Origin: Hymenobacter sp. YIM 151858-1
GTDB lineage: Bacteria; Bacteroidota; Bacteroidia; Cytophagales; Hymenobacteraceae
Reading direction: 5' to 3'
Assembly (NCBI RefSeq): GCF_025979705.1
Contig: NZ_CP110138.1
Span: 1-64,000, forward strand
Length of the DNA stretch: 64,000 bases
A program made the position numbers and the translations under genes. Positions within the stretch are counted from its first letter, which is position 1. Each line of letters begins with the position of its first letter. A model generated the notes under the pieces. That model did not search any database and was not told where the DNA came from. It saw nothing but the letters and a program-made list of their open reading frames with translations. This document shows, piece after piece, positions 1 through 64,000 of this stretch.

Positions 1-391
1 GAGCACCGCCTGCCCGCTATGGCGATACGCGAGCCTGGAGTCAATTTAGCCGGTCGAAAAGCCAAACTGCCGTCTGGTGTAGCCGTAATGGCTAGCTTTG
101 CCTGTCAAACTGATTGCCGAGTATGCTGGCTTTAGAATCCTACGCTTTGCATAGTTGCCCCTCCGCAGCAGCCCTTCCCGCCGACTGGCTGAGCTGGGCG
201 CTCCGGCAGCCGCTGCCCATCCAGCAGCGGCCCGCCCTGTTTGTGGGCTCCCTCGCGTAACGCTACCCCTCTGAAAAGCAGCACGCCACCGCACCACCCC
301 GGGCGGCTGGGCGGCTACCCTGTTTCCTGCCGGGTCCCCACAACTGGCCGCAGGCGGGGCGTTTTCATTCTTTTCCGTTGACGTTACTGCT

Positions 392-652
392 ATGGCTGCG
401 AGCCCCTATCGCCGCTTTTCCAGCATTTGCCCTAACGTGCAGGCACTGGTAATTCGGCTTATTCAAGAAGAATTCACCCCTTTGCTAAACCTCGCTACTG
501 AGGTGTCCGAAGATGCCTGGGCCCGGGCCGTGGCGCTGGCCGACCCCACGCTGCTGTACTGCACGGCCCAGGAGCCGGCCATCCGGCTCTGTCCGGAATC
601 CTATCAGCAGCTGCTCGCCTGCCTGCAGCGGGAGTTGGTCCGGGGGGAGTAG
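392..652 (+). CDS. Hypothetical protein, 86 aa
   Basis: This is a short, soluble, mostly helical protein with no membrane segment and no motif that I recognise. The ATG start follows an AT-rich stretch, and the stop is followed within 20 bases by a good intrinsic terminator, which supports a genuine single-gene transcript. It converges on the end of the minus-strand conjugation operon. Coding bias is ordinary for the window, with G/C-rich third positions. An alternative reading frame over the same bases is Arg/Ser/Pro-rich and looks like a shadow. I cannot assign a function. Confidence 0.5.
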   Translation: MAASPYRRFSSICPNVQALVIRLIQEEFTPLLNLATEVSEDAWARAVALADPTLLYCTAQEPAIRLCPESYQQLLACLQRELVRGE

Positions 653-669
653 TTCCAACCAAACAGAAA

Positions 670-699
670 GGCCGGCCAGGTTGCTGGTCGGCCTTTTTT
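670..699 (+). terminator. Intrinsic terminator after the 86-aa gene
   Basis: A 10-bp stem (GGCCGGCCAG paired with CTGGTCGGCC, one G-T wobble) with a GTTG loop is followed by six T residues. It lies between convergent genes and stops plus-strand transcription from entering the tra operon. Confidence 0.8.
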
Positions 700-722
700 C
701 TGGTCTATAGATGGTTGGCAGG

Positions 723-1088
723 CTACTGACTGGCCAGCGCGACCAACTGGTCGTAGGTGCGTAGCTCCTGACAGAACAGCGCGTGGGCTTCGGGCGAGGA
801 TAACCAGAAGAAGTGGTTTTTCACCCGGCTCGTCGACACCAGCCGGATGACCGCAACGTCGTAGCCAAAGGCGGCCAGCAGCCGCTGGACCAAGGGGACG
901 TAGAGCTGCCGGTCGTCCTTCTTGATTTCCACGAGCCGGGCATAGTTGAAGCGGTGCTCCTTTGACCAGGGCTTCATTTGCCCGTGTGCCATGCGGTTGA
1001 GGCGGAAGCGGACGAAGCGCAGGGCCGTTGGGTAATTGATGACAAGGGCCGGGTCGGGAAAGCCGGACACGGCCAAGGAGGTTTCCAT
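723..1088 (-). CDS. Small HTH-like protein, paralogue of the gene at 12246-12632
   Basis: This 121-residue protein is the last gene of the minus-strand conjugation operon, 27 bases after the lipoprotein gene. It is clearly homologous over its whole length to the divergent 12246-12632 product. Shared features are GFPD near the N-terminus, LR-V-FRL, a central helix pair (residues about 45-75 here) resembling a helix-turn-helix, LVQR-L-A-G, and a C-terminal N-x2-F-x2-S-E segment. No named family was recognised. Because the two paralogues bracket the transfer operon, a DNA-binding or regulatory role is a reasonable inference, but nothing in the sequence proves it. Confidence 0.6.
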   Translation of the reverse strand: METSLAVSGFPDPALVINYPTALRFVRFRLNRMAHGQMKPWSKEHRFNYARLVEIKKDDRQLYVPLVQRLLAAFGYDVAVIRLVSTSRVKNHFFWLSSPEAHALFCQELRTYDQLVALASQ

Positions 1089-1115
1089 AAGAGTACCCGA
1101 AGTATATTTCTTATC

Positions 1116-1505
1116 CTACTGCCCAATCACGTATACCGGTACGGCTTGCGCATTGGCGCCCCGCCCGGTTTCCTTCTTCACTTCCTTGCCATCAAGCAGG
1201 ATGGCGGCGGTGATTTCCGAAGCGGCCGTGCCGCCGGCGAGGCTGGCCAGCAGGCTGAGGTGGTCCCCCTGCTTCATGGTGCGCTTGAAGCGGTAGGTAG
1301 CCGGCAGCGGGACGTTATTGACCGTGGTGGTGCCGCCGCTCTCGTTGTCGTAGCTGATGTAGTCCGACGCCGGGGCGGTGGTGGAAGAAATGCGGTACTC
1401 CACCTGGTATTCCTTGGGGCCGGTGGGTGTCGCGTCGTCTTTGGCGCAGCTGCCGGCCGTGGCCAGGGCCGCGCCGCTTAGTAGCAGGGTGGCAAGTCGT
1501 TTCAT
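1116..1505 (-). CDS. Small lipoprotein of the transfer operon
   Basis: The 129-residue product starts with a short basic N-region and a hydrophobic core, then a lipobox-like Ala-Gly-Ser-Cys with Cys at residue 20, so it is probably lipidated and held at a membrane. The rest is a small, Thr/Ser-rich, beta-strand-like domain of the kind seen in MmpS-like accessory proteins, ending in a VPVYVIG strand. It sits 13 bases downstream of traO in the same direction and probably belongs to the outer-membrane part of the channel, possibly as a VirB7-like component. That role is inferred from position only. Confidence 0.55.
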   Translation of the reverse strand: MKRLATLLLSGAALATAGSCAKDDATPTGPKEYQVEYRISSTTAPASDYISYDNESGGTTTVNNVPLPATYRFKRTMKQGDHLSLLASLAGGTAASEITAAILLDGKEVKKETGRGANAQAVPVYVIGQ

Positions 1506-1518
1506 GGGGCAGAATGGG

Positions 1519-2058
1519 CTAGCGAAAGTGGTAGCGCAGGCCGGCGCTGGCGGAGCCCGGCCAGTGGTCGAGGAGGGAATCGTTGAAGAGGTAGCCTTTG
1601 GTGGCGGTGCCCACTAGCGAAAAGCGGTTGCCGAGGAACACATCTACTTCGGCCCCGGCCTGCGGGCCGTAGGTGAAGCGTTGCGGCTGCTGCGCGTCGG
1701 CGGGCAGCTCGCCGGTGCCGTTTTCCCCGGTGCGCTCGTAGCCGGCGCCGGCTCCGAGCAGCAGGTGCACGTAAGCCACTTCGCCCAGGCGGAACAGCTG
1801 CGGGGCGAGCAGCACCCGCCCCGCGTAGATGGTGAAATCGCCGCGGCCATCCAGCGCGCCCGTTTCGCGCAGGCCGCTGGCGCGCAGGGCCAGGTGGTTG
1901 GTGAGCATGCTGGTGTAGCTCAACTCGTAGTAGGTGCCTTTCTCGGAGCGGCCCAGGTGGGCGCCCCAGCTGGAAATGTGTTGGACGTGGCGCTGGGCGA
2001 AGGCCGGCGCGGCGCCGGCCCCCGCCAGCAGCAGGGCCACTAGCAAGAGATTCTTCAT
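1519..2058 (-). CDS. traO: Conjugal transfer protein TraO
   Basis: The 179-residue protein has a cleavable signal peptide (AAPAFA-Q, residues about 16-22) followed by alternating aromatic and hydrophobic residues typical of a small outer-membrane beta barrel, and it ends in an aromatic-rich strand (LRYHFR). Length and pattern fit the TraO family of Bacteroidota conjugative elements. The gene lies directly downstream of the VirB5-like gene (6-base gap) and upstream of the lipoprotein. TraO is presumed to act at the outer membrane in the mating apparatus. Confidence 0.75.
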   Translation of the reverse strand: MKNLLLVALLLAGAGAAPAFAQRHVQHISSWGAHLGRSEKGTYYELSYTSMLTNHLALRASGLRETGALDGRGDFTIYAGRVLLAPQLFRLGEVAYVHLLLGAGAGYERTGENGTGELPADAQQPQRFTYGPQAGAEVDVFLGNRFSLVGTATKGYLFNDSLLDHWPGSASAGLRYHFR

Positions 2059-2064
2059 AAGGGG

Positions 2065-2955
2065 TTAGTGGCGGGGGCGGGCCCGGTCCGCTTTGATAAG
2101 GGCGTTTTGCACCAGGATGTCGGAATAGACCATTTCGGCCGCCTGCCGCGAAGGGCCGGGCTGGGCGGCTTCGGCCAGCAGCCGGTCGGCTTCCTGGCGC
2201 AGCTGCATGGCTTTAATCATGTTGTCGTTCGAGGTATTCAGGGCCACCATCCGTTCGCCTTCGGTCATGGCGTAACGGCCGGGGTTCTTGAGCGTCGCGT
2301 TCATCTCGATGCTCTGCTGGGTCATCTCGTCGGCAATCTTGTAGTAGCCGAAAGCGGTGGCAATCTTCTTTTTCTGCATCATCTCCTCGTAGGCAAACGT
2401 GGAGACGGCCGCCTCTTCGCGCTTGAGCTGGTACTCGCGGGAGCTCATGCGGTTGTTGCCGGCCGTGGCGCCCGACCCGAAGCGCGAAAACACGTCGTAC
2501 ACCGTGTTCAAGTCCTGCTGCGGGTTGTTGAGCTGCAGGGCCTGGCGCAGGCGCTCGGCTTTCTGAAACACGGGCATGTACTGGTTGCTCTGGCCCCGGC
2601 CCGACATGGCCAGGGCGCGGGCAAACAGTTCCTGCGGATTGGAAAGGCGCAAATCCTGAATGCTCTGCACCTTGCGCAGGTCGGCCTGTACCTGGCGCTG
2701 CAGCTGCAGGGTCTCGTCGGTGATGTCCTTGACTTGGCCAGTGATGTCCTTGGTGACGCCGGCAATCTGCTTGGCGTCCTTGATAACCTGGTAGTTTTTG
2801 ACCGTTTCGGTCCACTGCTTCAGGTGCTTGGCAAACTCACCGATGTGCACGCCCATGTGCAGCGGGTCATTCACCACGGCCTGGGCCGCGGCATCCGTCG
2901 TGGGAGCGAGAATCAGGGCCAGGGCCACGAGGGCCGGCAAAAGCGTCTTTTTCAT
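2065..2955 (-). CDS. VirB5/TrbJ-like conjugal transfer protein
   Basis: The 296-residue protein has a signal peptide (cleavage after about residue 25, TDAAAQA) and is then almost wholly helical, with a coiled-coil stretch at about residues 40-95 (TGQVKDITDETLQLQRQVQ region). This resembles the periplasmic TrbJ/VirB5 family, which forms the minor pilus tip or helps pilus assembly. It starts 25 bases after the traM stop and precedes traO by 6 bases, so it is in the same operon. In CTnDOT-type elements the corresponding gene lies elsewhere in the operon. The family call rests on architecture and context rather than a unique motif. Confidence 0.6.
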   Translation of the reverse strand: MKKTLLPALVALALILAPTTDAAAQAVVNDPLHMGVHIGEFAKHLKQWTETVKNYQVIKDAKQIAGVTKDITGQVKDITDETLQLQRQVQADLRKVQSIQDLRLSNPQELFARALAMSGRGQSNQYMPVFQKAERLRQALQLNNPQQDLNTVYDVFSRFGSGATAGNNRMSSREYQLKREEAAVSTFAYEEMMQKKKIATAFGYYKIADEMTQQSIEMNATLKNPGRYAMTEGERMVALNTSNDNMIKAMQLRQEADRLLAEAAQPGPSRQAAEMVYSDILVQNALIKADRARPRH

Positions 2956-2979
2956 CGTCGTATCGGTTAGGTGGAAGAA

Positions 2980-4377
2980 TTAGCGCACGGCCGCTTCCGG
3001 GCCGAGCTGACCGGCTGCCGCCGTGGTAATCAGGATGGGGTAGCCATCGGGCAGCAGCACGTCGCGCAGCTTGGTGCGGGTTTTGGGCCGCGAGAGCACC
3101 GAGGCGGCCACGCGGCCGCCCACGCCTACCACGGAGTTGGCGGCCGAGGCCGAGCGGTCGATGGCCGTGCTGATTTCCTGGGTGGTCTGCTGCTGCAACT
3201 CGTTGCCAGCCATGCCGGCTTCGCGGGCCACGCGCTTCACCGGGTCAATCATGATGCCCGGCATGTAGTTGAAGTCGTAGATGTCGGCCTGCACCCGCGT
3301 GGGGCCGAGGCGGTTGACTTCCAGCATCACGTTGTTGGTGCCCACGGTGGCCACGCCGGCGAAGACCATGTTTTTGGGAAAGGTTACCCCGGAAATCACG
3401 GCGTCTTCCAGCAAGCGCAGGATAACCACCGAGCCGGTACGCACCTTCTGCTCGCCGTTGATAACGCACTTGAAAAACACGTCCGGCGCCAGCTGCTGCT
3501 CGCGCTGGCTGCCCTGGGCCATCATCCGGCTGGCATTGCCCACTTTCACGGTATTGAAGCCATCCAGGCCGGGGGCACTCATGCGGGTGGCCAGCAGCTG
3601 CGCGGTCTGGTTGGGGTCGCGGTAGCGCTTGCCGGTCATGCGCTCGTACGCCGCGCGGGTTTCCGGCGGCGAGGAGCCCAGCATGGCCAGCACATCCGGG
3701 TCGGTTTCAAACGGGGTGCCGTCCACGTCGCGGGCCGGGACCAGGCTGCGGCCCGCCCGGCCGGAACCCGTGCCCGCGCGGCGGCCGCTGCCGCCCCCGG
3801 CCGTCAGGCGCCGGCGGGGTACGACCAGCGTTTGGGCCCGGTAGGAGCCGGTTGCCGGGTCCTGAACGGTGGTTTCGATGGTGTCCACGTCGGCCGCGGC
3901 CAGCCGCGCCGCTTCGGCCCGGCGGCCGGCGGCCTGCGCGGCCGCCTGGGCGCGGCGGCGCTTGCGCAGGGCCAGGCCGGTGGTGTCGACGGCAAACACG
4001 TCCACGACATCCTGGTCAGTGGCGCGGGCCGGGGCGCTCTGGGCGTCCTGCTCGGCGCGGCGCTGGGCCTCAATCTGAGCGGAGGGTGAGGCGGCCGGTG
4101 CCGGCGGCGCCGCTTCCACCGAGGGGATTTCGGGCTCGATGTTGGCCGAGGCAGCCGCCACCGGCTCGCGCTCCTGCTGGGCCGCCCGTTGCGCGGCTTT
4201 CAGCCACAGCAACAGGCCGCCGATGATGAGCACCAGCAGCAGGCCGGCCAGCGCCATCCAGTTGGCGCGTAGCACCTCGGCGGGCGTGCGCCTGGCAGGG
4301 GCAGCAGCCGGGACGGGCTGTTCCGTTGCTTGCTGAGCCGCAGAACGGCTATCGGTTGGGGGAGTGAGGGGTTCCAT
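2980..4377 (-). CDS. traM: Conjugal transfer protein TraM (VirB10-like)
   Basis: The 465-residue protein has a short cytoplasmic N-terminus, one transmembrane helix (about residues 40-60, LAGLLLVLIIGGLLLWL), a long Ala/Pro/Glu-rich spacer that would cross the periplasm, and a conserved C-terminal domain (about 310-430) with the VILRLLEDAVISG and DFNYMPGIMIDPVKR segments. This matches Bacteroidota TraM, the VirB10-like protein linking inner and outer membranes in the mating channel. It follows traN by 17 bases. The Ala/Arg-rich middle is unusually low in complexity. Confidence 0.85.
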   Translation of the reverse strand: MEPLTPPTDSRSAAQQATEQPVPAAAPARRTPAEVLRANWMALAGLLLVLIIGGLLLWLKAAQRAAQQEREPVAAASANIEPEIPSVEAAPPAPAASPSAQIEAQRRAEQDAQSAPARATDQDVVDVFAVDTTGLALRKRRRAQAAAQAAGRRAEAARLAAADVDTIETTVQDPATGSYRAQTLVVPRRRLTAGGGSGRRAGTGSGRAGRSLVPARDVDGTPFETDPDVLAMLGSSPPETRAAYERMTGKRYRDPNQTAQLLATRMSAPGLDGFNTVKVGNASRMMAQGSQREQQLAPDVFFKCVINGEQKVRTGSVVILRLLEDAVISGVTFPKNMVFAGVATVGTNNVMLEVNRLGPTRVQADIYDFNYMPGIMIDPVKRVAREAGMAGNELQQQTTQEISTAIDRSASAANSVVGVGGRVAASVLSRPKTRTKLRDVLLPDGYPILITTAAAGQLGPEAAVR

Positions 4378-4394
4378 AGCAGGTACAGGCGGCG

Positions 4395-5294
4395 TTAGAT
4401 GGTGGAAGCGCGGTTAATCACGCGGGAGGGCACGGGCAGCACCAGCACCCGGGCGCCGTTAAGCTCGCGCAGGGTTACTTCCAGGTAGCCGCGCTCGGTA
4501 GCCGCGTACAACGGAATGGCATAGGTCAGGTAGCCCGTGGTGCGGCCGGTAATGACCTGGTTCGGGCTGCCACCCGAGGGCGCCAGCGGGCGCCGGGCCT
4601 CGTTCTTTTTGCGGGCCAGGAACTTCTTCTGGGCATTTTCCACCAGCTGGAAGTCGGTGAAATCCACGTTGTAGTCGATGTTGGTCTTGTTGATGACCTT
4701 GAAGCGCAGGTAGGTGAAGTCCTTGTCGTTGCGCACGTTGGCCAGCGAGAGCACCAAGTCGTTGTCGACCACGGCCACGGCTTGGTGCTCTTCCCGGGCT
4801 TTGCGCAGCTGGCTGAGTTTGCCCTCGACGACGGCTTTCTTTTCGCGCTCCTTGTCCAGGGCCAGCTCGTTTTCCGGCGCGGCCCCCGTGGACGACACAC
4901 TTTTGCCGTTGATGCGCAGCGCGCCGTCCTTCTGGAAGTCGTAGAGCTGCAGCACCGGCCGGTCCGCGTACACAAGCCGGCCCATCCAGTACTTGGAGCC
5001 GTAGCGAATGAGCATGGGCGTGGGCGGGGCGTGCTTGCGCTTGGCGCGCACAAACACGGCGTTGGCTTCAATCTTGACCAGGTAGTTGCCGGCCATGCCC
5101 ACGTCGACCAGCGACACGGGCCCGCCGAACACCAGGTAGGTGGTGGAGGAGTCGGACACGGCCACGTCCAGCAGGTTGTCAGAAGTAGCCAAGGCCGTAG
5201 TCGGGGTAGTGGCGGTGGTTTGCGCGGCAACCGGCGCCGTTTGCAGCAGTTGTAAAAACAGCCCCAGCAAGACGGGGAAGGTGTAGAGTCGCAT
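4395..5294 (-). CDS. traN: Conjugal transfer protein TraN (DUF4138, VirB9-like)
   Basis: The 299-residue protein has a signal peptide ending near Ala-24 (TAPVAAQT), a beta-rich domain with the strongly conserved TTYLVFGGPVSLVDVG segment (about residues 52-68), then a Lys/Glu-rich helical linker (about 145-170) and a second beta domain. This is the TraN/DUF4138 family, the VirB9-like outer-membrane core protein of Bacteroidota conjugation systems. It lies between traK and traM, 19 and 17 bases away, in one transcription unit. Confidence 0.85.
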   Translation of the reverse strand: MRLYTFPVLLGLFLQLLQTAPVAAQTTATTPTTALATSDNLLDVAVSDSSTTYLVFGGPVSLVDVGMAGNYLVKIEANAVFVRAKRKHAPPTPMLIRYGSKYWMGRLVYADRPVLQLYDFQKDGALRINGKSVSSTGAAPENELALDKEREKKAVVEGKLSQLRKAREEHQAVAVVDNDLVLSLANVRNDKDFTYLRFKVINKTNIDYNVDFTDFQLVENAQKKFLARKKNEARRPLAPSGGSPNQVITGRTTGYLTYAIPLYAATERGYLEVTLRELNGARVLVLPVPSRVINRASTI

Positions 5295-5313
5295 CGGAGA
5301 AAATGATTGGTGA

Positions 5314-6063
5314 TTAGTTAGCGGGGGCAGCTGGGGCGGGTGTGGTAGCCGGAGCGGCCGGCGCGGCGGGCGTGCCGGCCGGAGCCAGGCCGCGCTCGGC
5401 TTCCTGCAGGCGGCGCTGGCGGTCGGCCTCCTGGGCCTGCAGCAATTCCTGCTCTTCCCGCGTCAGCTGCGGGCTGTAGGGGATGTAATCGAAGTTGGTG
5501 ATGAGCAGCCCGTAGGGGTTGGCATCGGAGCGGTTGGTTTCCACCAGGTTGAACTTGGCCGCCAGCGGTAACGGCTCCTTTTGCTGGCCCCCGATGAAAA
5601 TGCGCTGCTTGATGTAGACCGAGCCCGACCAGGGACGCTTGCTCATGTCCACCAGCACGCTGTCCACGGTCACCACGTTGCGGGCGGCGTAGCGCTCGTA
5701 GTTCTGCAGCACCTGCCCGCGGGTGAAGCCCTCGTAGATGCGCCGGCCGCCGCGGCCTTCAATCAGGGGCAGGGCCGCGTCCAGGTTGGCCTTGAAGGTG
5801 TATTGGTCGTGGCCGAACATGGTTTGCATGAACTGGCGCACCAGGTTGCGGGCCTCGTAGGGCGTGTGGGCATCGTTGCCGGCCGAGAGGGCCGCCACCG
5901 AGCCGGTTTGCGAGACGACGTACACGCGCCGGCCGCTGTTTTCGTAGGCCCGGTACACGAGGAAGCCCGAGGCCAGGGCCACGAGCAGCAGGGCCAGCAC
6001 GCTGCCCAGCGCCAGGTTGCGCATGGTGGAAAAAGAGGTACTTAAGTCTTTGGCGGAATCCAT
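5314..6063 (-). CDS. traK: Conjugal transfer protein TraK (VirB8-like)
   Basis: I chose the ATG at 6063 because the upstream extension of the open frame is Ser/Trp/Pro-rich noise, while residues from here read MDSAKDLSTSFSTMRNLAL followed by a single transmembrane helix (about residues 16-36). A periplasmic VirB8-like domain follows, with YEARNLVRQFMQTMFGHDQYTF and a QRIFIGG strand. The tail is Ala/Pro-rich. The 249-residue length fits TraK of Bacteroidota. TraK is an inner-membrane assembly factor of the channel. The gene lies between a lipoprotein gene and traN. Confidence 0.8.
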   Translation of the reverse strand: MDSAKDLSTSFSTMRNLALGSVLALLLVALASGFLVYRAYENSGRRVYVVSQTGSVAALSAGNDAHTPYEARNLVRQFMQTMFGHDQYTFKANLDAALPLIEGRGGRRIYEGFTRGQVLQNYERYAARNVVTVDSVLVDMSKRPWSGSVYIKQRIFIGGQQKEPLPLAAKFNLVETNRSDANPYGLLITNFDYIPYSPQLTREEQELLQAQEADRQRRLQEAERGLAPAGTPAAPAAPATTPAPAAPAN

Positions 6064-6115
6064 GAAAGTGTTGAGAGTCTGGTTGTGGTGATGGGTGCTT
6101 TTCGCCCGACCGCCC

Positions 6116-6763
6116 TTACCGGCTGATGGGCAGCAGCACCTTTTTAAAGGAGTCGTCGAACCCGCCGGCGCGGCCCCGGTAGGGGTACACCACCAAGGCG
6201 GGCTGCTTCTGCTCGTTTTGGCCCAGGAAGGCGTAGAGCGTGCCACGCACGGTCAGCGGCTTGCGGGGCTCGATGGGCGTGACGGTGTACCGCTCGCGGC
6301 CGGGCACATTCAGGTTCAGGCCACCCACGCGGAACGAAGCCAGGGTATCCCGGCCGTTCGGGGCGTACAGCGGCAGCGAGGCCGGCACTTTCTGCTTGCC
6401 GAAGTCCTGGGGTATCCACTGCAGCACGGCTTCGTAGGCTATGCGGTAGCCGGGAGCCTGCTTCACCCCGTCCGGCCGGTCCGGGTCGGACTGCCACGCC
6501 ACCGGCAGCCGCAGCTGCATAGGCTCGGCTTTCAGGGCCTTGGCGGAAACCACCTGCAGATACCCTTCGCGGGGAGTCTGCTCAGCCACGCCGGGTTTGA
6601 GGTCCACGGCCGACGCCGGCAGCGGAGCCGGTAAACCCGTAGCGGGTTGGGTTGCCGCCGGGGCCGCCGGCGTGGTAGCTACCGGAGCGGATTCCTTGGA
6701 TTGGCAAGCGGCCGTCAGGGTCAAGGCAAAGCCCGCAGCAATAGACAGGGGAGTGTTTTTCAT
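6116..6763 (-). CDS. Lipoprotein of the transfer operon, 215 aa
   Basis: A classical lipoprotein signal is visible: a hydrophobic core followed by LTAAC with Cys at residue 20. An Ala/Pro/Thr-rich linker (about 28-55) leads to a globular domain with two halves, one of them bearing ALVVYPYRGRAGGFDDSF. I did not recognise a named family. The gene sits 23 bases after traJ and 52 bases before traK, so it is part of the mating-pair formation operon and is probably an accessory envelope component. Confidence 0.6.
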   Translation of the reverse strand: MKNTPLSIAAGFALTLTAACQSKESAPVATTPAAPAATQPATGLPAPLPASAVDLKPGVAEQTPREGYLQVVSAKALKAEPMQLRLPVAWQSDPDRPDGVKQAPGYRIAYEAVLQWIPQDFGKQKVPASLPLYAPNGRDTLASFRVGGLNLNVPGRERYTVTPIEPRKPLTVRGTLYAFLGQNEQKQPALVVYPYRGRAGGFDDSFKKVLLPISR

Positions 6764-6786
6764 AGCTAGGAAGTCAGCAGGGTGAG

Positions 6787-7923
6787 TTATTTGGTCCAGA
6801 TGCCCGAGGTCCGCTGGCGGTAGGACGGGTTCAGGGCTTCCGACATGGTGATGGTCGGCAGGCCGGAGGAAGCCGAGGACGAAGCTGACTCGCCTCCCTC
6901 GCCGCCGCCACCGCTGCTACTGCCTCCGCCGCTGGCGCTGTGGCCTCCTCCCCCGCCGCGGCTGCTGCCGTTGCCCAGGGCGCGGCCCACGGCGCTCGAC
7001 AGGCCCCCGCCGCCGGGTGAGGCTACCCAGGCCACGGCCGTCGCGGCGCCCACGGCCGAGCCGACCATGGAGCCCACGAAGCTTTGCACGGCCGAAGACC
7101 CGATGAACATGGACGTGAGGTAGGGCACCATCACGTAGAGCAGCACAAATGCCACCGACATCACCATGAACTTCTCGTCATCTACCGACTGCTGCGGGCC
7201 ATTAGTGAGCCCGCTGAACAGGCCGTTAGGCGCCTGCGCCGTCTCGGCGTAGAAGCCGTAGATGGTATCGAGCAGCACGAACGTGAGCCCCCAGAGCTGC
7301 ACGGCCAGGAAGTTCTGCAGCCACTTCAGGGCCAGCTGCCCGAAGGCCGGAATCACCGACAGGGTCATGGCAATCGGCCCGCACACGTACAGGAAGCCCA
7401 GAATGAACTGCTGGATAAACTGCATGATGTGGCGAATGATGAGCACCGCCGTGGCCGTAAACAGCCGCGTCAGAATGCCCGAGAGCGTGAATGAGCTCAG
7501 CGTTTGGGAAATGCTGGTCATCAGCGAGCTGGCGCCGGCCACGATGTCGCCAATGCCCATGGCGTCGTTGCGGGCCGCCGCGGCCACCGAAGCCGGCGTG
7601 GTCAGGTCCCGAATAGCTTCGGCCGCGGACTTGTCGGTCGAGAACATGGCCGTAAAGGCGGCCAGTCCCGTGCCCAGGGTATCTACCAGCGTCTGGTAGA
7701 AGAAGAGCAGAAAGAATATCCAGGTGGCCTTGATAATCGGCCCCCAGTCCATGGCCAGGCCGCTACCGGAAATAAAACCGCGCCCAATGGTGTAGAGCAG
7801 GGCAATGCCCATCAGGCTGGGCGTGATGAAGCGGCAGGCGGTAAGCACCACCTGCAGGGTCTGGTCGCAGGCCCGCAAAAAGCCCGGGTCGATGCCGTAG
7901 GCTACCATCGCCAGCATGCTCAT
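6787..7923 (-). CDS. traJ: Conjugal transfer protein TraJ (VirB6/TrbL-like)
   Basis: This 378-residue polytopic membrane protein has about six hydrophobic helices (for example FITPSLMGIALLYTIGRGF, ATWIFFLLFFYQTLVDTLG, and FVLLYVMVPYLTSMFIGSSA). The C-terminal tail is extremely Gly/Ser-rich (about residues 315-360). This is the pattern of TraJ/VirB6 proteins that form the inner-membrane translocation platform. Its ATG overlaps the stop of the traG gene by four bases (ATGA), so the two are translationally coupled. The poly-Gly/Ser tail is unusual in length. Confidence 0.8.
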   Translation of the reverse strand: MSMLAMVAYGIDPGFLRACDQTLQVVLTACRFITPSLMGIALLYTIGRGFISGSGLAMDWGPIIKATWIFFLLFFYQTLVDTLGTGLAAFTAMFSTDKSAAEAIRDLTTPASVAAAARNDAMGIGDIVAGASSLMTSISQTLSSFTLSGILTRLFTATAVLIIRHIMQFIQQFILGFLYVCGPIAMTLSVIPAFGQLALKWLQNFLAVQLWGLTFVLLDTIYGFYAETAQAPNGLFSGLTNGPQQSVDDEKFMVMSVAFVLLYVMVPYLTSMFIGSSAVQSFVGSMVGSAVGAATAVAWVASPGGGGLSSAVGRALGNGSSRGGGGGHSASGGGSSSGGGGEGGESASSSASSGLPTITMSEALNPSYRQRTSGIWTK

Positions 7924-10535
7924 CGGGCGAGGGCCCCTTTGCGGGCCTGTTTATCTTCCACGAACTGGTCGACGGCGTAGTCTAGGCGCTGCACGCGCAC
8001 CGGCTCGTACTCAATCTGCCCTTCGGCATTGAGCAGCACGTGGCCGTTTTTGTCGGTGCGGGGCCGCTGCTGGGTCTGCTGGTAGAACTTGACCAGCTTG
8101 TTGAGGTGGTTGCGCTCCACGGGTTTCGACGTCAGGATGGCATCGAGCTGCGGGGAGGCCTCCAGCGCAAATACCTTCCCCTTGGCGCCCTGCTTGATGA
8201 AGAACTCGCGCAGGGCCTCCGTCGAACGCACCGACTTAATCAGGTCCATCTCGTGGCCGGTCAGGCCCAGCGGGGCTTGCAGCTGCGCCAGCGAGTCGGG
8301 GTTGACGTGGCGCAGGATAATCTTGGTGGCCGAGTTGTTGATGATGGCCGGCCCGATTTTGCTGCTGGTAATCTCGGTGATACCCTGGGTGATGATGGTG
8401 ACCGAGCCGTTGGTTTTGCGGATGGTGCGGTACATTGACTCAATGAATTCCGAGAGCACGCCCGAGAGCATGGTCCAGGCCTCGTCGAGGGCGATGTACT
8501 TGATGTCGTCGGGAAACTTGCGGAACAGGTCCAGGCTCAGCTCGGTGATGAGCATGGCCACCACCGGGTAGAGGTCCGGGTCGGCCTGCACCTTCGCCAG
8601 GTCAAAGCAGATGAGGCGGTACTCCGACAGGTCCACGTCGCGTTTGGCGTTGAGCACCCGCTCGTAGCGCCCGCCGGTGATGTACTGACCCAGCACCAGG
8701 AAAAACTGGTGCATGTCGATGTACTTCAGGTTTTTCTGGTACTGCCGGCGGGCGCCATCCAGCGGGTCGGGCTCCCCGCCGTCGCCGGGCTGGGCCACGG
8801 GCTTCTGCATTTCCTGGTCGTACTGCTCCACGAAGCGGTAGAAGCTTTCCATGCCGGGAAACTCCTCATCCTTCTGGTTCAGGCGTGGGCTTTCGTTGAG
8901 GCAGGCGTAGTACTCAATCAAAAAGCGCGAGAGAATGGTGCGCTCCGACTTGTCCAGCGCCGTGTCCTTGCCACCCTTCCACAGTGCCGCGAGCAGGGCC
9001 AGGTGAAAGTTGGTTTTCTCGTCGTTGTAGAGCCACTTGCCCGCCGCGTCGCGCGGCACCACAAAGGGGTTGAACTCGATGGGCCGCTGCGGGTCGTACT
9101 CGAAGTAGGTGTTATCGAAGTCCTCGCCGTTGAGCGACTGCAGCACGTTGCGGTAGGTGCCGCCCACGTCCATGATGATTTGCCGGGCGCCCTTCTCGAA
9201 GCGCTGCACAATCAAATTGCCGAAGGTGTAGCTCTTGCCCGAGCCCGAGGGGCCGATGACAATGGCGTTCTGGTTGTCCAGGGCCGTGTTGAACAGGTTT
9301 ACCTGCACCAGGTTGCGGAACCGGTCGGTCAGGTACTCCCCTACCGGGTCGGTTTTGTAGGTGGCCGTCCAGTGGGTGTAGCAGGCGCCGCGGTCGGCGG
9401 TGCTCGTCAGCCAGCGGTCCGGCACTTGCCAGGCGTTGCCGGGCAGCAGGCCAAAGAACACGGGCAGGGCCAGGTAGCTTTCCACCACGCTCTCAGTGCC
9501 GAACATGTAGCGGAAGGCTGCCGTGGCCCGCTCCACGTTCTCGCGTCGGCTGGTGTCGTTCGTGTCCCAGAGCACGCACGAGAGGTGCAGGCCCACAATC
9601 TGCTTGTTTTCGGCTCGCACTTCCGCCGTGAACTCCTCGACTTCGGCCGCGCGCAGGTGGTTGTCCTGGGTGGCCAGAAACGAAAGGGAGGCGTTGAGCT
9701 TGCGGTCGGTATCCAGCGAGCTGAGCTCGGCGCGGGTATCCTGAATCAACAGGGCCTGGGTCAGCACGTGCGGGCACTGCAGGATGTGGGTGAGCGGGTA
9801 GAGCATCGGTGCCGTGACCCCGTAGGAGTTGCGCACGGCCGGGTAAGCGTCGGAGCCCTGCCCCACCATCGAGAGCACGTTCACTTTCTGCTCGCCCACG
9901 CTGAAGGTACCCAGGTCGTTGCCAATCTCGCGCTCCTGCCGGGTGGGCTGCCCGTCGAAGTTGAGGTTGAAGTACTGCAGGTAGAGCTGGTGCATCTCCG
10001 CGCTGGCCAGCCGCTCGAAGGTGACGCCGCCCAGGTTCTTGAGGCCCTGAATGAATTCCACGGCGCAGCTTTCGGCCTCTTCGAGCGTGTGCACGAGCTG
10101 GGCAAACGGATTCTTGAGCACGGCCTCGCCGGCGCGGGCCACCAGGGCATTCACCGCGTTGGTTTTGGGCGATTTGACGGCTACCGGGGCGAAGGAGAGG
10201 AACAAGTACGACTTCTGAAACAGCACCAGCCGCTCGAAGAAGTGCTTGTTCATCTTGTTCTCGAAGTAGGTCTGCTGCGTTTTGTCCTCGCGGTAGGGGC
10301 GGTCGTAGTAGATGTCGGTTTTCTGCACAATGGTGCCCACCGGCAGGGGCCGGAGCACGCCTACCAGCGCGGTCTGGAAGGCTTCGTAGTCGTCCGAGGT
10401 CCAGCTTTCCATCTCGGCGGGCTCCACGCGGAAGCCCACCGCGACGCGGCCGTCCTTGAAGACTACCTTGTCGCCCTCGAAGCTGTGCACGGGCATCACG
10501 GCGTTAAACGCGGCCGTTTTGGGCTTTTTGGTCAT
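7920..10535 (-). CDS. traG: Conjugation ATPase TraG (VirB4-like)
   Basis: The 871-residue ATPase has an N-terminal CagE/TrbE-type domain and a C-terminal P-loop domain. Walker A, GPSGSGKSYTF, is near residue 435, and a Walker B, YIALDEAW, is near residue 685 followed by TIITQGITEI. This is the TraG/VirB4 energy source of the Bacteroidota mating channel, anchored at the inner membrane and required for pilus biogenesis and DNA transfer. Length is typical for the family. It overlaps traF by about 32 bases at its start and traJ by 4 bases at its end, indicating tight coupling. Confidence 0.95.
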   Translation of the reverse strand: MTKKPKTAAFNAVMPVHSFEGDKVVFKDGRVAVGFRVEPAEMESWTSDDYEAFQTALVGVLRPLPVGTIVQKTDIYYDRPYREDKTQQTYFENKMNKHFFERLVLFQKSYLFLSFAPVAVKSPKTNAVNALVARAGEAVLKNPFAQLVHTLEEAESCAVEFIQGLKNLGGVTFERLASAEMHQLYLQYFNLNFDGQPTRQEREIGNDLGTFSVGEQKVNVLSMVGQGSDAYPAVRNSYGVTAPMLYPLTHILQCPHVLTQALLIQDTRAELSSLDTDRKLNASLSFLATQDNHLRAAEVEEFTAEVRAENKQIVGLHLSCVLWDTNDTSRRENVERATAAFRYMFGTESVVESYLALPVFFGLLPGNAWQVPDRWLTSTADRGACYTHWTATYKTDPVGEYLTDRFRNLVQVNLFNTALDNQNAIVIGPSGSGKSYTFGNLIVQRFEKGARQIIMDVGGTYRNVLQSLNGEDFDNTYFEYDPQRPIEFNPFVVPRDAAGKWLYNDEKTNFHLALLAALWKGGKDTALDKSERTILSRFLIEYYACLNESPRLNQKDEEFPGMESFYRFVEQYDQEMQKPVAQPGDGGEPDPLDGARRQYQKNLKYIDMHQFFLVLGQYITGGRYERVLNAKRDVDLSEYRLICFDLAKVQADPDLYPVVAMLITELSLDLFRKFPDDIKYIALDEAWTMLSGVLSEFIESMYRTIRKTNGSVTIITQGITEITSSKIGPAIINNSATKIILRHVNPDSLAQLQAPLGLTGHEMDLIKSVRSTEALREFFIKQGAKGKVFALEASPQLDAILTSKPVERNHLNKLVKFYQQTQQRPRTDKNGHVLLNAEGQIEYEPVRVQRLDYAVDQFVEDKQARKGALAR

Positions 10536-10830
10536 GGTTGGGAGTAGGAAGGGGCCCCACCGCCAGGCGGCGGGGCTGGATGAAGGTGAAGGAGAGCCAG
10601 CCCATCAGAAAGCCGGGCGCCTGCCGCTTGCTCAAGTAGCGCAGGCCCAGAATCAGGCCCAACTCCACCAGGATGACGAGCAGGTACACCAGGCGCGGAA
10701 TCTTGACGGCCATGCCCAGAAAGCCGAGCAGCAGCACCGAGCCGATGAACAGGCCGACCATAATGCCCAGGTCCTGAATGTTCATGCCCAGCACCTGGGC
10801 GGGCCGCTCAATGGATTTGTAGGAGCGCAT
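10504..10830 (-). CDS. traF: Conjugal transfer protein TraF (DUF4133, VirB3-like)
   Basis: The 108-residue protein has two adjacent hydrophobic helices (about 22-45 and 47-65) after a short N-terminal segment, then a basic tail. The pattern and length match the DUF4133/TraF family, the VirB3-like small membrane protein that partners with the VirB4-type ATPase. Consistent with this, its 3' end overlaps the traG start by 32 bases. It starts 6 bases after the traE stop. Confidence 0.8.
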   Translation of the reverse strand: MRSYKSIERPAQVLGMNIQDLGIMVGLFIGSVLLLGFLGMAVKIPRLVYLLVILVELGLILGLRYLSKRQAPGFLMGWLSFTFIQPRRLAVGPLPTPNHDQKAQNGRV

Positions 10831-10836
10831 GGCCGG

Positions 10837-11256
10837 TTAGCGTACGCCCCCGTCCCCGCCACCCACGGCGCTGACCAAATCGTCCTTGAACAGCTGGAAG
10901 CCGAACCACAGAATCACGCCGCCCACGAGCCAGCCCAGGGAGCCCAGGGCATCCGGTGCCCCCTGCACGAACTTCATCACCACCCGAATCAGGCCCACGA
11001 TGAGCACAATGGCGAAAATGACCTGCACGATGCCCACGACGGTTTCCTGCACGCCTTCGAGCGCGGCGGCGGCGCCCCCGCCGCCCAGCTGCGCCCGGGC
11101 CGGGCTGGTGGCCAGGGCCAGGGTGGTGAGCAGGGCCGCTATGCGCTGCTCGGCTTTGGAAGGCTGGTAGCTCCGGCCGGCCGCAGCCAGCGTGTGCATC
11201 GTTTCAGTTGCCGTTGCGGCGTGGGTACTGGCCCGGGAAAGAAGGTTGGTTAGCAT
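10837..11256 (-). CDS. traE: Conjugal transfer protein TraE (DUF4134, VirB2-like pilin)
   Basis: The 139-residue precursor has a long N-region, a hydrophobic segment (about 40-52) ending in ATSPARA, which looks like a signal-peptidase site, and a short mature part with two hydrophobic helices (VGIVQVIFAIVLIVGLIRVV and GWLVGGVILWFGFQLF). This is the VirB2-like pilin arrangement of Bacteroidota TraE. A second Met at residue 20 could be the true start, giving a more normal signal peptide. It is the first recognisable channel gene after the membrane-anchored 227-aa protein. Confidence 0.75.
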   Translation of the reverse strand: MLTNLLSRASTHAATATETMHTLAAAGRSYQPSKAEQRIAALLTTLALATSPARAQLGGGGAAAALEGVQETVVGIVQVIFAIVLIVGLIRVVMKFVQGAPDALGSLGWLVGGVILWFGFQLFKDDLVSAVGGGDGGVR

Positions 11257-11313
11257 AGGAAGAAGGTTGGGTGAATACAGGGCGCTTATCTCCCCGAAAA
11301 GCAGGTGTGGCAG

Positions 11314-11997
11314 TTAGGAGGGCTTGGCGGTGGGCACGGGGCTGCCGGCGCCGGGGAACAGGTCGTTCAGGGCAGCGCGCTGGGCGGCCGCGTCCGCGCT
11401 CATGCGGGCCCGGCGCTGCTGGCGCAGGGCGATTTCGGCGGCGCGGTTGGCCTGGTCGTTGGCCGTGGGGGCCGGCGCGGTGAGGGGGTTGTGAAACAGG
11501 GCTTCGGCCGGTTCCTCATCCGGGTCTGACGCGGGTAGGGACGCCGCCGGTACCGCCGCGGGGGCCTCGTCTACTGTATCCAGCAGCACGGCAACGGCCC
11601 CCGCCGCGTGGCGAATCGAGGCCGGCCGCTGTGCTTCGTCGGTTACCGGCCCGGGGGCATCTTCCGGCGCTTCCGGAGGAGCTGCTTGCGGGCTGTTGGC
11701 CACATCGTCTGCGGGGACTATTTCTGCCGGCAACTGGTCCGGCGCCGGGGCTTCGAGGTCTTCGGCGGGCAGCAGGCTGGCCAGGGCCGCGCCAGCTGCG
11801 GCGGACCCGGCGGGCACAGCTGCTTTAGGAGTATCCCCAGCAGGCGCGTAGTGAAAGGTGCGCAGGGAATGATGGTTGCGGGTGGCCGTTGCGGCCGGGG
11901 CTGCTGGTCTGCCGCTGCCCTTAAACCGCCACCACAGCAGCGCCGCCAGCGCGACCAGGGCTAGGACAACCACCAACAAGAGTATTCCGGAACGCAT
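11314..11997 (-). CDS. Membrane-anchored low-complexity protein, first gene of the tra operon
   Basis: The 227-residue protein has an N-terminal transmembrane helix (about residues 5-25, ending at WWRFKG) and a long acidic Ala/Pro/Glu-rich region (about 75-190). It ends in a charged helix with IALRQQRRARMSADAA. There is no recognised domain. It is the promoter-proximal gene of the minus-strand tra operon, with the CTAAC double-box site directly upstream. It may be a bitopic organiser of the mating complex, but that is an inference. Confidence 0.5.
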   Translation of the reverse strand: MRSGILLLVVVLALVALAALLWWRFKGSGRPAAPAATATRNHHSLRTFHYAPAGDTPKAAVPAGSAAAGAALASLLPAEDLEAPAPDQLPAEIVPADDVANSPQAAPPEAPEDAPGPVTDEAQRPASIRHAAGAVAVLLDTVDEAPAAVPAASLPASDPDEEPAEALFHNPLTAPAPTANDQANRAAEIALRQQRRARMSADAAAQRAALNDLFPGAGSPVPTAKPS

Positions 11998-12028
11998 ACC
12001 GCCCCCTTACGGCAGGACGCTTCTTAGT

Positions 12029-12044
12029 GTTAGTAAAAAGTTAG
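12029..12044 (-). promoter_or_regulatory. Candidate operator A (two CTAAC boxes 11 bp apart) upstream of tra
   Basis: Read on the minus strand this site is CTAAC, six bases, CTAAC, within ACTAACTTTTTACTAACA. Near-identical copies occur at 44942-44959 in oriV and 47247-47264 upstream of the mob genes (16 to 17 of 18 positions identical pairwise). The site lies in the 248-bp divergent region between the tra operon and the paralogue gene at 12246. The 11-bp box spacing puts both boxes on one DNA face. Confidence 0.55.
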
Positions 12045-12245
12045 TGAAAACATAAAAAATGTTTAGTCGTATGATGCGTCTACCAGCAAAAAAGGGTATA
12101 GCCAGCTTCCGTCTCAGGCGCGCAAGCAGGGAGAAGATTTGAGTTTTTCCACGAAGGCTGTGCGGCTTCTAAGCCCGATATGCGTCCTTTGGGGTATCTC
12201 TCCGATACTTCACCCCCACTGCCCCCAGCAGTGAGCCCTCTTCGC

Positions 12246-12632
12246 ATGGTACCCTCCGACCACGTTTCCGCCCCCTTGGGGTTTCCTGATTTAAGCCTAT
12301 CCGCGCCCTACAGCGAGTGCCTGCGCTACGTCCAGTTCCGCCTCAAAGCCATTGCCCAGGGCGATTTAACTTCCTTTTGTGCCCAGCATGGCCTGACCTA
12401 TACCAACGTCGTGAACCTGAAGAACGGCAAGCTCAAGCGCGACGAGCCGCGGCTGGTGCAGCGCGTGCTGCGGGCCCTGGGCATGCCCACGGAAATCGTA
12501 CGCATCGACATCGGCAGTGGCGCCAACCAGTACGTGTTTGGTAGCGCGGAGCTACTAGCACAATTCCGCGAGCAGCTGGCCTTCTTCGACGCGGCCGCGC
12601 AGCGGGCCAGCAGCCCGCCGCCGACTACCTAA
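12246..12632 (+). CDS. Small HTH-like protein, paralogue of the gene at 723-1088
   Basis: The start at 12246 gives a 128-residue product whose N-terminus lines up with the paralogue (Met followed about 11 residues later by GFPD). An upstream in-frame ATG at 12180 would add 22 Pro/Ser-rich residues with no counterpart. A segment at about residues 45-75 (LTSFCAQHGLTYTNVVNLK) looks like a helix-turn-helix. The gene is transcribed divergently from the tra operon across the intergenic region that carries operator A, which is the classical position of a regulator. No named family was recognised. Confidence 0.6.
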   Translation: MVPSDHVSAPLGFPDLSLSAPYSECLRYVQFRLKAIAQGDLTSFCAQHGLTYTNVVNLKNGKLKRDEPRLVQRVLRALGMPTEIVRIDIGSGANQYVFGSAELLAQFREQLAFFDAAAQRASSPPPTT

Positions 12633-12716
12633 ACCCCGGATAGCTTTCCCTGTCGGGCCCGGTTCGGGTGCGAAGCGGAGTTGGAGCTGTCCGGCTCCAC
12701 TCCTCCAGCCCACCCC

Positions 12717-15251
12717 ATGAACGCACCCCGGGAAAACGACCCCTCCGAGCTTGACCGCTTCAAGCGCGACATTGACCTGGTTGACTACGCCCAGCGCCAG
12801 GGCTACACCATCAAGAAGGAAAGCCGCCGCGGCGACTGGCACCACTTGGTCAAGGACGACGAGCACGTCATCGTCACGCGCAAGGGTGACCACCAAGTTT
12901 ACCTGAACACCGGCGACGACCGCGACGCGGGCTCCATCATCGACTTTGCCAAAACCCGGGGCGGTAACGGCCACGGCCTGAACCTGGGCCAGGTGCGCCA
13001 GCAACTGCGCGAGTACCTCGACGGGGCGCCCGCCCCGGCCCGGGTGTACGCCACCCCGCCGGATACCGAGCGCCTGAATAGTTTGCCCACGGGCGACCCG
13101 GAACAGGCCCGCCAGGCGGAAGAAGAGCGCCGCACCCGTCTGATATCCGAGGTGCTGGGCGTGAAGAAGGAGCTGACCGACCGCAGCTACCTGCACGGGC
13201 GCGCCATTACCGACGAAACGCTGGATAACCCCGCGTTTCAGGGACGCATCTTCACCGCGCAGCAGAACGAACACCGGAACACGGCCTTTCCCCTCTACAA
13301 CGAGCACGGGCTGGCCAGCGTCGAGCAGAAGAACGAGCACTACAAAAGCCTGTTGCCGCTGCCCAAAAACGGCATCTGGGTATCGCACCCTACTGACGGT
13401 AAAGATACGCCGGTGGAGCGCGTGGTGGTGAGCGAGTCGGCCATCGACTCGCTTTCTCATTTCCAGCTCAAGCACGGGCAGGAACCTAAGAACACGCTCT
13501 ACATTGCCACCAGCGGCACGCCGACCGAGGCGCAGGTAGCCTTGATTCAGCGCGTCATCGACAAGCAGCAGCCCCGCGAGGTAGTGCTGGCCAATGACCG
13601 CGACGCCGGTGGCCGGCAGTTCAACATCAACTACCTCAACGAGCTGCAGCCGGCCCGGCCGATGGTGCCCGTGGCCGAGCAGGAAGCCTACCGCGAGGCC
13701 TCCCGGCCGGTGGAGTGGCACGCCACCAGCGACAAGTACCACACCAGCCTGAAGGTGACTTTTCACCACGACTCAGCCGGGCAGGGTGCCGGCCAGGTGC
13801 AGCAGCTGCGCGAGCGGGTGGAGCAGATTAACCAGACCCAGCAGGACGGCCCCACGCTGTCGGTGGAGGTGCAGCGCAGTACCGAGCAGGCCACCATCGT
13901 GCGCCTGACCGTGGCCCGCGCCGACACGGCCCAGCTGGAAGTAGTCGCCCAGGAGCTGTACCGGCAGCGCGAGCAGCTCCGCCCGGAGGCGGAACGGCAG
14001 CAGGAGAGCTTTTTGCGGGTAGACTACCCCCTGGCCAAGGACTTCAACAAGGAACTGGAATACACCAGCCGGGGCTTGAGTGCCGAGCAAATCCGGGCCG
14101 AAGCCCAACGCGAGGAGCAGCAGCGCGAATCGGAGCGGCAGCAGCGGCTGGCCGAAGCCCAGCGCCAGGAGCGCGAGCAACGGGCCCTGGAGCGCCAGGC
14201 CCAGCGCGAGCGGGAGAGCACGGCCGCGGGGCAGCAGGAGCGGGCGCAGGACGATAAGCGCTTTACTCAGACGGTGCTCGAAGCCGCCGCCAGTGATGCC
14301 CCTACCCGCTCCTACCGCAGCGAGCAGGAAGCCCGCGAGCAAACCGCCGCGTTTACGCACCTGCGGGAAGCCGGCGTGGTGCTGCTCCGGGACTGGATGC
14401 ACGACAACCCCCCGCCCACCGGCCGCCGCGCCCGCGAAGAGGAGCTGACAGCTCAGCCGCAGCCCCGGGAGGCGACTGTCAGCGCTACGCCGGCCCCGGT
14501 AACGACGGGGGAAGACCGGGTGGCCACCTGGCGCGTGGATGAGTTGCTGCCCCATACCACGGGCCGGGCCGAGGCCTGGCAGGCGGTGTTGGAAAGCGAC
14601 GGCTACATCCGCACCAGTAGCATTCGCAGCTCGGTGGACGAGCAGGGCATCCGCCGGGCCGAGTTCGACATGTATTACCGCAACGAGCAGCCGGAAATTG
14701 CGCTTATTCACGCCATCGTGACCAACACCAACGCGCGGGCCGCGGCCGGCAATGAAAAGTACGTGGGCGTCAGCGTCACCGAAAGCGAACAAGACCGCGT
14801 GGAGCGGCAGCAGGCCGCCGCTGGTGCGGCCCTGCAACCGCGCACCGGGCCGACGCGTGAGCAGGCCGCCGGCGAAGCGGCGCAAACCGGGCCGGGGGAT
14901 GGAGCGGGCGTGGAGCGCCAGGTACTCATCCGCGTGGACGAAGTAGCACCGCCGGATGGGGCCCGCGGGCAAGCCGAAGCCGTGAAGGAGACGCTGGTAG
15001 CCAGCGGGGCCAAGGCCGGTGAGGTGCAAAGCACCACCGACGGGCAGGGCATGCGTCACTCGGAAATTAAAGTTTCCTACCGCACCGACCAGCCGGATAT
15101 GGCGCAGGTTAGCCGGGCCCTGGATGCCGTGGCGGCGCAGCCGGGCAGCGAGGTGGTGGAACACGCCAGCCACCGGGTCGAGCGGCAGGAGTCGGCCCGC
15201 GGACAGCAGTCCCTCGAAGCCGGCAGTAACCGCGCCGAACTAACGCGCTAA
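12717..15251 (+). CDS. Toprim/primase-like mobilisation protein with repeated C-terminal domains
   Basis: Starting at the ATG at 12717 gives 844 residues. The N-terminus (about 10-90, including DYAQRQGYTI and DAGSIIDFA) resembles the CHC2-like region of phage/plasmid primases, but without an obvious zinc ligand set. A Toprim_2-like domain follows at about 230-310 (VVVSESAIDSLS, then VVLANDRDAGGRQFN with the D-x-D signature). A long Glu/Arg/Gln coiled coil (about 445-520) leads to at least two homologous C-terminal modules (about 600-695 and 733-826). Related proteins in Bacteroidota conjugative elements are annotated as Toprim-domain or DUF3991 proteins. It probably primes or processes transferred single-stranded DNA. 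Confidence 0.75.
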   Translation: MNAPRENDPSELDRFKRDIDLVDYAQRQGYTIKKESRRGDWHHLVKDDEHVIVTRKGDHQVYLNTGDDRDAGSIIDFAKTRGGNGHGLNLGQVRQQLREYLDGAPAPARVYATPPDTERLNSLPTGDPEQARQAEEERRTRLISEVLGVKKELTDRSYLHGRAITDETLDNPAFQGRIFTAQQNEHRNTAFPLYNEHGLASVEQKNEHYKSLLPLPKNGIWVSHPTDGKDTPVERVVVSESAIDSLSHFQLKHGQEPKNTLYIATSGTPTEAQVALIQRVIDKQQPREVVLANDRDAGGRQFNINYLNELQPARPMVPVAEQEAYREASRPVEWHATSDKYHTSLKVTFHHDSAGQGAGQVQQLRERVEQINQTQQDGPTLSVEVQRSTEQATIVRLTVARADTAQLEVVAQELYRQREQLRPEAERQQESFLRVDYPLAKDFNKELEYTSRGLSAEQIRAEAQREEQQRESERQQRLAEAQRQEREQRALERQAQRERESTAAGQQERAQDDKRFTQTVLEAAASDAPTRSYRSEQEAREQTAAFTHLREAGVVLLRDWMHDNPPPTGRRAREEELTAQPQPREATVSATPAPVTTGEDRVATWRVDELLPHTTGRAEAWQAVLESDGYIRTSSIRSSVDEQGIRRAEFDMYYRNEQPEIALIHAIVTNTNARAAAGNEKYVGVSVTESEQDRVERQQAAAGAALQPRTGPTREQAAGEAAQTGPGDGAGVERQVLIRVDEVAPPDGARGQAEAVKETLVASGAKAGEVQSTTDGQGMRHSEIKVSYRTDQPDMAQVSRALDAVAAQPGSEVVEHASHRVERQESARGQQSLEAGSNRAELTR

Positions 15252-15323
15252 TCCGCTGATGCGTCGCGGTCTGGACTGCTCGGCGGGTTTGAGCTGGCTT
15301 GGATACCCTTTCCTGCTTTACGT

Positions 15324-15560
15324 ATGGCTGGTGAATGGACACGCCCGCATCCTACACCCCTCGGTTTGGGGTCCGCGAACAAAACCCCGGAGCAGCGCAA
15401 GCGCATGGTCGACCAGTCGCTGGGCATTACCCAAAGCCAAGGCCCTTACCAAGAGCCCGAATGGCTGGTGGAACAGCACGCCCGGTACATTGCCGGCCAG
15501 CTTGATTTGGCCACGCTGGGCGCCCGCTACGACGAGAAGCTAAAGTCCATCAGCCGGTGA
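15324..15560 (+). CDS. Orphan VbhA-like antitoxin
   Basis: The 78-residue protein resembles the 90-residue antitoxin upstream of fic in this window. Both have S-x2-I-x2-S-x-G-P, then P-E, then RY-x2-G-x-L and an acidic C-terminal helix. The VbhA family blocks Fic AMP-transferases with an inhibitory helix. The usual S/T-x3-E-G motif is not intact here: the Glu position is Gln-39. No Fic toxin lies nearby. It follows the Toprim gene by 72 bases in the same direction and may be co-transcribed. Confidence 0.6.
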   Translation: MAGEWTRPHPTPLGLGSANKTPEQRKRMVDQSLGITQSQGPYQEPEWLVEQHARYIAGQLDLATLGARYDEKLKSISR

Positions 15561-15637
15561 GTGGTCAGGCCAATGACCAGTGCCCGCAGACTGGTCAGGT
15601 CCAAGGAACATTGCCCATCGGTGCGTAATTTCCGTGC

Positions 15638-15802
15638 ATGGGACGTTTGCACAAAGGCTACGCACACTTGCACCGGGAGCTGAGCCTGCTGCTGGTGGAC
15701 GAGCACGGCTGCCTGGTGCTGCGCCTGTTTATGCGCGCTGAATGCCGGTTGGTGCGGGGCCTGAAGGTGGTGCGGGGGCGGTATTTGTTTTTCGCCTGCT
15801 AG
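15638..15802 (+). CDS. Small basic protein, 54 aa
   Basis: This short frame starts at ATG 15638 and ends at TAG 15802. The product alternates hydrophobic and basic residues (LSLLLVDEHGCLVLRLF, then a VRGRYLFF tail), so it reads like a compact beta-sheet protein rather than noise. It stands just upstream of the sigma factor promoter element and ends inside a stem-loop. No family was recognised. It may be a genuine small gene or a decayed remnant. Confidence 0.35.
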   Translation: MGRLHKGYAHLHRELSLLLVDEHGCLVLRLFMRAECRLVRGLKVVRGRYLFFAC

Positions 15803-15819
15803 CGAGCAGCGTCTTTTTT
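15796..15819 (+). terminator. Stem-loop and T-run after the 54-aa frame
   Basis: CTGCT-AGCG-AGCAG forms a 5-bp stem, and CGTC followed by six T residues comes after it. The T-run is also part of the 27-bp element shared with 17901-17927, so it may serve as promoter rather than terminator. Confidence 0.35.
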
Positions 15820-15835
15820 CAGGTCGGTCGTCTAT
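15809..15835 (+). promoter_or_regulatory. Putative ECF sigma autoregulated promoter upstream of sigZ
   Basis: This 27-bp element (GCGTCTTTTTT, nine bases, CGTCTAT) recurs at 17901-17927 with only three differences. The CGTCTA part resembles the -10 element recognised by many ECF sigma factors. It lies 12 bases upstream of the sigma factor ATG, or 24 upstream of the internal ATG at 15860, so transcription may start very close to the gene. Confidence 0.5.
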
Positions 15836-15847
15836 TCACGGAACTGG

Positions 15848-16420
15848 ATGCCCTTGCTTATGCCCCCTTCCCTGACCACGGCCGCCATCTGGACGGAATT
15901 TCACCGCGAGCTGCTGGCCTTTATTCGGCGCCGCGTGCCGGACCCGGACACCGCGCAGGACCTGCTGCAGGACGTGTTTGTGAAGATTCACCTCAAGCTG
16001 CCCACCCTGACCCACGCCGACCGGTTGGCCAGTTGGGTTTACCAGATTACCCGCAACCGTATTCTGGACTACCACAAAGCCCCGCGCCCCGCCGCGGCGC
16101 AGGTGCCGGACCTGCCCGAGGACAGCAGTCCCGCGCCAGCGCTGGATTTTACCCCGTGCCTGGCGCCCTTTTTAAACCAGCTGCCGGCCAGGTCCCGCGA
16201 GGCCTTGCTGCGCACGGAGTTGGGTCCGCTGTCCCAGAAAGACTACGCGGCCGAGCTGGGCATATCCTACTCTGGGGCCAAGTCGCGGGTGCAGCGGGCC
16301 AAGCAGCAGCTGCATCAGCTGTTCACGGCCTGCTGCCGGATGGAAGCCGACGGCTACGGCAACATTCTGGCGTCTACGCCCCGCACCCCCTGCGGCTGCG
16401 TTGCCCTGGGCCGCTGCTAA
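15848..16420 (+). CDS. sigZ: ECF RNA polymerase sigma factor, SigZ type with Cys-rich tail
   Basis: The 190-residue protein has a sigma-70 region 2 (about 13-78: FHRELLAFIRRRV, DLLQDVFVKIHLKL, DRLASWVYQITRN) and a region 4 (about 105-160: LPARSREALLRTEL, SQKDYAAELGISYSGAKSRV). The C-terminus carries CC near residue 166 and then CGC and a terminal Cys, as in SigZ-like proteins. In CorE-type ECF factors a Cys-rich tail senses metal directly, so self-sensing is plausible here. No anti-sigma gene is adjacent. Met-5 (15860) may be the true start, since the putative promoter ends at 15835. A copy of that promoter element precedes the Cys-rich peptide gene downstream. Confidence 0.85.
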   Translation: MPLLMPPSLTTAAIWTEFHRELLAFIRRRVPDPDTAQDLLQDVFVKIHLKLPTLTHADRLASWVYQITRNRILDYHKAPRPAAAQVPDLPEDSSPAPALDFTPCLAPFLNQLPARSREALLRTELGPLSQKDYAAELGISYSGAKSRVQRAKQQLHQLFTACCRMEADGYGNILASTPRTPCGCVALGRC

Positions 16421-16533
16421 GAGTTGGCCTTCCGGCCAGAGCTACTGGGGAAAGGTAGTGGACGAAACAGAACGGATGATACCTTGCACACGAGCCGGTG
16501 TACCATTCCATAATCGTTTCTGCTTGCCCTTCT

Positions 16534-17880
16534 ATGGCTTTTGATAATTCCGATGAGCAGCTCTTGCTTGACGAGAAAGTTAAGCTATTCAAAGAGTGGT
16601 TTGAAAGCCCGCACTTCGACCCGCGCATGCTTCCGTTTCGCGAGGTCTTGGAGGATTTAAAAGAAGTCAAGAGCAAACGGGACGGCAGCGGCCAGGTGGA
16701 CCCGGCTACGGTATCGGGCCAGGTAAGGGCACTGCTGAATGCTTTCTATGCTTCGCATCTGACGCCGCCGTCCATGTACGACCAGGCGACGTCGGTGTAC
16801 CAATCGTTTCTGCAGAAGCAGATTTTCTTTCGGCAGCGCACCGTTGATACGGTCGAAGAGTTGGAAGACGTTATCCGGCGGTTCAGCGCGAAAAGGAAAC
16901 ACTTGTTTCGCGGCGTCCACGATGCCAGCTTTATGCTCTACAGCTCGCTTCAGCGGACCTGGAAGGCCCGGGGGTGGTTTAATCAGGCCATCGACTACCA
17001 CCAGTTTGTCGCCCGGTTGGTGGCCAATGCCCGCTTGTACTGCGGGGGAATACTCGCGCGGTATATCGATGCGCACGGGGGCGACTACAACAACGATGTC
17101 AGCGTGCTGAGCATCTTGCAGCACTACGGCTGCCCGACGCCCATCCTCGACTGGACCTACGATTTTCGGGTCGCGCTCTACTTCTCGGCGTTGGGCGCGT
17201 CATCCGCCTTGCCGCGCTCAAGCCGGGAAATCGACCGCTACCTGAGCATTTATTACATCAAGGAGAAATGGTTTACCCCCAATAGCCTGCGGGTTATGCT
17301 GGAGACAAGCCTTAAGGGAAGCTTGGACCTAATCCGGCCCGCCGTGCTGGAAAAGCTGGAGCAAGACCTGGCTACCAACCCCGCTTTTGCCACGTTCACG
17401 ACCGAGACGATAGAAAAGTTTAAGCAGGACGATGAAGCCCTTGTGCGGGCGGCGCTCAGCTCGTATCACGTGGCCGGATTAACCAACCACATGTGTCAAA
17501 TCGACTTGCTGTCACGAATCCCGGCGTTCTACTTCTCGGACCGGGAGGAAGAATACGTTCCGATTGGGCTCCAGAACAGTCCCAACGTAACCAACCAGCA
17601 AGGCGTCTTTACGTGGAACAACTCCGCGGCCAATCCCATGGAGCACACCGTGCGTGAAATGATGCTGGCGGAAAAACCGGACACGATACACTACTACACG
17701 AAGTGCCTTAACATCAACAAAGCGCTGATACCACACATCTTTGACCACTTGGCCCACGAGGGCATTACGCCTGATTTCATCTTCCCGGAGAAAGACCAAG
17801 AACACCTGCGCAATCTGGTGTGGCGCATTTTTGAGATAACGGCGAAGGAGTTTGAGCCCGCCAGTACCGCCGCTAATTAA
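16534..17880 (+). CDS. FRG-domain protein
   Basis: I chose the ATG at 16534 (448 residues), which starts MAFDNSDEQLLLDEKVKLF. The upstream extension is short and atypical. The FRG domain is at about residues 110-220, with HLFRGVHDASFMLYSSLQR (the Phe-Arg-Gly signature) and LSILQHYGCPTPILDW followed by RVALYFSA, the hallmark PTxLLDWT-like block. FRG-domain proteins have no settled biochemical role and often occur in mobile or defence contexts. Codon use is less GC-biased than in the flanking plasmid genes. It sits between sigZ and the Cys-peptide gene and may have inserted there. Confidence 0.75.
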   Translation: MAFDNSDEQLLLDEKVKLFKEWFESPHFDPRMLPFREVLEDLKEVKSKRDGSGQVDPATVSGQVRALLNAFYASHLTPPSMYDQATSVYQSFLQKQIFFRQRTVDTVEELEDVIRRFSAKRKHLFRGVHDASFMLYSSLQRTWKARGWFNQAIDYHQFVARLVANARLYCGGILARYIDAHGGDYNNDVSVLSILQHYGCPTPILDWTYDFRVALYFSALGASSALPRSSREIDRYLSIYYIKEKWFTPNSLRVMLETSLKGSLDLIRPAVLEKLEQDLATNPAFATFTTETIEKFKQDDEALVRAALSSYHVAGLTNHMCQIDLLSRIPAFYFSDREEEYVPIGLQNSPNVTNQQGVFTWNNSAANPMEHTVREMMLAEKPDTIHYYTKCLNINKALIPHIFDHLAHEGITPDFIFPEKDQEHLRNLVWRIFEITAKEFEPASTAAN

Positions 17881-17900
17881 CCGCTCGTTGTTCTGCAGCC

Positions 17901-17927
17901 GCGTCTTTTTTGAGGGCCGTCGTCTAT
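17901..17927 (+). promoter_or_regulatory. Second copy of the sigZ-type promoter element
   Basis: It is identical to 15809-15835 at 24 of 27 positions (differences at positions 12, 16 and 18 of the element). It lies 49 bases upstream of the ATG of the Cys-rich peptide. An imperfect inverted repeat (TGAGGT ... ACCTCA) overlaps and follows its 3' end. Confidence 0.5.
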
Positions 17928-17976
17928 GAGGTGTACCAAGTTGGTATGGCGTACCTCACCTTAATCCTCGATTGTC

Positions 17977-18045
17977 ATGAACAACGAACCAGATGATTGC
18001 TGCGACGGCACCTGCTGCGGCGGCAATACCAGCGGGTGCTGCTAG
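17977..18045 (+). CDS. Cys-rich micropeptide, 22 aa
   Basis: This ATG-to-TAG frame encodes 22 residues with six cysteines as three CC pairs (CC-x3-CC-x6-CC, residues 8-9, 13-14 and 21-22) and an acidic N-terminus. It has its own promoter-like element upstream and a strong terminator 17 bases downstream, so it is probably expressed as a monocistronic message. Cys pairs in so short a peptide suggest soft-metal or arsenite binding. It sits next to, but is transcribed opposite to, the arsenic operon. Function is inferred only. Confidence 0.5.
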   Translation: MNNEPDDCCDGTCCGGNTSGCC

Positions 18046-18061
18046 GCCGCCCGCGGCATGA

Positions 18062-18095
18062 AAAAAGGGAACGGGCGTAGGTCCGTTCCCTTTTT
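18062..18095 (+). terminator. Bidirectional intrinsic terminator
   Basis: A 13-bp perfect stem (AAAAAGGGAACGG with CCGTTCCCTTTTT) around an 8-base loop has a T-run in each direction. It closes the micropeptide transcript and may also stop read-through from the other strand. Confidence 0.9.
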
Positions 18096-18422
18096 GCTTG
18101 GTAGGGCCAGGAAGATTAGGCGACCGTGCCGTCGCAGCCGGGCCTACGCGGAATATTTCGGCGACTTTTTTAGCCCTAGTCCTGCCTCATCAGGCATCTA
18201 CCGCGCCGAGTGGGCCGGGCACTGGTACCGCTATTCCAGCGGGCAACGGGTGACTATCATCAAGAAGAACCCGCTCAAAAACTTCGTTATGCGGCGGCTG
18301 CCGTGAGGAGGTCGGCTTTTCCCCGGTGCCGCACCAGCAGCGCCGATAGACCCATTATTGTTGGCGTGGCATCACTGGTTTGGGCACCTTCAGCGTGGGC
18401 GGCCAGGCGCACGGGGCCGGGT

Positions 18423-18863
18423 TCAAGCGGTGGGGGACGGAGCGAACTGCGTACGGGCGAATTCCTGCGCGTAGGCTTTCACCTGGTCGCGCACCGTGCG
18501 GAACTGCTGCATGATTTCTTCCTCACTGCCCACGGCCTTGGCCGGGTCTGGGAAGTTGTGGTGCAGCTTCCGGGCTGAGGAAGGAAATACCGGGCACACC
18601 TCGTTGGCGTGGTCGCACACGGTCAGCACGTAGTCAAAAGGCACGGCGGCGTACTCATCGACGTGGTTGCTGGTGTGGTGCGAAATGTCCACGCCGTCTT
18701 CGGCCATCACGCGCACGGCGCGGGGATTAACGCCGTGCACTTCAACGCCCGCACTGTAGATGATGGCCTGGTTGCCCAAGGCTTGCTGGAGGTAGCCGTG
18801 CAGCAGTTGGCTGCGGCAGGAATTGCCGGTGCACAGCACCAGCACGTTTTTCTCATCAGTCAT
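18423..18863 (-). CDS. arsC: Arsenate reductase (low-molecular-weight phosphatase family)
   Basis: The 146-residue protein has the LMW-PTP P-loop C-x5-R-S at residues 11-18 (CTGNSCRS). Redox cysteines C83 and C90 match the resolving pair of thioredoxin-coupled ArsC enzymes, and the catalytic DP dipeptide is at about 106-107. It reduces arsenate to arsenite in the cytoplasm for export by the adjacent Acr3 pump. It is the last gene of the ars operon, 22 bases after acr3. Confidence 0.9.
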   Translation of the reverse strand: MTDEKNVLVLCTGNSCRSQLLHGYLQQALGNQAIIYSAGVEVHGVNPRAVRVMAEDGVDISHHTSNHVDEYAAVPFDYVLTVCDHANEVCPVFPSSARKLHHNFPDPAKAVGSEEEIMQQFRTVRDQVKAYAQEFARTQFAPSPTA

Positions 18864-18885
18864 GGGAGGAAAAATGGAGAAGTAG

Positions 18886-19992
18886 CTACGCCGTTGGTGA
18901 CCCCATCTTATCCCCGTACCAGCGCCGCCGGAACCAGAAAGCCAGGTTCACCAGCGCAATCAGCGCCGGCACCTCAATCAGCGGCCCAATCACGCCGGCA
19001 AACGCCTGCCCCGAATTGAGCCCAAATACCCCGATGGCCACGGCAATGGCCAGCTCGAAGTTGTTGCCCGTCGCCGTGAAGGCGATGCTGGCATTCTCCG
19101 CGTAGCCCGCCCCCAGCCATTTGCCGGCCGCGAAGCTGAGCACGAACATGATGCCGAAGTACAACGCCAGCGGCAGGGCGATGCGTAGCACGTCGAGCGG
19201 CACCTGCACGATGGTTTCGCCTTTGAGGCTGAACATGATGACGATGGTAAGCAGCAGCGCCACGAGTGTGATGGGGCTAATGGCCGGGAGGTACACCTGC
19301 TCGTACCACGCGTTGCCCTTCAGGCGGCGCAGAATGGTGCGCGAAAGGAAGCCCGCCGCAAACGGGATGCCCAGGTAGATGAGCACGCTCTGCGCGATGT
19401 CCCCGATGCCGATGTTCACGGCGTAGCCCTTCAGGCCAAAGAAGGGGGGCAGCATAGTGATGAAGAGCCAGGCTAGCACCGAGTAGAACAGCACTTGAAA
19501 GAGGGAATTCAGCGCCACCAGTCCGGCCGCGTACTCGCGGCTGCCATCGGCCAGGTCGTTCCACACGAGCACCATGGCAATGCAGCGGGCAATGCCGATG
19601 AGAATCAAGCCCATCATGTATTCTGGCTTGTCGGGCAGCAGCCAGACGGCCAGAAAGAACATGAGCAGCGGCCCGAGTATCCAGTTCAAAAACAAGGACA
19701 GCCCGATGATGCGCGTGTTCCGGAAGACCTTGGGCAGCTCTTCGTACTTGACCTTGGCCAGGGGTGGGTACATCATCAGAATCAGGCCCAGGGCCAGCGG
19801 CACGTTCACGGTGCCCACGGAGAAGTAGTTCACCGCGTCGTTCATGCCGGGCACGAAGTAGCCCAAAGCCACGCCCAGCGCCATGGCCAGGAATATCCAC
19901 AGCGTCAGGCCCCGGTCCAGGCCCGAAAGCTTTTTCTCGGCCAGGGCGGCGGGGGCCGGAGCGGCGGGTACGGGTTGATTCAGCGTCGTCAT
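18886..19992 (-). CDS. arsB: Arsenite efflux permease Acr3
   Basis: I took the ATG at 19992 (368 residues); a TTG at 20013 is the only upstream alternative and overlaps arsN. About ten transmembrane helices are visible. The conserved [10 protein letters not shown] segment holds the essential Acr3 cysteine, and [15 protein letters not shown] lies near the C-terminus. Acr3 expels arsenite driven by proton motive force. The Pro/Ala-rich cytoplasmic N-terminus (about 20 residues) is common. The gene lies between arsN and arsC. Confidence 0.92.
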
Positions 19993-20005
19993 AAAAATAG
20001 CTGTC

Positions 20006-20500
20006 TTACGCAACGCCTACGGTCGGGCTGCGCCGCTCCATTTGCACCGTGTTGCGCCACACGCCGTGGTGCTGGCCAATTCGCTCCCGGTAGCCAATGA
20101 TGCGGAACCCCGCCTGCGTGTGCAGGCCAATGCTGGCCTTGTTTTCTTCAAACGTGCCGGCCTGCAGCGTCCAGATGCCGTGCGCTTCCGAATCTGCAAT
20201 CAAGGCCTGCAGCAGGTGCCGGCCCACGCCTTGCCCCCGCGCCTCGGCCGCGATGTACACGCTGATTTCGGCCACGCCGCCGTACACGCAGCGGCTCGAC
20301 ACCGGCGAGAGCGCCGCCCAGCCCAGCACTGTGCCGGCCTCGTCCACCGCCACCAGGCGGCTATGGTTCAGGTGGGCTTTGTCCCAGGCTTCCCAAGCCG
20401 GCGCCTGGGTTTCAAACGTGGCATTACCGGTCGCCATGCCGGCTTCGTAAATGGCCTTCACCGCCGGCCAGTGGGCGTCCGTCATCGGGATAATGGTCAT
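20006..20500 (-). CDS. arsN: GNAT acetyltransferase, ArsN/phosphinothricin acetyltransferase-like
   Basis: The 164-residue GNAT protein has the acetyl-CoA binding motif [15 protein letters not shown] at about residues 88-102 and the PAT-like features [22 protein letters not shown] and [17 protein letters not shown]. In ars operons this family includes ArsN1, which N-acetylates arsinothricin. The operon context makes ArsN the most likely identity, but phosphinothricin or a related amine could also be a substrate. It lies 12 bases after the metallophosphoesterase gene. Confidence 0.8.
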
Positions 20501-20512
20501 GGCAGAAACGGG

Positions 20513-21286
20513 TTAGTAGGCTTTGCGCAGCATGTCGGCGTACTCGTTGGGCAGCGGCGAGGCCTCCACCGCCCGCGCGGCTTTCTCCACGTCGTATTCC
20601 ACGCGCACCAGCTCCGAGCGCACGCTGCCGGGGTCCGTCAGGGTGGTGTGCTCGTCCAGGTGCAGCAGTTGGTAGGCGGCCCGCGGGTCGCCGTCTTTGG
20701 GCTTGCCCACCGAGCCGATGTTGAGCGCGTGCCGGTAGCGGGTTTCGCCTGCGTGTTCGTAGGCGAAGGTGCGGTGGTAGGGCTTGTGGGTGTGCCCAAA
20801 CAGCAGGATGTCGGCCTGGGCTTCCTGCAGCACCCGCAGGAAACTGGCTTCGGGCCGGTCCTCGAACAGGTACTCGTTGATTTTGCGGGGTGAGCCGTGC
20901 ACCATCAGCAGGCTCAACGTGCAGGGCTCTTCCTGAAAGTCCAGGCGCATGTGCTTGGGCAGGTAGCGCAGGTAGCGCCGCTCGTCGGCCCCGACCACTT
21001 GGTTGGTAAAGGCAATGCTCTGGGCGCCCAGGTCTTTCTCCGTGTCCGTTTTGTAGGCGCAGCCGCAGTTCTCGCTGGCCAGGCCAATGCCCTGGTCGTA
21101 GTTGCCGGCCAGCGTCGGGATGCCCCGCCGGCGGACTTCGTTGACCACTTCATTCGGCCAGGGGGCGTACCCCACTAAGTCGCCCAGGCAAAAAATCATG
21201 TCCGGGCGGCGCCGGTCCATATCGGCCAGCACCGCTTCCAGGGCCGGCAGGTTGCCGTGCACGTCGGAGAAAAAGGCAATTGTCAT
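20513..21286 (-). CDS. Metallophosphoesterase (YfcE/MJ0936-like)
   Basis: The ATG at 21286 gives 257 residues starting with FFSDVHGNLPALEAVL, which carries metal ligands D-x-H. CLGDLVGYAPWPNEV (GD-x2-GY), AGNYDQ (GNHD-like, with Asn-Tyr-Asp) and LLFGHTHKPY (GHTH) follow. All belong to the calcineurin-like metallophosphoesterase fold. The substrate is unknown. Such genes occur in some Bacteroidota ars operons. It lies between DUF6428 and arsN. Confidence 0.85.
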   Translation of the reverse strand: MTIAFFSDVHGNLPALEAVLADMDRRRPDMIFCLGDLVGYAPWPNEVVNEVRRRGIPTLAGNYDQGIGLASENCGCAYKTDTEKDLGAQSIAFTNQVVGADERRYLRYLPKHMRLDFQEEPCTLSLLMVHGSPRKINEYLFEDRPEASFLRVLQEAQADILLFGHTHKPYHRTFAYEHAGETRYRHALNIGSVGKPKDGDPRAAYQLLHLDEHTTLTDPGSVRSELVRVEYDVEKAARAVEASPLPNEYADMLRKAY

Positions 21287-21367
21287 CAGAGAGAAGAAGT
21301 CAGCAAAAGGCAAAAGAGCAACTCAGCAAAACGGCGCCACCTGCGAAGGCAGCGCCGTTGCGCAAGC

Positions 21368-21826
21368 TTAGCAGCACCCGCCGCCCGGGGTGCAGCCGGC
21401 CACCTGCAGCTGGGGCAGGGCTAGGTCCTGGGCCGGAATGCCGCAGGCCTCCTGGGCCAGGCAGGCCGTGTGCTTGGGGGTGAGCACGAAATCGGTGCCG
21501 TCGAAGGTGAGGCCGAACTTGCCGATGGTGGCTTGCTGGTACTCCACCTCGATGTCGAGGTCTTCGCGGCCGAGGATTTTCTCCGACAGCTTCAGGATGT
21601 GCAGAAACTTCTGGGGCGCTAGGCGGTGGTCGTAGTCGCCGGCCTCCCAGAGCTGGAAGTTGGCGACCGTCTCGCGGCGCTCGACGCCGCCGCAGTCGAT
21701 GAAGTGCTTGCTCACGAGGCCCACTTCCGTCACGTGGAAATGCGAGGGCAGGTACTCACCCGAGGGCAGGCGAAAGTTGACGGCTTCGAGACCCGCGAGG
21801 GTCTGCTTCATTTCGGCGATGTTCAT
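21368..21826 (-). CDS. DUF6428-like ars-operon protein
   Basis: The 152-residue protein (ATG at 21826; a TTG six bases upstream is less likely) has FRLPSGEYLPSHFHVTEVG near the N-terminus. Its C-terminus is GGGCC preceded by another Cys, a plausible arsenite-binding tail. It resembles the DUF6428 family, repeatedly found beside arsR in Bacteroidota, whose role is unknown. It lies 57 bases downstream of arsR and 81 bases upstream of the phosphoesterase. Confidence 0.75.
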   Translation of the reverse strand: MNIAEMKQTLAGLEAVNFRLPSGEYLPSHFHVTEVGLVSKHFIDCGGVERRETVANFQLWEAGDYDHRLAPQKFLHILKLSEKILGREDLDIEVEYQQATIGKFGLTFDGTDFVLTPKHTACLAQEACGIPAQDLALPQLQVAGCTPGGGCC

Positions 21827-21883
21827 GGTCAAGCGTGGTTGGGTTGAGGATGTTCAAGAAAGGGGTTGGCAAAAGCTGCGGAA

Positions 21884-22234
21884 TCAGCAGCTGCACGCAT
21901 CCGCGGGTCCGCAGGCCGGGCTGGCGGTAGCTTCAATGAAGAAGGCCGTGAACTGCTGCTGCACCTGCTGCAGCAGCTCGGTATTGAGGCAGTAGCACAC
22001 CGTCAGGCCGTCGATTTCCCCGCGGATGAGGTCCAGGGCCTTGAGCTCTTGCAGGTGCTGCGAAACCGTGGTGCGCGAGAGCGGCAGCTCGGCGGCGATG
22101 TCGCCGGAAATGCACGTCTGCTTGGAGGCCAGCAATTGAATGATGGCCACGCGGGCCGGGTGCGCCAGCGCCTTCGCCACGCGGGCCAGTTGCTGTTGTT
22201 CTTCCGTAAAGGCGGCGGTTTTAGCGTAGGTCAT
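21884..22234 (-). CDS. arsR: Arsenic-responsive repressor ArsR
   Basis: The 116-residue winged-helix protein starts at ATG 22234. The recognition helix region is [20 protein letters not shown], followed by the wing [12 protein letters not shown]. That Cys pair is a likely arsenite site, as the usual ELCVCDL pair is replaced by QTCISGD with a single Cys. The C-terminus ends in CSC. It is the first gene of the ars operon and is preceded by two perfect palindromes, so autorepression is likely. Confidence 0.9.
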
Positions 22235-22248
22235 GGCAGGCTGTGAAG

Positions 22249-22293
22249 TATGTCGCAAATATACGACATAATATGACGCATGTTTACGTCATA
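22249..22293. promoter_or_regulatory. Tandem palindromic ArsR operator
   Basis: Two perfect inverted repeats stand side by side: TATGTCG-N8-CGACATA (22249-22270) and TATGACG-N8-CGTCATA (22272-22293). Their centres are 23 bp apart, about two helical turns. They begin 15 bases upstream of the arsR start, so ArsR dimers bound here would cover the promoter. Confidence 0.85.
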
Positions 22294-22844
22294 AAGTTTT
22301 TTTCAACTTTTTTTCACCGCCAACTACATGCATTCAGCCGCAGGCGCCTACATGCGCTTGGTGAGGTGGTCGGAACCAAGGCGCGCAAACTCCAGCACCC
22401 GCGCCGCTTACAGTCAATTGCTCGTGGCGAAGGAAGTAATTTTATTTATCTAATAATCAATGCATTAACTGAGAAACTTGGATTTTTTTCGACGCCTGGG
22501 CAAACCCCGCCCTATTTACTGATATAACCTTCATGAAAGCTCGCTTCTACATCCTCAACCACGCGCGCCAGCTGGCCCCCTGCCAGCGGCAAAGGGGGCC
22601 TCCATGTGCGCTCGGTCGGCCCTCTGGTGGACGTGTTGCTCACCGGCATTTCCTGGCCGAATTACAAGCAGAGCCGGTTTTTACGTATTCCTAGGTAGAA
22701 ACCTGTTCGGACCTGCGTCCGAACCCGAGCCGGCCCGTTGCCTTACCGCACCGGGTCGGCAATAACCGGAACCGCAAGGTTCCACCCCGCCAAGGCGACA
22801 CAACCATACCTCGCTGCGGCAACCAAAAAATCCTCCATCATTCA
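22294..22844. other. Non-coding stretch between the ars operator and the next gene
   Basis: About 550 bases without a convincing intact gene. It holds the broken small frame at 22533-22698 and otherwise nothing I can identify. The bases around 22300-22460 are AT-richer than the surroundings. Confidence 0.5.
22533..22698 (+). pseudogene. Frameshifted small gene remnant
   Basis: An ATG frame starting MKARFYILNHARQLAP breaks near 22590. The +1 frame then reads on convincingly (GLHVRSVGPLVDVLL, GISWPNYKQSRFLRIP) to a TAG at 22698. Joining the two by one frameshift near a run of five G would give a protein of about 55 residues. It is either a decayed gene or a sequencing error in a real one. The family is unknown. 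Confidence 0.35.
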
Positions 22845-23747
22845 TTGAAGAACGAACATGAAACACCAGTACTCAACGCCGCCCGCACGGGCGAAACTCA
22901 TCCAGAAGCTGTTCAGCGTTGCCCTTCTGATACCCTAGCCTTACCGCCGACTCCGGTCGCGGATGTGAATGCGAGCCCGGCGCCGGCGCTGGAGTCGCAG
23001 TTGCTGCCGCATGTCAGGCTCCACGTAGAGCAGCAAGCCAAGCACTGGGACTTGGCCGTTCGGGGTAAACTTCAGTCGTTGACTACCCCGCAGGCCTTGG
23101 CAGACGACTTGGCGCGGGCGGCGGCTAACGTCCGGCGTATTCTGGCAATGGCCCAGCCACAGCTGCGCGTCGGCAACGCGTTGCCCTTGGCGTACCAGCA
23201 GCAAGTGTTGCGGCAAATCCTGAACGTTCAGCGCCTGCAGACCCAATTCGAAACCCAAACGTCCGGCGGGGCCTACGCCCCGCACGTGCGGGCGGAACTG
23301 GAAGCGGAGCTGTTCGGCTACGATTTGGCATTGGACCCGCGCTTGCGCCCGGTATACGGTTACCTCACGACCGTTGGGTATGAACCCGCGGAAGTGGAGC
23401 AGTACGGGCGTTTTGCTTTGCGGCTCCGGCCGCATATGCTCAGCCGCACGACGCTGTCCATTACCGATACCCTCGACAAGGCCGTGGTCCCGGCCGCCTA
23501 CACCAATCTGCCGGTCACGGCGCTGATTCCGAACCTGTCAGGCTACGTACGGTGCTTTCTGGGCAGAATGGTGACTGCTGCTACCATGCAGGAGCTGGAG
23601 TTCCGCTACGTGGAGGCTCAGTACCACGGGGGCGTTGGCTTGGCCGACATTGACTGCCTCTTAACGAAGCAACTGCAAGATGTCCCGCCGGACGTTCGCG
23701 ACCGTTGCCGGGCAGCGGGCATTGATGTCCGAGAGTTCGGTACCTAA
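22845..23747 (+). CDS. DUF3626-like protein
   Basis: The open frame begins at a TTG at 22845 and gives 300 residues. The nearest ATG at 22858 is out of frame, and an in-frame GTG at 22965 is another possible start. The C-terminal half has RPVYGYLTTVG, YGRFALRLRPHMLSRTTL and LEFRYVEAQYHGGVGLADI. This is the spacing I associate with the DUF3626 family, whose function is not settled. The N-terminal third is Ala/Pro-rich. The gene converges on 23744-24085 with a four-base overlap of the stop regions. Confidence 0.55.
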   Translation: MKNEHETPVLNAARTGETHPEAVQRCPSDTLALPPTPVADVNASPAPALESQLLPHVRLHVEQQAKHWDLAVRGKLQSLTTPQALADDLARAAANVRRILAMAQPQLRVGNALPLAYQQQVLRQILNVQRLQTQFETQTSGGAYAPHVRAELEAELFGYDLALDPRLRPVYGYLTTVGYEPAEVEQYGRFALRLRPHMLSRTTLSITDTLDKAVVPAAYTNLPVTALIPNLSGYVRCFLGRMVTAATMQELEFRYVEAQYHGGVGLADIDCLLTKQLQDVPPDVRDRCRAAGIDVREFGT

Positions 23748-24085
23748 CCCTGCCGTAACCCGTAGCGCCGGTAAAGTTCGGCCAGGCCGGCCTCGTTCGT
23801 TGTGAACGGGAAGGGCTGGCCGAATTTTAGCAGCTTGGCCCACAGCATGGGCGGGCCGGCTTCGCCTGCTACCTGCACGACCAGTGCGGCGAAAGCCGCG
23901 GGGCGAATGACATTGCTGAGCCCCAGGGCCAGCAATGGAACAGCGGGCGCAGTGGCGAAATGGCCGAGTAGCACCGGTTCGGCAAACCACTCCACTTCCT
24001 CCCCCAGGCCCAGGGGGTACTGCGGATGCGTGGGGTCCACGCGCAGGGGCGGGAAAACGCTGTCGTCGAAGCCCAATGCTTTCAT
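23744..24085 (-). CDS. Hypothetical protein, 113 aa
   Basis: This small protein starts MKALGFDDSVFPPLRVDPT and has a hydrophobic middle (ALGLSNVIRPAAFAALVVQV) that is not clearly a membrane helix. It ends LAELYRRYGLRQG. No family was recognised. It resembles immunity-type or SMI1-like small proteins only in general character. Its stop overlaps the end of the convergent DUF3626-like gene. Confidence 0.5.
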   Translation of the reverse strand: MKALGFDDSVFPPLRVDPTHPQYPLGLGEEVEWFAEPVLLGHFATAPAVPLLALGLSNVIRPAAFAALVVQVAGEAGPPMLWAKLLKFGQPFPFTTNEAGLAELYRRYGLRQG

Positions 24086-24219
24086 CCTAAACTGACCGGT
24101 ACCGGCTAAGCGAAGTTATACGTAAGCCCGCGGTTTTGAGCGCGCCCGCCAGCCGGCGGAGCGCCGCGCCGGCCCAACCGCGGTATGCGGGTACATTGGC
24201 TGTTTGCCTTCCAACGCGT

Positions 24220-24249
24220 AAGCCGCTCCCTCACCGGGGCGGCTTTTTT
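24220..24249 (+). terminator. Intrinsic terminator
   Basis: AAGCCGCTCC pairs with GGGGCGGCTT (one wobble) around a six-base loop and is followed by six T residues. It lies between the 113-aa gene and the zinc-finger gene. Confidence 0.75.
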
Positions 24250-24272
24250 CGTATTCCGTGCTGCCAGATAGC

Positions 24273-24605
24273 TCAGAGCCGGGTGCGAAGGAAAGCCAGG
24301 AGCTGCTGCTGCCCTTGTTCCATGGCTGCTACGCGCTCCGTGAGATGCTCCAAGGCTGCCAGGATGGCTTCATGGCCTGCCACGAGCGGCTTGTCAGCCA
24401 CGGCCGAGGGCGTACGGCCCTGCTCCTTTCGGCGACGGGCCTTGCCCGCGGATTGACTTTCGAGTGGATGTGCCCGCCCGGCCCGTTGGTTACAGGCCGC
24501 CACGCGGCAGGGGCTGCCGCAGTATTTCTGCACCCACCGCTTCTTGGGAACAAACTTTCGCCGGCAGTACTCACAGGCAATTTGGGAAGTGTCGTGGAGG
24601 GACAT
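24273..24605 (-). CDS. Small zinc-ribbon-like protein, 110 aa
   Basis: From the ATG at 24605 the product begins MSLHDTSQIACEYCRRKFV and carries a treble-clef-like C-x2-C-x13-C-x3-C pattern (C11, C14, then Cys near residues 28 and 32) at the N-terminus. A Lys/Arg/Gly-rich linker and a C-terminal amphipathic helix follow (AILAALEHLTERVAAMEQ), which may dimerise. It is probably a nucleic-acid-binding protein. The longer open frame upstream looks like noise. Confidence 0.6.
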   Translation of the reverse strand: MSLHDTSQIACEYCRRKFVPKKRWVQKYCGSPCRVAACNQRAGRAHPLESQSAGKARRRKEQGRTPSAVADKPLVAGHEAILAALEHLTERVAAMEQGQQQLLAFLRTRL

Positions 24606-25112
24606 GGGCGTTTGGCGTTGGTACCAATTGCAAGTAACGAATACGCTTTTTGTGTCCTTTTTCTGACGAGCAGCGGGCGGCAGGTTTGCAGCGATGAAAC
24701 GCTCCCCCTCTTCTGCACCGCCGACCAGGCTGCTGGTCCTGGCACATCCGCCTGACCGGGTTGTGTCGTCTCCCCCTGCTTCACGGTGCCGGCAGCCGTC
24801 GTTGCCGCCGGTTTTTTCGTGCGAATACGGGCGTAAATCCAGGCAAAAAGCTACCAGACAGTCGATTGCGGCTAGAGCTGTATCAGATAAACCGTTCGCG
24901 GCCCGGCGCCACCTTTGCCGGCACCCTCCCCGCGGGGCGCTGCTTCTGACCCACCACCCAACATCTGTCGCCCTTACTACCCTGTTGCCGGTCCGGCGCG
25001 GTGATGCGGGGCTATTTACCGCCGGCGGCACGCTTTAACGCGGGCCTCCACAACCCTGTTTCTCACCCCACAACCGGGCGCCTGATGCCCATAATTCCTA
25101 CCTGCGAATAGC
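24606..25112. other. Intergenic stretch, nothing recognised
   Basis: About 500 bases between the divergent zinc-ribbon and 87-aa genes. Open frames here are Arg/Pro/Ser-rich and overlap one another, so I consider them shadows. It presumably holds the two divergent promoters. Confidence 0.5.
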
Positions 25113-25376
25113 ATGAACCGCATGAAGATTGCCCTCTGCACTGCCCTGCTGGCCTTGTTGGCCGGGGCCTTTTATGCCGCTTACCGTGGCGTGCAACTGT
25201 ACCGCGAAGTCACGCGGCCCCTGGAGCCGGTGGCTGGCGCTCCAGCCCTGCTGGCGCAGCCCGGCAAGCAGGTGACTACCTACAGCTTTTCCGTGGTGCG
25301 CGAAGTAGTGGCGGCACCGGTACCGGTGGCCGCGCCGCAGCGCCCCAAACGGGCTCGCCGGCCGCAACGACCGTGA
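25113..25376 (+). CDS. Small membrane-anchored protein, 87 aa
   Basis: The N-terminus has a hydrophobic helix (IALCTALLALLAGAFYAAY) after MNRMK, then a periplasmic-type segment and a Pro/Arg/Lys-rich tail. It is either a bitopic membrane protein or has an uncleaved signal. No family was recognised. Its TGA overlaps the GTG of the 43-residue frame that follows. Confidence 0.5.
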   Translation: MNRMKIALCTALLALLAGAFYAAYRGVQLYREVTRPLEPVAGAPALLAQPGKQVTTYSFSVVREVVAAPVPVAAPQRPKRARRPQRP

Positions 25377-25504
25377 GCGGGGCCCCGGTTAACGCGCTGT
25401 CCTTGCTCGCGCAGCCAAGTTTGCACCTGGCCGGCTCTGCGGGGCTGTTCCAACTGAACGAGGTAGGCAACTACTGGTGGGCCGTTGCCGGCGCCCCGGT
25501 TTAG
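25373..25504 (+). CDS. Small coupled frame, 43 aa, GTG start
   Basis: The GTG at 25373 overlaps the preceding stop (GTGA), an arrangement typical of translational coupling. The product is hydrophobic and contains LFQLNEVGNYWWAVAG near its end. It ends within the stop region of the convergent P-type ATPase gene. It could equally be the tail of one longer gene split by a frameshift. Function is unknown. Confidence 0.3.
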   Translation: MSGAPVNALSLLAQPSLHLAGSAGLFQLNEVGNYWWAVAGAPV

Positions 25505-27555
25505 TTGGTAAAGTTCATGCGCTGGATGCGCCAGGCGTTGAGAATAGCCAGCAGGGCCACGCCCACGTCGGCAAACACGGCTTCCCACATGGTGGCCACG
25601 CCGCCGGCGCCCAGGGCCAGCACCACACCTTTCACGGCAAAGGCCAGCCAGATATTCTGCCACACCACCGTATGCGTGGCGCGGGCAATGCGCCGGGCCG
25701 TGGCAATCTTGCTGGGGTGGTCGGTTTGAATGACGACGTCGGCCGTTTCAATGGTGGCGTCCGAGCCCAGGCCGCCCATGGCAATGCCCACGTCGGCCAG
25801 GGCCACCACGGGCGCATCGTTCACCCCATCGCCCACGAAGGCCAGTTTATGGCCCGCGTCCTTATACTGCTGCACGTAGCGGGCCTTGTCTTCGGGCAGC
25901 AGCCCGCCGTGGGCTTCGGTGATGCCCAACGTGGTGGCCACCCGCTGCACGATGCTGTCCTTGTCGCCGGAGAGCATGACCAGCTTCGTGATGCCATCGG
26001 CTTTCAACTCCTGCACGGCGCGGGCCGCGTCCTCCTTCGGTGCGTCGGCCACGGTCAGGTAGCCGGCGTACTGCCCGTTGACGGCGGCCACCACGATGCT
26101 GTCCACTACCTGGTCCACCTCGGGCGGATAGGCCACGCCGAATTTGGCCAGCAGCTTGGTGTTGCCGGCCAGCACGTCGCGCCCGTCCACCCGGCCGCGC
26201 AGGCCATGGCCGGCAATTTCTTCCACGTTTTCCACCGCCATGCCAGCCGCGGCGGCGCCCACGTGCGTGACCACCGCCTTGGCAATGGGGTGGGTCGACT
26301 TGGTTTCCAGCGCCCCCACCAGGCGCAGCAGCTGCTCTGGTGCCGTGCCGGGCGCGGGCTGCACCTGCTGCACAGCAAACACGCCCTGGGTGAGGGTACC
26401 CGTTTTGTCCATGACCACGGTGTCGAGCTCGCGCATCGCGTCCAGAAAGTTAGAGCCCTTGAAGAGAATGCCCGCCCTGGAAGCGGCGCCGATGCCGCCG
26501 AAGTAGCCCAGCGGGATGCTCACCACCAGCGCACAGGGGCAGGAAATAACCAGGAACACCAGGGCCCGGTAAAGCCAGTCGCGAAACACGTAGTCCTCGA
26601 CCACGAAGTAGGGAACGGCCACGAGCAGCGCGGCCAGCACCACCACAATGGGCGTGTAGGTCTTGGCAAACTTGGTGATGAACTGCTGGGTCTTGGCCTT
26701 GCGCCCCACCGCGTCCTGCACCAGGGCCAGGATTTTGGCCAGCTTGGTGTCCTGGTAGCCAGCCGTTACGGCGACCTGAATCAACGATTCGAGGTTGACC
26801 ATGCCCGCGAGCACCGGCTCGCCCGCCTGCTTGGTCTGGGGGACCGATTCGCCGGTTAGGGCAGCGGTGTTTAGCGAGGCCGGGCCTTGGACCAACGTAC
26901 CGTCGAGGGCCACTTTCTCGCCGGGCTTCACCTCAATGGTATCGCCCACCGCCACCTGCTTGGGGTCGAGCACCACGGCCTGCCCGTCGCGCAGGACCGT
27001 GACTTCGGTGGCTTGAATTTCCAGCAATGCCCGGATGCTGCGCTTGGCCCGGTTCACGGCCGCGTCCTGGAACAGCTCGCCCACGGTGTAGAACAGCATC
27101 ACGGCCACGCCTTCGGGGTACTCGCCGATGGCAAAGGCGCCGAGCGTGGCCAGGCTCATGAGCAAAAACTCGTTGAACACGTGGCCGGACGGAATGCTTT
27201 GCACGGCCGAGCGAATCACCTTCCAGCCGACCAGCAGAAAGGCGACGCCGTACCACCCCAGGCGCACGAAGCCGGTGAAGAAAGGGGCTTGGTCGCGGAA
27301 GTGGTCCAGGGCCAGGCCCGCCAGCAGCAGCAGCAGGCTAGCCACGGCCGGCGCGTAGGGGTTGTGCCACCAGGGCGCCCGGGGTCCGGCGGCCGTTACC
27401 GGCGCGTGGTCGTGGCCGGGCACGTCGTGGCCCCGCGGCTCGGCCGCGGCTTGGGGGGTGAGCTGGTCGCGGGTCAACGCGCCCACGTTCTCGAGCTGCA
27501 CCTGCTTGGCCGTGTGCAGCTCTTCGTTGCGTTGTTCGGGGGATGTATCGGGCAT
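25501..27555 (-). CDS. cadA: Zn/Cd/Co-exporting P1B-type ATPase (CadA/ZntA)
   Basis: The ATG at 27555 gives 684 residues. Visible hallmarks are GESVPQTK (actuator TGES-like), the transmembrane metal motif SCPCALVVS, the phosphorylation site DKTGTLTQ, the HP motif in THPIAKAVV and the hinge GDGVNDAPVVALADVG. The short N-terminus lacks a canonical CxxC HMA domain but has a His/Pro-rich stretch (EPRGHDVPGHDHAP). It exports divalent soft metals to the periplasm, where CzcCBA can take them on. It is the last gene of the metal operon, 78 bases after the Fur-type regulator. Confidence 0.92.
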   Translation of the reverse strand: MPDTSPEQRNEELHTAKQVQLENVGALTRDQLTPQAAAEPRGHDVPGHDHAPVTAAGPRAPWWHNPYAPAVASLLLLLAGLALDHFRDQAPFFTGFVRLGWYGVAFLLVGWKVIRSAVQSIPSGHVFNEFLLMSLATLGAFAIGEYPEGVAVMLFYTVGELFQDAAVNRAKRSIRALLEIQATEVTVLRDGQAVVLDPKQVAVGDTIEVKPGEKVALDGTLVQGPASLNTAALTGESVPQTKQAGEPVLAGMVNLESLIQVAVTAGYQDTKLAKILALVQDAVGRKAKTQQFITKFAKTYTPIVVVLAALLVAVPYFVVEDYVFRDWLYRALVFLVISCPCALVVSIPLGYFGGIGAASRAGILFKGSNFLDAMRELDTVVMDKTGTLTQGVFAVQQVQPAPGTAPEQLLRLVGALETKSTHPIAKAVVTHVGAAAAGMAVENVEEIAGHGLRGRVDGRDVLAGNTKLLAKFGVAYPPEVDQVVDSIVVAAVNGQYAGYLTVADAPKEDAARAVQELKADGITKLVMLSGDKDSIVQRVATTLGITEAHGGLLPEDKARYVQQYKDAGHKLAFVGDGVNDAPVVALADVGIAMGGLGSDATIETADVVIQTDHPSKIATARRIARATHTVVWQNIWLAFAVKGVVLALGAGGVATMWEAVFADVGVALLAILNAWRIQRMNFTN

Positions 27556-27633
27556 GGGAAAGCGGAATGAGGCACGCGGCCGGGAAGCGAGTACAAACCT
27601 CGGGCCCCGGTCGATGCAATGGTATTGCATTGT

Positions 27634-28056
27634 TTAAACCGCCCCAGCGCACCGGGGGCAGTGGCCTTTGACGACCAGGCTGGTTTCCTGCACCTGGTAA
27701 CCACCGGGGAGGGCAAGGGCCGGCACGGGCACCGCGGGCAGGCAGGCGGTTTCCCGGCACCGAACGCAGAAGAAGTGCACGTGCAGGTCCCGGTGGAGCT
27801 CGGGCGTGCAGGCGGGCGCGCACAGGGCGAACTTGACCGCGCCGCTGCCGTCCTCGATGCGGTGCACCAGGCCCTTGTCGGTAAACGTTTTCAAGGTGCG
27901 GTGCACCGTGATGCGGTCGGCATGCTTCAGGTGCTGCTCGACGTCGGCCAGGCTCAGCGCGGTCGGCTCTTTTTGCAGCACGTCCAGCACCAGCAGGCGC
28001 ATGGGGGTGGGCGTTATCTGCCGGGCAATCAGCGTGTCTTCGAGGGGATGGGCCAT
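27634..28056 (-). CDS. Fur/Zur-family metal regulator
   Basis: The 140-residue protein has an N-terminal winged helix (ITPTPMRLLVLDVL, then HADRITVHRTLKTFTDKGLVH) and a C-terminal dimerisation domain. That domain carries HRDLHVHFFCVRC with a second C-x2-C near the C-terminus (GHCPRC), which is the structural zinc site of Fur proteins. The context between czcB and cadA points to Zn or Cd sensing rather than iron. It starts two bases after the czcB stop, so it is co-transcribed with the efflux genes. Confidence 0.85.
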   Translation of the reverse strand: MAHPLEDTLIARQITPTPMRLLVLDVLQKEPTALSLADVEQHLKHADRITVHRTLKTFTDKGLVHRIEDGSGAVKFALCAPACTPELHRDLHVHFFCVRCRETACLPAVPVPALALPGGYQVQETSLVVKGHCPRCAGAV

Positions 28057-28058
28057 GG

Positions 28059-29255
28059 CTATTCTTCTTCTTCGGCGTTTTTCATCTTGGCCAGCAGCGA
28101 GTAGGCCCCATCCGTCACGAAAGTGGTGGTGGCCGGCACCGTTTCGGGCAGGGCGACTTCGGTGTACCCGTCTTCGCTGCGGCCCAGCGTCACGGGCACC
28201 ATCCGGTAGCGGCCGGGGGCTTCCACGGCGAAAGCATAGTTGTTGCCTTCGAAGCGCACCAGGGCCGTGTTGGGCAGGGCGTGGGCGTCGGAGCGGCCGG
28301 TTTCGATGGTGGCCCGCACGTACAGGCCCGGCAGCAGGGCGGGGTCGTTTTCCTGGTCGAGGTGGCCGTGCACGCGCACGGTGCGGTCCTCGCCGATGGC
28401 CTTGCCCACCAGGTATACCCGGGCGGTTCGCTCGCGGCGGGAGCCGGCGGAGTCACTGGCCAGCGTGAAGCGTATCAACTGCCCTTTCTGCACCCGGGCC
28501 ACGTCCTTCTCGAAGACGACCAATTCCACGTGCAGGTGCTCGGGGTCCACGATTTCAAACAGCGGCTCGGTGGCCGTCACGCTCTGGCCCACCGTCACGT
28601 TCACGGCCCGCACGAAGCCCGCCCGCGGCGCCCGCAGGGTGGCCGTGGTGGTGATGGCTTCGCCCACCGGCAGCCCGGCGATGCGCAGCTGCGCTGCTTG
28701 CGCGGCCGTTTGCACCTGCAGGGCTTCCGCTTCGGCCTGGGCCCGCTGGTAGTTTTTGAGCGGTGCCACTTCCTGCTGGTAGAGCTCGCGCTGGCGGGCC
28801 AGCTCGGCGTTGGCAAACTTCAGGCGGCTGCGCAGCTCCAGGTACTCCTTCTGCAGGGTGACAAATTCGGGGTTGCGCAGCACGGCCAGGGCTTCGCCCT
28901 TGCGCACGCGGGTACCCTGCAGCAGCTCGGTGCTTTGCACGTAGCCGCCCAGCGGCGCCGTAATGGACACGGCGCTTTCCGGCGGCACGTCCAGCGTGCC
29001 GTTCACGGCCAGGCCCGCGCCCATCGCCCGGGTGCTCAGGCGCCCGGTTTTCAGGCCGCCGGCCTGTTGCTCCGCCGGCGAGAGCGTCACTACGTCCGAG
29101 GCTTCGGCCGCTTCGTCGGCGTTTCCGGCCGAGGCCTCGCCCGCTTCTGTTTTCCGGGCGTCGGTGCTTTCCGCGTCGGCGGATTCAGGTTTTTCCTTGC
29201 TGCAGCCGGCCAGCGACAGGCTCAGCAGCAGCAACAGGGATGCTATTTTATTCAT
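28059..29255 (-). CDS. czcB: CzcB-type periplasmic adaptor (membrane fusion) lipoprotein
   Basis: From the ATG at 29255 the 398-residue protein has a lipobox LAGC (Cys at about residue 18) and an acidic linker. It then has barrel-sandwich and lipoyl halves (SITAPLGGYVQSTELLQGT and LRAPRAGFVRAVNVTVGQS) flanking a helical hairpin, plus a C-terminal domain. It bridges the RND pump and the outer-membrane channel. It starts 22 bases after the czcA fusion gene. The extreme C-terminus is a run of Glu. Confidence 0.9.
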   Translation of the reverse strand: MNKIASLLLLLSLSLAGCSKEKPESADAESTDARKTEAGEASAGNADEAAEASDVVTLSPAEQQAGGLKTGRLSTRAMGAGLAVNGTLDVPPESAVSITAPLGGYVQSTELLQGTRVRKGEALAVLRNPEFVTLQKEYLELRSRLKFANAELARQRELYQQEVAPLKNYQRAQAEAEALQVQTAAQAAQLRIAGLPVGEAITTTATLRAPRAGFVRAVNVTVGQSVTATEPLFEIVDPEHLHVELVVFEKDVARVQKGQLIRFTLASDSAGSRRERTARVYLVGKAIGEDRTVRVHGHLDQENDPALLPGLYVRATIETGRSDAHALPNTALVRFEGNNYAFAVEAPGRYRMVPVTLGRSEDGYTEVALPETVPATTTFVTDGAYSLLAKMKNAEEEE

Positions 29256-29277
29256 GAGAAAAAGTCCGAAGGAAGGA

Positions 29278-32200
29278 TTACTGGGCGGTGCCGAGCAGGT
29301 AATCCAGGTCAATGACGGTCTGGTTGTGCTGCAGCACGGCATCGAGGTAGGCCGTGCGCACGCTCAGGGCGCGCTCCAGGTTGAGCAGCAACTCGGAATA
29401 GGTGGTTTCGCCGGCTTTGTAGGACAGCTGGCTTAGCCGGACAATCGCGGCGGCCTGGGGCAAGGCCGTTTGCTCGTAAAACCGCACGCGCCGCTGCTGC
29501 TCCTGCAGGCGCGTGCGGAGCTCGTCCAGCTGGGCCGCCGCTTCGGCCCGGTAGCGCTGGTAGGTGGCCGCGGCCACCTGCTCCTGCAGCTGGGCCGCCT
29601 GCACGCGGGCGCGCTGCGGCCCCCGCACCAACGGTAGGGCCACCCCAGCCTGCACGCTGTGGAACCGGTCACCGGGCCCGTAGGTCACGGGGCGGCCGCC
29701 TTCCTCGTAGACGCCGCGCAGCGACTGGTTCGTATAGCCCACGCTTACCTCGGGCAGGCCCCGGGCCCGTTCCAGCCGCGTTTCGGCCCGTCGCTCGGCT
29801 ATCTGCTGCTGCAGGGCTCGGGCCTGGGGCGTGGCCGCCAAGCGGGCGGTGTCGGCGGGGGGAGGGGGCAGTAACTGCAGGGTGCTGTCGGCGACGGTAA
29901 TGGCCTGCGGGGCCTGCAGCAGCGCCTGCAGTTGCCGTTGGGCCACCACCAGGTCGGCGCGACTCTGGGCCAGCAGGTTCTGGGTTTCGCCCTGCTGGAT
30001 GATGGCGTTGGCCGGTTCCAGTCGGTTCACCTCGCCGGTTTTAAACCGCAACTGCGCTGCCCGCAGAAACTCGGAATAGATGCTGTCCTGCCCGCGCAGG
30101 GTGCGCAGGCGGTGGCGGGCGTAGACCGCCTGCTCGTAGCTGCGGCGCACTTGCCGGCGCAACTCGGCCTGTACCTGTGCCAGCTGCTGCTCCCGCCCCG
30201 CAACCTGCGCCTGGCTCAGGCCGGCCTGCGCGCGGTAGTACCCGGGCAGCGCCAGCGACTGCCCAATGCTCACCACGTTGTCGGGCTGGGGCGAATTGAT
30301 GGAGCCGTACGTGCCGACGAGGGTGGTGCGGCCCACGTCGTAAGCCGTGCGGCGCAGGGCCTGCTGGGCTTCCAACGCGCGTTGCGCGGCCTGCACCGTG
30401 CCGTTGGCTTGCAGGGCTTGCCTGACGGCCTGGGTGGCCGACAGAGGACCCTGGGCCCGCGCTGGCGAACCCGTCAGCACCCCGCCAAGCAAGCCCAGGA
30501 ACAGGACCAGGGAAGCCGGCAGGACCGGGGCCGGCGTTGGCTTTTCGGCCGGCTGGGCGATGCGCTCGGACCACGCGTAGAGCACCGGCAGCACCAGCAA
30601 GGTCAGCAGGGTGGCCGTGACCAAGCCGCCAATCACGACGGTGGCCAGCGGCCGTTGCACTTCCGCCCCCGCCGATTGCGACAGGGCCATGGGCAGAAAA
30701 CCCAGCGAGGCCACCGTGGCCGTCATTAGCACCGGGCGCAGGCGCACCTGCGTGCCTTCCAGAATGCGCTGGTAGACGTTTTGGCGGCCTTCGGCTTTGA
30801 GCTGGTTGAAATAGCCGATGAGCACGATGCCGTTGAGCACGGCCACCCCGAACAGGGCAATGAAGCCGACCCCGGCGGAGATGCTGAACGGCATGCCCCG
30901 CAGCCACAGGGCCAGCACCCCGCCGATGGCCGAGAGCGGAATGGCCGTAAAAATCAGCACCGACTGCTTCAGCGACCGGAACGTGAAGAACAGGAGCACA
31001 AAAATCAACAGCAGGGCCACGGGCACGGCGATGCCCAAGCGCTCGGTGGCCTGGCGCAGGTTCTCGAACTGCCCGCCGTAGGTGGTGTAGTAGCCCGGGG
31101 CCAGCGGCAGCTGCGCATCGACCTTGCCCTGCAGCTCCCGCACGACGCTTTCCACGTCGCGGCCGCGCACGTTGAAGGCCACCGTGATGCGGCGCTTGGC
31201 GTCGTCGCGCTGGATTTGGTTGGGGCCCTCCTGCAGGTCCACCGTGGCCACCTGTTCCAGCGGTATCTGCTCGCCGCGGGGCGTGGCCACCAGCAGCTGC
31301 CGCACGTTGTTGATGTTCTGGCGCAGCTCCGGGGCCAGGCGCAGCACCACGTCGAACCGGCGCTCCTGCTCGAAGAGCTGGCCGGCGGTCTGGCCGGCGA
31401 AGGCGGTTTGCACGGTGCGGTTCACGTCCTCGGCGTTCAGGCCGAAGCGGGCCAGGCGGTTGCGGTCGAGCTTGACCACGATTTGCGGCAGGCCGGTAAC
31501 CTGCTCCACGTACACGTCTTCGGCCCCTTCCACCTGCCGGACCAGGCGGGCCGCGCGCTGGGCGTAGGCTCCCAGCAGCTGCAGGTCTTCGCCGTAGATT
31601 TTGAGCACCACGTCCTGCTTGGCGCCGCTGATGAGCTCGTTGAAGCGCATCTGGATGGGCTGCTGGAAGCCGAAGGTCACGCCCGGAATCACGCGCAGCG
31701 CCTCGGCCATCCGCTCGGCCAGCTCTTCCTGGGTGCGGGCCGAGGTCCACTTGCGCGGGTCTTTCTCCAGGATAACCATCAGGTCGCCACCTTCCACCGG
31801 CATGGGGTCGGTGGGAATTTCGGCGGCGCCGATTTTGGTGACCACCTCCTTGACTTCGGGAAACTGCCGCTGCAGAATGGCGGCGGCCTGCTGGCTTTTG
31901 TCGATGGTGTAGCTCAGCGAGGAGCCGGTGAGCGTGCGCATCTCCACGGCAAAGTCGCCTTCCGAGAGCTGCGGGATGAACTCCCCGCCCAGGGTGCGAA
32001 ACAGCAGCAGTGCCCCGGCAAAGAGTACGGCGGCCGAGCCCAGCACCAGGGCCTGGCGGCGCAGCGCCCACGCCAGCACCGGGCGGTAGCGGGCTTCGAG
32101 CCAGCGCATCATGCGGTCGGAGAACGTGCGCGTGCTGGCCGTGGAGCGGCTCAGCACCAGCGCCGACATCATCGGTACGTAGGTCAGGGAGAGGATGAAG

Positions 32201-33672
32201 GCGCCGATGATGGCAAAAGCCACGGTTTCAGCCATGGGGCGAAACATCTTGCCCTCAATGCCGGCCAAGGCCAACAGGGGCAGGTACACAATCAGGATGA
32301 TGATTTCCCCAAAGGCGGCGGAGGAACGAATCTTGCTGGCCGCGTGGTAGGTTTCCTCGTCCATCTGGGCGGCATTCAGGCGGCCCGCCGGCACCTGCAG
32401 CTGCCCGCCGTGCAGGCGGTGCACGATGGCTTCGACGATAATCACGGCCCCGTCCACCACCAGGCCGAAGTCGATGGCGCCGAGCGAGAGCAGGTTGCCC
32501 GACACGCCGAACAAGCGCATCAGGCCGATGGCAAAGAGCATGGCCAGCGGAATGACCGAGGCCACCACCAGGCCGGCCCGCCAGTTGCCGAGGAAGAGCA
32601 CCAGCACGAAGATGACGATGAGCGCGCCCTCAATCAGGTTGGTTTTCACGGTCCCGATGGCACGGCCCACCAGGTCGGAGCGGTCCAGGTACACGTCGAT
32701 GGTGACGCCTTCGGGCAGGGACTTGCGCACGGTCTGCATCCGCTGCTTCACGGCCTGGATGACCTCGTTGGCGTTGGCCCCTTTGAGCATGAGCACGATG
32801 CCGCCGGTGACCTCTCCCTCGTCGTTGCGGGTCATGGCCCCGTAGCGCACCGCCGAGCCCACGCGCACGTCGGCCACGTCACGCACGAGCACGGGCAGCC
32901 CGCCCTGGGTGGTGCGCACGACGATGTTGCCCAGGTCGGCGGCATTCTCGGCCAAGCCCTCGGTGCGGATAAAGTAGGCCGTGGGCTTCTGGTCCAGGTA
33001 GGCCCCGCCGGCGTTCTGGTTGTTGGCGGCCACGGCCTGGTACACCTGCTCGGTGGTGACGTTCAACGCGCGCAGGCGCGCCGGGTCCAACCGGACTTCG
33101 TACTGCTTGAGCTGGCCGCCGAAGCTGGCGACGTCGGCCACGCCGGGCGTGCCCAGCAGCTGGCGCCGCACTATCCAGTCCTGAATGGTGCGCAGCTCGC
33201 GGGCGTCGTAGCGCTTCTCGTAGCCGGGCTTGGCCCGCACCAGGTACTGGTACACCTCGCCCAGCCCGGTGCTGACGGGCGCCAGCTCCGGCCGGCCGAC
33301 GCTGGGCGGAATCTGGCTTTCCGCCTCGCGCAGGCGCTCGGCCACCTGCTGGCGGGCCCAGTAAATGTCAATCTGGTCCTCGAAGACGATGGTGACCACC
33401 GACAGGCCGAAGCGCGAAAACGAGCGCACTTCCTCGCGGCCGGGAATCGTGGCCACGCTCTGCTCGACGGGAAAGGACACCAGGCGCTCGATGTCGCCGG
33501 CGGCCAGCGACGGGGCCACCGTGTAGACAACGACCTGGTTGGTGGTAATGTCGGGCACCGCGTCAATCGGCAGCCGACTCAGCGAGTAGCCGCCCCAGAC
33601 GACCAGCGCCAGCGTCAGCAGCCCGATGATGAGCTTGTTATGAATGGAAAAATGAATCAGCCGGTCAAACAT
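29278..33672 (-). CDS. czcA: CzcA-type heavy-metal RND pump fused to a CzcC/TolC-like channel
   Basis: The 1464-residue protein is two proteins in one. Residues 1 to about 1040 are an HME-RND pump (LPIDAVPDITTNQVVVYT, the TM4 motif DFGLVVDGAVIIVEA, and twelve transmembrane helices). Residues about 1045-1464 are a TolC/OMF-type coiled-coil barrel. The junction has a hydrophobic segment ending LTGSPARAQG that looks like a retained signal peptide. The DFG-D-E motif fits the divalent-cation (HME1-type) subgroup. Fused CzcA-CzcC proteins are known in Bacteroidota. It leads the operon czcA(C)-czcB-fur-cadA. Confidence 0.92.
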   Translation of the reverse strand: MFDRLIHFSIHNKLIIGLLTLALVVWGGYSLSRLPIDAVPDITTNQVVVYTVAPSLAAGDIERLVSFPVEQSVATIPGREEVRSFSRFGLSVVTIVFEDQIDIYWARQQVAERLREAESQIPPSVGRPELAPVSTGLGEVYQYLVRAKPGYEKRYDARELRTIQDWIVRRQLLGTPGVADVASFGGQLKQYEVRLDPARLRALNVTTEQVYQAVAANNQNAGGAYLDQKPTAYFIRTEGLAENAADLGNIVVRTTQGGLPVLVRDVADVRVGSAVRYGAMTRNDEGEVTGGIVLMLKGANANEVIQAVKQRMQTVRKSLPEGVTIDVYLDRSDLVGRAIGTVKTNLIEGALIVIFVLVLFLGNWRAGLVVASVIPLAMLFAIGLMRLFGVSGNLLSLGAIDFGLVVDGAVIIVEAIVHRLHGGQLQVPAGRLNAAQMDEETYHAASKIRSSAAFGEIIILIVYLPLLALAGIEGKMFRPMAETVAFAIIGAFILSLTYVPMMSALVLSRSTASTRTFSDRMMRWLEARYRPVLAWALRRQALVLGSAAVLFAGALLLFRTLGGEFIPQLSEGDFAVEMRTLTGSSLSYTIDKSQQAAAILQRQFPEVKEVVTKIGAAEIPTDPMPVEGGDLMVILEKDPRKWTSARTQEELAERMAEALRVIPGVTFGFQQPIQMRFNELISGAKQDVVLKIYGEDLQLLGAYAQRAARLVRQVEGAEDVYVEQVTGLPQIVVKLDRNRLARFGLNAEDVNRTVQTAFAGQTAGQLFEQERRFDVVLRLAPELRQNINNVRQLLVATPRGEQIPLEQVATVDLQEGPNQIQRDDAKRRITVAFNVRGRDVESVVRELQGKVDAQLPLAPGYYTTYGGQFENLRQATERLGIAVPVALLLIFVLLFFTFRSLKQSVLIFTAIPLSAIGGVLALWLRGMPFSISAGVGFIALFGVAVLNGIVLIGYFNQLKAEGRQNVYQRILEGTQVRLRPVLMTATVASLGFLPMALSQSAGAEVQRPLATVVIGGLVTATLLTLLVLPVLYAWSERIAQPAEKPTPAPVLPASLVLFLGLLGGVLTGSPARAQGPLSATQAVRQALQANGTVQAAQRALEAQQALRRTAYDVGRTTLVGTYGSINSPQPDNVVSIGQSLALPGYYRAQAGLSQAQVAGREQQLAQVQAELRRQVRRSYEQAVYARHRLRTLRGQDSIYSEFLRAAQLRFKTGEVNRLEPANAIIQQGETQNLLAQSRADLVVAQRQLQALLQAPQAITVADSTLQLLPPPPADTARLAATPQARALQQQIAERRAETRLERARGLPEVSVGYTNQSLRGVYEEGGRPVTYGPGDRFHSVQAGVALPLVRGPQRARVQAAQLQEQVAAATYQRYRAEAAAQLDELRTRLQEQQRRVRFYEQTALPQAAAIVRLSQLSYKAGETTYSELLLNLERALSVRTAYLDAVLQHNQTVIDLDYLLGTAQ

Positions 33673-33849
33673 CCGTTGCTGTGGGGGTTAGGTCTAACAC
33701 TTCGGTCACGACCTGCTGGCCCCGGCCCAGGGCGGCGGGGCACGTGGCACTTCCGCGGCATATGGCTGCCACGAGCATATGCCGGCAGTCTGAACACGCG
33801 CACGTGCTCAGGCTACCTGAAGGAAGTCAGCAGGAAGAATAGGGAAGGG

Positions 33850-34179
33850 CTAGGCCTGGGGCGGCTGCCACACGGCCCCGGATGCCCGCGTTGGAGCGGC
33901 TACCACGAGAAAGGCGTGGCGCTGGGCCTCGGACCAGTCCGGCAGGGCGGCTTGCGGCAGGACCGGGGTAGCCGGTACCGGCATGACCACGCCGGGGCAG
34001 CAGTGGCACTGGCACAGCGGGGAGCACCAATCCCCCAGTGCATCCGTGCCGCCGTCGGCATGCGACGCCGCGGCGATGGTGGTGTGCGCCTGGTCCTGGG
34101 ACACCGGCACTTCGTCGGTGCAGGTCATCGTCGACAGGCACGCGAAGTAAAAGGCGAAAAACAGGGACAACAGACGCAT
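33850..34179 (-). CDS. DUF6660-like Cys-rich envelope protein
   Basis: The ATG at 34179 gives 109 residues: a signal peptide (MRLLSLFFAFYFACLS), TCTD, a His/Asp-containing stretch and the cluster CSPLCQCHCC at about residues 52-61. The rest is Pro/Ala-rich. Small proteins of this type precede CzcCBA loci in Bacteroidota and resemble DUF6660. The cluster could bind the exported metal in the periplasm. It lies 177 bases upstream of czcA, same strand. Confidence 0.65.
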   Translation of the reverse strand: MRLLSLFFAFYFACLSTMTCTDEVPVSQDQAHTTIAAASHADGGTDALGDWCSPLCQCHCCPGVVMPVPATPVLPQAALPDWSEAQRHAFLVVAAPTRASGAVWQPPQA

Positions 34180-34341
34180 GAGGGCAAAGGTAACGACAGC
34201 TGGTAATTGTCGGCTACCGCTTGTACCCGCTTCGGTCGGCAAAGGTTCCTGATTGAGCTGCGCGGAACTTCCCCGTACAGTGCCGAAACCGAGTAACTTC
34301 AACAGCAAAAGCAACCTGGCCCCCGCCCTTATCCCAGCAGC

Positions 34342-35256
34342 ATGAGCTTGTTTACGGATGTAGCTGATATCCTTGCCCATCTTGAGCTGTGCTACCAGCT
34401 GTTCCCGTGGCTCCGCGGGGTTATCGGCGCCAAAGTGGTGAGGATGTGGACCGGCACGCTGCGCTCCCAGCGTAGCCCGGATGATTTTCTAGGCGGGAAC
34501 GGCGAAAAGCTGAATCTGCTGAATGTATCGGTTATGACCGGGTACAGCATCCGGACTGGGCGAGACGACGCCCTTTTTGCGCACTACAGACGGCTGCTGC
34601 GGAAGCTGGAAGTATACTTGCGGGCTTTTCCTGAACTACCGGCCGAGAAGCGCTTCCTGGAAAAGATAACAAACCTGGAAGGCCTGTACTTCTTGGCTAC
34701 CATGAGCGAGCTTTCGCTGGCGTATGCGCTGCACCAGCGGGGGTATAGGGTGAGCTTCGAAACGAAATTCAAGCTGCTGACAACGCTCAAAAAGCGGGAC
34801 ATTGACCTGAGCGTGCAGACGGCCAGGGGCAATACCTTTCACGTGGAAGTGTACATGCCCAACAAGCTCCTCGAGGCGGACAGCGCGAGCGAGCAGGAGT
34901 CCGATGAGTACCCGCTGAAAGTTATCGACCTGAAGCAGGATGACGAGAGCTTCGAGCTCAAAATCAGAAATAAGCTGGCCGATAAATTCGGCCAGGATGG
35001 CCACAGCGGATTGAATGGGCGGGTATTCCTGGCCGTGAACAAAGTGTTCATGGATGTGCTCCATCTCAAAGCGTTGCTGGCGCCTGACACCGACGACTTT
35101 CGGGCGCTCCTGCCGCTGCTGCCCCAAGGCGTTGACGGCTTGCTCGTGTTCGAGGACAGCTTTGAATCAGATTCTTCCCTTAAGATTGATTGCCTGCTTC
35201 GAAAGCGTTTGTCCGCTTCTTACGGGCATCCTGACACGGCTAAGGCACGCACTTAG
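34342..35256 (+). CDS. Unknown protein, possible nuclease-like fold
   Basis: The 304-residue protein is soluble. A central block at about residues 118-175 (a helix [18 protein letters not shown], then [22 protein letters not shown]) has the E...D-x-D...E-x-Y layout sometimes seen in divergent PD-(D/E)XK folds, although the usual Lys is missing. I recognise no named family. Codon use is less GC-biased than in the metal operon. It stops within the end of umuC, which converges on it (four-base overlap). Confidence 0.5.
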
Positions 35257-36551
35257 CTGACCAAGAGCAGGTCTTCCAGGCGGGTGGTGTATTGCGGCGT
35301 GCGCCACTGGGCTTGCCCCTCCCAGGGCGCGCGAGCCTGGCTGGGGGGCAACACCAGCGCAGCCAGCTTCACGGTGCCTTTGCCAAAGCGACGGTTCAAC
35401 GCATCGAGCTCGGCCATTAACTTGGCCCGTTTTTCCGAAACGGGCGCGGGTTCAAACAGGGTGAGCTGTGGTTGTCCTTCCGGCTCCAAGCCGTCGAGTA
35501 TCACGCCGGCCTTGGTGTAGCGGTTGCCCGGCTGCCAGAGGCGTTTTAGTGCTGCCCGGGCAAAGCGGACCAGCTCAAGGGTGTCATTGGTTGTAGTTGG
35601 CAGCGTGAGCACGGCGGAGCAGGAATACGGGGGCGGCTCCAGCCCGTAGCGGCTTTTGCTTAGAAAGACGGTCATCAGATGCGCCGCGTCGCCCTGCCGG
35701 CGCAGCTTCTCTGCGGCCCGGGAGGCAAAGGCGCTGACGGCACCCATCACATCGGGGAAATCGGTCAGCGGCCGGCCAAAGGTGCGCGAGCAGCACAGCG
35801 TACGGCGCGACAAGGTACCGTCTTCGCTGGGCGCCAGTCCCTGGCAGGGATAGCCCTGCAACTCGCGCACAAGACGAGCCCCTACCACGCCGCCCAGGTG
35901 CCTGCGGGCAAAGGCCTCCGAGCAGCCGGCCAGCCCAGCCGCCGTGGTAATGCCGGCGGCATGCAGCTTCTGGGCATACTGCCGGCCAATGCCCCAGACA
36001 TCTTCCACCCCCACCTGCTCCAGGGCCCAGTGGCGGCGCTCGGCCGTATCGAGGTAGCATACCCCGCCCATCTCCGGGTTTTTCTTGGCCAGACGGTTGG
36101 CCAGCTTGGCCAGGGTTTTGGTGGGGGCGATGCCCACGCAGGTAGGGATGCCGGTGCGGGCCAGCACGTTGGCGCGCACGGTGCGGGCAAAGGTGTCGAG
36201 GCTGCTGACCACGAAGCGCTCCATGCCGTGCAGGTCGAGAAAGGCCTCGTCAATGGAGTAAATTTCCACCGCCGGCGCTACCTGGCTCAGGTACCACATC
36301 ACCCGGCGCGACATGTCGCCGTAGAGGGCGTAGTTGCTGGAAAATACGGCCACGTTGTGTTGCTCCAGCAGAGGCTTGACCTGAAAATAGGGCTCCCCCA
36401 TTTGCAGGCCCAGGGCCTTGGCCTCCGCGCTGCGGGATATCAAACACCCGTCGTTATTCGACAGGACCACCACGGGCCGGCCTTCGAGCCGGGGCTGAAA
36501 AACCCGCTCGCAGCTCACGTAGAAGTTGTTGCAATCAACTAAGGCGTACAT
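35253..36551 (-). CDS. umuC: DNA polymerase V catalytic subunit UmuC
   Basis: The 432-residue Y-family polymerase starts [20 protein letters not shown] (first catalytic Asp) and has [13 protein letters not shown] and [10 protein letters not shown] (the S-x-D-E catalytic pair). A helix-hairpin-helix region follows ([17 protein letters not shown]) and a little-finger domain. It performs error-prone lesion bypass with UmuD'. It starts two bases after the umuD stop. Plasmid-borne umuDC pairs are common and raise mutation rate under DNA damage. Confidence 0.95.
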
Positions 36552-36553
36552 AG

Positions 36554-37021
36554 CTAGTCGCGGGTGCGCAGCAAGGCCGCCAGTTTACCGGGAACCAGCT
36601 CGTGCAGCACGTGGGTGACCACGCCCCAGATGCGCACGGCGCCCGCGTCGTGAATCTCCCAGGGCTGGTAGTCCGGGTTCTCCGGCTTAAGCCACCAGGT
36701 GCCGTGCTCGCACACCAAGCGCTTGACGGTGCACTCCCCGTCCACCACGGCTACCACGATGTGGTTGTGGTCGGCTTCCATCTGCTTGTCCACGGCCAGC
36801 AGGTCGCCCTCGTGAATCTCGGCGTTTTTCATGCTCTCCCCGCTTACCCGCACCAGGTACGTGGCATCGGGGTGGCGCAGGAGCAGGCGGTTCAGGTCAA
36901 ACAGCTCATCGGTGTAATCGGACGCCGGCGAGGGAAAGCCGGCGGACACCGAACAGCTAAAAAGAGGAAGCAGAAACGGGGTTTGGGAGTCGTGGACCGG
37001 GATTAATTCGACGTTGCGCAT
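36554..37021 (-). CDS. umuD: UmuD-type S24 peptidase (LexA-like)
   Basis: The 155-residue protein has the self-cleavage site around [13 protein letters not shown] (residues about 28-40), the catalytic Ser in SGESMKNA (about 61-65) and the Lys in [11 protein letters not shown] (about 100). UmuD is processed to UmuD' and activates UmuC. The ATG at 37021 is the natural start. An imperfect palindrome at 37059-37077 upstream could be the SOS operator. Confidence 0.92.
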
Positions 37022-37058
37022 GGGTGGTGTAGCATAGGCGTGGCCACAATAATACGTG

Positions 37059-37077
37059 CTGCTAATAAAATTAGTAG
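37059..37077. promoter_or_regulatory. Possible SOS-type operator upstream of umuDC
   Basis: CTGCTAATAAAATTAGTAG is a palindrome with 8-base arms and one mismatch, 38 bases upstream of the umuD start. I do not know the LexA site of this organism, so assignment to LexA is a guess from position. Confidence 0.3.
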
Positions 37078-37208
37078 AAACAAGGCTAAAAATTGTAGCC
37101 GGAAGTTGGGAAAGGCTACCGGCACTACCCCGGGTGTTACCCAGTCACGCCCCCCTCCGAACCGAACAGGCAAGTTGACTGGCCGAAGGCTCATCAACCT
37201 ACACTGCC

Positions 37209-37224
37209 GCTTATAAAAAGTGGT
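37209..37224 (+). repeat. Solitary iteron copy between umuD and ardC
   Basis: GCTTATAAAAAGTGGT matches the oriV iteron consensus (GCTTATAAAAMGTGGT) exactly but lies more than 7 kb from the origin. It is extended by TTTTAAGC into a near-palindrome. Confidence 0.65.
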
Positions 37225-37266
37225 TTTTAAGCTGCTGTCACACCGTCATTTCGGCGCAGCTACAAA

Positions 37267-37361
37267 GGGGCAGTGGGGGAAAGAAGGAGGTGTAAAAAGA
37301 GCAAAAAGATATAATAAATAGAGCAAAAAGAAAACTATAAGGGTGCTTTTTTCGTTTAATA
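37267..37361 (+). repeat. Duplicated promoter/leader region, copy 1 (ahead of ardC)
   Basis: About 95 bases resemble 39640-39733: GGGCAGTGGGG near the start, TAAAAAGAGCAAAAAGATA in the middle and TTTCGTTTAATA at the end. It ends 35 bases before the ardC start and is AT-rich, so it probably holds the promoter. Confidence 0.6.
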
Positions 37362-37396
37362 AGTATAATAAACGCCCACGAAAACAGCGCTTTATC

Positions 37397-38392
37397 ATGA
37401 AAAAGACCCGCAAGAACGCCGCCCGTACCGCTACTCCCCGCCCCGACGTTTACCAGATTGTAACCGACCGCATTGTGGCCGCGCTGGAAGGCGGCATCAT
37501 TCCGTGGCGCAAGCCGTGGAACGCGGTGTATGGTTTGCCCCGCAACTACGCCACGGGTGCGGCTTACACGGGCATCAACGCCTTTCTGCTGCACTTCAGC
37601 GGCGCGCTGCCTTTCTTTTTAACCTTCAAGCAGGCCCTGGCCCTGGGCGGTAACGTGCGCAAGGGCGCCAAGGGGCACCCGGTGGTGTACTACAACGTGT
37701 CGGTACGCGAGAACGAGCAAACCGGCAAGGAAGAAAAAACACCTTTCCTGAAGTACTACACCGTGTTTTCAGTAGAGGACATCGAAAATATTGACTTTGT
37801 GCTGCCCGCGGTGGAACGCCACGCGCACACGCCCATTGAGGCGGCCGAGGCCATTGTGCGCAACTGGGACGGGCGCCCGGCCATTGAACACCTGCACCAG
37901 CGGGCATACTACTCCCCGGCGCTCGACCTGGTGAACATGCCGGAGCGGGACACCTTCACCACCGCCGAAGGCTACTACGCGACCCTGTTTCACGAGCTGA
38001 CCCACAGCACCGGCCACGCCTCGCGGCTAGACCGGCCGGACCTGACCGCCGGCGAAGGCAAGCGCTCGGCCAGCTACGCCCGTGAAGAACTGACGGCCGA
38101 AATGGGCGCCTCGTTCCTGTGCGCCGCCGCTGGCTTGGATACGGTGCAGACCGAAGAAAACGCTGTGGCCTACATCCAGTCTTGGCTGGAGCGTCTGAAA
38201 AACGACAAAAAGCTGGTGCTGCAGGCGGCCAGCAAGGCTCAGCGCGCCGCCAAGCTTATTTTGGGTGTGGTCGAGGAGGGCGAGCCGGTGGCCGCTCCCG
38301 CGCCGCCCCGGGTGGTGGAGCTGGTACCCGAAGAAGACGAAGTGAGCCAACAGTACAGAGCGGCTGAACTCAGCTGGCTAGCGGCCGCATAA
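37397..38392 (+). CDS. ardC: ArdC-like antirestriction protein (zincin-like)
   Basis: The 331-residue protein has an N-terminal ssDNA-binding domain (VYQIVTDRIVAALEGG, IPWRKPWN, TGINAFLL) and a C-terminal metallopeptidase domain with HELTHSTGH (HExxH) at about residue 198-206 and a downstream acidic region (REELTAEMGASFL). This is the ArdC/DUF1738 family, which protects incoming plasmid DNA from restriction. The start at 37397 follows a short AT-rich leader. It heads a run of small genes in the presumed leading region. Confidence 0.88.
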   Translation: MKKTRKNAARTATPRPDVYQIVTDRIVAALEGGIIPWRKPWNAVYGLPRNYATGAAYTGINAFLLHFSGALPFFLTFKQALALGGNVRKGAKGHPVVYYNVSVRENEQTGKEEKTPFLKYYTVFSVEDIENIDFVLPAVERHAHTPIEAAEAIVRNWDGRPAIEHLHQRAYYSPALDLVNMPERDTFTTAEGYYATLFHELTHSTGHASRLDRPDLTAGEGKRSASYAREELTAEMGASFLCAAAGLDTVQTEENAVAYIQSWLERLKNDKKLVLQAASKAQRAAKLILGVVEEGEPVAAPAPPRVVELVPEEDEVSQQYRAAELSWLAAA

Positions 38393-38469
38393 GCCCCGGT
38401 CGGGCAGCCGCGGCCGGCGGCTGCCCACCTGGCTGGTTGCTTTTTCACCCTCTTCTCCCCTACCGCCCC

Positions 38470-38760
38470 ATGAATGCAAGTGAAGCCCCCGTTTTCGGGG
38501 ACCCCGATTGGAACCACTACCGCGCGCGGGTAGCCGCCGTGCTCACCGACATCGAAGCTGATATGCAGCAGCGCGGTTACGGCCTGAGCAGCGAAGGCCT
38601 CACGCTCGAAGTAGCCGAGCGCCTGCCGGTGGGGGTGGCCACCATTGAAGACTTTCAGGTGCTTGACGCGCTGGTCAACGCCCTGCGGCCCTTGGCCCGC
38701 GAAGCCGTACGCGCCACCCGCGAAGACCAGGCCGGGCAGTACCGCCTGTTGCTGCTTTGA
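38470..38760 (+). CDS. Small acidic protein, 96 aa
   Basis: The ATG at 38470 gives a helical acidic protein beginning MNASEAPVFGDPDWNHYRA, with no membrane segment. It contains VAERLPVGVATIEDFQVLD. No family was recognised. It follows ardC by 77 bases in the same direction and is followed 33 bases later by another small gene, so an ardC operon is likely. Confidence 0.5.
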   Translation: MNASEAPVFGDPDWNHYRARVAAVLTDIEADMQQRGYGLSSEGLTLEVAERLPVGVATIEDFQVLDALVNALRPLAREAVRATREDQAGQYRLLLL

Positions 38761-38793
38761 GGGGCTCCCGCCATTCACGCTATTTCCATTCGT

Positions 38794-39123
38794 ATGCCCG
38801 CAGCCCAGCAGTTAACCGTCGGCGACGCCGTGCTCTACCCCCGCGAGCACGCGGTGGGCCTCATCTACGAAGTCTACGAGCGCGGCCCGGGAGAGCGGCC
38901 CGGCGTGCAGCTGCTGCTCAGCCGGGGCGGGCGCGACCTGAGCGGCTTCAGCGCCGAGGAGGCCGACCAGTTCCTGGTACCCCTGGGGCATACGGGCCTG
39001 CGCTACGAGTTTACCCACGTGGGCCAGCTGCACGCCGACTACCGCCGCGGCCATTTCGCCGCCTTTGCCACGGCCCGGCTGCTGGCCGGCTTTCAGGACC
39101 CGCGCTACCTGGCCGTGCCCTGA
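38794..39123 (+). CDS. Small hypothetical protein, 109 aa
   Basis: The protein begins MPAAQQLTVGDAVLYPREH, which gives an SH3- or KOW-like beta start (VGDAVLYP...GLIYEVYERG). It continues with an alpha/beta tail. No family was recognised. Same direction and spacing as its neighbours in the ardC gene run. Confidence 0.55.
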   Translation: MPAAQQLTVGDAVLYPREHAVGLIYEVYERGPGERPGVQLLLSRGGRDLSGFSAEEADQFLVPLGHTGLRYEFTHVGQLHADYRRGHFAAFATARLLAGFQDPRYLAVP

Positions 39124-39167
39124 ACGACCCTGCTACCCGCGCTTTCCCTAACGTTTACCCTCTTCCC

Positions 39168-39563
39168 ATGCCCCAGCAACCCAACTCCGCCGCCCTCTCC
39201 AACCCGTTTCCTCCGCAGCAGGCCTACCTGGCCATTGAGCAGCAACCCGTCAATGCGGCCGAACAACGCCGCCTGCTGGCCCTGCGCCGGCACGTGCAGG
39301 CTCACACCCATACCACCGATTTGCGCGGGCTGGCGGGGGCGGTGAAGAAGCTCTTGGGTCCCGGCTACGAGGTGGGCTGCGGCAGCGCCCACATCTGGGT
39401 GCAGCGCGCCGGCGAGCAGCAGCGCCTGGCCGTCGTGGCCGACCGGCTGACAACGGCTTACCGCGACTGGTTTGAGCCTCTACCCGACCCTCCCGCTACC
39501 AGCCGTACCTCCCGCCGGCGCCTTTCCGGCGGGCTGCTTGACGCCGGTCCCGAGCAATCTTGA
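39168..39563 (+). CDS. Small hypothetical protein, 131 aa
   Basis: I take the ATG at 39168 (MPQQPNSAALSNPFPPQQ). The open frame extends far upstream, but that part overlaps the two preceding genes in another frame. The middle (LAGAVKKLLGPGYEVGCGSAHIW) is a small alpha/beta domain and the tail is Arg/Ser-rich. No family was recognised. It ends 10 bases before the 26-bp perfect hairpin at 39574-39631. Confidence 0.5.
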   Translation: MPQQPNSAALSNPFPPQQAYLAIEQQPVNAAEQRRLLALRRHVQAHTHTTDLRGLAGAVKKLLGPGYEVGCGSAHIWVQRAGEQQRLAVVADRLTTAYRDWFEPLPDPPATSRTSRRRLSGGLLDAGPEQS

Positions 39564-39573
39564 GTTCCAGCCG

Positions 39574-39631
39574 TGTCCCAACAAACAAGCGCAGCCGCCA
39601 AACTCGGCGGCTGCGCTTGTTTGTTGGGACA
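39574..39631. repeat. 26-bp perfect inverted repeat with 6-base loop
   Basis: The arms 39574-39599 and 39606-39631 are exact reverse complements around AAACTC. The left arm starts TGTCCCAACAAACAAGC. No T-run follows, so it is not a standard intrinsic terminator, although it may stabilise the upstream transcript. It lies just before copy 2 of the duplicated leader. Confidence 0.85.
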
Positions 39632-39639
39632 CCTAATGC

Positions 39640-39733
39640 GGGCAGTGGGGCAAAGAAGACTGATTAAAAAGAGCAAAAAGATACATAAAATAGGTAAAAA
39701 AGAGAACGAGCGGAGCGGTTGTTTCGTTTAATA
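39640..39733 (+). repeat. Duplicated promoter/leader region, copy 2
   Basis: It shares with 37267-37361 the GGGCAGTGGGG start, the GAGCAAAAAGATA block and the TTTCGTTTAATA end. It ends 35 bases before the next gene start, the same distance as copy 1. Confidence 0.6.
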
Positions 39734-39768
39734 TACAGAGGCAAGCATCAATAAATCAGCTCTGTATT

Positions 39769-40371
39769 ATGGAAAATGCGCCCCGTTCAATTGTCGCCAA
39801 ACCGTTGCTTTTCAGCCTGCACAACACTGAGTTGGTGAGGCCCGAGGGCGCCAACTTCCCGCTGCCGCCCCGCCTGTTTCTGCGCACCGCGCCCGGCCAG
39901 CCCGCGCACATTGTGGCCCTGTGTGGCACCACGGGCAAGCTCTTTCCGACGACGAGCTACGATGGCGGCCCGTTCCAGGTAGTAGGCGGTGCTGCCTACG
40001 CCACTCGCCAGGCCCTCGGGACGTATTTCCTGACCCAGCACGCGGGCATGCTGCCCGCCGAGGGGGCCGCCACGCTGCTGGGCGTGGACGGCAGCACCCG
40101 CGAGCTACGCCCCGAAAAGGGCCGCAAAAGCTTTGGCCTGGCCCAACTGTACGCCGCGCTGGAAGCCAACTACATCGACGTGCACTGCCCCCAGCATGGG
40201 CCTTACGAGGGCTACATCCTGGTGTTTGACGACGAGGGCAAAGACCGCCGGCGCCCCATCAACCCGCTGGCCACGGCCCTGTGGTACGAAACCTACCCCC
40301 TGGAGCACTATTCGCCCGTCGACGTAGTGGCCGGTCCGGTGCTGCTGATGAAGTCCGCTTTGCTGCGCTGA
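39769..40371 (+). CDS. DUF3846-like plasmid protein
   Basis: The 200-residue protein has a C-terminal segment EGYILVFDDEGKDRRRPINP followed by LATALWYE that resembles the DUF3846 family (D-E-x-G-K ... P-x-N-x2-A-T). This family is common on mobile elements and has no known function. The N-terminal half is unrecognised. It is the first gene behind copy 2 of the duplicated leader and is followed directly by a 42-bp palindrome. Confidence 0.55.
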   Translation: MENAPRSIVAKPLLFSLHNTELVRPEGANFPLPPRLFLRTAPGQPAHIVALCGTTGKLFPTTSYDGGPFQVVGGAAYATRQALGTYFLTQHAGMLPAEGAATLLGVDGSTRELRPEKGRKSFGLAQLYAALEANYIDVHCPQHGPYEGYILVFDDEGKDRRRPINPLATALWYETYPLEHYSPVDVVAGPVLLMKSALLR

Positions 40372-40374
40372 ACC

Positions 40375-40416
40375 CAGCGCGGGAGCCGCTCCGGTACCGG
40401 AGCGGCTCCCGCGCTG
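40375..40416. repeat. 42-bp perfect palindrome
   Basis: The 21-base arms CAGCGCGGGAGCCGCTCCGG(T) meet with no loop at the centre, GGTACC. No T-run follows. It starts three bases after the stop codon of the DUF3846-like gene. Confidence 0.9.
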
Positions 40417-40449
40417 CCTGCCCGTTTCACTCCTCACCGCTTACCGCCG

Positions 40450-40728
40450 ATGCCTGCTACTTCGAATACATCCATTGCCTCCGCTACCGGCCTCTGCCCT
40501 CAACTGGAGGCCCTGCGCACGGAACTGCGCTGCATCCTGCAGCACCCGGCCATTGCGCCGGCTCGCCGGCAGGCCGCCGAAGCGTTTATGCGCCGGTGCA
40601 CCGATGCGGCCCGACTAGAACGGTGGCTGGCCCTGGCCGTGACCGAGTGTGGGCGCTGGGAAGAGCAAACGCTGGCCTCAGAAGACGGGCCCGAAAGAAA
40701 AAGAAATTATAGCCAAGTGAGCAGCTAG
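40450..40728 (+). CDS. Small hypothetical protein, 92 aa
   Basis: This helical protein begins MPATSNTSIASATGLCPQLE and contains four Cys residues (at CPQLE, RCILQH, RRCTD, TECGRW). No family was recognised, and the cysteines do not form a clear zinc motif. It lies between the long palindrome and the XRE-type regulator, same direction. Confidence 0.5.
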   Translation: MPATSNTSIASATGLCPQLEALRTELRCILQHPAIAPARRQAAEAFMRRCTDAARLERWLALAVTECGRWEEQTLASEDGPERKRNYSQVSS

Positions 40729-40783
40729 CACGTAGACAGGCTACCTTTCGCGCTTTATTCTGTGCCTTTTTAGCCTTTCTTCC

Positions 40784-41059
40784 ATGCCTAAAGTGCCCTC
40801 CCCCACCGTGGCTTTCACCGAGCCCCTGACCAGCCCGCCGCGCGTACACCACCCCGCCACCCTGGCCGAGTTGCTGGAAGTTGCCGGTACGCGCAAGCGC
40901 ATCGTGGAAGCCTGGGGCGTGTCGGCCCGTACCTACGACACCCGCAAGCGCAGCCCCGGTACCTGCACCGTCGGCGAACTGCAGCAGCTGGCGCGGGTGC
41001 TCAATGTCTCCGAAGAGGACCTCTTTGCCGTCGTGCGCGCTGAAGCGGCCGCGGAGTAA
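40784..41059 (+). CDS. XRE-type helix-turn-helix regulator
   Basis: The 91-residue protein has an HTH at about residues 36-80: RKRIVEAWGVSARTYDTRKR, then TVGELQQLARVLNVSEEDLF. These are the helices of a small Cro/C1-type fold. It stands 45 bases upstream of an HExxH metallopeptidase. Such pairs (repressor plus ImmA/IrrE-type protease) control mobile elements in response to DNA damage. Confidence 0.7.
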   Translation: MPKVPSPTVAFTEPLTSPPRVHHPATLAELLEVAGTRKRIVEAWGVSARTYDTRKRSPGTCTVGELQQLARVLNVSEEDLFAVVRAEAAAE

Positions 41060-41104
41060 GGGGTATCAATGGGCAACAAATCATGCCCCGTGCCCGGTGC
41101 CGGG

Positions 41105-41626
41105 ATGATTAACCGCTCTGAGCCTAGCTTTGAGCTGGATGTTATTTCCCGCGACCCTTCCGGTATGGTTTCTGACGCTCAAATCGAGATGAAAATCAAG
41201 GAGTTTAAAGCCTGGGTTAATCTCCCGGCTTATGATAGCATTCTCGAAGCACTCATCAGAAATTCCTACGCGCAGAACATCGGGCTTTCCCTGTACGACA
41301 AGGACTGGTCCACCTGTAGTGCTACGACACTCCCCGATGGGAGACGGGCCTTTTATCTCTGGATAAAGAAAGAGCCCCGTTTTGGCAGCAAAAGGGAAGT
41401 GATTTTTGACATCATGCACGAATCGGGGCACGCCCATGATGACGTTGACCGGCCATTACCCGGTACTCGCGACCGTGACCCGGTAGCGGAGAGAGGGCGG
41501 GAGCTTCGGGCTTGGGCTTATGCTGACGAGCAGTTCGACGCATTCCCCGACGACCTGGCGGATGCCCAGCCCGAATACGAAGCATATAAGCGGGGGTGCC
41601 TGGCAACGTATCCGGCTCCACTTTAG
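41105..41626 (+). CDS. ImmA/IrrE-like metallopeptidase
   Basis: The 173-residue protein from ATG 41105 contains FDIMHESGHAHDD, an HExxH zinc site at about residue 104-108, followed by an acidic helix (AWAYADEQFDAFPDDL) that may give the third ligand. Small HExxH proteins next to XRE regulators usually belong to the ImmA/IrrE group, which cleave the repressor. Sequence identity beyond the motif is weak, so the exact subfamily is open. Confidence 0.6.
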   Translation: MINRSEPSFELDVISRDPSGMVSDAQIEMKIKEFKAWVNLPAYDSILEALIRNSYAQNIGLSLYDKDWSTCSATTLPDGRRAFYLWIKKEPRFGSKREVIFDIMHESGHAHDDVDRPLPGTRDRDPVAERGRELRAWAYADEQFDAFPDDLADAQPEYEAYKRGCLATYPAPL

Positions 41627-41681
41627 CCATTGCGGCCTACGCGCTCCGTGCTGGTAAACGGCCTGCGAGCTGTTCTGCCGG

Positions 41682-42959
41682 TTACTGCGCCGCCTCGAAG
41701 GCGCCCGCCATCAGCTCCTGCTCGGTGCGCGAGACCTGATACCGGCTGGCCACGTCCGGCCATTGCCGCACCGCGGCCACAACCTGCGCGAGCACCGTTT
41801 CGGCCTGTGCGGCCGACAGGCGGAAGTAGGGGGCTACCTCCCGGGCCAGGTCAAGGTCGAGCGCATTGTCTGTTTCGGAGATGTTGAGCTTGAGGCCCTG
41901 CCCGTAGCGGATGGGGTTCAGGTCGAACGCCGGCGCGAGGCGCCAGCCCCGGGGCGTGAGCAGAAAGCCGTGGTTGCGCAGGTGGTCGTCGGTGTTCGAG
42001 ACGCAGATGTTGAACACGATGCGCCGCCAGAGCTCCGTCAGGTCCCCGGCCACCTGGGCGCCCTGCTGGATGAGCAGGCCCGCCAGTTCCAGGTAGCTGG
42101 CCCCGTCCTGGTGGTCCGTGCCGTCCTGGTAGCCCAGCAGGGTCATAGCCGAGGCAAAGTGCAGCCGCTCGCCGGTGGCCGTGCGGTCAAAGCGCTGGGA
42201 AAGGAAGGTGTGGTGGCGGCTGTTGAAGCGCTGGGCCCGGCCGGTGGCCACCTGCAGGCCGGCGGCCTGGGCCAACTCGTTCACGACGGCTTCCCAGGCG
42301 CCGACGTCGTGCTCGTCCTGCCCGCTGGGGAACTTGGCAATCCACAATTGTCCGTGCTCGTCCACCACGCTGGCCTTGGGCCGCGCCCCGCCCAGTGAGG
42401 AGCCAGGCGCGACCAGCATAAACAGCCACTTAAGGTAGTCCGGGTCCTGGGGCGCGTCCACCCGCTCCAGCTGCAAGCTGGCGTATTCCAACTCCCGCAG
42501 GGACGTCCACGGCGGGGCCGCCATGGCCCGGTTGTCGTTGAGAAACGGGCCGGCCGGGTCGGTTTTGAAACGCAGCCCGCCCATGCGGTGGCCATCGAAG
42601 ACCCCCAGCAGGTAGTCCGATTCGAGCAGCGGCCGCTCGCGGCGCTCCTCCTGCCGGGCCAGGGCGGCTTCGCGCCGGCGCATGAGCAGCCGCCCCCAGC
42701 GGTCGGGCGAGGAATCCAGGAACAGGCCAAAGTTGGACTGGTCTTCCGGCAGGTACTGCGGCCCGGCAAACAGCTGCAGCGCCGGGTCAAGCGCCTGGGC
42801 CTGCGGCTGGGCCAGCCACTGCGCGTCGTAGGCAAAGGAAAACACTTCTTTGCCCCGCACCGGCACGGCCGAGAGCGTGCCCATCAGCTGCGGTCCATCG
42901 GCCAGACCCTGCCAGTCGGCGTACACGTAGAGCTGGCGGCGTTCAGCGGTTTTGGCCAT
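41682..42959 (-). CDS. hipA: HipA-type serine/threonine kinase toxin
   Basis: The ATG at 42959 gives 425 residues. Visible features are the N-terminal Couple_hipA domain, DSSPDRWGRLLMRRRE, GGARPKASVVDEHGQLWIAKFPS (phosphate-binding and ATP Lys), FNICVSNTDDHLRNHGFLL (catalytic N-x-D-D-H) and LAPAFDLNP. HipA phosphorylates glutamyl-tRNA synthetase in E. coli. It lies four bases after hipB in the same operon. The convergent ImmA-like gene ends 55 bases away. Confidence 0.9.
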   Translation of the reverse strand: MAKTAERRQLYVYADWQGLADGPQLMGTLSAVPVRGKEVFSFAYDAQWLAQPQAQALDPALQLFAGPQYLPEDQSNFGLFLDSSPDRWGRLLMRRREAALARQEERRERPLLESDYLLGVFDGHRMGGLRFKTDPAGPFLNDNRAMAAPPWTSLRELEYASLQLERVDAPQDPDYLKWLFMLVAPGSSLGGARPKASVVDEHGQLWIAKFPSGQDEHDVGAWEAVVNELAQAAGLQVATGRAQRFNSRHHTFLSQRFDRTATGERLHFASAMTLLGYQDGTDHQDGASYLELAGLLIQQGAQVAGDLTELWRRIVFNICVSNTDDHLRNHGFLLTPRGWRLAPAFDLNPIRYGQGLKLNISETDNALDLDLAREVAPYFRLSAAQAETVLAQVVAAVRQWPDVASRYQVSRTEQELMAGAFEAAQ

Positions 42960-42963
42960 GGAA

Positions 42964-43287
42964 CTACTCGCCAGCAGATTGTTTCGGGGCGCGGGCGCTA
43001 ACCACCAGTTCGGCATCCTGCAGCTTGCGGCCCAATACGTCGTCGGCTGCCAGCTGGAGCAGGGTTTTTTCCAGCCCCAGCACGAACAGCACCTGCAGGT
43101 AGGCCCCCATGCTCACCGTGGCAGCGCCCTGCTCGATGGCGTGCAGGGTGTTGCGGCTGATGGCCGCGCGCTCCGCCACCCGGGCCGCGCTGAGCTTGCG
43201 GCGCAGGCGGGCCAGGCGGATGTTTTCCCCCGTCTGCGTCAGCAGCTGCTGCAATCGTGGTAACAGGACAACGGATTCTTTTGGCAT
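42964..43287 (-). CDS. hipB: HipB-type antitoxin/repressor
   Basis: The ATG at 43287 gives 107 residues with a Cro-type HTH (IRLARLRRKLSAARVAERAA then SRNTLHAIEQG). It neutralises HipA and represses the operon. The start codon overlaps the first arm of the 13-bp inverted repeat. Confidence 0.85.
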   Translation of the reverse strand: MPKESVVLLPRLQQLLTQTGENIRLARLRRKLSAARVAERAAISRNTLHAIEQGAATVSMGAYLQVLFVLGLEKTLLQLAADDVLGRKLQDAELVVSARAPKQSAGE

Positions 43288-43343
43288 AATGCGCAATATG
43301 ATGAGCAAAAATACCTGATAGCGCCCAATTTATTGCGCATTAT
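43286..43343. promoter_or_regulatory. hipBA operator: 13-bp perfect inverted repeats
   Basis: ATAATGCGCAATA (43286-43298) and TATTGCGCATTAT (43331-43343) are exact reverse complements separated by 32 bp. Each arm contains a TGCGCA core that is itself palindromic. One arm covers the hipB start codon, fitting HipB autorepression. Confidence 0.75.
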
Positions 43344-43470
43344 TTTAATTGCCGCCGTTGCCCATGTCCCGCAACCGGTTGTACTGGCAGCGGTATAAAA
43401 CCTGTGGCTTTTTTCCCTGACTACGACGACGCTCACCATTAGCTACGGCGCACCAGCCGAAGGCAAGCAC

Positions 43471-44415
43471 CTAGCGCAACCCGCAGATTTTCAAAAACAG
43501 CCCACCCGGATTTTTAGTCGCCTTGACCTTATCGGTTTTCAGCTGGTAGGTGAACTTGAACAGCTGGTCCAGGTGCTTGGCATCCCCGAGGATGGTGGCC
43601 ACCAGCTGCGGCTGGGTAATGCCCAGCGCGTCCAGGTGCTGCCGGGCAGCGAAGGCCCGGGCGTCCTCAGCCGGCTGCTCGAACGGGATGGGCAGCTGCT
43701 GGGGGTGCTGGCGGGCGATGGTGAAGCGCACCGCGTCGTAGGCCCTGCCCTTCTTGACCAGCTCGTAGTCAATCTTGAGGTCGGTGTGCTCGCTGACCTG
43801 GCGCACGGCAATGTCGAGCACCCGGGCTTTAAGTTGGCTGATGTTCTGAAACAGCTCCGGCTCCTTGCCCTTGGGGTCTTTCAGGTGCAGCATCTGCTTG
43901 AACTCGTCCAGTGGGTAGGTACGGGTCGAGGTTTTGTCCTTCCATTGGCTCACCAGCTGGTAGATGCGCTTGGCGTACTTGCTGCTCAGCTTCAGGGCCG
44001 AGTGCAGCTGGTAGGACGTAAAATTTTCCTTGAGGTTGAACAGGTAGGGGCGAATTGGCGCCGCCAGCTGAATCTGCAGGCAGCCTTTGCCCTTGATGTA
44101 CTCCACGCGCTGAAACATCCACAGCTGCTGGTAGGTGCGCTCGCTTTCCACCTCGAACATCCGCGAGCCCATGTCGGCCGTCGCTTCGCGCAGCTGCTGG
44201 TAGTTCCACTGCCGCCCGGTCAGCGCTTCCACATCCTTCACGTAAATCGTGTATTCTTGGTCGGCCGTGTCGTCCCGGCGTAGCCGGGAGAGCAGGTAGA
44301 AGAATATGTCGAGCTGGCAAGCGGTGTAGTCGTAGCGCGCCTGGGTGATGGCATTGTGCTGGCGAACAACGGGGGTGGGCTCCACCACCACAACGGCAGT
44401 TTCTTCGGGCTTCAT
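43471..44415 (-). CDS. rep: Plasmid replication initiator (Rep_3 family)
   Basis: The 314-residue protein has two winged-helix domains. N-terminal segments include HNAITQARYDYTACQLDIFF and YTIYVKDVEALTG. The second domain holds LSSKYAKRIYQLVSQWKDK, the characteristic YAKRIYxLL-like block of Rep_3 proteins. It binds iterons and opens the origin. The iteron cluster starts 85 bases upstream of its ATG. Confidence 0.92.
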   Translation of the reverse strand: MKPEETAVVVVEPTPVVRQHNAITQARYDYTACQLDIFFYLLSRLRRDDTADQEYTIYVKDVEALTGRQWNYQQLREATADMGSRMFEVESERTYQQLWMFQRVEYIKGKGCLQIQLAAPIRPYLFNLKENFTSYQLHSALKLSSKYAKRIYQLVSQWKDKTSTRTYPLDEFKQMLHLKDPKGKEPELFQNISQLKARVLDIAVRQVSEHTDLKIDYELVKKGRAYDAVRFTIARQHPQQLPIPFEQPAEDARAFAARQHLDALGITQPQLVATILGDAKHLDQLFKFTYQLKTDKVKATKNPGGLFLKICGLR

Positions 44416-44500
44416 AGGGTAGCAGATACGGACGCGGGATAAGGCAAATGTAAGCCCGCAGAGGATAAAAAACCACAGTGGTAATTGAACGTGGTTTTTG

Positions 44501-45178
44501 GCTTATAAAACGTGGTCTTTAGGCTTATAAAACGTGAGAGTTCGCTTATAAAACGTGGTAATAAAAGGTATAAAAAGTGGTTTTTCGCTTATAAAAAGTG
44601 GTTTTATACCATTATATACTACTGTGTATCAGCGAGTTATGAGCCCTACAAATAGAACAAGTAATAGCAAATAACTCACAAAGGTTGATGTTACCCCCCT
44701 CGATAAGCTTTTAGATGGTCGGCTGCAAACCACCAGCCAAACAAACAAGAAAACAACACAACGAACAGAAGAAAACAGACGTCATTAAGGGATTGCACTT
44801 TTTTAAGACGTTAGTTACTGATTCAAAGTTAATCTCACGTTTTATAAGCGAATACAGCTTCTCGAAGCCGAGACGGGAATCGGTGCTCTGCACCACTTTT
44901 TATAAGTCATTCCAACTTTTTTCAAGGTCAAACAGATGCTTACTAACTTTTTGCTAACTATTAGCTAACAATGAATTACCACTTTTTATAAGTCCCTGCA
45001 GTGCTCCCAGCGGCCAACTAGCACGTTTTATAAGCGCAACCCCAGGCCTCTATCCGCAGTAAATGCCCTCTTTTTGCCCTGGGTGCGCGGTTTAGCTCCC
45101 TCGGCGGAACACAGCAGTTGCGCCGCCTGCGGGCAAGGGCGGGCTGCCAGACGACCGGCGCTTATAAAAAGTGAGCGC
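44501..45178. other. oriV: Plasmid origin (oriV) with ten iterons
   Basis: The iteron consensus is GCTTATAAAAMGTGGT. Forward copies start at 44501, 44523, 44544, 44567 (degenerate) and 44587. Reverse copies are at 44834-44850, 44892-44907, 44978-44993 and 45021-45036, and a last forward copy is at 45159. A very AT-rich stretch (about 44600-44830) between the two blocks is a candidate unwinding element. Short frames here (such as 44711-44957) are probably not genes. Confidence 0.88.
44942..44969 (+). promoter_or_regulatory. Candidate operator B inside oriV (three CTAAC boxes at 11-bp steps)
   Basis: CTAAC occurs at 44943, 44954 and 44965, exactly 11 bp apart, within ACTAACTTTTTGCTAACT and the following bases. 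The first two boxes match operators A and C. It lies between two reverse iterons. Confidence 0.55.
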
Positions 45179-45229
45179 AGCCAGAGGGTATCGCACGCAG
45201 CCTGGCGCCTCTCCTCCCCCACCGCCCAA

Positions 45230-45258
45230 AAGCAAAGCAGCCCCCGAAGAGGCTGCTT
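45230..45258 (-). terminator. Terminator of the parA operon
   Basis: On the minus strand AAGCAGCC pairs with GGCTGCTT around an 8-base loop and is followed by TGCTTTT. It lies 30 bases after the stop of the ParA partner gene. Confidence 0.6.
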
Positions 45259-45288
45259 GCACTGAGTCGGCGGAGAGAAGCCCCTCCC

Positions 45289-45774
45289 CTACTTAACCGG
45301 CAGCTTGCCAGACTTACGCAGGTAGGCATCGTAGTGGCGGTGGGCCGCCTCCAGGTAGTTCTTGATGGTAGTCGGGGTGTCCGGACCCGGCGTGGCCAGC
45401 AGCAGGCTCATCTTAATCTCCTGCACCACGGATTTGGCGATTTGCACCGTATGCAGGGGCACTTCGGGCTCCGGGGTTGGTGCCGCGGCCGCGGCGGTCT
45501 TACGGCCCCGCGTGGAGGCACGCGCCCGAGCGGCTGTCGGTGGTCCTGGTTGCGAGACCGTGGGCTGCGGCGCCACAGCTGCGGGTTCAGGGGCAGGGGC
45601 CGCAACTACCGGCGCAGCTGTGGGCGTGGGGGGCGCAATGGGCTCTACCGGCGCCGGCGGCGTGGTGGCCGTGCGGGTGGCCTCCCCTCCCATTCCCGCC
45701 CGGGCCTGCTGGCGAGCCTCTTCGGGTACTTCAATGCGGCGCCGCGGCGTGATTTGTGGTTTCTCGAAGCCCAT
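45289..45774 (-). CDS. Putative partition partner of ParA (DUF3408/TraB-like)
   Basis: The 161-residue protein has a basic N-terminus (MGFEKPQITPRRRIEVPEEAR), a long Ala/Pro-rich disordered linker (about 30-100) and a compact C-terminal helical domain (about 108-160). That domain contains VQIAKSVVQEIKMSLLLATP and may be a ribbon-helix-helix or DUF3408-like fold. Its start overlaps the parA stop (TAATG), the usual arrangement for a centromere-binding partner. The octameric array upstream of parA is its likely binding site. This is inferred. Confidence 0.55.
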   Translation of the reverse strand: MGFEKPQITPRRRIEVPEEARQQARAGMGGEATRTATTPPAPVEPIAPPTPTAAPVVAAPAPEPAAVAPQPTVSQPGPPTAARARASTRGRKTAAAAAPTPEPEVPLHTVQIAKSVVQEIKMSLLLATPGPDTPTTIKNYLEAAHRHYDAYLRKSGKLPVK

Positions 45775-46541
45775 TACTTAGCGGAGGTTGAAGCGGTGGA
45801 TACGGTGGTAGCCGCGGTAGAACGGCGGTCGGGCAAGCCCAGGCGCTCGATGAGTTCCTCGCACACGCGGCGGATTTCCTCGCTCGTGTCCTTGGAGCCG
45901 CCGGCGTAGCGCGACCAGGCCGGGTTAAGCAGGCTGTAAAGCGTCGAGGCCCGGGTGTAGGCCTTGCGGTGGCCCAGGTACGAGTTAAAGCGCGCCAGGC
46001 CCAGTCCATCGATGTAGTCGTCCATCTCTTTCTCCTCCCGCTGCCCCGCCACGCGCTTGGTGGGCAGGCCGTAGTACTGGAAGTCAATCTGGGCGTCGTC
46101 GGCGGCTTTCTTGATGGCCTCCAGGATGGTCATAAATTCGGCCGTGGAGGCCCGGTCCAGGTAATCCGACACCAGGGGCACTATTACCGCGTCGCAGGCC
46201 GTCAGGGCGTTGAACACATCGTCGCCGTCGGCGCGGCCGGGCACGTCGATGATGATGAGGTCGTAGTTGTGCTCGGGATTATCGATGAAGTCAAAAATCT
46301 GGCTCAGCTGCCAGGGGTACACGTCGTAGGGATACTGGGCGTCGGGGTTGACTTCGCGCAGCTTGGCGAAGTTGGCCGCGTCCACCTGCTCGCGGGTCTT
46401 GACAATGCTCTGCTGGTAGTCGCAGTCGAGGACGGCGATGCGCAAGCCGTACTCCGTTGCCAGCGGGGCAGCGAGCACCAGAGCCAGCGTGGATTTACCG
46501 GAGCCCCCCTTCTGGGTGGCAAAGCTGATAACCTTGGACAT
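45774..46541 (-). CDS. parA: ParA-type partition ATPase
   Basis: The ATG at 46541 gives 255 residues starting MSKVISFATQKGGSGKSTLA, a deviant Walker A (KGGSGKST) typical of ParA/MinD ATPases. VLDCDYQQS (Walker A') and YDLIIIDVPGRADGDDVF (Walker B region) follow. It segregates plasmid copies over the nucleoid. CTnDOT-type TraA is related. The extended open frame upstream is hydrophobic noise. The centromere-like array lies directly upstream. Confidence 0.92.
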   Translation of the reverse strand: MSKVISFATQKGGSGKSTLALVLAAPLATEYGLRIAVLDCDYQQSIVKTREQVDAANFAKLREVNPDAQYPYDVYPWQLSQIFDFIDNPEHNYDLIIIDVPGRADGDDVFNALTACDAVIVPLVSDYLDRASTAEFMTILEAIKKAADDAQIDFQYYGLPTKRVAGQREEKEMDDYIDGLGLARFNSYLGHRKAYTRASTLYSLLNPAWSRYAGGSKDTSEEIRRVCEELIERLGLPDRRSTAATTVSTASTSAK

Positions 46542-46611
46542 AGTGGGTGTGGGGTTGAGGCGTAGGTAGGTACCGGGGCAACGCGCCGGCAGGACAATAA
46601 ACCAAAAGTAA

Positions 46612-47020
46612 TAGAAAAGCAGAAAGCCAGAAGCGCAGAACAACACTTTTGCTGAAAAGCAGAAGTGTTTTTAAACAGAAAAGTATTTCTGCTTTTCTGT
46701 CGTCATGCGGTTCTGTCAAGTTGCAGAAAAGTCAAATAACAAAAAAACAGAATCACACAACAACAGAAAAACAGGTTTGCAGAAGTGTGTTTTTGCAGAA
46801 CCGCAGCTAGATGGGGCGGGTAGCTAGTGAGTGCGTGAATTTAACAGAAATACAAAACAACAGAACAACAGATTTGCACAAAAGCAGAAAGCACGGAGCC
46901 GACGCGTAAGGGCACAACTGGTAGAAGTGTAGAACTACAGAAAAGCAGAATTGCGGCACAAGCGACCAGTTAGAGCTAGCAGGTGCCGTATATCAGCAAC
47001 AGAAATGCAGAATTGCAGAA
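46612..47020. repeat. Octameric CAGAA array (centromere-like, parS/parC candidate)
   Basis: Eighteen forward CAGAA copies occur between 46620 and 47020, at 46620, 46628, 46636, 46660, 46676, 46724, 46748, 46764, 46780, 46796, 46845, 46861, 46885, 46938, 46946, 47000, 47008 and 47016. The first ten are all in one 8-bp register, and later ones form three further blocks in 8-bp steps. Intermediate registers often carry CAAAA, CACAA or TAGAA. Three reverse copies (TTCTG at 46687, 46695, 46711) also keep 8-bp spacing. It lies just upstream of parA. Confidence 0.75.
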
Positions 47021-47426
47021 CTGTTGATTTGAACCCAGCAGCTTAAAACCCGCGTCGGCGTGCCCTTGAGCTGCAATGCGGCATAATTGAATCAAAGCCA
47101 GCAACCAGCAATTAGCCAAATCAGGTGTTGGAGGAGCCTGGGTGCATAGTCTGTTGCAACGGGTTTGATTCAGAACCTAGATGGCAAATGAAAGCGAAGT
47201 GCCCCGGGAGCTAACACTAATGTTCAAAGCTCCGTACTAGCTTCTTACTAACTTATTGCTAACTGTATAATGGTCTTAGCAAGAAGAACAACTCAGGCGT
47301 AGAGCTAACGCGCTATTCCTGAGTTATTTATAAACCAGCAGAGCTGTTTTAGCGGGCCATCTGAATGTAAGTAATTGGTTTACAGATGTAAATGTGGGCC
47401 GCGAGCCTAACAACAACATACATGTC
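47021..47426. other. Non-coding region upstream of the mob operon (oriT candidate)
   Basis: It carries inverted repeats TGAATCAAA (47088-47096) and TTTGATTCA (47164-47172). They extend to 12 bases with one mismatch and lie 67 bp apart. A second pair is AACTCAGG (47290-47297) with CCTGAGTT (47318-47325). Operator C lies between them. An oriT is expected upstream of the MobC-like and relaxase genes, but no nic site was identified. Confidence 0.35.
47247..47264 (+). promoter_or_regulatory. Candidate operator C upstream of the mob operon
   Basis: ACTAACTTATTGCTAACT carries two CTAAC boxes 11 bp apart and differs at one position from site B and at three from site A. It lies 162 bases before the MobC-like start, next to TATAATGG, which could be part of a promoter. 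Confidence 0.5.
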
Positions 47427-47984
47427 ATGAGTACAGCGCTTCGCAAACGGGTTACCCTCGACAGCATTGCCTACCGCAAAGCCGACGCAGCTGCCGCGGA
47501 AGTCGGCGCCAGCCTGGGGACCTACACCAGTGCGGCCGTGGAGTACTTTGCCACCCGAGGGCTCGACCCCCGGGCCACGGAAGCACGCGAAGGGCAGCTC
47601 ATCATGCAGCAGATAAAAAAGCTGGGTGACCGGGTCTTCGGCTTCATGCAGGAGCAGGAGCGCACGCTGCTCACGGCCATGCTGGAAGAAATGCTGCGTA
47701 CCCGCATCACGCTGGAGCGGGTGCTGCGCATGAACGAAATCCTGGTGAGCAACCTGAACACGCAGCTGGAAACGCTCAGCGAAGCACAGCTGCAGCGGCA
47801 GCAGCAGGCACTCCAATTGCTGCGCCAGCGCAACGAAGAAGCGGTAGAAAGGCAGGTAAAAGAAGCGCTGCTGACCGCCAGCAAACAGGGCCCGGGAAAG
47901 CACGAGGCGCCAGTGGAAAGAAAAGTAAATCCGGGGCAATCGGGAGAAGAAGGAGCTACTTCCAGCGAACTTAAAGCAGGTTAA
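47427..47984 (+). CDS. MobC-like relaxosome accessory protein
   Basis: The ATG at 47427 gives 185 residues; a GTG at 47394 is an alternative. The N-terminus (LRKRVTLDSIAYRKADAAAA...GTYTSAAVEYF) looks like a ribbon-helix-helix DNA-binding unit. A long coiled coil (about 65-150) follows. This is the usual arrangement of Bacteroidota mobilisation proteins that bind oriT and help the relaxase. It ends 7 bases before the relaxase gene. Confidence 0.65.
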   Translation: MSTALRKRVTLDSIAYRKADAAAAEVGASLGTYTSAAVEYFATRGLDPRATEAREGQLIMQQIKKLGDRVFGFMQEQERTLLTAMLEEMLRTRITLERVLRMNEILVSNLNTQLETLSEAQLQRQQQALQLLRQRNEEAVERQVKEALLTASKQGPGKHEAPVERKVNPGQSGEEGATSSELKAG

Positions 47985-47991
47985 AAGGCCG

Positions 47992-49026
47992 ATGTACGTC
48001 AAACTTATCAACCCCAAAACGCACGGCAAAGCGGCGTATACCAATACCGGCAGCTGCGCGCAAACACTGAATTATCTGCAGCACGAAGCGGTAGGGGAGG
48101 GGCAGGAAGCAACGTTTTTTAACGCCGACTCGGACGAGCTCGGCGCCGCGCAGCTGCTGCAACGCATCGACTCCAACGTGAAAGGACTGCGGGCCACGGA
48201 GGCCAAATTTTACTCGCTGGTGCTGAGTCCCAGCGAGCAGGAGCTGGCCCACATCGGCAACGACCCCGACAAGCTCAAGGCGTACACCCGGCAGGTCATG
48301 GGCCAGTACGCGCAGAACTTCCGGCTGCCCGGTGGCCGGCAGCTGGATAGCCAAAACCTGGTATGGGGCGCCATCCTCCACCAGGACCGCACCCACCGGG
48401 GAACGGACCCCGAGGTAGTGGCGGGCACTGCCAAGGCCGGCGCCAAGCGCGCGGGCCTGCAGACGCACGTGCACATCATCGTCAGCGCCCGCGACCGGGA
48501 GCAAAAGCTGACCCTCAACCCCGGCGGGCGCCGGCAGCGGTTTGACCTGATGCGCTGGCAAGCGGCGGCCGGCCGGCAGTTTGAGCAGCAGTTCGGCTAC
48601 GAAGCCCAGGCGCACGAGAAGCTGCGGCCCCAGGCAGCCCGGCCACGCGACCCGGCCTACGATGCCGGCCGGCTGGATAAGATTGCCGGGCGCGTGGCCA
48701 CCATCAACCAGTTGGTGCCCCGGGAGCAGCGCCTGGCGCCGGACCAGGTGCAGGCCATTGCCCAGGCCCGGCAGTTTGACAAGACGTTTTACCGGATGCT
48801 GCGCCGGGTGGAGGAGCGTGCTCGCGACGGCCGGCCCATCGACAACGCCCTGCAGCTGCTGCGCACCGGGCGGGAACAGGCCCCGGCCCCGCAGCGCCAG
48901 GCGGTGACGGCCCTGCACGCGGTCCAACACCTGGTGCGCAACGCCCAAGCTACCCGGGACGAGCGCACCGAGCAGGTAGCCGAGAAGCCCGGGCGCCGCA
49001 GCGCCGAGCTGGATATCGAGATGTAA
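47992..49026 (+). CDS. Relaxase/mobilisation protein (DUF5712 family)
   Basis: The 344-residue protein starts MYVKLINPKTHGKAAYTNTG, then LNYLQHEA, FYSLVLSPSEQELAHIGND and the metal-binding QTHVHIIVSARD (H-x-H). This pattern is the DUF5712 family of Bacteroidota mobilisation proteins. It would nick oriT and lead the strand through the T4SS. It is flanked by the MobC-like gene and the VirD4-like coupling protein. Confidence 0.85.
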   Translation: MYVKLINPKTHGKAAYTNTGSCAQTLNYLQHEAVGEGQEATFFNADSDELGAAQLLQRIDSNVKGLRATEAKFYSLVLSPSEQELAHIGNDPDKLKAYTRQVMGQYAQNFRLPGGRQLDSQNLVWGAILHQDRTHRGTDPEVVAGTAKAGAKRAGLQTHVHIIVSARDREQKLTLNPGGRRQRFDLMRWQAAAGRQFEQQFGYEAQAHEKLRPQAARPRDPAYDAGRLDKIAGRVATINQLVPREQRLAPDQVQAIAQARQFDKTFYRMLRRVEERARDGRPIDNALQLLRTGREQAPAPQRQAVTALHAVQHLVRNAQATRDERTEQVAEKPGRRSAELDIEM

Positions 49027-49047
49027 GCCCCCTTTTTCCTACCCCCC

Positions 49048-51303
49048 ATGCCACACCAACCACCCCGGCCTGCGGCCGCTTCCCAATCCGTCTTGCTCAT
49101 CCTGGCTCTGCTGCTGGCGGGCCTGCTGGCCGGCGAGTGGTACGTGCTGCTGCACCCCGCGGAGCTGGCCGCGGCCCGCGCCGCGCAACACCAGGCCGCG
49201 CAGGCTCCTCGGCTGACGCCAGGGCAGCGCCTCGCGGCCCGGCTGGCCGTACTAAACCGGCAGCGGGCCGAAGCGCGGCGCACGCGGCTGCGGCGGCAAG
49301 CGGCGCCCGTGGTGGGCAAGCCGGCTGCCGAACTGGCCACCACCACGAGCCAGGCTGGCGACCAGGTAGTGCATACGGGCGGGGCGGCGGCCCTGCGCGT
49401 GGCCACCGCCGGGCAGGGATTTCAACAGAAGGTGCTGGTGAAGGCCGGTCGGTTCTACGACGCGGCCGGCGTGTACCTGCGGGGACTACTGCTGCTCGTA
49501 GCCCTGGCTCTGGTATTTCTGCAACCGGCACCGGCGCGCAAACCGGGGCAGGCCCGCCGCAAGCCGTTACGGCCCCAGGCCGTGCGTCTCGTGGTGGCCA
49601 GCTGCGCGGGCCTGGCCCTGCTCAGCGCCTACGTGCTGCTCGGCATCGCGTCGTACCCAGCCGGCTTTATCCGGGTGGGCTACCCCGTGACGGCGGCGTT
49701 GGTGCTGGCCAGCGGCTTTGTGGTGGGGCTGCTGCGGGCGCTGACCAAAAGCCCGGACTTTGGGCTGAGCGTGGAGCGCAAGAAGGTAGATACACCCGAT
49801 GGGTTCAGCTTGCCCACGGAAGGGGGCGGTTGGGTGAACGTACCCAATCCCTACCGGGGCGTGCTGGTGTTGGGCGGCGCCGGCGCGGGCAAAACGTACT
49901 CCATCGGGGAGCCCGTGATTGAGCAGCTGGCGGCCAAGAATTTTGCCGGACTCATCTACGACTTCAAGTTCCCGGTGCTGGCGGAAACGGCGCAGAAGGC
50001 GCTGGAGCTGGCCGGGCGCCGGCCGGATGCGCCGCGGCGACTGCCCAACGGGGAGCCCGAGCCGGCGGTGGTGCTGCACGTCATCAACTTCCGCGACCTG
50101 ACGCGCAGCGAGCGGGTCAACCCCTTGCGAGCCGCGGACATGCCGGTGGTGGCTTTTGCCGAGGAATACTCGCGGGCCATCATCAACAACCTAAACCCGG
50201 CCAGCATCCGCAAGATGGAGTTCTTCGACATCAGCGCGGTGGCTTACCTGACGGGCATTATCTGGTTTTACAAAAAGCACTTCCCGCGCTACTGCACCAT
50301 TCCCCACGTGGTGGCCACGGCCATCCACAAGGACTTCAAGCACGTGCTCTCGATGCTGGAAACCGACCCCGAGTGCGCCGGCATGGTGCGCAGCATTGTG
50401 ACGGCCGTGGAGCAGCGGGCTGAGAAGCAGGTAGCCGCCGTGGTGGGCACGCTGCAGGTGATACTGAACCGCATCAACTCCCCGGAAATCGTGTGGGTGC
50501 TCACGCCCGACGAGGCGAAAGGGGAGGGGTTCTCGCTGAACCTGAACGACCCCCAGCAGCCGGCATTGCTCTGCATCGGCAACGACCCCACGCTAAAGGA
50601 AACCTTTTCGCCGGTGGTCAGCTGCATCATCACCGTGGCCATCAAGCTCATGAACCAGCAGCACAAGCACCGCAGCTATGTGTTCCTCGACGAGGCCGCC
50701 ACGGTGTACGTGCCGGGGCTGGAACTGCTGCCCGCCACGGCCCGCAGCAACAAGGTGGCCACCATCTACATGACCCAGGATTTGGCGCAGATGACCGACG
50801 CCTATGGGCCTGAAAAGATGAAGGTTATGGTCTCCAACCTCAACAACCAGTTTTTCGGTAAGGTCAACTCCCTCGACACGGCCAAGTTCATTTCCGAGCT
50901 CGTGGGCCGGGAGGACAAGCAGATGCACAGCACCAGCACCGGCAAGAGCCAGGGCGGGGCTGGCAGCCGCGGCAGCCACAGTTCCAACCTGAGCACCAGC
51001 TACCAGGAGCGCAACCTGGTGCGGGTGCAGGACGCCATCAGCCTGCAGCAGGGCGAGTTTATCGGGCAGACCGTGGAAACCGAGCGCACCTTCTTCCAGG
51101 GTATCATCTCCCGGGCCGATGCCACCCCGGAGCGTTTCCCGCTGCACCCGGTGGCCACGTTCGGCGACAGCGAAGAAGATAGCGCCGCCACGCTCACGGT
51201 GGTGGTTCAGGAGAACTACCGGCGCGTCAGCCAGCAGGTCCGAGAAACCCTGGCCCTGCACGCAAATACCTTAGCAGGAGCCACCAAGAACGAGGTCGAA
51301 TAG
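49048..51303 (+). CDS. VirD4-type coupling protein
   Basis: The 751-residue protein has two or three N-terminal hydrophobic helices (about 10-27, 150-163 and 180-235) and a cytoplasmic ATPase domain. Walker A is LGGAGAGKTYSIGEP near residue 275. Walker B is YVFLDEAATVY near residue 545, followed by TIYMTQDLAQM. It recruits the relaxosome and pumps DNA into the mating channel. The C-terminus has a Ser/Gly-rich stretch. It begins 21 bases after the relaxase. In CTnDOT terms it corresponds to the mobilisation protein MobB/TraG-type factor. Confidence 0.9.
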   Translation: MPHQPPRPAAASQSVLLILALLLAGLLAGEWYVLLHPAELAAARAAQHQAAQAPRLTPGQRLAARLAVLNRQRAEARRTRLRRQAAPVVGKPAAELATTTSQAGDQVVHTGGAAALRVATAGQGFQQKVLVKAGRFYDAAGVYLRGLLLLVALALVFLQPAPARKPGQARRKPLRPQAVRLVVASCAGLALLSAYVLLGIASYPAGFIRVGYPVTAALVLASGFVVGLLRALTKSPDFGLSVERKKVDTPDGFSLPTEGGGWVNVPNPYRGVLVLGGAGAGKTYSIGEPVIEQLAAKNFAGLIYDFKFPVLAETAQKALELAGRRPDAPRRLPNGEPEPAVVLHVINFRDLTRSERVNPLRAADMPVVAFAEEYSRAIINNLNPASIRKMEFFDISAVAYLTGIIWFYKKHFPRYCTIPHVVATAIHKDFKHVLSMLETDPECAGMVRSIVTAVEQRAEKQVAAVVGTLQVILNRINSPEIVWVLTPDEAKGEGFSLNLNDPQQPALLCIGNDPTLKETFSPVVSCIITVAIKLMNQQHKHRSYVFLDEAATVYVPGLELLPATARSNKVATIYMTQDLAQMTDAYGPEKMKVMVSNLNNQFFGKVNSLDTAKFISELVGREDKQMHSTSTGKSQGGAGSRGSHSSNLSTSYQERNLVRVQDAISLQQGEFIGQTVETERTFFQGIISRADATPERFPLHPVATFGDSEEDSAATLTVVVQENYRRVSQQVRETLALHANTLAGATKNEVE

Positions 51304-51382
51304 CCTCGAAAACCCAGCAGAAAGGGACGTTAAGCCACTTTTTGCTGTTAAGTAAGTACCCAACACCTAGACTTCCATTCCG

Positions 51383-51655
51383 ATGATGAAGAGCTTTTTT
51401 ACGCCGGCCCCGGCCGGCCTGGACCCCGAGCAGCTCGCGGCCCGCCAGGAGCGGGAGCGCGGCGCCAACAACTCCATTGCCATCCTGATGAGCAACGGCC
51501 CGGCGCCGAGCCCGGAGAGCGTGGCCATCATGCAGCGCTACGTGGACGGCGAACTGAGCATCGACGAGGCCATTGAACTCAACGACGCGCTGCTGCTGGC
51601 GCGCTACCAGCCGGGCGCTTCCCCGGCCAGCCCCGAGGACCAAGCCGCGCGCTGA
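51383..51655 (+). CDS. VbhA-like Fic antitoxin
   Basis: The 90-residue protein has a helix starting near residue 21 (RQERERGANN), followed by SIAILMSNGPAPSPES and MQRYVDGELSIDEAI. Overall it aligns with VbhA-type antitoxins. The expected inhibitory motif S/T-x3-E-G appears here as I-x3-N-G (I34 or neighbouring residue, N38, G39), so the Glu that blocks ATP in class I Fic systems seems to be missing. Its stop overlaps the fic start (TGATG), the usual antitoxin-toxin coupling. Confidence 0.65.
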   Translation: MMKSFFTPAPAGLDPEQLAARQERERGANNSIAILMSNGPAPSPESVAIMQRYVDGELSIDEAIELNDALLLARYQPGASPASPEDQAAR

Positions 51656-53013
51656 TGGTAGCCGGCGACCGATTCAGCGACGAAAACGGAGTACGGATAA
51701 ACCGGCTGGGCATTACCGACCCCCAGCAGCTGGCCCAGGCCGAAACCGACTCCTCGCTGCTGCGCCTGCAGCGGCTCAACCTGCAGGGCGGCATCCCCGG
51801 CGGGCGCTACGACCACGCCCACCTTAAGCAGGTGCACCAGAAGCTGTTTGAGGGCGTCTACCAGTGGGCCGGCGAAACCCGGGCCGACCGCGAGTTTCAG
51901 GGCCACAAGCCCACGTACGTCACCGGCTTCAAGGAAACGATGACCTACGCGCCCTACAAAGAGATTGAGCAGCGGCTGAATGCCATCGGCGCGCAGCTGG
52001 GCCAGGAGAACTACCTGAAGGGACTGTCGGAGGAAAAATTTGCCGAGCGCGCGGCCTACTACCTCGACCAGTACAACCACACCCACGCCTTTCGGGACGG
52101 CAACGGCCGCACGCTGCAGGCCACGTTTGTGCAGCTGGGCCAGGAGGCCGGCTACCAAGTCGACTTCGCTCGCATCGACCCGGCCACGCTCAACCGAGCC
52201 CGCGACCTGGCCATCGTGCGCCCTCACGCACCCGAAGAGGCAGCGAAGAACCTGCAGGCATTGAAAGCCATGTTTGAGCAGGTCATCAGCCCGGCGCCAG
52301 GCCTCGAAGCCGAACTGCGGCGCGACCCCAGCCAGGCGCGTCCCCTGGCCGCGTTGTCCCCGGAGATGAAAGCCATGGACGCTCGGCGCGAACTGGAAGT
52401 GACCGGCTACCGGGTGATGGACATCGTGGCCAACATGCCCGGCGCCGGCAATTACGAGAAGGGCGTGGCGGTAGGGAAGGGGGTAGAGGCAACGAACTTA
52501 AACCCCGCGGCAATTCAGAGCCACTTAAAGCAGTTTCAGCAGGCGGCGGAGAAGATTATCAAGCATCCCGCGTTGCAGGGTCCAGATGCGCGGCAGGACC
52601 AGACGGATGCCAGACGGTTTCGAGTAGCGGCGGAGAAGGTTCAGACGTTGGCGGTGGCAAAAGAGGCAGAAGCGAAGACTCCGCTGCCTATGACTCACGA
52701 GGAGGCTCAGGCTGTTTTCAAGCAAGCCGCTAAGCATGTTGCTCAAGCCCTGCGCGAGCACGGGAAGGGGCTCGACGCGGCCCGGCTGCAGGAAGTTGCC
52801 CGTCACGTAGAACGTACGCCTTTCATTGGGGGCCTAAATCGAGTGAATGTAGGCAAGGCCATCGATGCTGCAGAGCAGATTCCGGCTCTGAGAGGTAGCA
52901 GCGAAGTGGTCGACCTGAAAAGTGCGCTAAGCGTTATGGAGAAAGCACATCTGGTACAGGAACGTAGTCCAGCCAATATACCTAATCGTAATGCCGGAGG
53001 GATTGAGCGATGA
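51655..53013 (+). CDS. Fic-domain protein with long C-terminal tail
   Basis: The 452-residue protein has a Fic domain at about 50-185 with HAFRDGNGRTLQ at residues 144-155. The canonical motif is HPFxxGNGRxxR; here the last Arg is Gln-155 and the Pro is Ala. Fic proteins usually AMPylate target proteins. The C-terminal 270 residues are helical and Gln/Ala/Lys-rich, without a recognised domain, and might act as a BID-like transfer signal. From about 52,480 the codon use shifts to lower GC, suggesting a fusion. It is coupled to the antitoxin. Confidence 0.8.
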   Translation: MVAGDRFSDENGVRINRLGITDPQQLAQAETDSSLLRLQRLNLQGGIPGGRYDHAHLKQVHQKLFEGVYQWAGETRADREFQGHKPTYVTGFKETMTYAPYKEIEQRLNAIGAQLGQENYLKGLSEEKFAERAAYYLDQYNHTHAFRDGNGRTLQATFVQLGQEAGYQVDFARIDPATLNRARDLAIVRPHAPEEAAKNLQALKAMFEQVISPAPGLEAELRRDPSQARPLAALSPEMKAMDARRELEVTGYRVMDIVANMPGAGNYEKGVAVGKGVEATNLNPAAIQSHLKQFQQAAEKIIKHPALQGPDARQDQTDARRFRVAAEKVQTLAVAKEAEAKTPLPMTHEEAQAVFKQAAKHVAQALREHGKGLDAARLQEVARHVERTPFIGGLNRVNVGKAIDAAEQIPALRGSSEVVDLKSALSVMEKAHLVQERSPANIPNRNAGGIER

Positions 53014-53039
53014 AATCTGGTTCTGAAGAGCGAAGAACC

Positions 53040-53966
53040 CTAGCTAAAACTTATCTTATACTCCCGCTCAAAACCAGTCATTGTACGCTCATCATAGCTA
53101 TTTATCCAATTGAGTTGCCCACCTTCCTGGACCTCTTTGGCGCGTCCTGTGCTGTGACTGAATGTTCCCGTTGAATAGCCCTTTTCCCCGAAGGGGCTAG
53201 CCAGCACAACCATTTCCTTGGCCTCTTTTAACCGGAAAACTCTATCGAACACATTTGCCTTAATGGCGATATTATCAAAGGACAATCGTTGTTGTACACT
53301 CGGGTAGATAATAGCTTCACCTCCAATCTCGCTTCCCATTATCTTGCCCGCAAAAAAGGCACTGAACAGGTAGTTAAGGTGGGAACCCGGCCGAACCAGC
53401 CGGGAGAAGGCATCGGCTAAGAATTCCACTTGGAGCGTAAAAAGCTCCCGTAAGTGAGGGGGGAATTGTCGCACTTGCTGCTCGAAGGCTTCACGTATCT
53501 CCCAAGTGCCTATGTTGATGCTGTCAGGTGGCTGATGTCCTATGATGCTAAAACAGCGCATGGGAGTGCTTTCTGTGTTTTCCCAGTGGCTGACTGTAAT
53601 CAAATCGCCTTCCTCAGGTTTGAGCTCACTCAGAATGGTTAAGTAGTTAAACCCTGCATAGAGGACACTGCTTCTTTGAATGTTACACCGTCCGTATTTA
53701 GCAACTTTGTCGGCGGGGGGGTATTTGATTAAGCCAATATTTTGTAGGCGGCTATTGCTGCCAATGACCCGGCGATTAACCGTGACCCGCTGAATCTCGG
53801 TTATCACCTCGGGTCTTTCCAGCGCAAAAAACGTGGAGAATACATTATCCATGAGGGACAGCAAGCCCTGCTCCCAGGCAGGCGTCACATCCCCCGCGAG
53901 GTGGGTCCGCAAAACGTCAAGAAAAGCTTTTTTCTCAGCAAGTTGGGCGAAGGTAATATCTTGCAT
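53040..53966 (-). CDS. RES-domain-like protein
   Basis: The 308-residue protein has a central region with RVTVNRRVIGSNSRLQ, KYGRCNIQRSSVLYAGFN and YLTILSEL. This is the Arg/Tyr-Gly-Arg/Leu-Tyr/Glu spacing of RES-domain proteins, NAD-degrading toxins of toxin-antitoxin pairs. It is larger than typical RES toxins, and no Xre partner is adjacent. A C-terminal beta-rich half is unrecognised. GC content is visibly lower than in the transfer genes. It converges on fic with a short GGTTCT/AGAACC hairpin between. Confidence 0.5.
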   Translation of the reverse strand: MQDITFAQLAEKKAFLDVLRTHLAGDVTPAWEQGLLSLMDNVFSTFFALERPEVITEIQRVTVNRRVIGSNSRLQNIGLIKYPPADKVAKYGRCNIQRSSVLYAGFNYLTILSELKPEEGDLITVSHWENTESTPMRCFSIIGHQPPDSINIGTWEIREAFEQQVRQFPPHLRELFTLQVEFLADAFSRLVRPGSHLNYLFSAFFAGKIMGSEIGGEAIIYPSVQQRLSFDNIAIKANVFDRVFRLKEAKEMVVLASPFGEKGYSTGTFSHSTGRAKEVQEGGQLNWINSYDERTMTGFEREYKISFS

Positions 53967-54097
53967 GCAGGTAGGAGAAAGAGCGTTTTGAGAGGGAGTA
54001 AAGCGTGAGCAGGTATGAAGGCGTTATTGTGCCGAGCCCAGCAACCTAGTTCAAAGATGCAGGGCTTTCGCGTACTTACCTATCTATCACCTTTCCC

Positions 54098-54655
54098 ATG
54101 AGCTTTCCCTACCCTTGCCTCCTCCGTCCTATTTCAGCAGAGCTTCTGACAATCTCAGGTCAGGTAGTGGAGGTTCCCAAGGCCGAATTACAGCTTCGTC
54201 GGTGGCAAGGAGCCCCCTTGGCCGATACGTTTGGTGGTAAACCAGCCATCGATTTTGGGGGACGGCCCGTTTTTGCGGAGTTATGTGTATATGAGTTACT
54301 GCGACTCTCCGGCTGGCAGGCCCGTTGGGTGGAGACCTATGGTGCTGGGGCAATGAACCCGAAATACTTCACCAGCTGGGCCGACGCCGGGCTGGCCGGC
54401 CAAAAGCATGAGCCTATTCCGAATTCGGACATGCAGGCGTTACTCCAGCAGATTGCACACGCTAATGGTAACAGCTATGCCGGGTGTTGGGATATCGTCG
54501 GCTGGGCTGGCCCTGATGTGTTGTTTGCGGAACTGAAGCGCCGCAAAAAGGACCGATTGCGCCCTACACAGCCCCGCTGGTTAGCGGCGGCATTACAAGT
54601 GGGATTGCAGCCGACAAATTTTCTGCTGGTTGAATGGGATTTTGCTCCTGAGTAA
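54098..54655 (+). CDS. VRR-NUC-like nuclease
   Basis: The 185-residue protein ends with a compact nuclease-like block: CWDIVGWAGPDVLFAELKRRKK, with Asp and the E-x-K pair, then RLRPTQPRWLAAALQVGLQP with the conserved Gln. This is the core of VRR-NUC (PD-(D/E)XK) domains. The N-terminal half is unrecognised. It is the only plus-strand gene in the right-hand island, transcribed away from the RES-like gene and converging on the nuclease operon. Confidence 0.6.
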   Translation: MSFPYPCLLRPISAELLTISGQVVEVPKAELQLRRWQGAPLADTFGGKPAIDFGGRPVFAELCVYELLRLSGWQARWVETYGAGAMNPKYFTSWADAGLAGQKHEPIPNSDMQALLQQIAHANGNSYAGCWDIVGWAGPDVLFAELKRRKKDRLRPTQPRWLAAALQVGLQPTNFLLVEWDFAPE

Positions 54656-54682
54656 CACCAACGTTACCAGATGGCACAGACC

Positions 54683-55672
54683 TTATCCTAGCACCCTGCT
54701 CAATTGACTGAAACGAGGGGTTGTCCCAACCCAGTTATAGCAGAGTACCTGCACCTGCCATTTCTTTAATTGTTCTGCTATTTCAGCAGGAAGCTTTTCA
54801 GGTAATACCAGGACCAACTTAGCCGTGCGAGCAGCTGAACTGTAAAGCAGGAGTTGTCCCAGGCCCGTACAGATAGTCTGAGTTGTCACGCTGGTTTTTA
54901 CCTCGAAGAGCACCAGCAGGTCACGGCCTTCCATCAGCATTAAGTCCCGATGACGGTCATTGCGTACTGTCCAACCGCGTGAAGCAGCTAAGCCACCTAG
55001 GCGTTGGGCCAACTCGTTAACCACGAGGCCATGCGTAAAATCCATGGACCCTGCGCTCGAACGCGTTGTAGCGCCAGACTTCTCCTGAGCAAAAATGCGG
55101 TTATCTATCTGCAGCAAGGAGGAAGCAATACCTGTTAAGCCTGTGTTTGCCCCGGCTTCCTTTACCCGCTGAACTTCCTGAACAAAAGTGGCCAATTGTT
55201 GACCAAAGAATTTCGAGCGCAACTGGCCGACTATGAAGCATTCGGTTTGCTCGCCATTCTCTTCGTGCAACCAGACCTTCTCGCTGCGGCACTCGTTGAG
55301 CATAAGGCCGCGCCCAACGCCCGCCTTGCCCCCACCGATGTGGCCGCGATGTAATACGATAGGGCTGTTTTCTTCATCCAATGCGAAGACAGCTCCCACG
55401 CGCCTTGGCCGGTGACTGTAATCCTGAAAGTTGATTTGGACAACCATGGACGGGCTTTTGCCCACGCCAAATGCGTTCCATTGCAGGTGGCCAGGACTCG
55501 TCCAAATATTAAGTTTAGGCGAAAAGTTGGCATCAGTAGCGGCCGTACCGCCCCGATGGCCAATGGTGAAGTCTGGTCGGTGTTCTGGAAAAATGGTATT
55601 GCTGTCGAGCAGCGCCCGAAATTCGGTGTACAGTTTCTTTACCTGCTTTGGGTCGCTGACAAGGGTGAGCAT
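54683..55672 (-). CDS. PD-(D/E)XK nuclease-like protein, last gene of the Dpt-like operon
   Basis: The 329-residue protein carries a C-terminal nuclease core: RHRDLMLMEGRDLLVLFEVKTS (D ... E-V-K), then TGLGQLLLYSSAA (the Q-x3-Y motif of RecB-like nucleases). The N-terminal 200 residues include FTIGHRGGTAATDANFSP and contain no known domain to my eye. It follows the 139-aa gene by 16 bases in the same direction as the large ATPase gene, so it is probably part of the same defence unit. Confidence 0.6.
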   Translation of the reverse strand: MLTLVSDPKQVKKLYTEFRALLDSNTIFPEHRPDFTIGHRGGTAATDANFSPKLNIWTSPGHLQWNAFGVGKSPSMVVQINFQDYSHRPRRVGAVFALDEENSPIVLHRGHIGGGKAGVGRGLMLNECRSEKVWLHEENGEQTECFIVGQLRSKFFGQQLATFVQEVQRVKEAGANTGLTGIASSLLQIDNRIFAQEKSGATTRSSAGSMDFTHGLVVNELAQRLGGLAASRGWTVRNDRHRDLMLMEGRDLLVLFEVKTSVTTQTICTGLGQLLLYSSAARTAKLVLVLPEKLPAEIAEQLKKWQVQVLCYNWVGTTPRFSQLSRVLG

Positions 55673-55688
55673 AGGGAGGTCGCTGCTC

Positions 55689-56108
55689 CTAGATTAATTG
55701 GTTACACCTCAACACGATTCGAATCTCAGCTGCCGCGGCCTCGGCCGCTCCCTTACGTCGACTCATCCACTCAGCATATAGGGAATGGCGGCATTCAGTA
55801 GGAATAGGCAAGCGGTATAGGTGGAGATACAGGAAAACCATGTCATACCAGTAGTCGGTATGAGCTTCAGGAGGGTAACCCCAGTGGTGAAAGCTGCGGT
55901 GTAGATAGCTGTTGACTGCAAAGTTATCGTTGGCCCGTAGGTACAGTTTTGAAGAGGCCTTCAAGTGCTGGACCTTTTTGCCCATCTCTGCGTGGAGACC
56001 GGCATCATCTAAGCTCGGCCAAGATTTTTGGGCGTATGCATACCAATTAAAAGCATGGCCCAGATTAATGATGGTTTGTGTCGTTTCAAGACTCAGCCCT
56101 GTATTCAT
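55689..56108 (-). CDS. Small protein, 139 aa, between the ATPase and nuclease genes
   Basis: I take the ATG at 56108, 20 bases after the stop of the large ATPase gene; an earlier in-frame ATG at 56159 would overlap that gene. The protein is helical and rich in Trp, Tyr and His (NWYAYAQKSWPSL, SFHHWGYPPEAHTDYWYDMV). No family was recognised. Its place inside the operon suggests a dedicated partner. Confidence 0.55.
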   Translation of the reverse strand: MNTGLSLETTQTIINLGHAFNWYAYAQKSWPSLDDAGLHAEMGKKVQHLKASSKLYLRANDNFAVNSYLHRSFHHWGYPPEAHTDYWYDMVFLYLHLYRLPIPTECRHSLYAEWMSRRKGAAEAAAAEIRIVLRCNQLI

Positions 56109-56127
56109 AGTTGATATAAAACTAGAA

Positions 56128-59100
56128 TTACTCGGCAGCGCGAATTGTGCTACCTCCATGCTGGGTAACGCGAGGCCTAGTTACAATCTTAATAGGCTGT
56201 TGTGTTACAAGCTTATTCGTCGCTTTCGTTGCCCATAGGAACGCTTCACCGGGACCAAGCTGCGAGAGGTCGGCAGGAGTCAGTTTGTCAAACTGAACAA
56301 TGGACTTTTGCACATGCTTAAGCCATTGTGGCGAGTTGAACCGGTGGATAAGCACCGCTGTGCTCAGTTCGATGATGGCATTAGGCAAGCTCGGTGGGTC
56401 TTGGCTGGCTATTAACAGGCTTACGCCTTTATGCCGCATTTCCCGGATAGCCGTTACAATACTGCCAGTCAACTCTTGGTTGCCCATGTACTTATGGGCT
56501 TCATCAAATACAATGAATTTGTTGAAGGGCTGTCCATCAGGCAAGCGGGCATTCGCGAAGATGTTAAGCATGATGACGAACAGGCCTAGCGCATCATCCT
56601 GGTCCAAGAACTCATCGCGTAAATCCACTACGAGCAACCGACCAGGGGCCATTAGCTGACCTAATCGCACGGAATCATCTAAGTACTCTGCCGCGAGGGT
56701 TAAGCGGGACAATGCTAACTCGCGTTGCGAGGTGTTCAATAAGGCAGAATTCTGGATAGCATTGCGTAGTCCAATCAATGTCAGGTTCCCCCGCAAATCA
56801 CGCATTATGCTGTTTAGGTGCTTCATGTACAACGCTTGGCTACCAACTGCACCCATCAGGAAGCGCCAATCTTGAATGCTCAGTTCAGCTGAGGACAAGG
56901 CTAGTGGCTCTACTCGCAAGTCAGGATACTCTGCTTGGCGCTCCGCGAGCTTCGCTTTTGGCACCACCAACACAACATCATCGATTCCCTGAGGACGGGC
57001 ATCATACCACTCTCGCAAGCGGCTTACCTCGCCCGGCCGGCGGTTAGGCGAAGTCATTGAAGTAAACTCAGGTTTGTAGTCCTGACTTTCGCTGTAATGA
57101 AAAATCACACCAGCTAGGGGTTTTGGTAACGCATTTACGTGCGGTATAGACTGCAATACCATCTCCGTAATAGTGCCAATGGAATAGCTTTTGCCAGCTC
57201 CTTGGACACCAAACAAGCTGATGGTCTGCGTCCCATTTAAGTCCAGCGCCACACCCTGGCCATGCATCGTTCGTCCAAGCATGCCATACTGCGATGAAGC
57301 CTCGTTTTCACCTACATAAATGTTGTAAGCAGGAGACGCATTTTCCGAAAGGGGAGTGCTCTCATCATTAGGCAAAACAGCATTTGACTCAGGATGCGTT
57401 GCAGTTTCATTAGCGACTGCATCCAATGGCCTGCTTGAGGCTGAATCGGTTGGCTCGGAAGAAGGGATGGTCGTATCTGTTGCCTGTCCTTCCTGTTGAG
57501 AAACATCAGTTGCTGATGTGGGCTTATTCTGCGGATTGCTATCTGCGGTGAGGGGTCTATCGTTATTGCTTATGATGGCAATGGTGTCCGAAGCCGGTGA
57601 AGGATTGGGGAATGGAGTAGCAGCTATTTCGGTTGGCCTACGGCGAGTAAGGTCTGTGCGTAGTCGATGCCATTCTGGAGTAGGACGGCGGGTATTGAAA
57701 GTAGATTCAGGGTCCAACAAGGCTTCTATTCCTGGACGTCCGATGCGATAATAGACAGTATCCCCATATTCATCACGCTGGACTTTTACCGGATTGTCAA
57801 GATTGAAAACAATGCCTCGACGGGTAAACTCCATCTGATAAGGCATACTAGTTAGCTGCGTCAGAAATAGCCTCAGACGTTCGGGTTCACCTTCCGTCAG
57901 CAAGCCATACCGGGCAGCACGCTCCGCATAGAACTGCAACAATTCACTTAGCTCACGGCTGCGTAAAGGTTGGTCGAAGCGGGTGTGATTAGCGAAATGT
58001 TCAAAGTCGAACCGTTGCCTTAAGTGCGAAATAGTATTCGTCAACTGGTCGCTTATCTGTTCATACAAATGGCTCCACTCTCCGGTGCTCAACTCAGCCG
58101 TCCTAACCTTTATTTCCACCACCTGTACGTGGATAGTATTGGTTGTTGGGTCAACATCTATCAACAGGAGGTCCGCCCGGCTTTGACTTGTGTTTTCCTC
58201 ATTTGCCTTGAAAAAGTGCTGATGAAGGTCAATAGGAATGATGAACTGGTAGTTCAGCAGGCCTTGTTTCTCCAATAGTCGTTTTGCTAGTGCAATACCT
58301 GCGTATTCAAGCACTTTAGCTTGGTGGGGCTGGTTGCTAAGCTTCATCACCAGCGAGCCACTGACAGTACGCAAGTCGTTAAGTACTGCCTGGGTCAATG
58401 AGGCCAGTGGAGCAGGCGCAATTGTCCCTGTAAGCACCTGCATAACGGGTGATAGCAGATGAACGAGTTCAGCACCTGGCTTGCTGGTCAGGAAAGTGGA
58501 GACACCTAAGAACTGTTGGCCTGGTAGGTAATCTAGCAGAAACGGGACTTGGCCTTCCTCCACGGGTAGGTCAAATAACTCTGGACCTAAGTGGCGGTCG
58601 AAGGTGACAACCCAATCGGAATAGGTGTGAATCTTATCAATCAGAACACTCTCGGGGCCACCCAATCTCAACTCGGTAGCCGGAAGGGAGGCAGTGGGTT
58701 TACCTGCCAAGCACGTCGCCGTAAATTCGCTGAGGTAGCCAAAGGCTTGGTGCAATACTTCTCCCACTGCCCCTGCACTAGCCTCTGGCCTGTTGCCCGG
58801 CGTAATGTAGCGCGTCCAAGTGTACGTGTCTGGTGACTGCGTAGCGCGAAAATCAACGTGTGGCTCTATTATCAAGCCATCCAGGTGAAATGATGAGGCG
58901 ATTTGAGAAGGAACCTGTATGCGTGGTGTTAGTGGGAATGGATTGATAACGAAGCTCAGATGAGCGTCGGCTACGGCGGAGGTACGTCCGAACTCTTCAG
59001 TTGAATTAATGCTTAGCCGGAGCTTGGGGAATAAACGGTTGCGCGCTGGCTGGGCAAAGGTTTCAGCTTCCTCCGTTAAGGTCGTAGCGGGATTTAGCAA

Positions 59101-61680
59101 TCGGTTGAATGCCTCTCCTTCTTGGACTAGCGAACGATGCGAGGTAAATAGCCGGATTTCGTACCGCACCGATTTGAAAGGTGCATACTGTTCCAGTTTC
59201 ACTAAAACATCGTTAAATACCTGCCCCTCGCCCGGATTGAAAATGTTAATCGTTAGCTGCTCAGTGTAAGGATGCAGCTTGAGGTAGTTCTTGATGTGAT
59301 GGATTACTACATCGGCATCAACGTCATTTTCGATAACACTGCTAGTACCTCGTAGGTCGAGCACATGCTGTAAATACTGCACAAGCGAACGGCTAGAACC
59401 TGCTGCCGACAAAGTTGTATCGTTGCCACCAATAGCAGTTCGAGTAAAGACGCCCCAGCCGAAACATAATTCGCCAGCATACTCATAAGGCTGCACCTCC
59501 GAATCCTTCACCAGCAATGGGTGATTGGTGGGCTGCAGCTTGCCGAAGAATAGGCGCTCTATGTCATCAGACCAGTGCGGTAGCTGTTGGTCCAGCTGGT
59601 CACGGGTCATTTCTTCCCAGCGTTCAAACAAGTTGAGCAGTGAAAGCTGCCAGCCTAAGCGTAAAGGGTGTATGGGAGGCACCAACAACGCAGCGTAGCG
59701 CTCCTGGGTATCGGGTAGCTTGCCGCCTAGCGAGACCATATCCAGCTGCTGCACGGCCACCAATAGTTCCTGCAGATTAGCTCTGCTCAACTCTGTCAAA
59801 GTAGGCCAGCGTTCCTGCTCATGCTTGAGGCTAGCTAGCAAATCGGTATAAGCCTGCACGTAAGCCGTTGCGGCTTCCCGATGTTGAGCCAGGTCAAATG
59901 TTTCGAAGATGCCGTTTTTAGTAGCAACACTTTCACTTACCAGCGCAAAGAATTCGCGGCGAGCTGAAAGGAACGGGAGTGCCCCAGCATAATCATTCAA
60001 TGCACTGGTTTCAGGTGTCAGTGCATCGGCAGCCAGCGGTTGGCCTGCTACTGGAGCTTCCACCATCAACCGTCCCAGCCCAGCTGGGTACTGTAGCAAA
60101 TGCTGCTGGAGCAACCGCAGCTTCGATGAAACGGCCAGTTGAAAGCTATAAGGCGAGTCCTTGTATTTGATTTGAAAGTTTGAGGCTGTCTGTTTCTCTG
60201 GCTCATTGAGCCAACGCCATTCGTCTTCGTCGGGAACAAGACGTCGCGCACTAGGCTCCTGCTTGCGAAGGAGCAAGTCAAGGCGGTAGCGGAAATAGCT
60301 CTGCAGCACGCTGGAGACCTTCTCCCGACGAGAAGTTTCTACTTCGGTTCCCCCCTCTATCTGCTCGGCTTCAAAGTAGAAAATCTCTGTGTCCGAAGTC
60401 CAGCGGCCTCTTATTTCATGCCGATTGGCAGCGTCGCCTTGCTGTTCCTGCACTCGTTTCCACTCGGCCTGCGCCTCAGAATCCCGGAAGTCATCGTTTG
60501 TATTGAGGACGTTGCCGCGGGTATCAAGAGCAAAGACGCGTAAGAAATACTCACCGGGCTCCAGCAAGTTGGCATCAAACTTCATCTCACGGGTACGGCT
60601 CTTACCCTGTGTTCCCCCGCTGACCCAGCGGTCGAACTGCGGAATGGCACAAGCATAATTACCTGCCCCCACCACCTGCATCAAGTCAGCCTGGAAATGG
60701 GCTAAGTCTGCAATGTTCGTCGGCTTAGGGTCGGTGCTAAGCTTTACTTTGACTTTCACCGGGGTGGCCAGGTTGCCAACTAGTTCCAGTTTGCCTTCTT
60801 CATCCCGTTTGAGGACGGTGCTAGGGTAGCCCTTTATCTCCTCAATAGTTAGTTTGGGTGGCTGGCTGTGGTGTAGCTCCGCGATAGGCCAGTTTTCGAA
60901 GTATAGCTGAGGATACTGCTCTGCAATCAGGGTAGTCAGGGCGGCCTGCGACTTCGCTAAACTGTTGTTGCGCAATAGGTGAGCCAGTTCCAGCTGCAGA
61001 GTATTAGGATTGGCTGGAATGGGGAGAGATGCAAGCCGTTCGTAAACCCCCTTATTGAATTCGCACAGTGTATTGATGCACTGTTGGTTGTAATTGAGGC
61101 GAGCTGGAATTTTAGCTACGTTACTCAACAAGTCACCATCAGGAATAAGGTCAAGCAAGTGCAACGCATGGCCAGTGCGCTGGGCATTGGTCGGGTCTTC
61201 GAGTACTCGGAGCAAAAACTTGTTTCGCTTCTCTACACTAATACCGCTTTCCATGAACTTGAACACAGCTGCGAACGGCCCCTCTGTCAGGTGCTGGGCT
61301 ACCGCCTGTTCGCGCAGCCGCTGATTGATGCGTTGTTCGATGTCGCTCAAATCAAGCTCCGAGAATGTCGCGTTACCAAGCGAGTCTTCGGCAGCTGTGC
61401 GTAGTGTAGCCGGGCAAAGGACCAGAAGAGGAGCCGCTTCGAGGTTACGCCGCTCAATAAGCTTCGTAGCCTGAATGTAGCGCGATTCTCCCGCTGGTGG
61501 GCTTTGGCTCAAAATGTAGCATTCCAGCTTTGGCGCAGCTTGCGTAAACCGTTCCCAAAGCACTTCCAGCACCTGGTCGGCCACACCACCCAGCTTCATG
61601 CAGTGGCCGTTGGGAGCACTAAGCAGCAGCGGCGTGAATTTTTGCTCAATAGCATCAATAACGTTATCGACGTAGGACAT
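56128..61680 (-). CDS. dptH: Very large HerA/FtsK-type ATPase, DptH-like
   Basis: The 1850-residue protein has a large N-terminal part (about 1-1450) without a recognised catalytic motif and a C-terminal HerA-type ATPase. Walker A is FGVQGAGKSYSI near residue 1495, and Walker B is FIVFDEAHKYMGN near residue 1725, followed by LLIASQDPPSLP. Size, position as the third gene, and ATPase type fit DptH of the DNA phosphorothioation-dependent restriction system. MAD8 of the MADS system is an alternative. An acidic Ser/Thr-rich linker (about 1350-1450) precedes the ATPase. Its ATG overlaps the preceding stop by one base (TGATG). Confidence 0.55.
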   Translation of the reverse strand: MSYVDNVIDAIEQKFTPLLLSAPNGHCMKLGGVADQVLEVLWERFTQAAPKLECYILSQSPPAGESRYIQATKLIERRNLEAAPLLVLCPATLRTAAEDSLGNATFSELDLSDIEQRINQRLREQAVAQHLTEGPFAAVFKFMESGISVEKRNKFLLRVLEDPTNAQRTGHALHLLDLIPDGDLLSNVAKIPARLNYNQQCINTLCEFNKGVYERLASLPIPANPNTLQLELAHLLRNNSLAKSQAALTTLIAEQYPQLYFENWPIAELHHSQPPKLTIEEIKGYPSTVLKRDEEGKLELVGNLATPVKVKVKLSTDPKPTNIADLAHFQADLMQVVGAGNYACAIPQFDRWVSGGTQGKSRTREMKFDANLLEPGEYFLRVFALDTRGNVLNTNDDFRDSEAQAEWKRVQEQQGDAANRHEIRGRWTSDTEIFYFEAEQIEGGTEVETSRREKVSSVLQSYFRYRLDLLLRKQEPSARRLVPDEDEWRWLNEPEKQTASNFQIKYKDSPYSFQLAVSSKLRLLQQHLLQYPAGLGRLMVEAPVAGQPLAADALTPETSALNDYAGALPFLSARREFFALVSESVATKNGIFETFDLAQHREAATAYVQAYTDLLASLKHEQERWPTLTELSRANLQELLVAVQQLDMVSLGGKLPDTQERYAALLVPPIHPLRLGWQLSLLNLFERWEEMTRDQLDQQLPHWSDDIERLFFGKLQPTNHPLLVKDSEVQPYEYAGELCFGWGVFTRTAIGGNDTTLSAAGSSRSLVQYLQHVLDLRGTSSVIENDVDADVVIHHIKNYLKLHPYTEQLTINIFNPGEGQVFNDVLVKLEQYAPFKSVRYEIRLFTSHRSLVQEGEAFNRLLNPATTLTEEAETFAQPARNRLFPKLRLSINSTEEFGRTSAVADAHLSFVINPFPLTPRIQVPSQIASSFHLDGLIIEPHVDFRATQSPDTYTWTRYITPGNRPEASAGAVGEVLHQAFGYLSEFTATCLAGKPTASLPATELRLGGPESVLIDKIHTYSDWVVTFDRHLGPELFDLPVEEGQVPFLLDYLPGQQFLGVSTFLTSKPGAELVHLLSPVMQVLTGTIAPAPLASLTQAVLNDLRTVSGSLVMKLSNQPHQAKVLEYAGIALAKRLLEKQGLLNYQFIIPIDLHQHFFKANEENTSQSRADLLLIDVDPTTNTIHVQVVEIKVRTAELSTGEWSHLYEQISDQLTNTISHLRQRFDFEHFANHTRFDQPLRSRELSELLQFYAERAARYGLLTEGEPERLRLFLTQLTSMPYQMEFTRRGIVFNLDNPVKVQRDEYGDTVYYRIGRPGIEALLDPESTFNTRRPTPEWHRLRTDLTRRRPTEIAATPFPNPSPASDTIAIISNNDRPLTADSNPQNKPTSATDVSQQEGQATDTTIPSSEPTDSASSRPLDAVANETATHPESNAVLPNDESTPLSENASPAYNIYVGENEASSQYGMLGRTMHGQGVALDLNGTQTISLFGVQGAGKSYSIGTITEMVLQSIPHVNALPKPLAGVIFHYSESQDYKPEFTSMTSPNRRPGEVSRLREWYDARPQGIDDVVLVVPKAKLAERQAEYPDLRVEPLALSSAELSIQDWRFLMGAVGSQALYMKHLNSIMRDLRGNLTLIGLRNAIQNSALLNTSQRELALSRLTLAAEYLDDSVRLGQLMAPGRLLVVDLRDEFLDQDDALGLFVIMLNIFANARLPDGQPFNKFIVFDEAHKYMGNQELTGSIVTAIREMRHKGVSLLIASQDPPSLPNAIIELSTAVLIHRFNSPQWLKHVQKSIVQFDKLTPADLSQLGPGEAFLWATKATNKLVTQQPIKIVTRPRVTQHGGSTIRAAE

Positions 61681-63269
61681 CAGGCAGGTTGCGAATTGAG
61701 CGTATAGCGGGGACGAATTTTTTGAAGCAGGTAAGCGTCGCTCAGTTGCGTGTAGAAGCCTATTTGCCGGAGTTTGTACTTAAGGGCTTCCACGTTCTGG
61801 CTGAATGCCTGATGAGTGCGCAGGTCGGAGTCCTGAAAGCGGGGCAGGCTCAGGCCATTGATGACAAGCCCGTAGCGCTGATGTAGATGCTCTGTGAATT
61901 CTTCGATGGAAACCGCCGTGCTGTAGTAAGTGTCGGCAGCATCATCGGCGCGCAGAACGCTGATTTGGACCAGCGCCTCAAGCAGCCGGGTACCCAGCAC
62001 GAAGCGACGTTTGTGGCGCCGGCTTTTGCCTTGGGCCAGCATGCCGTTTTCCGTGTTCTTTAGCAAAAGCGAATCCAGCAGGTTCGTATGGTAAAGCTGA
62101 TGGAAAGCGCCGCGCACGTACAAGAACACGGCCATGTAGCGGTTTATGTCGTCCGTTTCCAAAGCCACCAGGTCATCCAGTGTCTTGTGAAGTTCGGGCG
62201 GAGTGCCTTTGTACACTTCGTTTAGTTGCTGACGGCAATGCGCCATAAAACCAGGCTCCTGCTCACTGATAGCAGTTACTGCCCGTTTCAGTCGCTCGGC
62301 AGCAGGTAGGTCACGGGCGTCAAAAGGCAGGGCAGCCAAGCTGTTGTTGATGGCAAATACTGCGCGTATGTAATCGGGAAGGCTATTGTAGAACTGGGTG
62401 GCATCTTCCATCGCCAACTGGCCAGCTGCACTATCAGGCTCTTCCGTCACATCTAGCACAATATCAAGTGGGCGCTCAGGTGGGAGAGCACCAGTACTCA
62501 CCAGTTCTGGCACGTAGCGGATAAGACGCAGCAGATATAAGCTGAGGTGAAACCCAGTCAGCGTTTTTAGATAGTCCAGTAGCACGTGCCGAGGGATTAC
62601 ACCCCGGTATTGCAACAGTCGATGCACATCATCGCAGTAGATGGTTGCTTCTTCGGGCAGAAGAGGACCTATTTTATCGAAGACTGGTTTGGCGTCGCCC
62701 GTGGCATCAGGCTGGGATTTCTGCACGACATCAATCATGCGGAGCAAACCCAGCGAGTCAATATCAAGCAGCTGGCTAGGACTTACGGTGCTAGATGTTT
62801 TATCCCAACCTTCACTCAGGTAGTTCTGCAACTCCTCGCGAACCGCTGGCCGCACTGACAGCATCGAGTAAACCTGGTCAGCTGAGTTGTAGTCGCGAGT
62901 GTTCTTCTGGTTGCGGATTCGGTAGCTAAAGAGGTGGATAGGCTTTAGAGATGTGAAAGTCTCTTTGTCAGGGCCTTGCCCCCGGTAAACCATGTCCATT
63001 AGGTTGGCCCGTAGCCAGCCGCGCACTGCCAGCGGGTTCTCGCGGATGCCACTGGCTTGGCCTGCTGCTTCCATGTCGGCAAATACCTGCATCAACTCCT
63101 TTTCTCCCACTTGCTTATTGGCCTGGCTCACCCGGCTTCTGGTGCGCCCGCCGTTGTGTTTAAGCAGCACATACAAGTTTACCAGCGTACGGTCCAGATT
63201 AATTTGCTTCGCATCAATGAAGAATATCTGCTCGTTGCGAAACGGCAGCTTGGGCATCTTAATAGCCAT
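61680..63269 (-). CDS. dptG: DptG-like protein of the defence operon
   Basis: The 529-residue protein is helical and begins MAIKMPKLPFRNEQIFFID. A central segment GVIPRHVLLDYLKTLTGFHL followed by SLYLLRLIRYVPEL looks like a conserved core. There is no nuclease or ATPase signature. Its place between the DptF-like and DptH-like genes, and its general length, fit DptG. I rely on order and general similarity rather than a diagnostic motif. It starts 12 bases after the upstream gene and is coupled to dptH. Confidence 0.5.
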   Translation of the reverse strand: MAIKMPKLPFRNEQIFFIDAKQINLDRTLVNLYVLLKHNGGRTRSRVSQANKQVGEKELMQVFADMEAAGQASGIRENPLAVRGWLRANLMDMVYRGQGPDKETFTSLKPIHLFSYRIRNQKNTRDYNSADQVYSMLSVRPAVREELQNYLSEGWDKTSSTVSPSQLLDIDSLGLLRMIDVVQKSQPDATGDAKPVFDKIGPLLPEEATIYCDDVHRLLQYRGVIPRHVLLDYLKTLTGFHLSLYLLRLIRYVPELVSTGALPPERPLDIVLDVTEEPDSAAGQLAMEDATQFYNSLPDYIRAVFAINNSLAALPFDARDLPAAERLKRAVTAISEQEPGFMAHCRQQLNEVYKGTPPELHKTLDDLVALETDDINRYMAVFLYVRGAFHQLYHTNLLDSLLLKNTENGMLAQGKSRRHKRRFVLGTRLLEALVQISVLRADDAADTYYSTAVSIEEFTEHLHQRYGLVINGLSLPRFQDSDLRTHQAFSQNVEALKYKLRQIGFYTQLSDAYLLQKIRPRYTLNSQPA

Positions 63270-63281
63270 AGAGCGGGCAAA

Positions 63282-64000
63282 TTAGGCGGATAGCGCTGGT
63301 TGAGTGAACAGTTTCTTCTGCACCACAATCTTGTTATGGGGGTCAGCTTCTACTGTGTAATAGTCCCGGTGGTCACCCGTTACCAGCACCTGCCGGTAGG
63401 GCATGTTGGCCAGCAGGTTTTTGAAGAGCTGCAATTCCAGGAATCGACCCTTCATATCATTGAGCGAAGGCTGGTAGCCTGCGCCGATATAAGTCAATAG
63501 CTCGAATAGGTCCAGGGAAATTTCCATTGACACGTGTGGCAGTGTCAGGTGACGGAATACCAGGCGGTCAGGAAAATACTCGAGGTATTCCGTTCGCTTA
63601 GGTGGTACGCCAAGCCGAAGTTCAAAATCTGTAAGGGCGAATAGGCGATAAGTCATTGCCACATTGTCTTTCTCACCCACCGATAGTACCAAATATTGCT
63701 CACTTATAAGCCTATTGGGGCATCGTTCCAGAATGGCAATGGCGTGCGCAATGCTCATTCGTAGCTTCTGCAACTCCTCCTTCTGCTCTGTTTCGGAAGC
63801 CAGTAGAACTTTAGCGAATTGACCTACTGCCCGGTAGGGCAACCGTAAATCGGAGTCGAAGCGGCCCTCAAAGTATTGATGACGGGCCAGGAGCCGGTGT
63901 AAAGGGCGCTGCGGCGGGAGCTTGTCATCATCGGTCCAGGTATCGCGAAGTGCTATTTTTTCGCGCTCTAACCAGCTTAACAAGTTGCCTTCCCGCTGAC
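63282..64000 (-). CDS. dptF: C-terminal part of a DptF-like protein, cut by the window edge
   Basis: The frame stays open to base 64000. The apparent start at 63983 is a TTG inside this frame, so the gene clearly continues outside the window. The visible 239 or so residues include LHRLLARHQYFEGRFD, then VSMEISLDLFELLTYIGAGY and LELQLFKNLLANMPY. These fit the C-terminal part of DptF as I remember it, and the position before DptG- and DptH-like genes agrees. The ATPase part of DptF would lie outside the window and cannot be checked. Confidence 0.45.
   Translation of the reverse strand, partial: QREGNLLSWLEREKIALRDTWTDDDKLPPQRPLHRLLARHQYFEGRFDSDLRLPYRAVGQFAKVLLASETEQKEELQKLRMSIAHAIAILERCPNRLISEQYLVLSVGEKDNVAMTYRLFALTDFELRLGVPPKRTEYLEYFPDRLVFRHLTLPHVSMEISLDLFELLTYIGAGYQPSLNDMKGRFLELQLFKNLLANMPYRQVLVTGDHRDYYTVEADPHNKIVVQKKLFTQPALSA

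Follow-up and report, generated by a model that had tools for sequence, protein, structure and literature searches.

The first 64,000 nucleotides of contig NZ_CP110138.1 of Hymenobacter sp. YIM 151858-1, hereafter the window, contain the gene of an ECF sigma factor whose tail is rich in cysteine and, further downstream, an ORF for a very short cysteine-rich peptide, each preceded by a copy of the same 27-bp element. This raises the question of whether the two genes are read from one type of promoter, and what such an arrangement would serve. The features considered are listed in Table 1.

Table 1 Features of the sigZ/micropeptide locus, in positions of the window
Feature	Position	Strand	Details
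SigZ-type promoter element, copy 1	15809..15835	+	GCGTCTTTTT-N8-GTCGTCTAT, 5' of sigZ; 0 expected in shuffles
SigZ-like ECF sigma factor gene (sigma2, sigma4, Cys-rich tail)	15848..16420	+	NCBIfam, Pfam, orthologues
Cys-rich C-terminal tail of SigZ (CC ... CxC ... C)	16328..16417	+	Proposed metal(loid) sensor
FRG-domain gene between sigZ and copy 2	16537..17880	+	Pfam FRG 53.7 bits; PADLOC PDC-S15 203.3 bits
SigZ-type promoter element, copy 2	17901..17927	+	About 50 nt 5' of the micropeptide start codon
Small hairpin predicted close to the 5' end of the transcript with the micropeptide ORF	17933..17947	+	Structure prediction
Cys-rich micropeptide ORF, 22 codons	17977..18045	+	Reads MNNEPDDCCDGTCCGGNTSGCC, CC-x3-CC-x6-CC
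Strong intrinsic-terminator-like hairpin right after the micropeptide stop	18062..18095	+	15-bp stem, then T run
ars cluster (arsC, ACR3, ArsN1-like acetyltransferase, phosphoesterase, DUF6428, ArsR)	18423..22258	-	Transcribed towards the module; context only

The product of the sigma factor gene was classified with NCBIfam and Pfam. Two SigZ models, TIGR02959 and NF007215, were the best families and matched nearly the full length, yet the scores fall below both curated equivalog cut-offs (158.6 against 168.65 bits and 169.2 against 212 bits). Pfam Sigma70_r2 and r4_2, that is sigma2 and sigma4 only, place the protein among the ECF (group 4) sigma factors, and TIGR02937 scored 60.7 bits against a cut-off of 42.9. 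Orthologues in two Hymenobacter share 73% and 71% identity with it. The ATG at 15860 agrees with the starts of homologues better than 15848 and is the likely start. As the sequence-only reading had remarked, the tail is rich in cysteine, as in CorE-like proteins; five cysteines fall within the final 30 residues, and C158 and C178 are nearly invariant (at least 90%) across 36 SigZ-like proteins. In an AlphaFold2 model, the final helix of sigma4 is followed by a beta hairpin; a fold search ranked ECF structures on top, with low whole-chain TM-scores of 0.28-0.37 among the top 30.

The two copies of the element differ at exactly three positions, all inside the 8-bp spacer; the coordinates and the number of changes given from sequence alone proved exact. 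Dinucleotide shuffling of the window (100 shuffles) gave an expectation of 0 for such pairs, and at up to three mismatches the pattern has two sites only in the 4.62-Mb genome. CGTCTA by itself is not enriched (8 occurrences in the window against 14.5 expected), so the significance is carried by the bipartite element as a whole. In layout it resembles an ECF promoter of two boxes, GCGTCTTTTT-N10/11-CGTCTA, with the boxes in the -35 and -10 positions. GCGTC and CGTC begin 20-21 bp apart, slightly less than in textbook ECF promoters. The housekeeping Bacteroidota -7 box, TANNTTTG, was absent at up to one mismatch from the + strand 5' of both sigZ and the micropeptide gene.

Downstream of copy 2, the 22-residue frame reads exactly as the CC-x3-CC-x6-CC peptide described beforehand. 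In the Hymenobacter versions the start codon, the stop codon and all cysteine codons are conserved, and the cysteine pattern is retained in all four; the differences include one in-frame 3-nt insertion and a serine preserved across a change from AGC to TCG. Codon comparison gave 4 silent and 3 non-silent changes between the window and H. telluris, and 2 silent and 5 non-silent between H. telluris and 15J16, both weak statistics. Neither Pfam nor NCBIfam contained a family for the window peptide at E 0.001, including the metallothionein family, and related micropeptides likewise matched none at that threshold (two searched in NCBIfam, one in Pfam). A hairpin is predicted at the same place near the 5' end in six Hymenobacter units, four of them distinct, and in the relatives a terminator-like hairpin follows the micropeptide at the same place with another stem sequence. 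The view that the 22-codon ORF codes for a peptide is supported.

H. telluris and H. perfusus preserve the order element-sigZ-element-peptide-terminator. The FRG-domain gene, which the window carries between sigZ and copy 2, is missing from this position in both (loci L004 and L005), hence it is probably an insertion outside the sigZ/micropeptide module. Across the family, the exact element and the micropeptide (E < 1e-10) co-occur in the same 6 of 204 genomes; absence of the pair from related genomes had been named beforehand as evidence against the proposal, and relatives do have it. Among the four distinct Hymenobacter elements both boxes (19 bp) are invariant and 7 of the 8 spacer positions vary, which is the pattern expected of a promoter. 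Three Hymenobacter genomes, representing one allele, keep the element and the peptide without a SigZ at E 1e-25 or better, so the micropeptide can persist without SigZ. In H. latericoloratus, H. sediminis and Hymenobacter sp. 15J16-1T3B, just one element is found between the left flank known from the window and the micropeptide, and sigZ is missing there. Two-mismatch matches of the N8 pattern (n=15) look like background since the reversed-pattern control gave clearly more, and one exact N8 match outside Hymenobacter in the genome contigs, in a Latescibacterota MAG (L064), was taken as chance.

Among the neighbouring genes, a 54-codon ORF has no assigned family. No anti-sigma gene was recognised among the neighbours examined (this ORF, the FRG-domain gene and the ars cluster beyond the peptide), as the sequence-only reading had also stated. 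Beyond the micropeptide, the window has a possible small ORF (18058-18306) and arsC on the opposite strand, and the relatives have an ArsR gene; no motif match of at least 13 bases lies inside the window's ars cluster. DNA searches of plasmid and phage collections returned no copy of the module: three plasmid matches covered the FRG gene and the stretch 3' of the peptide only, and tblastn of the 22-residue peptide against plasmids gave nothing.

The motif was then scored at SigZ loci outside Hymenobacter. A match required at least 13 of 16 bases; at each place gaps of 9, 10 and 11 were tried and the best one counted, with the same rule for sense, antisense and shuffled sequences. Both the gaps allowed and the six-base -10 box were fixed after 22 phylum-level loci had been inspected by eye, so these loci are not a blind test; a set of 27 loci and a further 11 new loci come closer to one, the 27 being close relatives and not independent. 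Sense-strand matches were found at 52 of 60 loci (25/27, 18/22 and 9/11, respectively), the other eight having none at this threshold. In the first set with Hymenobacter included (30 loci) there were 31 sense and 0 antisense matches (5 of the 31 from Hymenobacter), in the 22 phylum-level loci 25 and 6, and five Markov shuffles per set gave 0-2 matches each. The exact motif occurred in 6 of 22 SigZ-positive genomes, each time within about 0.7 kb of sigZ, and in 0 of 80 controls (Fisher 5.5e-5, or 1.3e-4 once three impure controls, G574, G592 and G603, which hold a SigZ by another query, were moved); it was missing in the other 16. This test and the sense-strand counts are not independent since the exact sites lie in those same loci.

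Where the motif is present, it is placed like a promoter. Among 49 non-Hymenobacter loci examined, it lies 9-55 nt 5' of the first plausible ORF in the 43 matching ones, and these ORFs are sigZ, Cys-rich micropeptides, arsI/cadI, arsM, phzF-like and PAP2 genes, and a small unnamed gene. A similar motif precedes sigZ in L087-L091, L093 and L094, and in L087 a Cys-rich ORF begins about 39 nt after the motif. A metallothionein-like micropeptide is adjacent at 13 of the 60 loci; in lineages other than Hymenobacter the peptide has 26-52 residues and lies upstream or downstream of sigZ. In the first set, 25 of the 27 loci carry genes of the arsI/cadI type in its place. An adjacent Cys-rich ORF on the same strand was found at 11 of the 22 phylum-level loci against 0 of 22 on the other strand, and incidental ones numbered 2 in 27 control loci, from which L042 was left out as it holds the micropeptide itself. 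On Priestia and Vibrio plasmids, too, the motif was seen close to genes that carry a sigZ annotation, among ten plasmid loci (nine outside Bacteroidota) hand-picked from the best 30 of 1448 records. The promoter-like nature of the element, suspected earlier from its CGTCTA end, is thereby strengthened by a conserved two-box motif in promoter placement at SigZ loci of several Bacteroidota families. These comparisons make it very likely that SigZ uses the element, and promoter sharing between sigZ and the micropeptide is, as judged from sequence, well supported.

Two other readings of the element were weighed against this one. The repeats could serve a mobile sigZ cassette as sites of recombination or attachment, and the single-element loci of H. 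latericoloratus, H. sediminis and 15J16-1T3B do resemble an empty site or a deletion across repeats. The spacers of the two copies, however, differ at 3 of 8 positions in the window and at 5 of 8 in H. telluris, and the motif recurs 5' of ORFs at SigZ loci in many genera, often with one match per locus, so that we regard this explanation as highly improbable. Scarcely better is the chance that the element is an operator of another regulator, for example of ArsR type, standing at SigZ loci by coincidence. ars or mer clusters with ArsR genes are indeed nearby in Hymenobacter, but ArsR operators are usually dyads, whereas the motif is asymmetric and strand-polar (31:0 and 25:6 sense to antisense) and tracks SigZ across genomes; by eye, a dyad of the ArsR kind stands apart from it, 5' of the mer-linked ArsR gene.

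Concerning the peptide, the Cys-rich ORF might be a leader peptide or attenuator, as with CruR and CutF, or sit in a small RNA that can do without it, instead of giving a metal-binding product. The predicted transcript is short and has structure at both ends (a 5' hairpin and a terminator), and Cys-containing upstream ORFs that regulate metal genes are described in excerpts of one paper (PMC9973294). Against this, the terminator-like hairpin comes directly after the stop codon and the sequence beyond it differs between the window and its relatives, the peptides elsewhere are longer, metallothionein-like and found on either side of sigZ, and the cysteine pattern is conserved in all four Hymenobacter versions. 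We consider a leader unlikely, and give the same low weight to a miniature anti-sigma factor whose apo form binds the SigZ tail or competes for metal. That reading would agree with the lack of a recognised anti-sigma gene in the window, with the position of the peptide under a sigZ-type promoter or just 5' of sigZ, and with the abundance of cysteine in both partners, but 47 of the 60 SigZ loci have no adjacent micropeptide.

In the preferred reading, SigZ would be an ECF sigma factor for which no anti-sigma partner is recognised, and RNA polymerase bearing it would read GCGTCTTTTT-N10/11-CGTCTA as -35 and -10 boxes. Copy 1 would then drive sigZ itself, giving positive feedback, and copy 2 a separate transcript of about 165 nt with the 5' hairpin, the 22-codon ORF and the terminator. 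The cysteine tail would bind a thiophilic ion (in all likelihood As(III) or a different arsenical, perhaps Hg(II) or Cd(II)), and this would turn SigZ on; the micropeptide would bind and buffer the same ion, and SigZ would in consequence be switched off as well. On balance, it is probable that SigZ acts through the shared element to activate both its own gene and that of a micropeptide which binds metal(loid)s. The micropeptide is likely to be made and to bind a metal(loid), and we lean towards the tail as the sensor; the choice of As(III) or an arsenical, or Hg(II) or Cd(II), as the sensed ion is inferred. The self-activating model proposed from sequence alone thus gains, for its regulatory half, a shared, conserved promoter motif at SigZ loci. 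A wider and rather doubtful generalisation is that the SigZ types of several phyla form one self-sensing response to arsenicals or soft metals with a single promoter, GCGTCTTTTT-N10/11-CGTCTA, and that in many Bacteroidota the place of the classical anti-sigma factor is taken by a Cys-rich micropeptide, expressed from a promoter of the kind that precedes the sigma factor gene, which closes the loop by stripping metal off the tail.

Since the motif accompanies SigZ over several Bacteroidota families and is also seen close to it in a few Bacillota and Pseudomonadota, the role of SigZ becomes directly testable, and a poorly understood family gains a candidate job. Arsenicals or soft metals are suggested by the genes that follow the motif (arsI/cadI, arsM and those of Cys-rich micropeptides). 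Very short Cys-rich ORFs, probably overlooked so far, become an annotatable class because their promoter is recognisable. No description of a shared SigZ promoter and micropeptide was found in the open-access literature searched, and a query with the -35 string gave unrelated papers only among the matches listed; the motif may already figure among the promoters that Casas-Pastor et al. 2021 predicted for ECF groups.

Several known systems can be compared with this one. The SigZ family (TIGR02959/NF007215) is the best family match of the window protein, which remains below its cut-offs, and the excerpt of a 2023 table gives no function for B. subtilis SigZ (PMC10141391). OrbS of Burkholderia cenocepacia is, in the part of the source that treats it, an ECF sigma factor with an on-board sensor of C-terminal cysteines that is inhibited by iron (PMC9023288); a similar sensor is proposed for SigZ, and OrbS differs in its iron inhibition, cysteine spacing and siderophore genes. 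Like bacterial metallothioneins, the SigZ-linked micropeptides are short, with up to about 38% cysteine and no other obvious domain, but those searched match no family, and the micropeptides have 22-52 residues and are linked with SigZ. CruR and CutF are regulatory peptides with cysteines, of the upstream-ORF kind described in the same excerpts as above (PMC9973294), and are also small ORFs tied to metal genes; unlike them, the window micropeptide seems to be transcribed from a promoter of its own to its own terminator, in a unit that has no further cistron downstream. A parallel in mechanism is given by CorE and CorE2 of Myxococcus xanthus (former ECF44, now in ECF238), which according to excerpts of three papers are ECF sigma factors whose C-terminal extension is rich in cysteine, lack an anti-sigma gene, control metal-handling genes and, for CorE, contribute to their own expression (PMC3107203, PMC9023288, PMC8999054). 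The CorE-type likeness noted from the sequence accordingly stood as regards the mechanism, but not the CXC of the CorE-type sigma2-sigma4 linker: the linker of window SigZ has a single cysteine (DFTPCLAPF), and about 85% of ECF238 members also have no CXC there, as excerpted from PMC8999054. The tails are spaced differently (CC-x19-CxC-x5-C in window SigZ, C-x4-C-x2-C-x1-C in CorE), and the search for CorE promoters, in the excerpted account, started from AAC in the -35 region, where the present element has GCGTCTTTTT. With a Cys-rich C-terminus and no recognised anti-sigma gene in common with window SigZ, CorE and CorE2 provide precedents for metal-sensing cysteine tails that work without an anti-sigma factor.

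Comparison of sequences showed the 27-bp element to be a conserved motif of two boxes that is linked to SigZ, an ECF sigma factor with a Cys-rich tail, and has a promoter-like place before both sigZ and the micropeptide gene. The repeat that the sequence-only reading had reported in the window, with three changes between its copies, was exact as claimed. In a whole-genome scan with up to three mismatches the pattern was present at two places, and shuffled windows gave no match at the same tolerance. The 64 kb of the window make up the start of a contig of 100.9 kb. Of six named contigs that carry the exact element (N8 pattern), five are from Hymenobacter. Among the Hymenobacter elements, the boxes (10 bp and 9 bp) were invariant and seven of the eight spacer positions were variable. 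Because the spacers of copy 1 and copy 2 were unlike each other in both lineages while the boxes were kept, the two copies are, as judged by this comparison, not a recent local duplication.

Features of the sigZ and micropeptide locus in the window
Feature	Position	Location	Remarks
54-codon ORF	15638-15802	upstream of sigZ	no known family
Element copy 1	15809-15835	precedes SigZ-like ECF sigma gene	
sigZ	15848-16420		likely start 15860
FRG-domain gene	16537-17880	between sigZ and micropeptide promoter	PADLOC candidate defence family PDC-S15, 203 bits
Element copy 2	17901-17927	precedes 22-codon ORF with three CC pairs	
Micropeptide ORF	17977-18045		22 codons
ars cluster		beyond the peptide	strand opposite to the peptide

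Outside Hymenobacter, the motif was first seen by eye in 22 distant SigZ loci. The scan used the Hymenobacter element letter by letter (GCGTCTTTTT, a gap of 9-11, and CGTCTA; scored out of 16); it was not blind as to the gap range and the length of the boxes, which were chosen with the by-eye view of these 22 loci in mind. Of 66 SigZ matches the best 30 were used, and the 27 of these loci that lie outside Hymenobacter form the first set. The second set was all 22 non-self SigZ loci from 296 Bacteroidota genomes (33-43% identity). The third drew on 17 loci of another family, of which the 11 new ones were taken, one of them from a genome that yielded two. The 33 non-Hymenobacter SigZ proteins in an alignment of 36 were 30-44% identical to that of the window. 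A sense-strand motif of at least 13/16 was found in 25 of 27 loci of the first set (few independent cases, since these loci are close relatives), 18 of 22 of the second and 9 of 11 of the third, giving 52 of 60 in this search for the element at other Bacteroidota sigZ loci. As a strand control, the full 30 loci behind the first set gave 31 sense matches (5 of them Hymenobacter) against 0 antisense, and the second set 25 against 6; five Markov shuffles per set gave 0-2 matches each. One of the six antisense matches, in genome G743, was exact; it stands some 350 bp 5' of sigZ and is directed toward a divergent gene. When the threshold was lowered to 12, antisense and shuffled counts climbed to between one fifth and somewhat over half of the sense count, and score-12 matches were therefore not relied on. 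Hymenobacter and a single genus of family f42 have a 10-bp gap, and other lineages mostly one of 11 bp. The -35 half was constant and the -10 half varied with lineage (CGTCTA, CGTCTT, CGTCATC, CGACTA). On the contig of the window, a further match of 14/16 was seen at 2943-2971, with a complete -35 box and a poor -10 box, and is probably due to chance.

In the first and second sets, the first ORF with a plausible frame began 9-55 nt 3' of the motif; two matches (L026 at 3039, L093 at 2628) were taken as spurious and left out of these distances. The genes behind the motif included sigZ itself (L087-L091, L093, L094), Cys-rich micropeptide genes (L087, L088, L090, L091, L096, L101, L106, L107) and genes for ArsI/CadI-type proteins (25 loci of the first set, plus L099 and L102), the latter calls resting on similar N-termini, with three of them named by NCBIfam. 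Genes for ArsM (L086, named; L092, by eye), PhzF-like genes (L098, named; L097, by eye) and PAP2-type genes (L093, by Pfam and barely over the cut-off; L094, by eye) were also found, and in L095 a 116-residue protein without a family match was followed by sigZ. An additional ORF separated arsI from sigZ in the four arsI/cadI loci viewed (L006, L008, L012, L022); the one in L022, the sole one tested, was ArsN1-like at a score below the cut-off (128.8 vs 170 bits). A small Cys-rich frame near sigZ had also been proposed as a feature to look for elsewhere in Bacteroidota. The criterion was an ORF on the strand of sigZ, 20-70 codons long, with Cys making up 20% or more, and at most 350 bp from sigZ. 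Of the 22 phylum-level loci, 11 had such an ORF, against 0 of 22 when the opposite strand was read; L025 and L027 also had one, and the 11 new loci of the third set had none, which amounts to 13 of 60 non-Hymenobacter loci.

At the genome level, the exact pattern (gap 10 or 11) was present in 9 of 25 SigZ-positive genomes, or 6 of 22 without the three Hymenobacter genomes from which the pattern was taken, and in 0 of 80 control genomes, in which a search with SigZ of the window gave nothing at 1e-25 (Fisher 5.5e-5; 1.3e-4 once three SigZ-holding controls were moved). Among the 12 exact matches, the six non-Hymenobacter ones lay no more than about 0.7 kb from sigZ, and copy 2 of the window was at 1.5 kb. 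No further exact sites were found elsewhere in the genomes of the six matches or in the controls. Because the six matches lie in scanned loci, this test adds specificity rather than independent sites. Beyond Bacteroidota, a small set of ten SigZ-like plasmid loci was hand-picked from a list, nine from outside the phylum and one from Arenibacter. The motif (at least 13) was found in six, all outside Bacteroidota, and not at the Arenibacter, Rhodococcus, Nonomuraea and one of the Vibrio loci. Two Priestia loci had an identical site just 5' of sigZ, toward an aldo/keto reductase gene, and in the Betaproteobacteria Ideonella (L117) and Sulfuricella (L122) the match was just downstream of the sigma gene, which was surrounded by arsenic genes. 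The motif lay 0.8 kb upstream of sigZ in Photobacterium, ahead of a GST-like gene, and 2 kb upstream in Vibrio cortegadensis, before the first of a same-strand gene row ending in sigZ; a second match was seen at the latter locus.

The micropeptide gene was found in six units, four of them distinct. In each, the element is followed by a small hairpin predicted near the 5' end of the transcript, then by the ORF and, immediately after it, by a terminator-like hairpin whose stem sequence changes from lineage to lineage. Across the versions of the ORF, the start, the stop and every Cys codon were kept, a single 3-nt insertion was in frame, and a Ser was kept through a change from AGC to TCG; these facts support the view that the ORF is coding. 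Silent changes did not outnumber non-silent ones in every pairwise comparison, and this evidence comes from 22 codons only. A real ORF in its own transcription unit is supported.

Among 200 family genomes searched, SigZ orthologues (73% and 71% identity) were found in two others, H. telluris BT186 and H. perfusus LMG 26000, and the element-peptide pair proposed from the window was recovered in both, in the order element, sigZ, element, micropeptide, terminator. The FRG gene was absent at this position in these two genomes, and the pair therefore probably predates its arrival. Of 204 family genomes, six carry the exact 18-base element; one-mismatch matches were absent, and two-mismatch matches numbered 15. 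A peptide profile matched exactly the same six genomes (E < 1e-10; next best 0.023), and in a sample of 390 genomes of the order the profile reached E <= 0.02 in four, all within the six. In H. latericoloratus, H. sediminis and Hymenobacter sp. 15J16-1T3B (L063, L065, L066), the left flank of sigZ leads through one element directly to the peptide gene, and none of them has SigZ at E 1e-25 or better. From this arrangement, sigZ appears to have been lost when the two promoter copies recombined. The local DNA compared for this single-element allele, about 400 bp, is identical across the three species, which suggests recent transfer. Element and peptide without sigZ count against strict dependence on SigZ, or are a decaying remnant. 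DNA from the end of the 54-codon ORF is retained upstream of the single element in all three. The gene after the peptide encodes an ArsR-type regulator in these three genomes and in H. telluris and H. perfusus; in L063, the sigZ-less allele tested, MerTP and a GDCCVxC protein come next. In L004, one of the two relatives that keep sigZ (1251-1290, minus strand), a palindrome resembling an ArsR operator (TTATTTAAGCG...CTTAAATAA) was seen by eye before the ArsR gene, past the micropeptide terminator.

Most of the 36 aligned SigZ-like proteins have CC at the end of sigma4 and more Cys in the tail that follows, some 25-30 residues long, with C158 and C178 (window numbering from 15860) nearly invariant. 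In the AlphaFold2 model sigma2 and sigma4 are well formed and the tail contains a beta hairpin; confidence drops toward the C-terminal end (pLDDT 85 on average, and 67 and 51 in the last blocks; pTM 0.48). The arsI/cadI-linked proteins of L006-L032 (except L016, L018, L025 and L027; SigZ of L016 and L018 was read from a later start) also carry a Cys-containing N-terminal extension, e.g., MENCC...DSCAAVAP, possibly a second metal site. We propose that SigZ would read the element, that its Cys tail would sense an arsenical or soft metal, and that the peptide would bind the same ion and damp the response. Arsenicals are favoured as the sensed ion because arsI/cadI and arsM follow the motif and sigma genes sit among ars genes; Hg(II) is also a candidate because mer genes adjoin the Hymenobacter peptide.

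Among the papers listed in searches of an open-access full-text collection, one without the main ECF re-classification, none described this sigma factor-micropeptide pairing. The promoter itself could already be known, perhaps within that re-classification; of the two, the micropeptide pairing is likelier to be new. Metal-sensing Cys tails without an anti-sigma factor are described for CorE (Cu), CorE2 (Cd, Zn) and OrbS (Fe). CorE has a CXC motif in its linker, whereas the SigZ of the window has none there, and SigZ was therefore not filed as CorE-like. The comparison with CorE made in the sequence-only reading holds for the mode of action and not for this motif: SigZ probably works like CorE.
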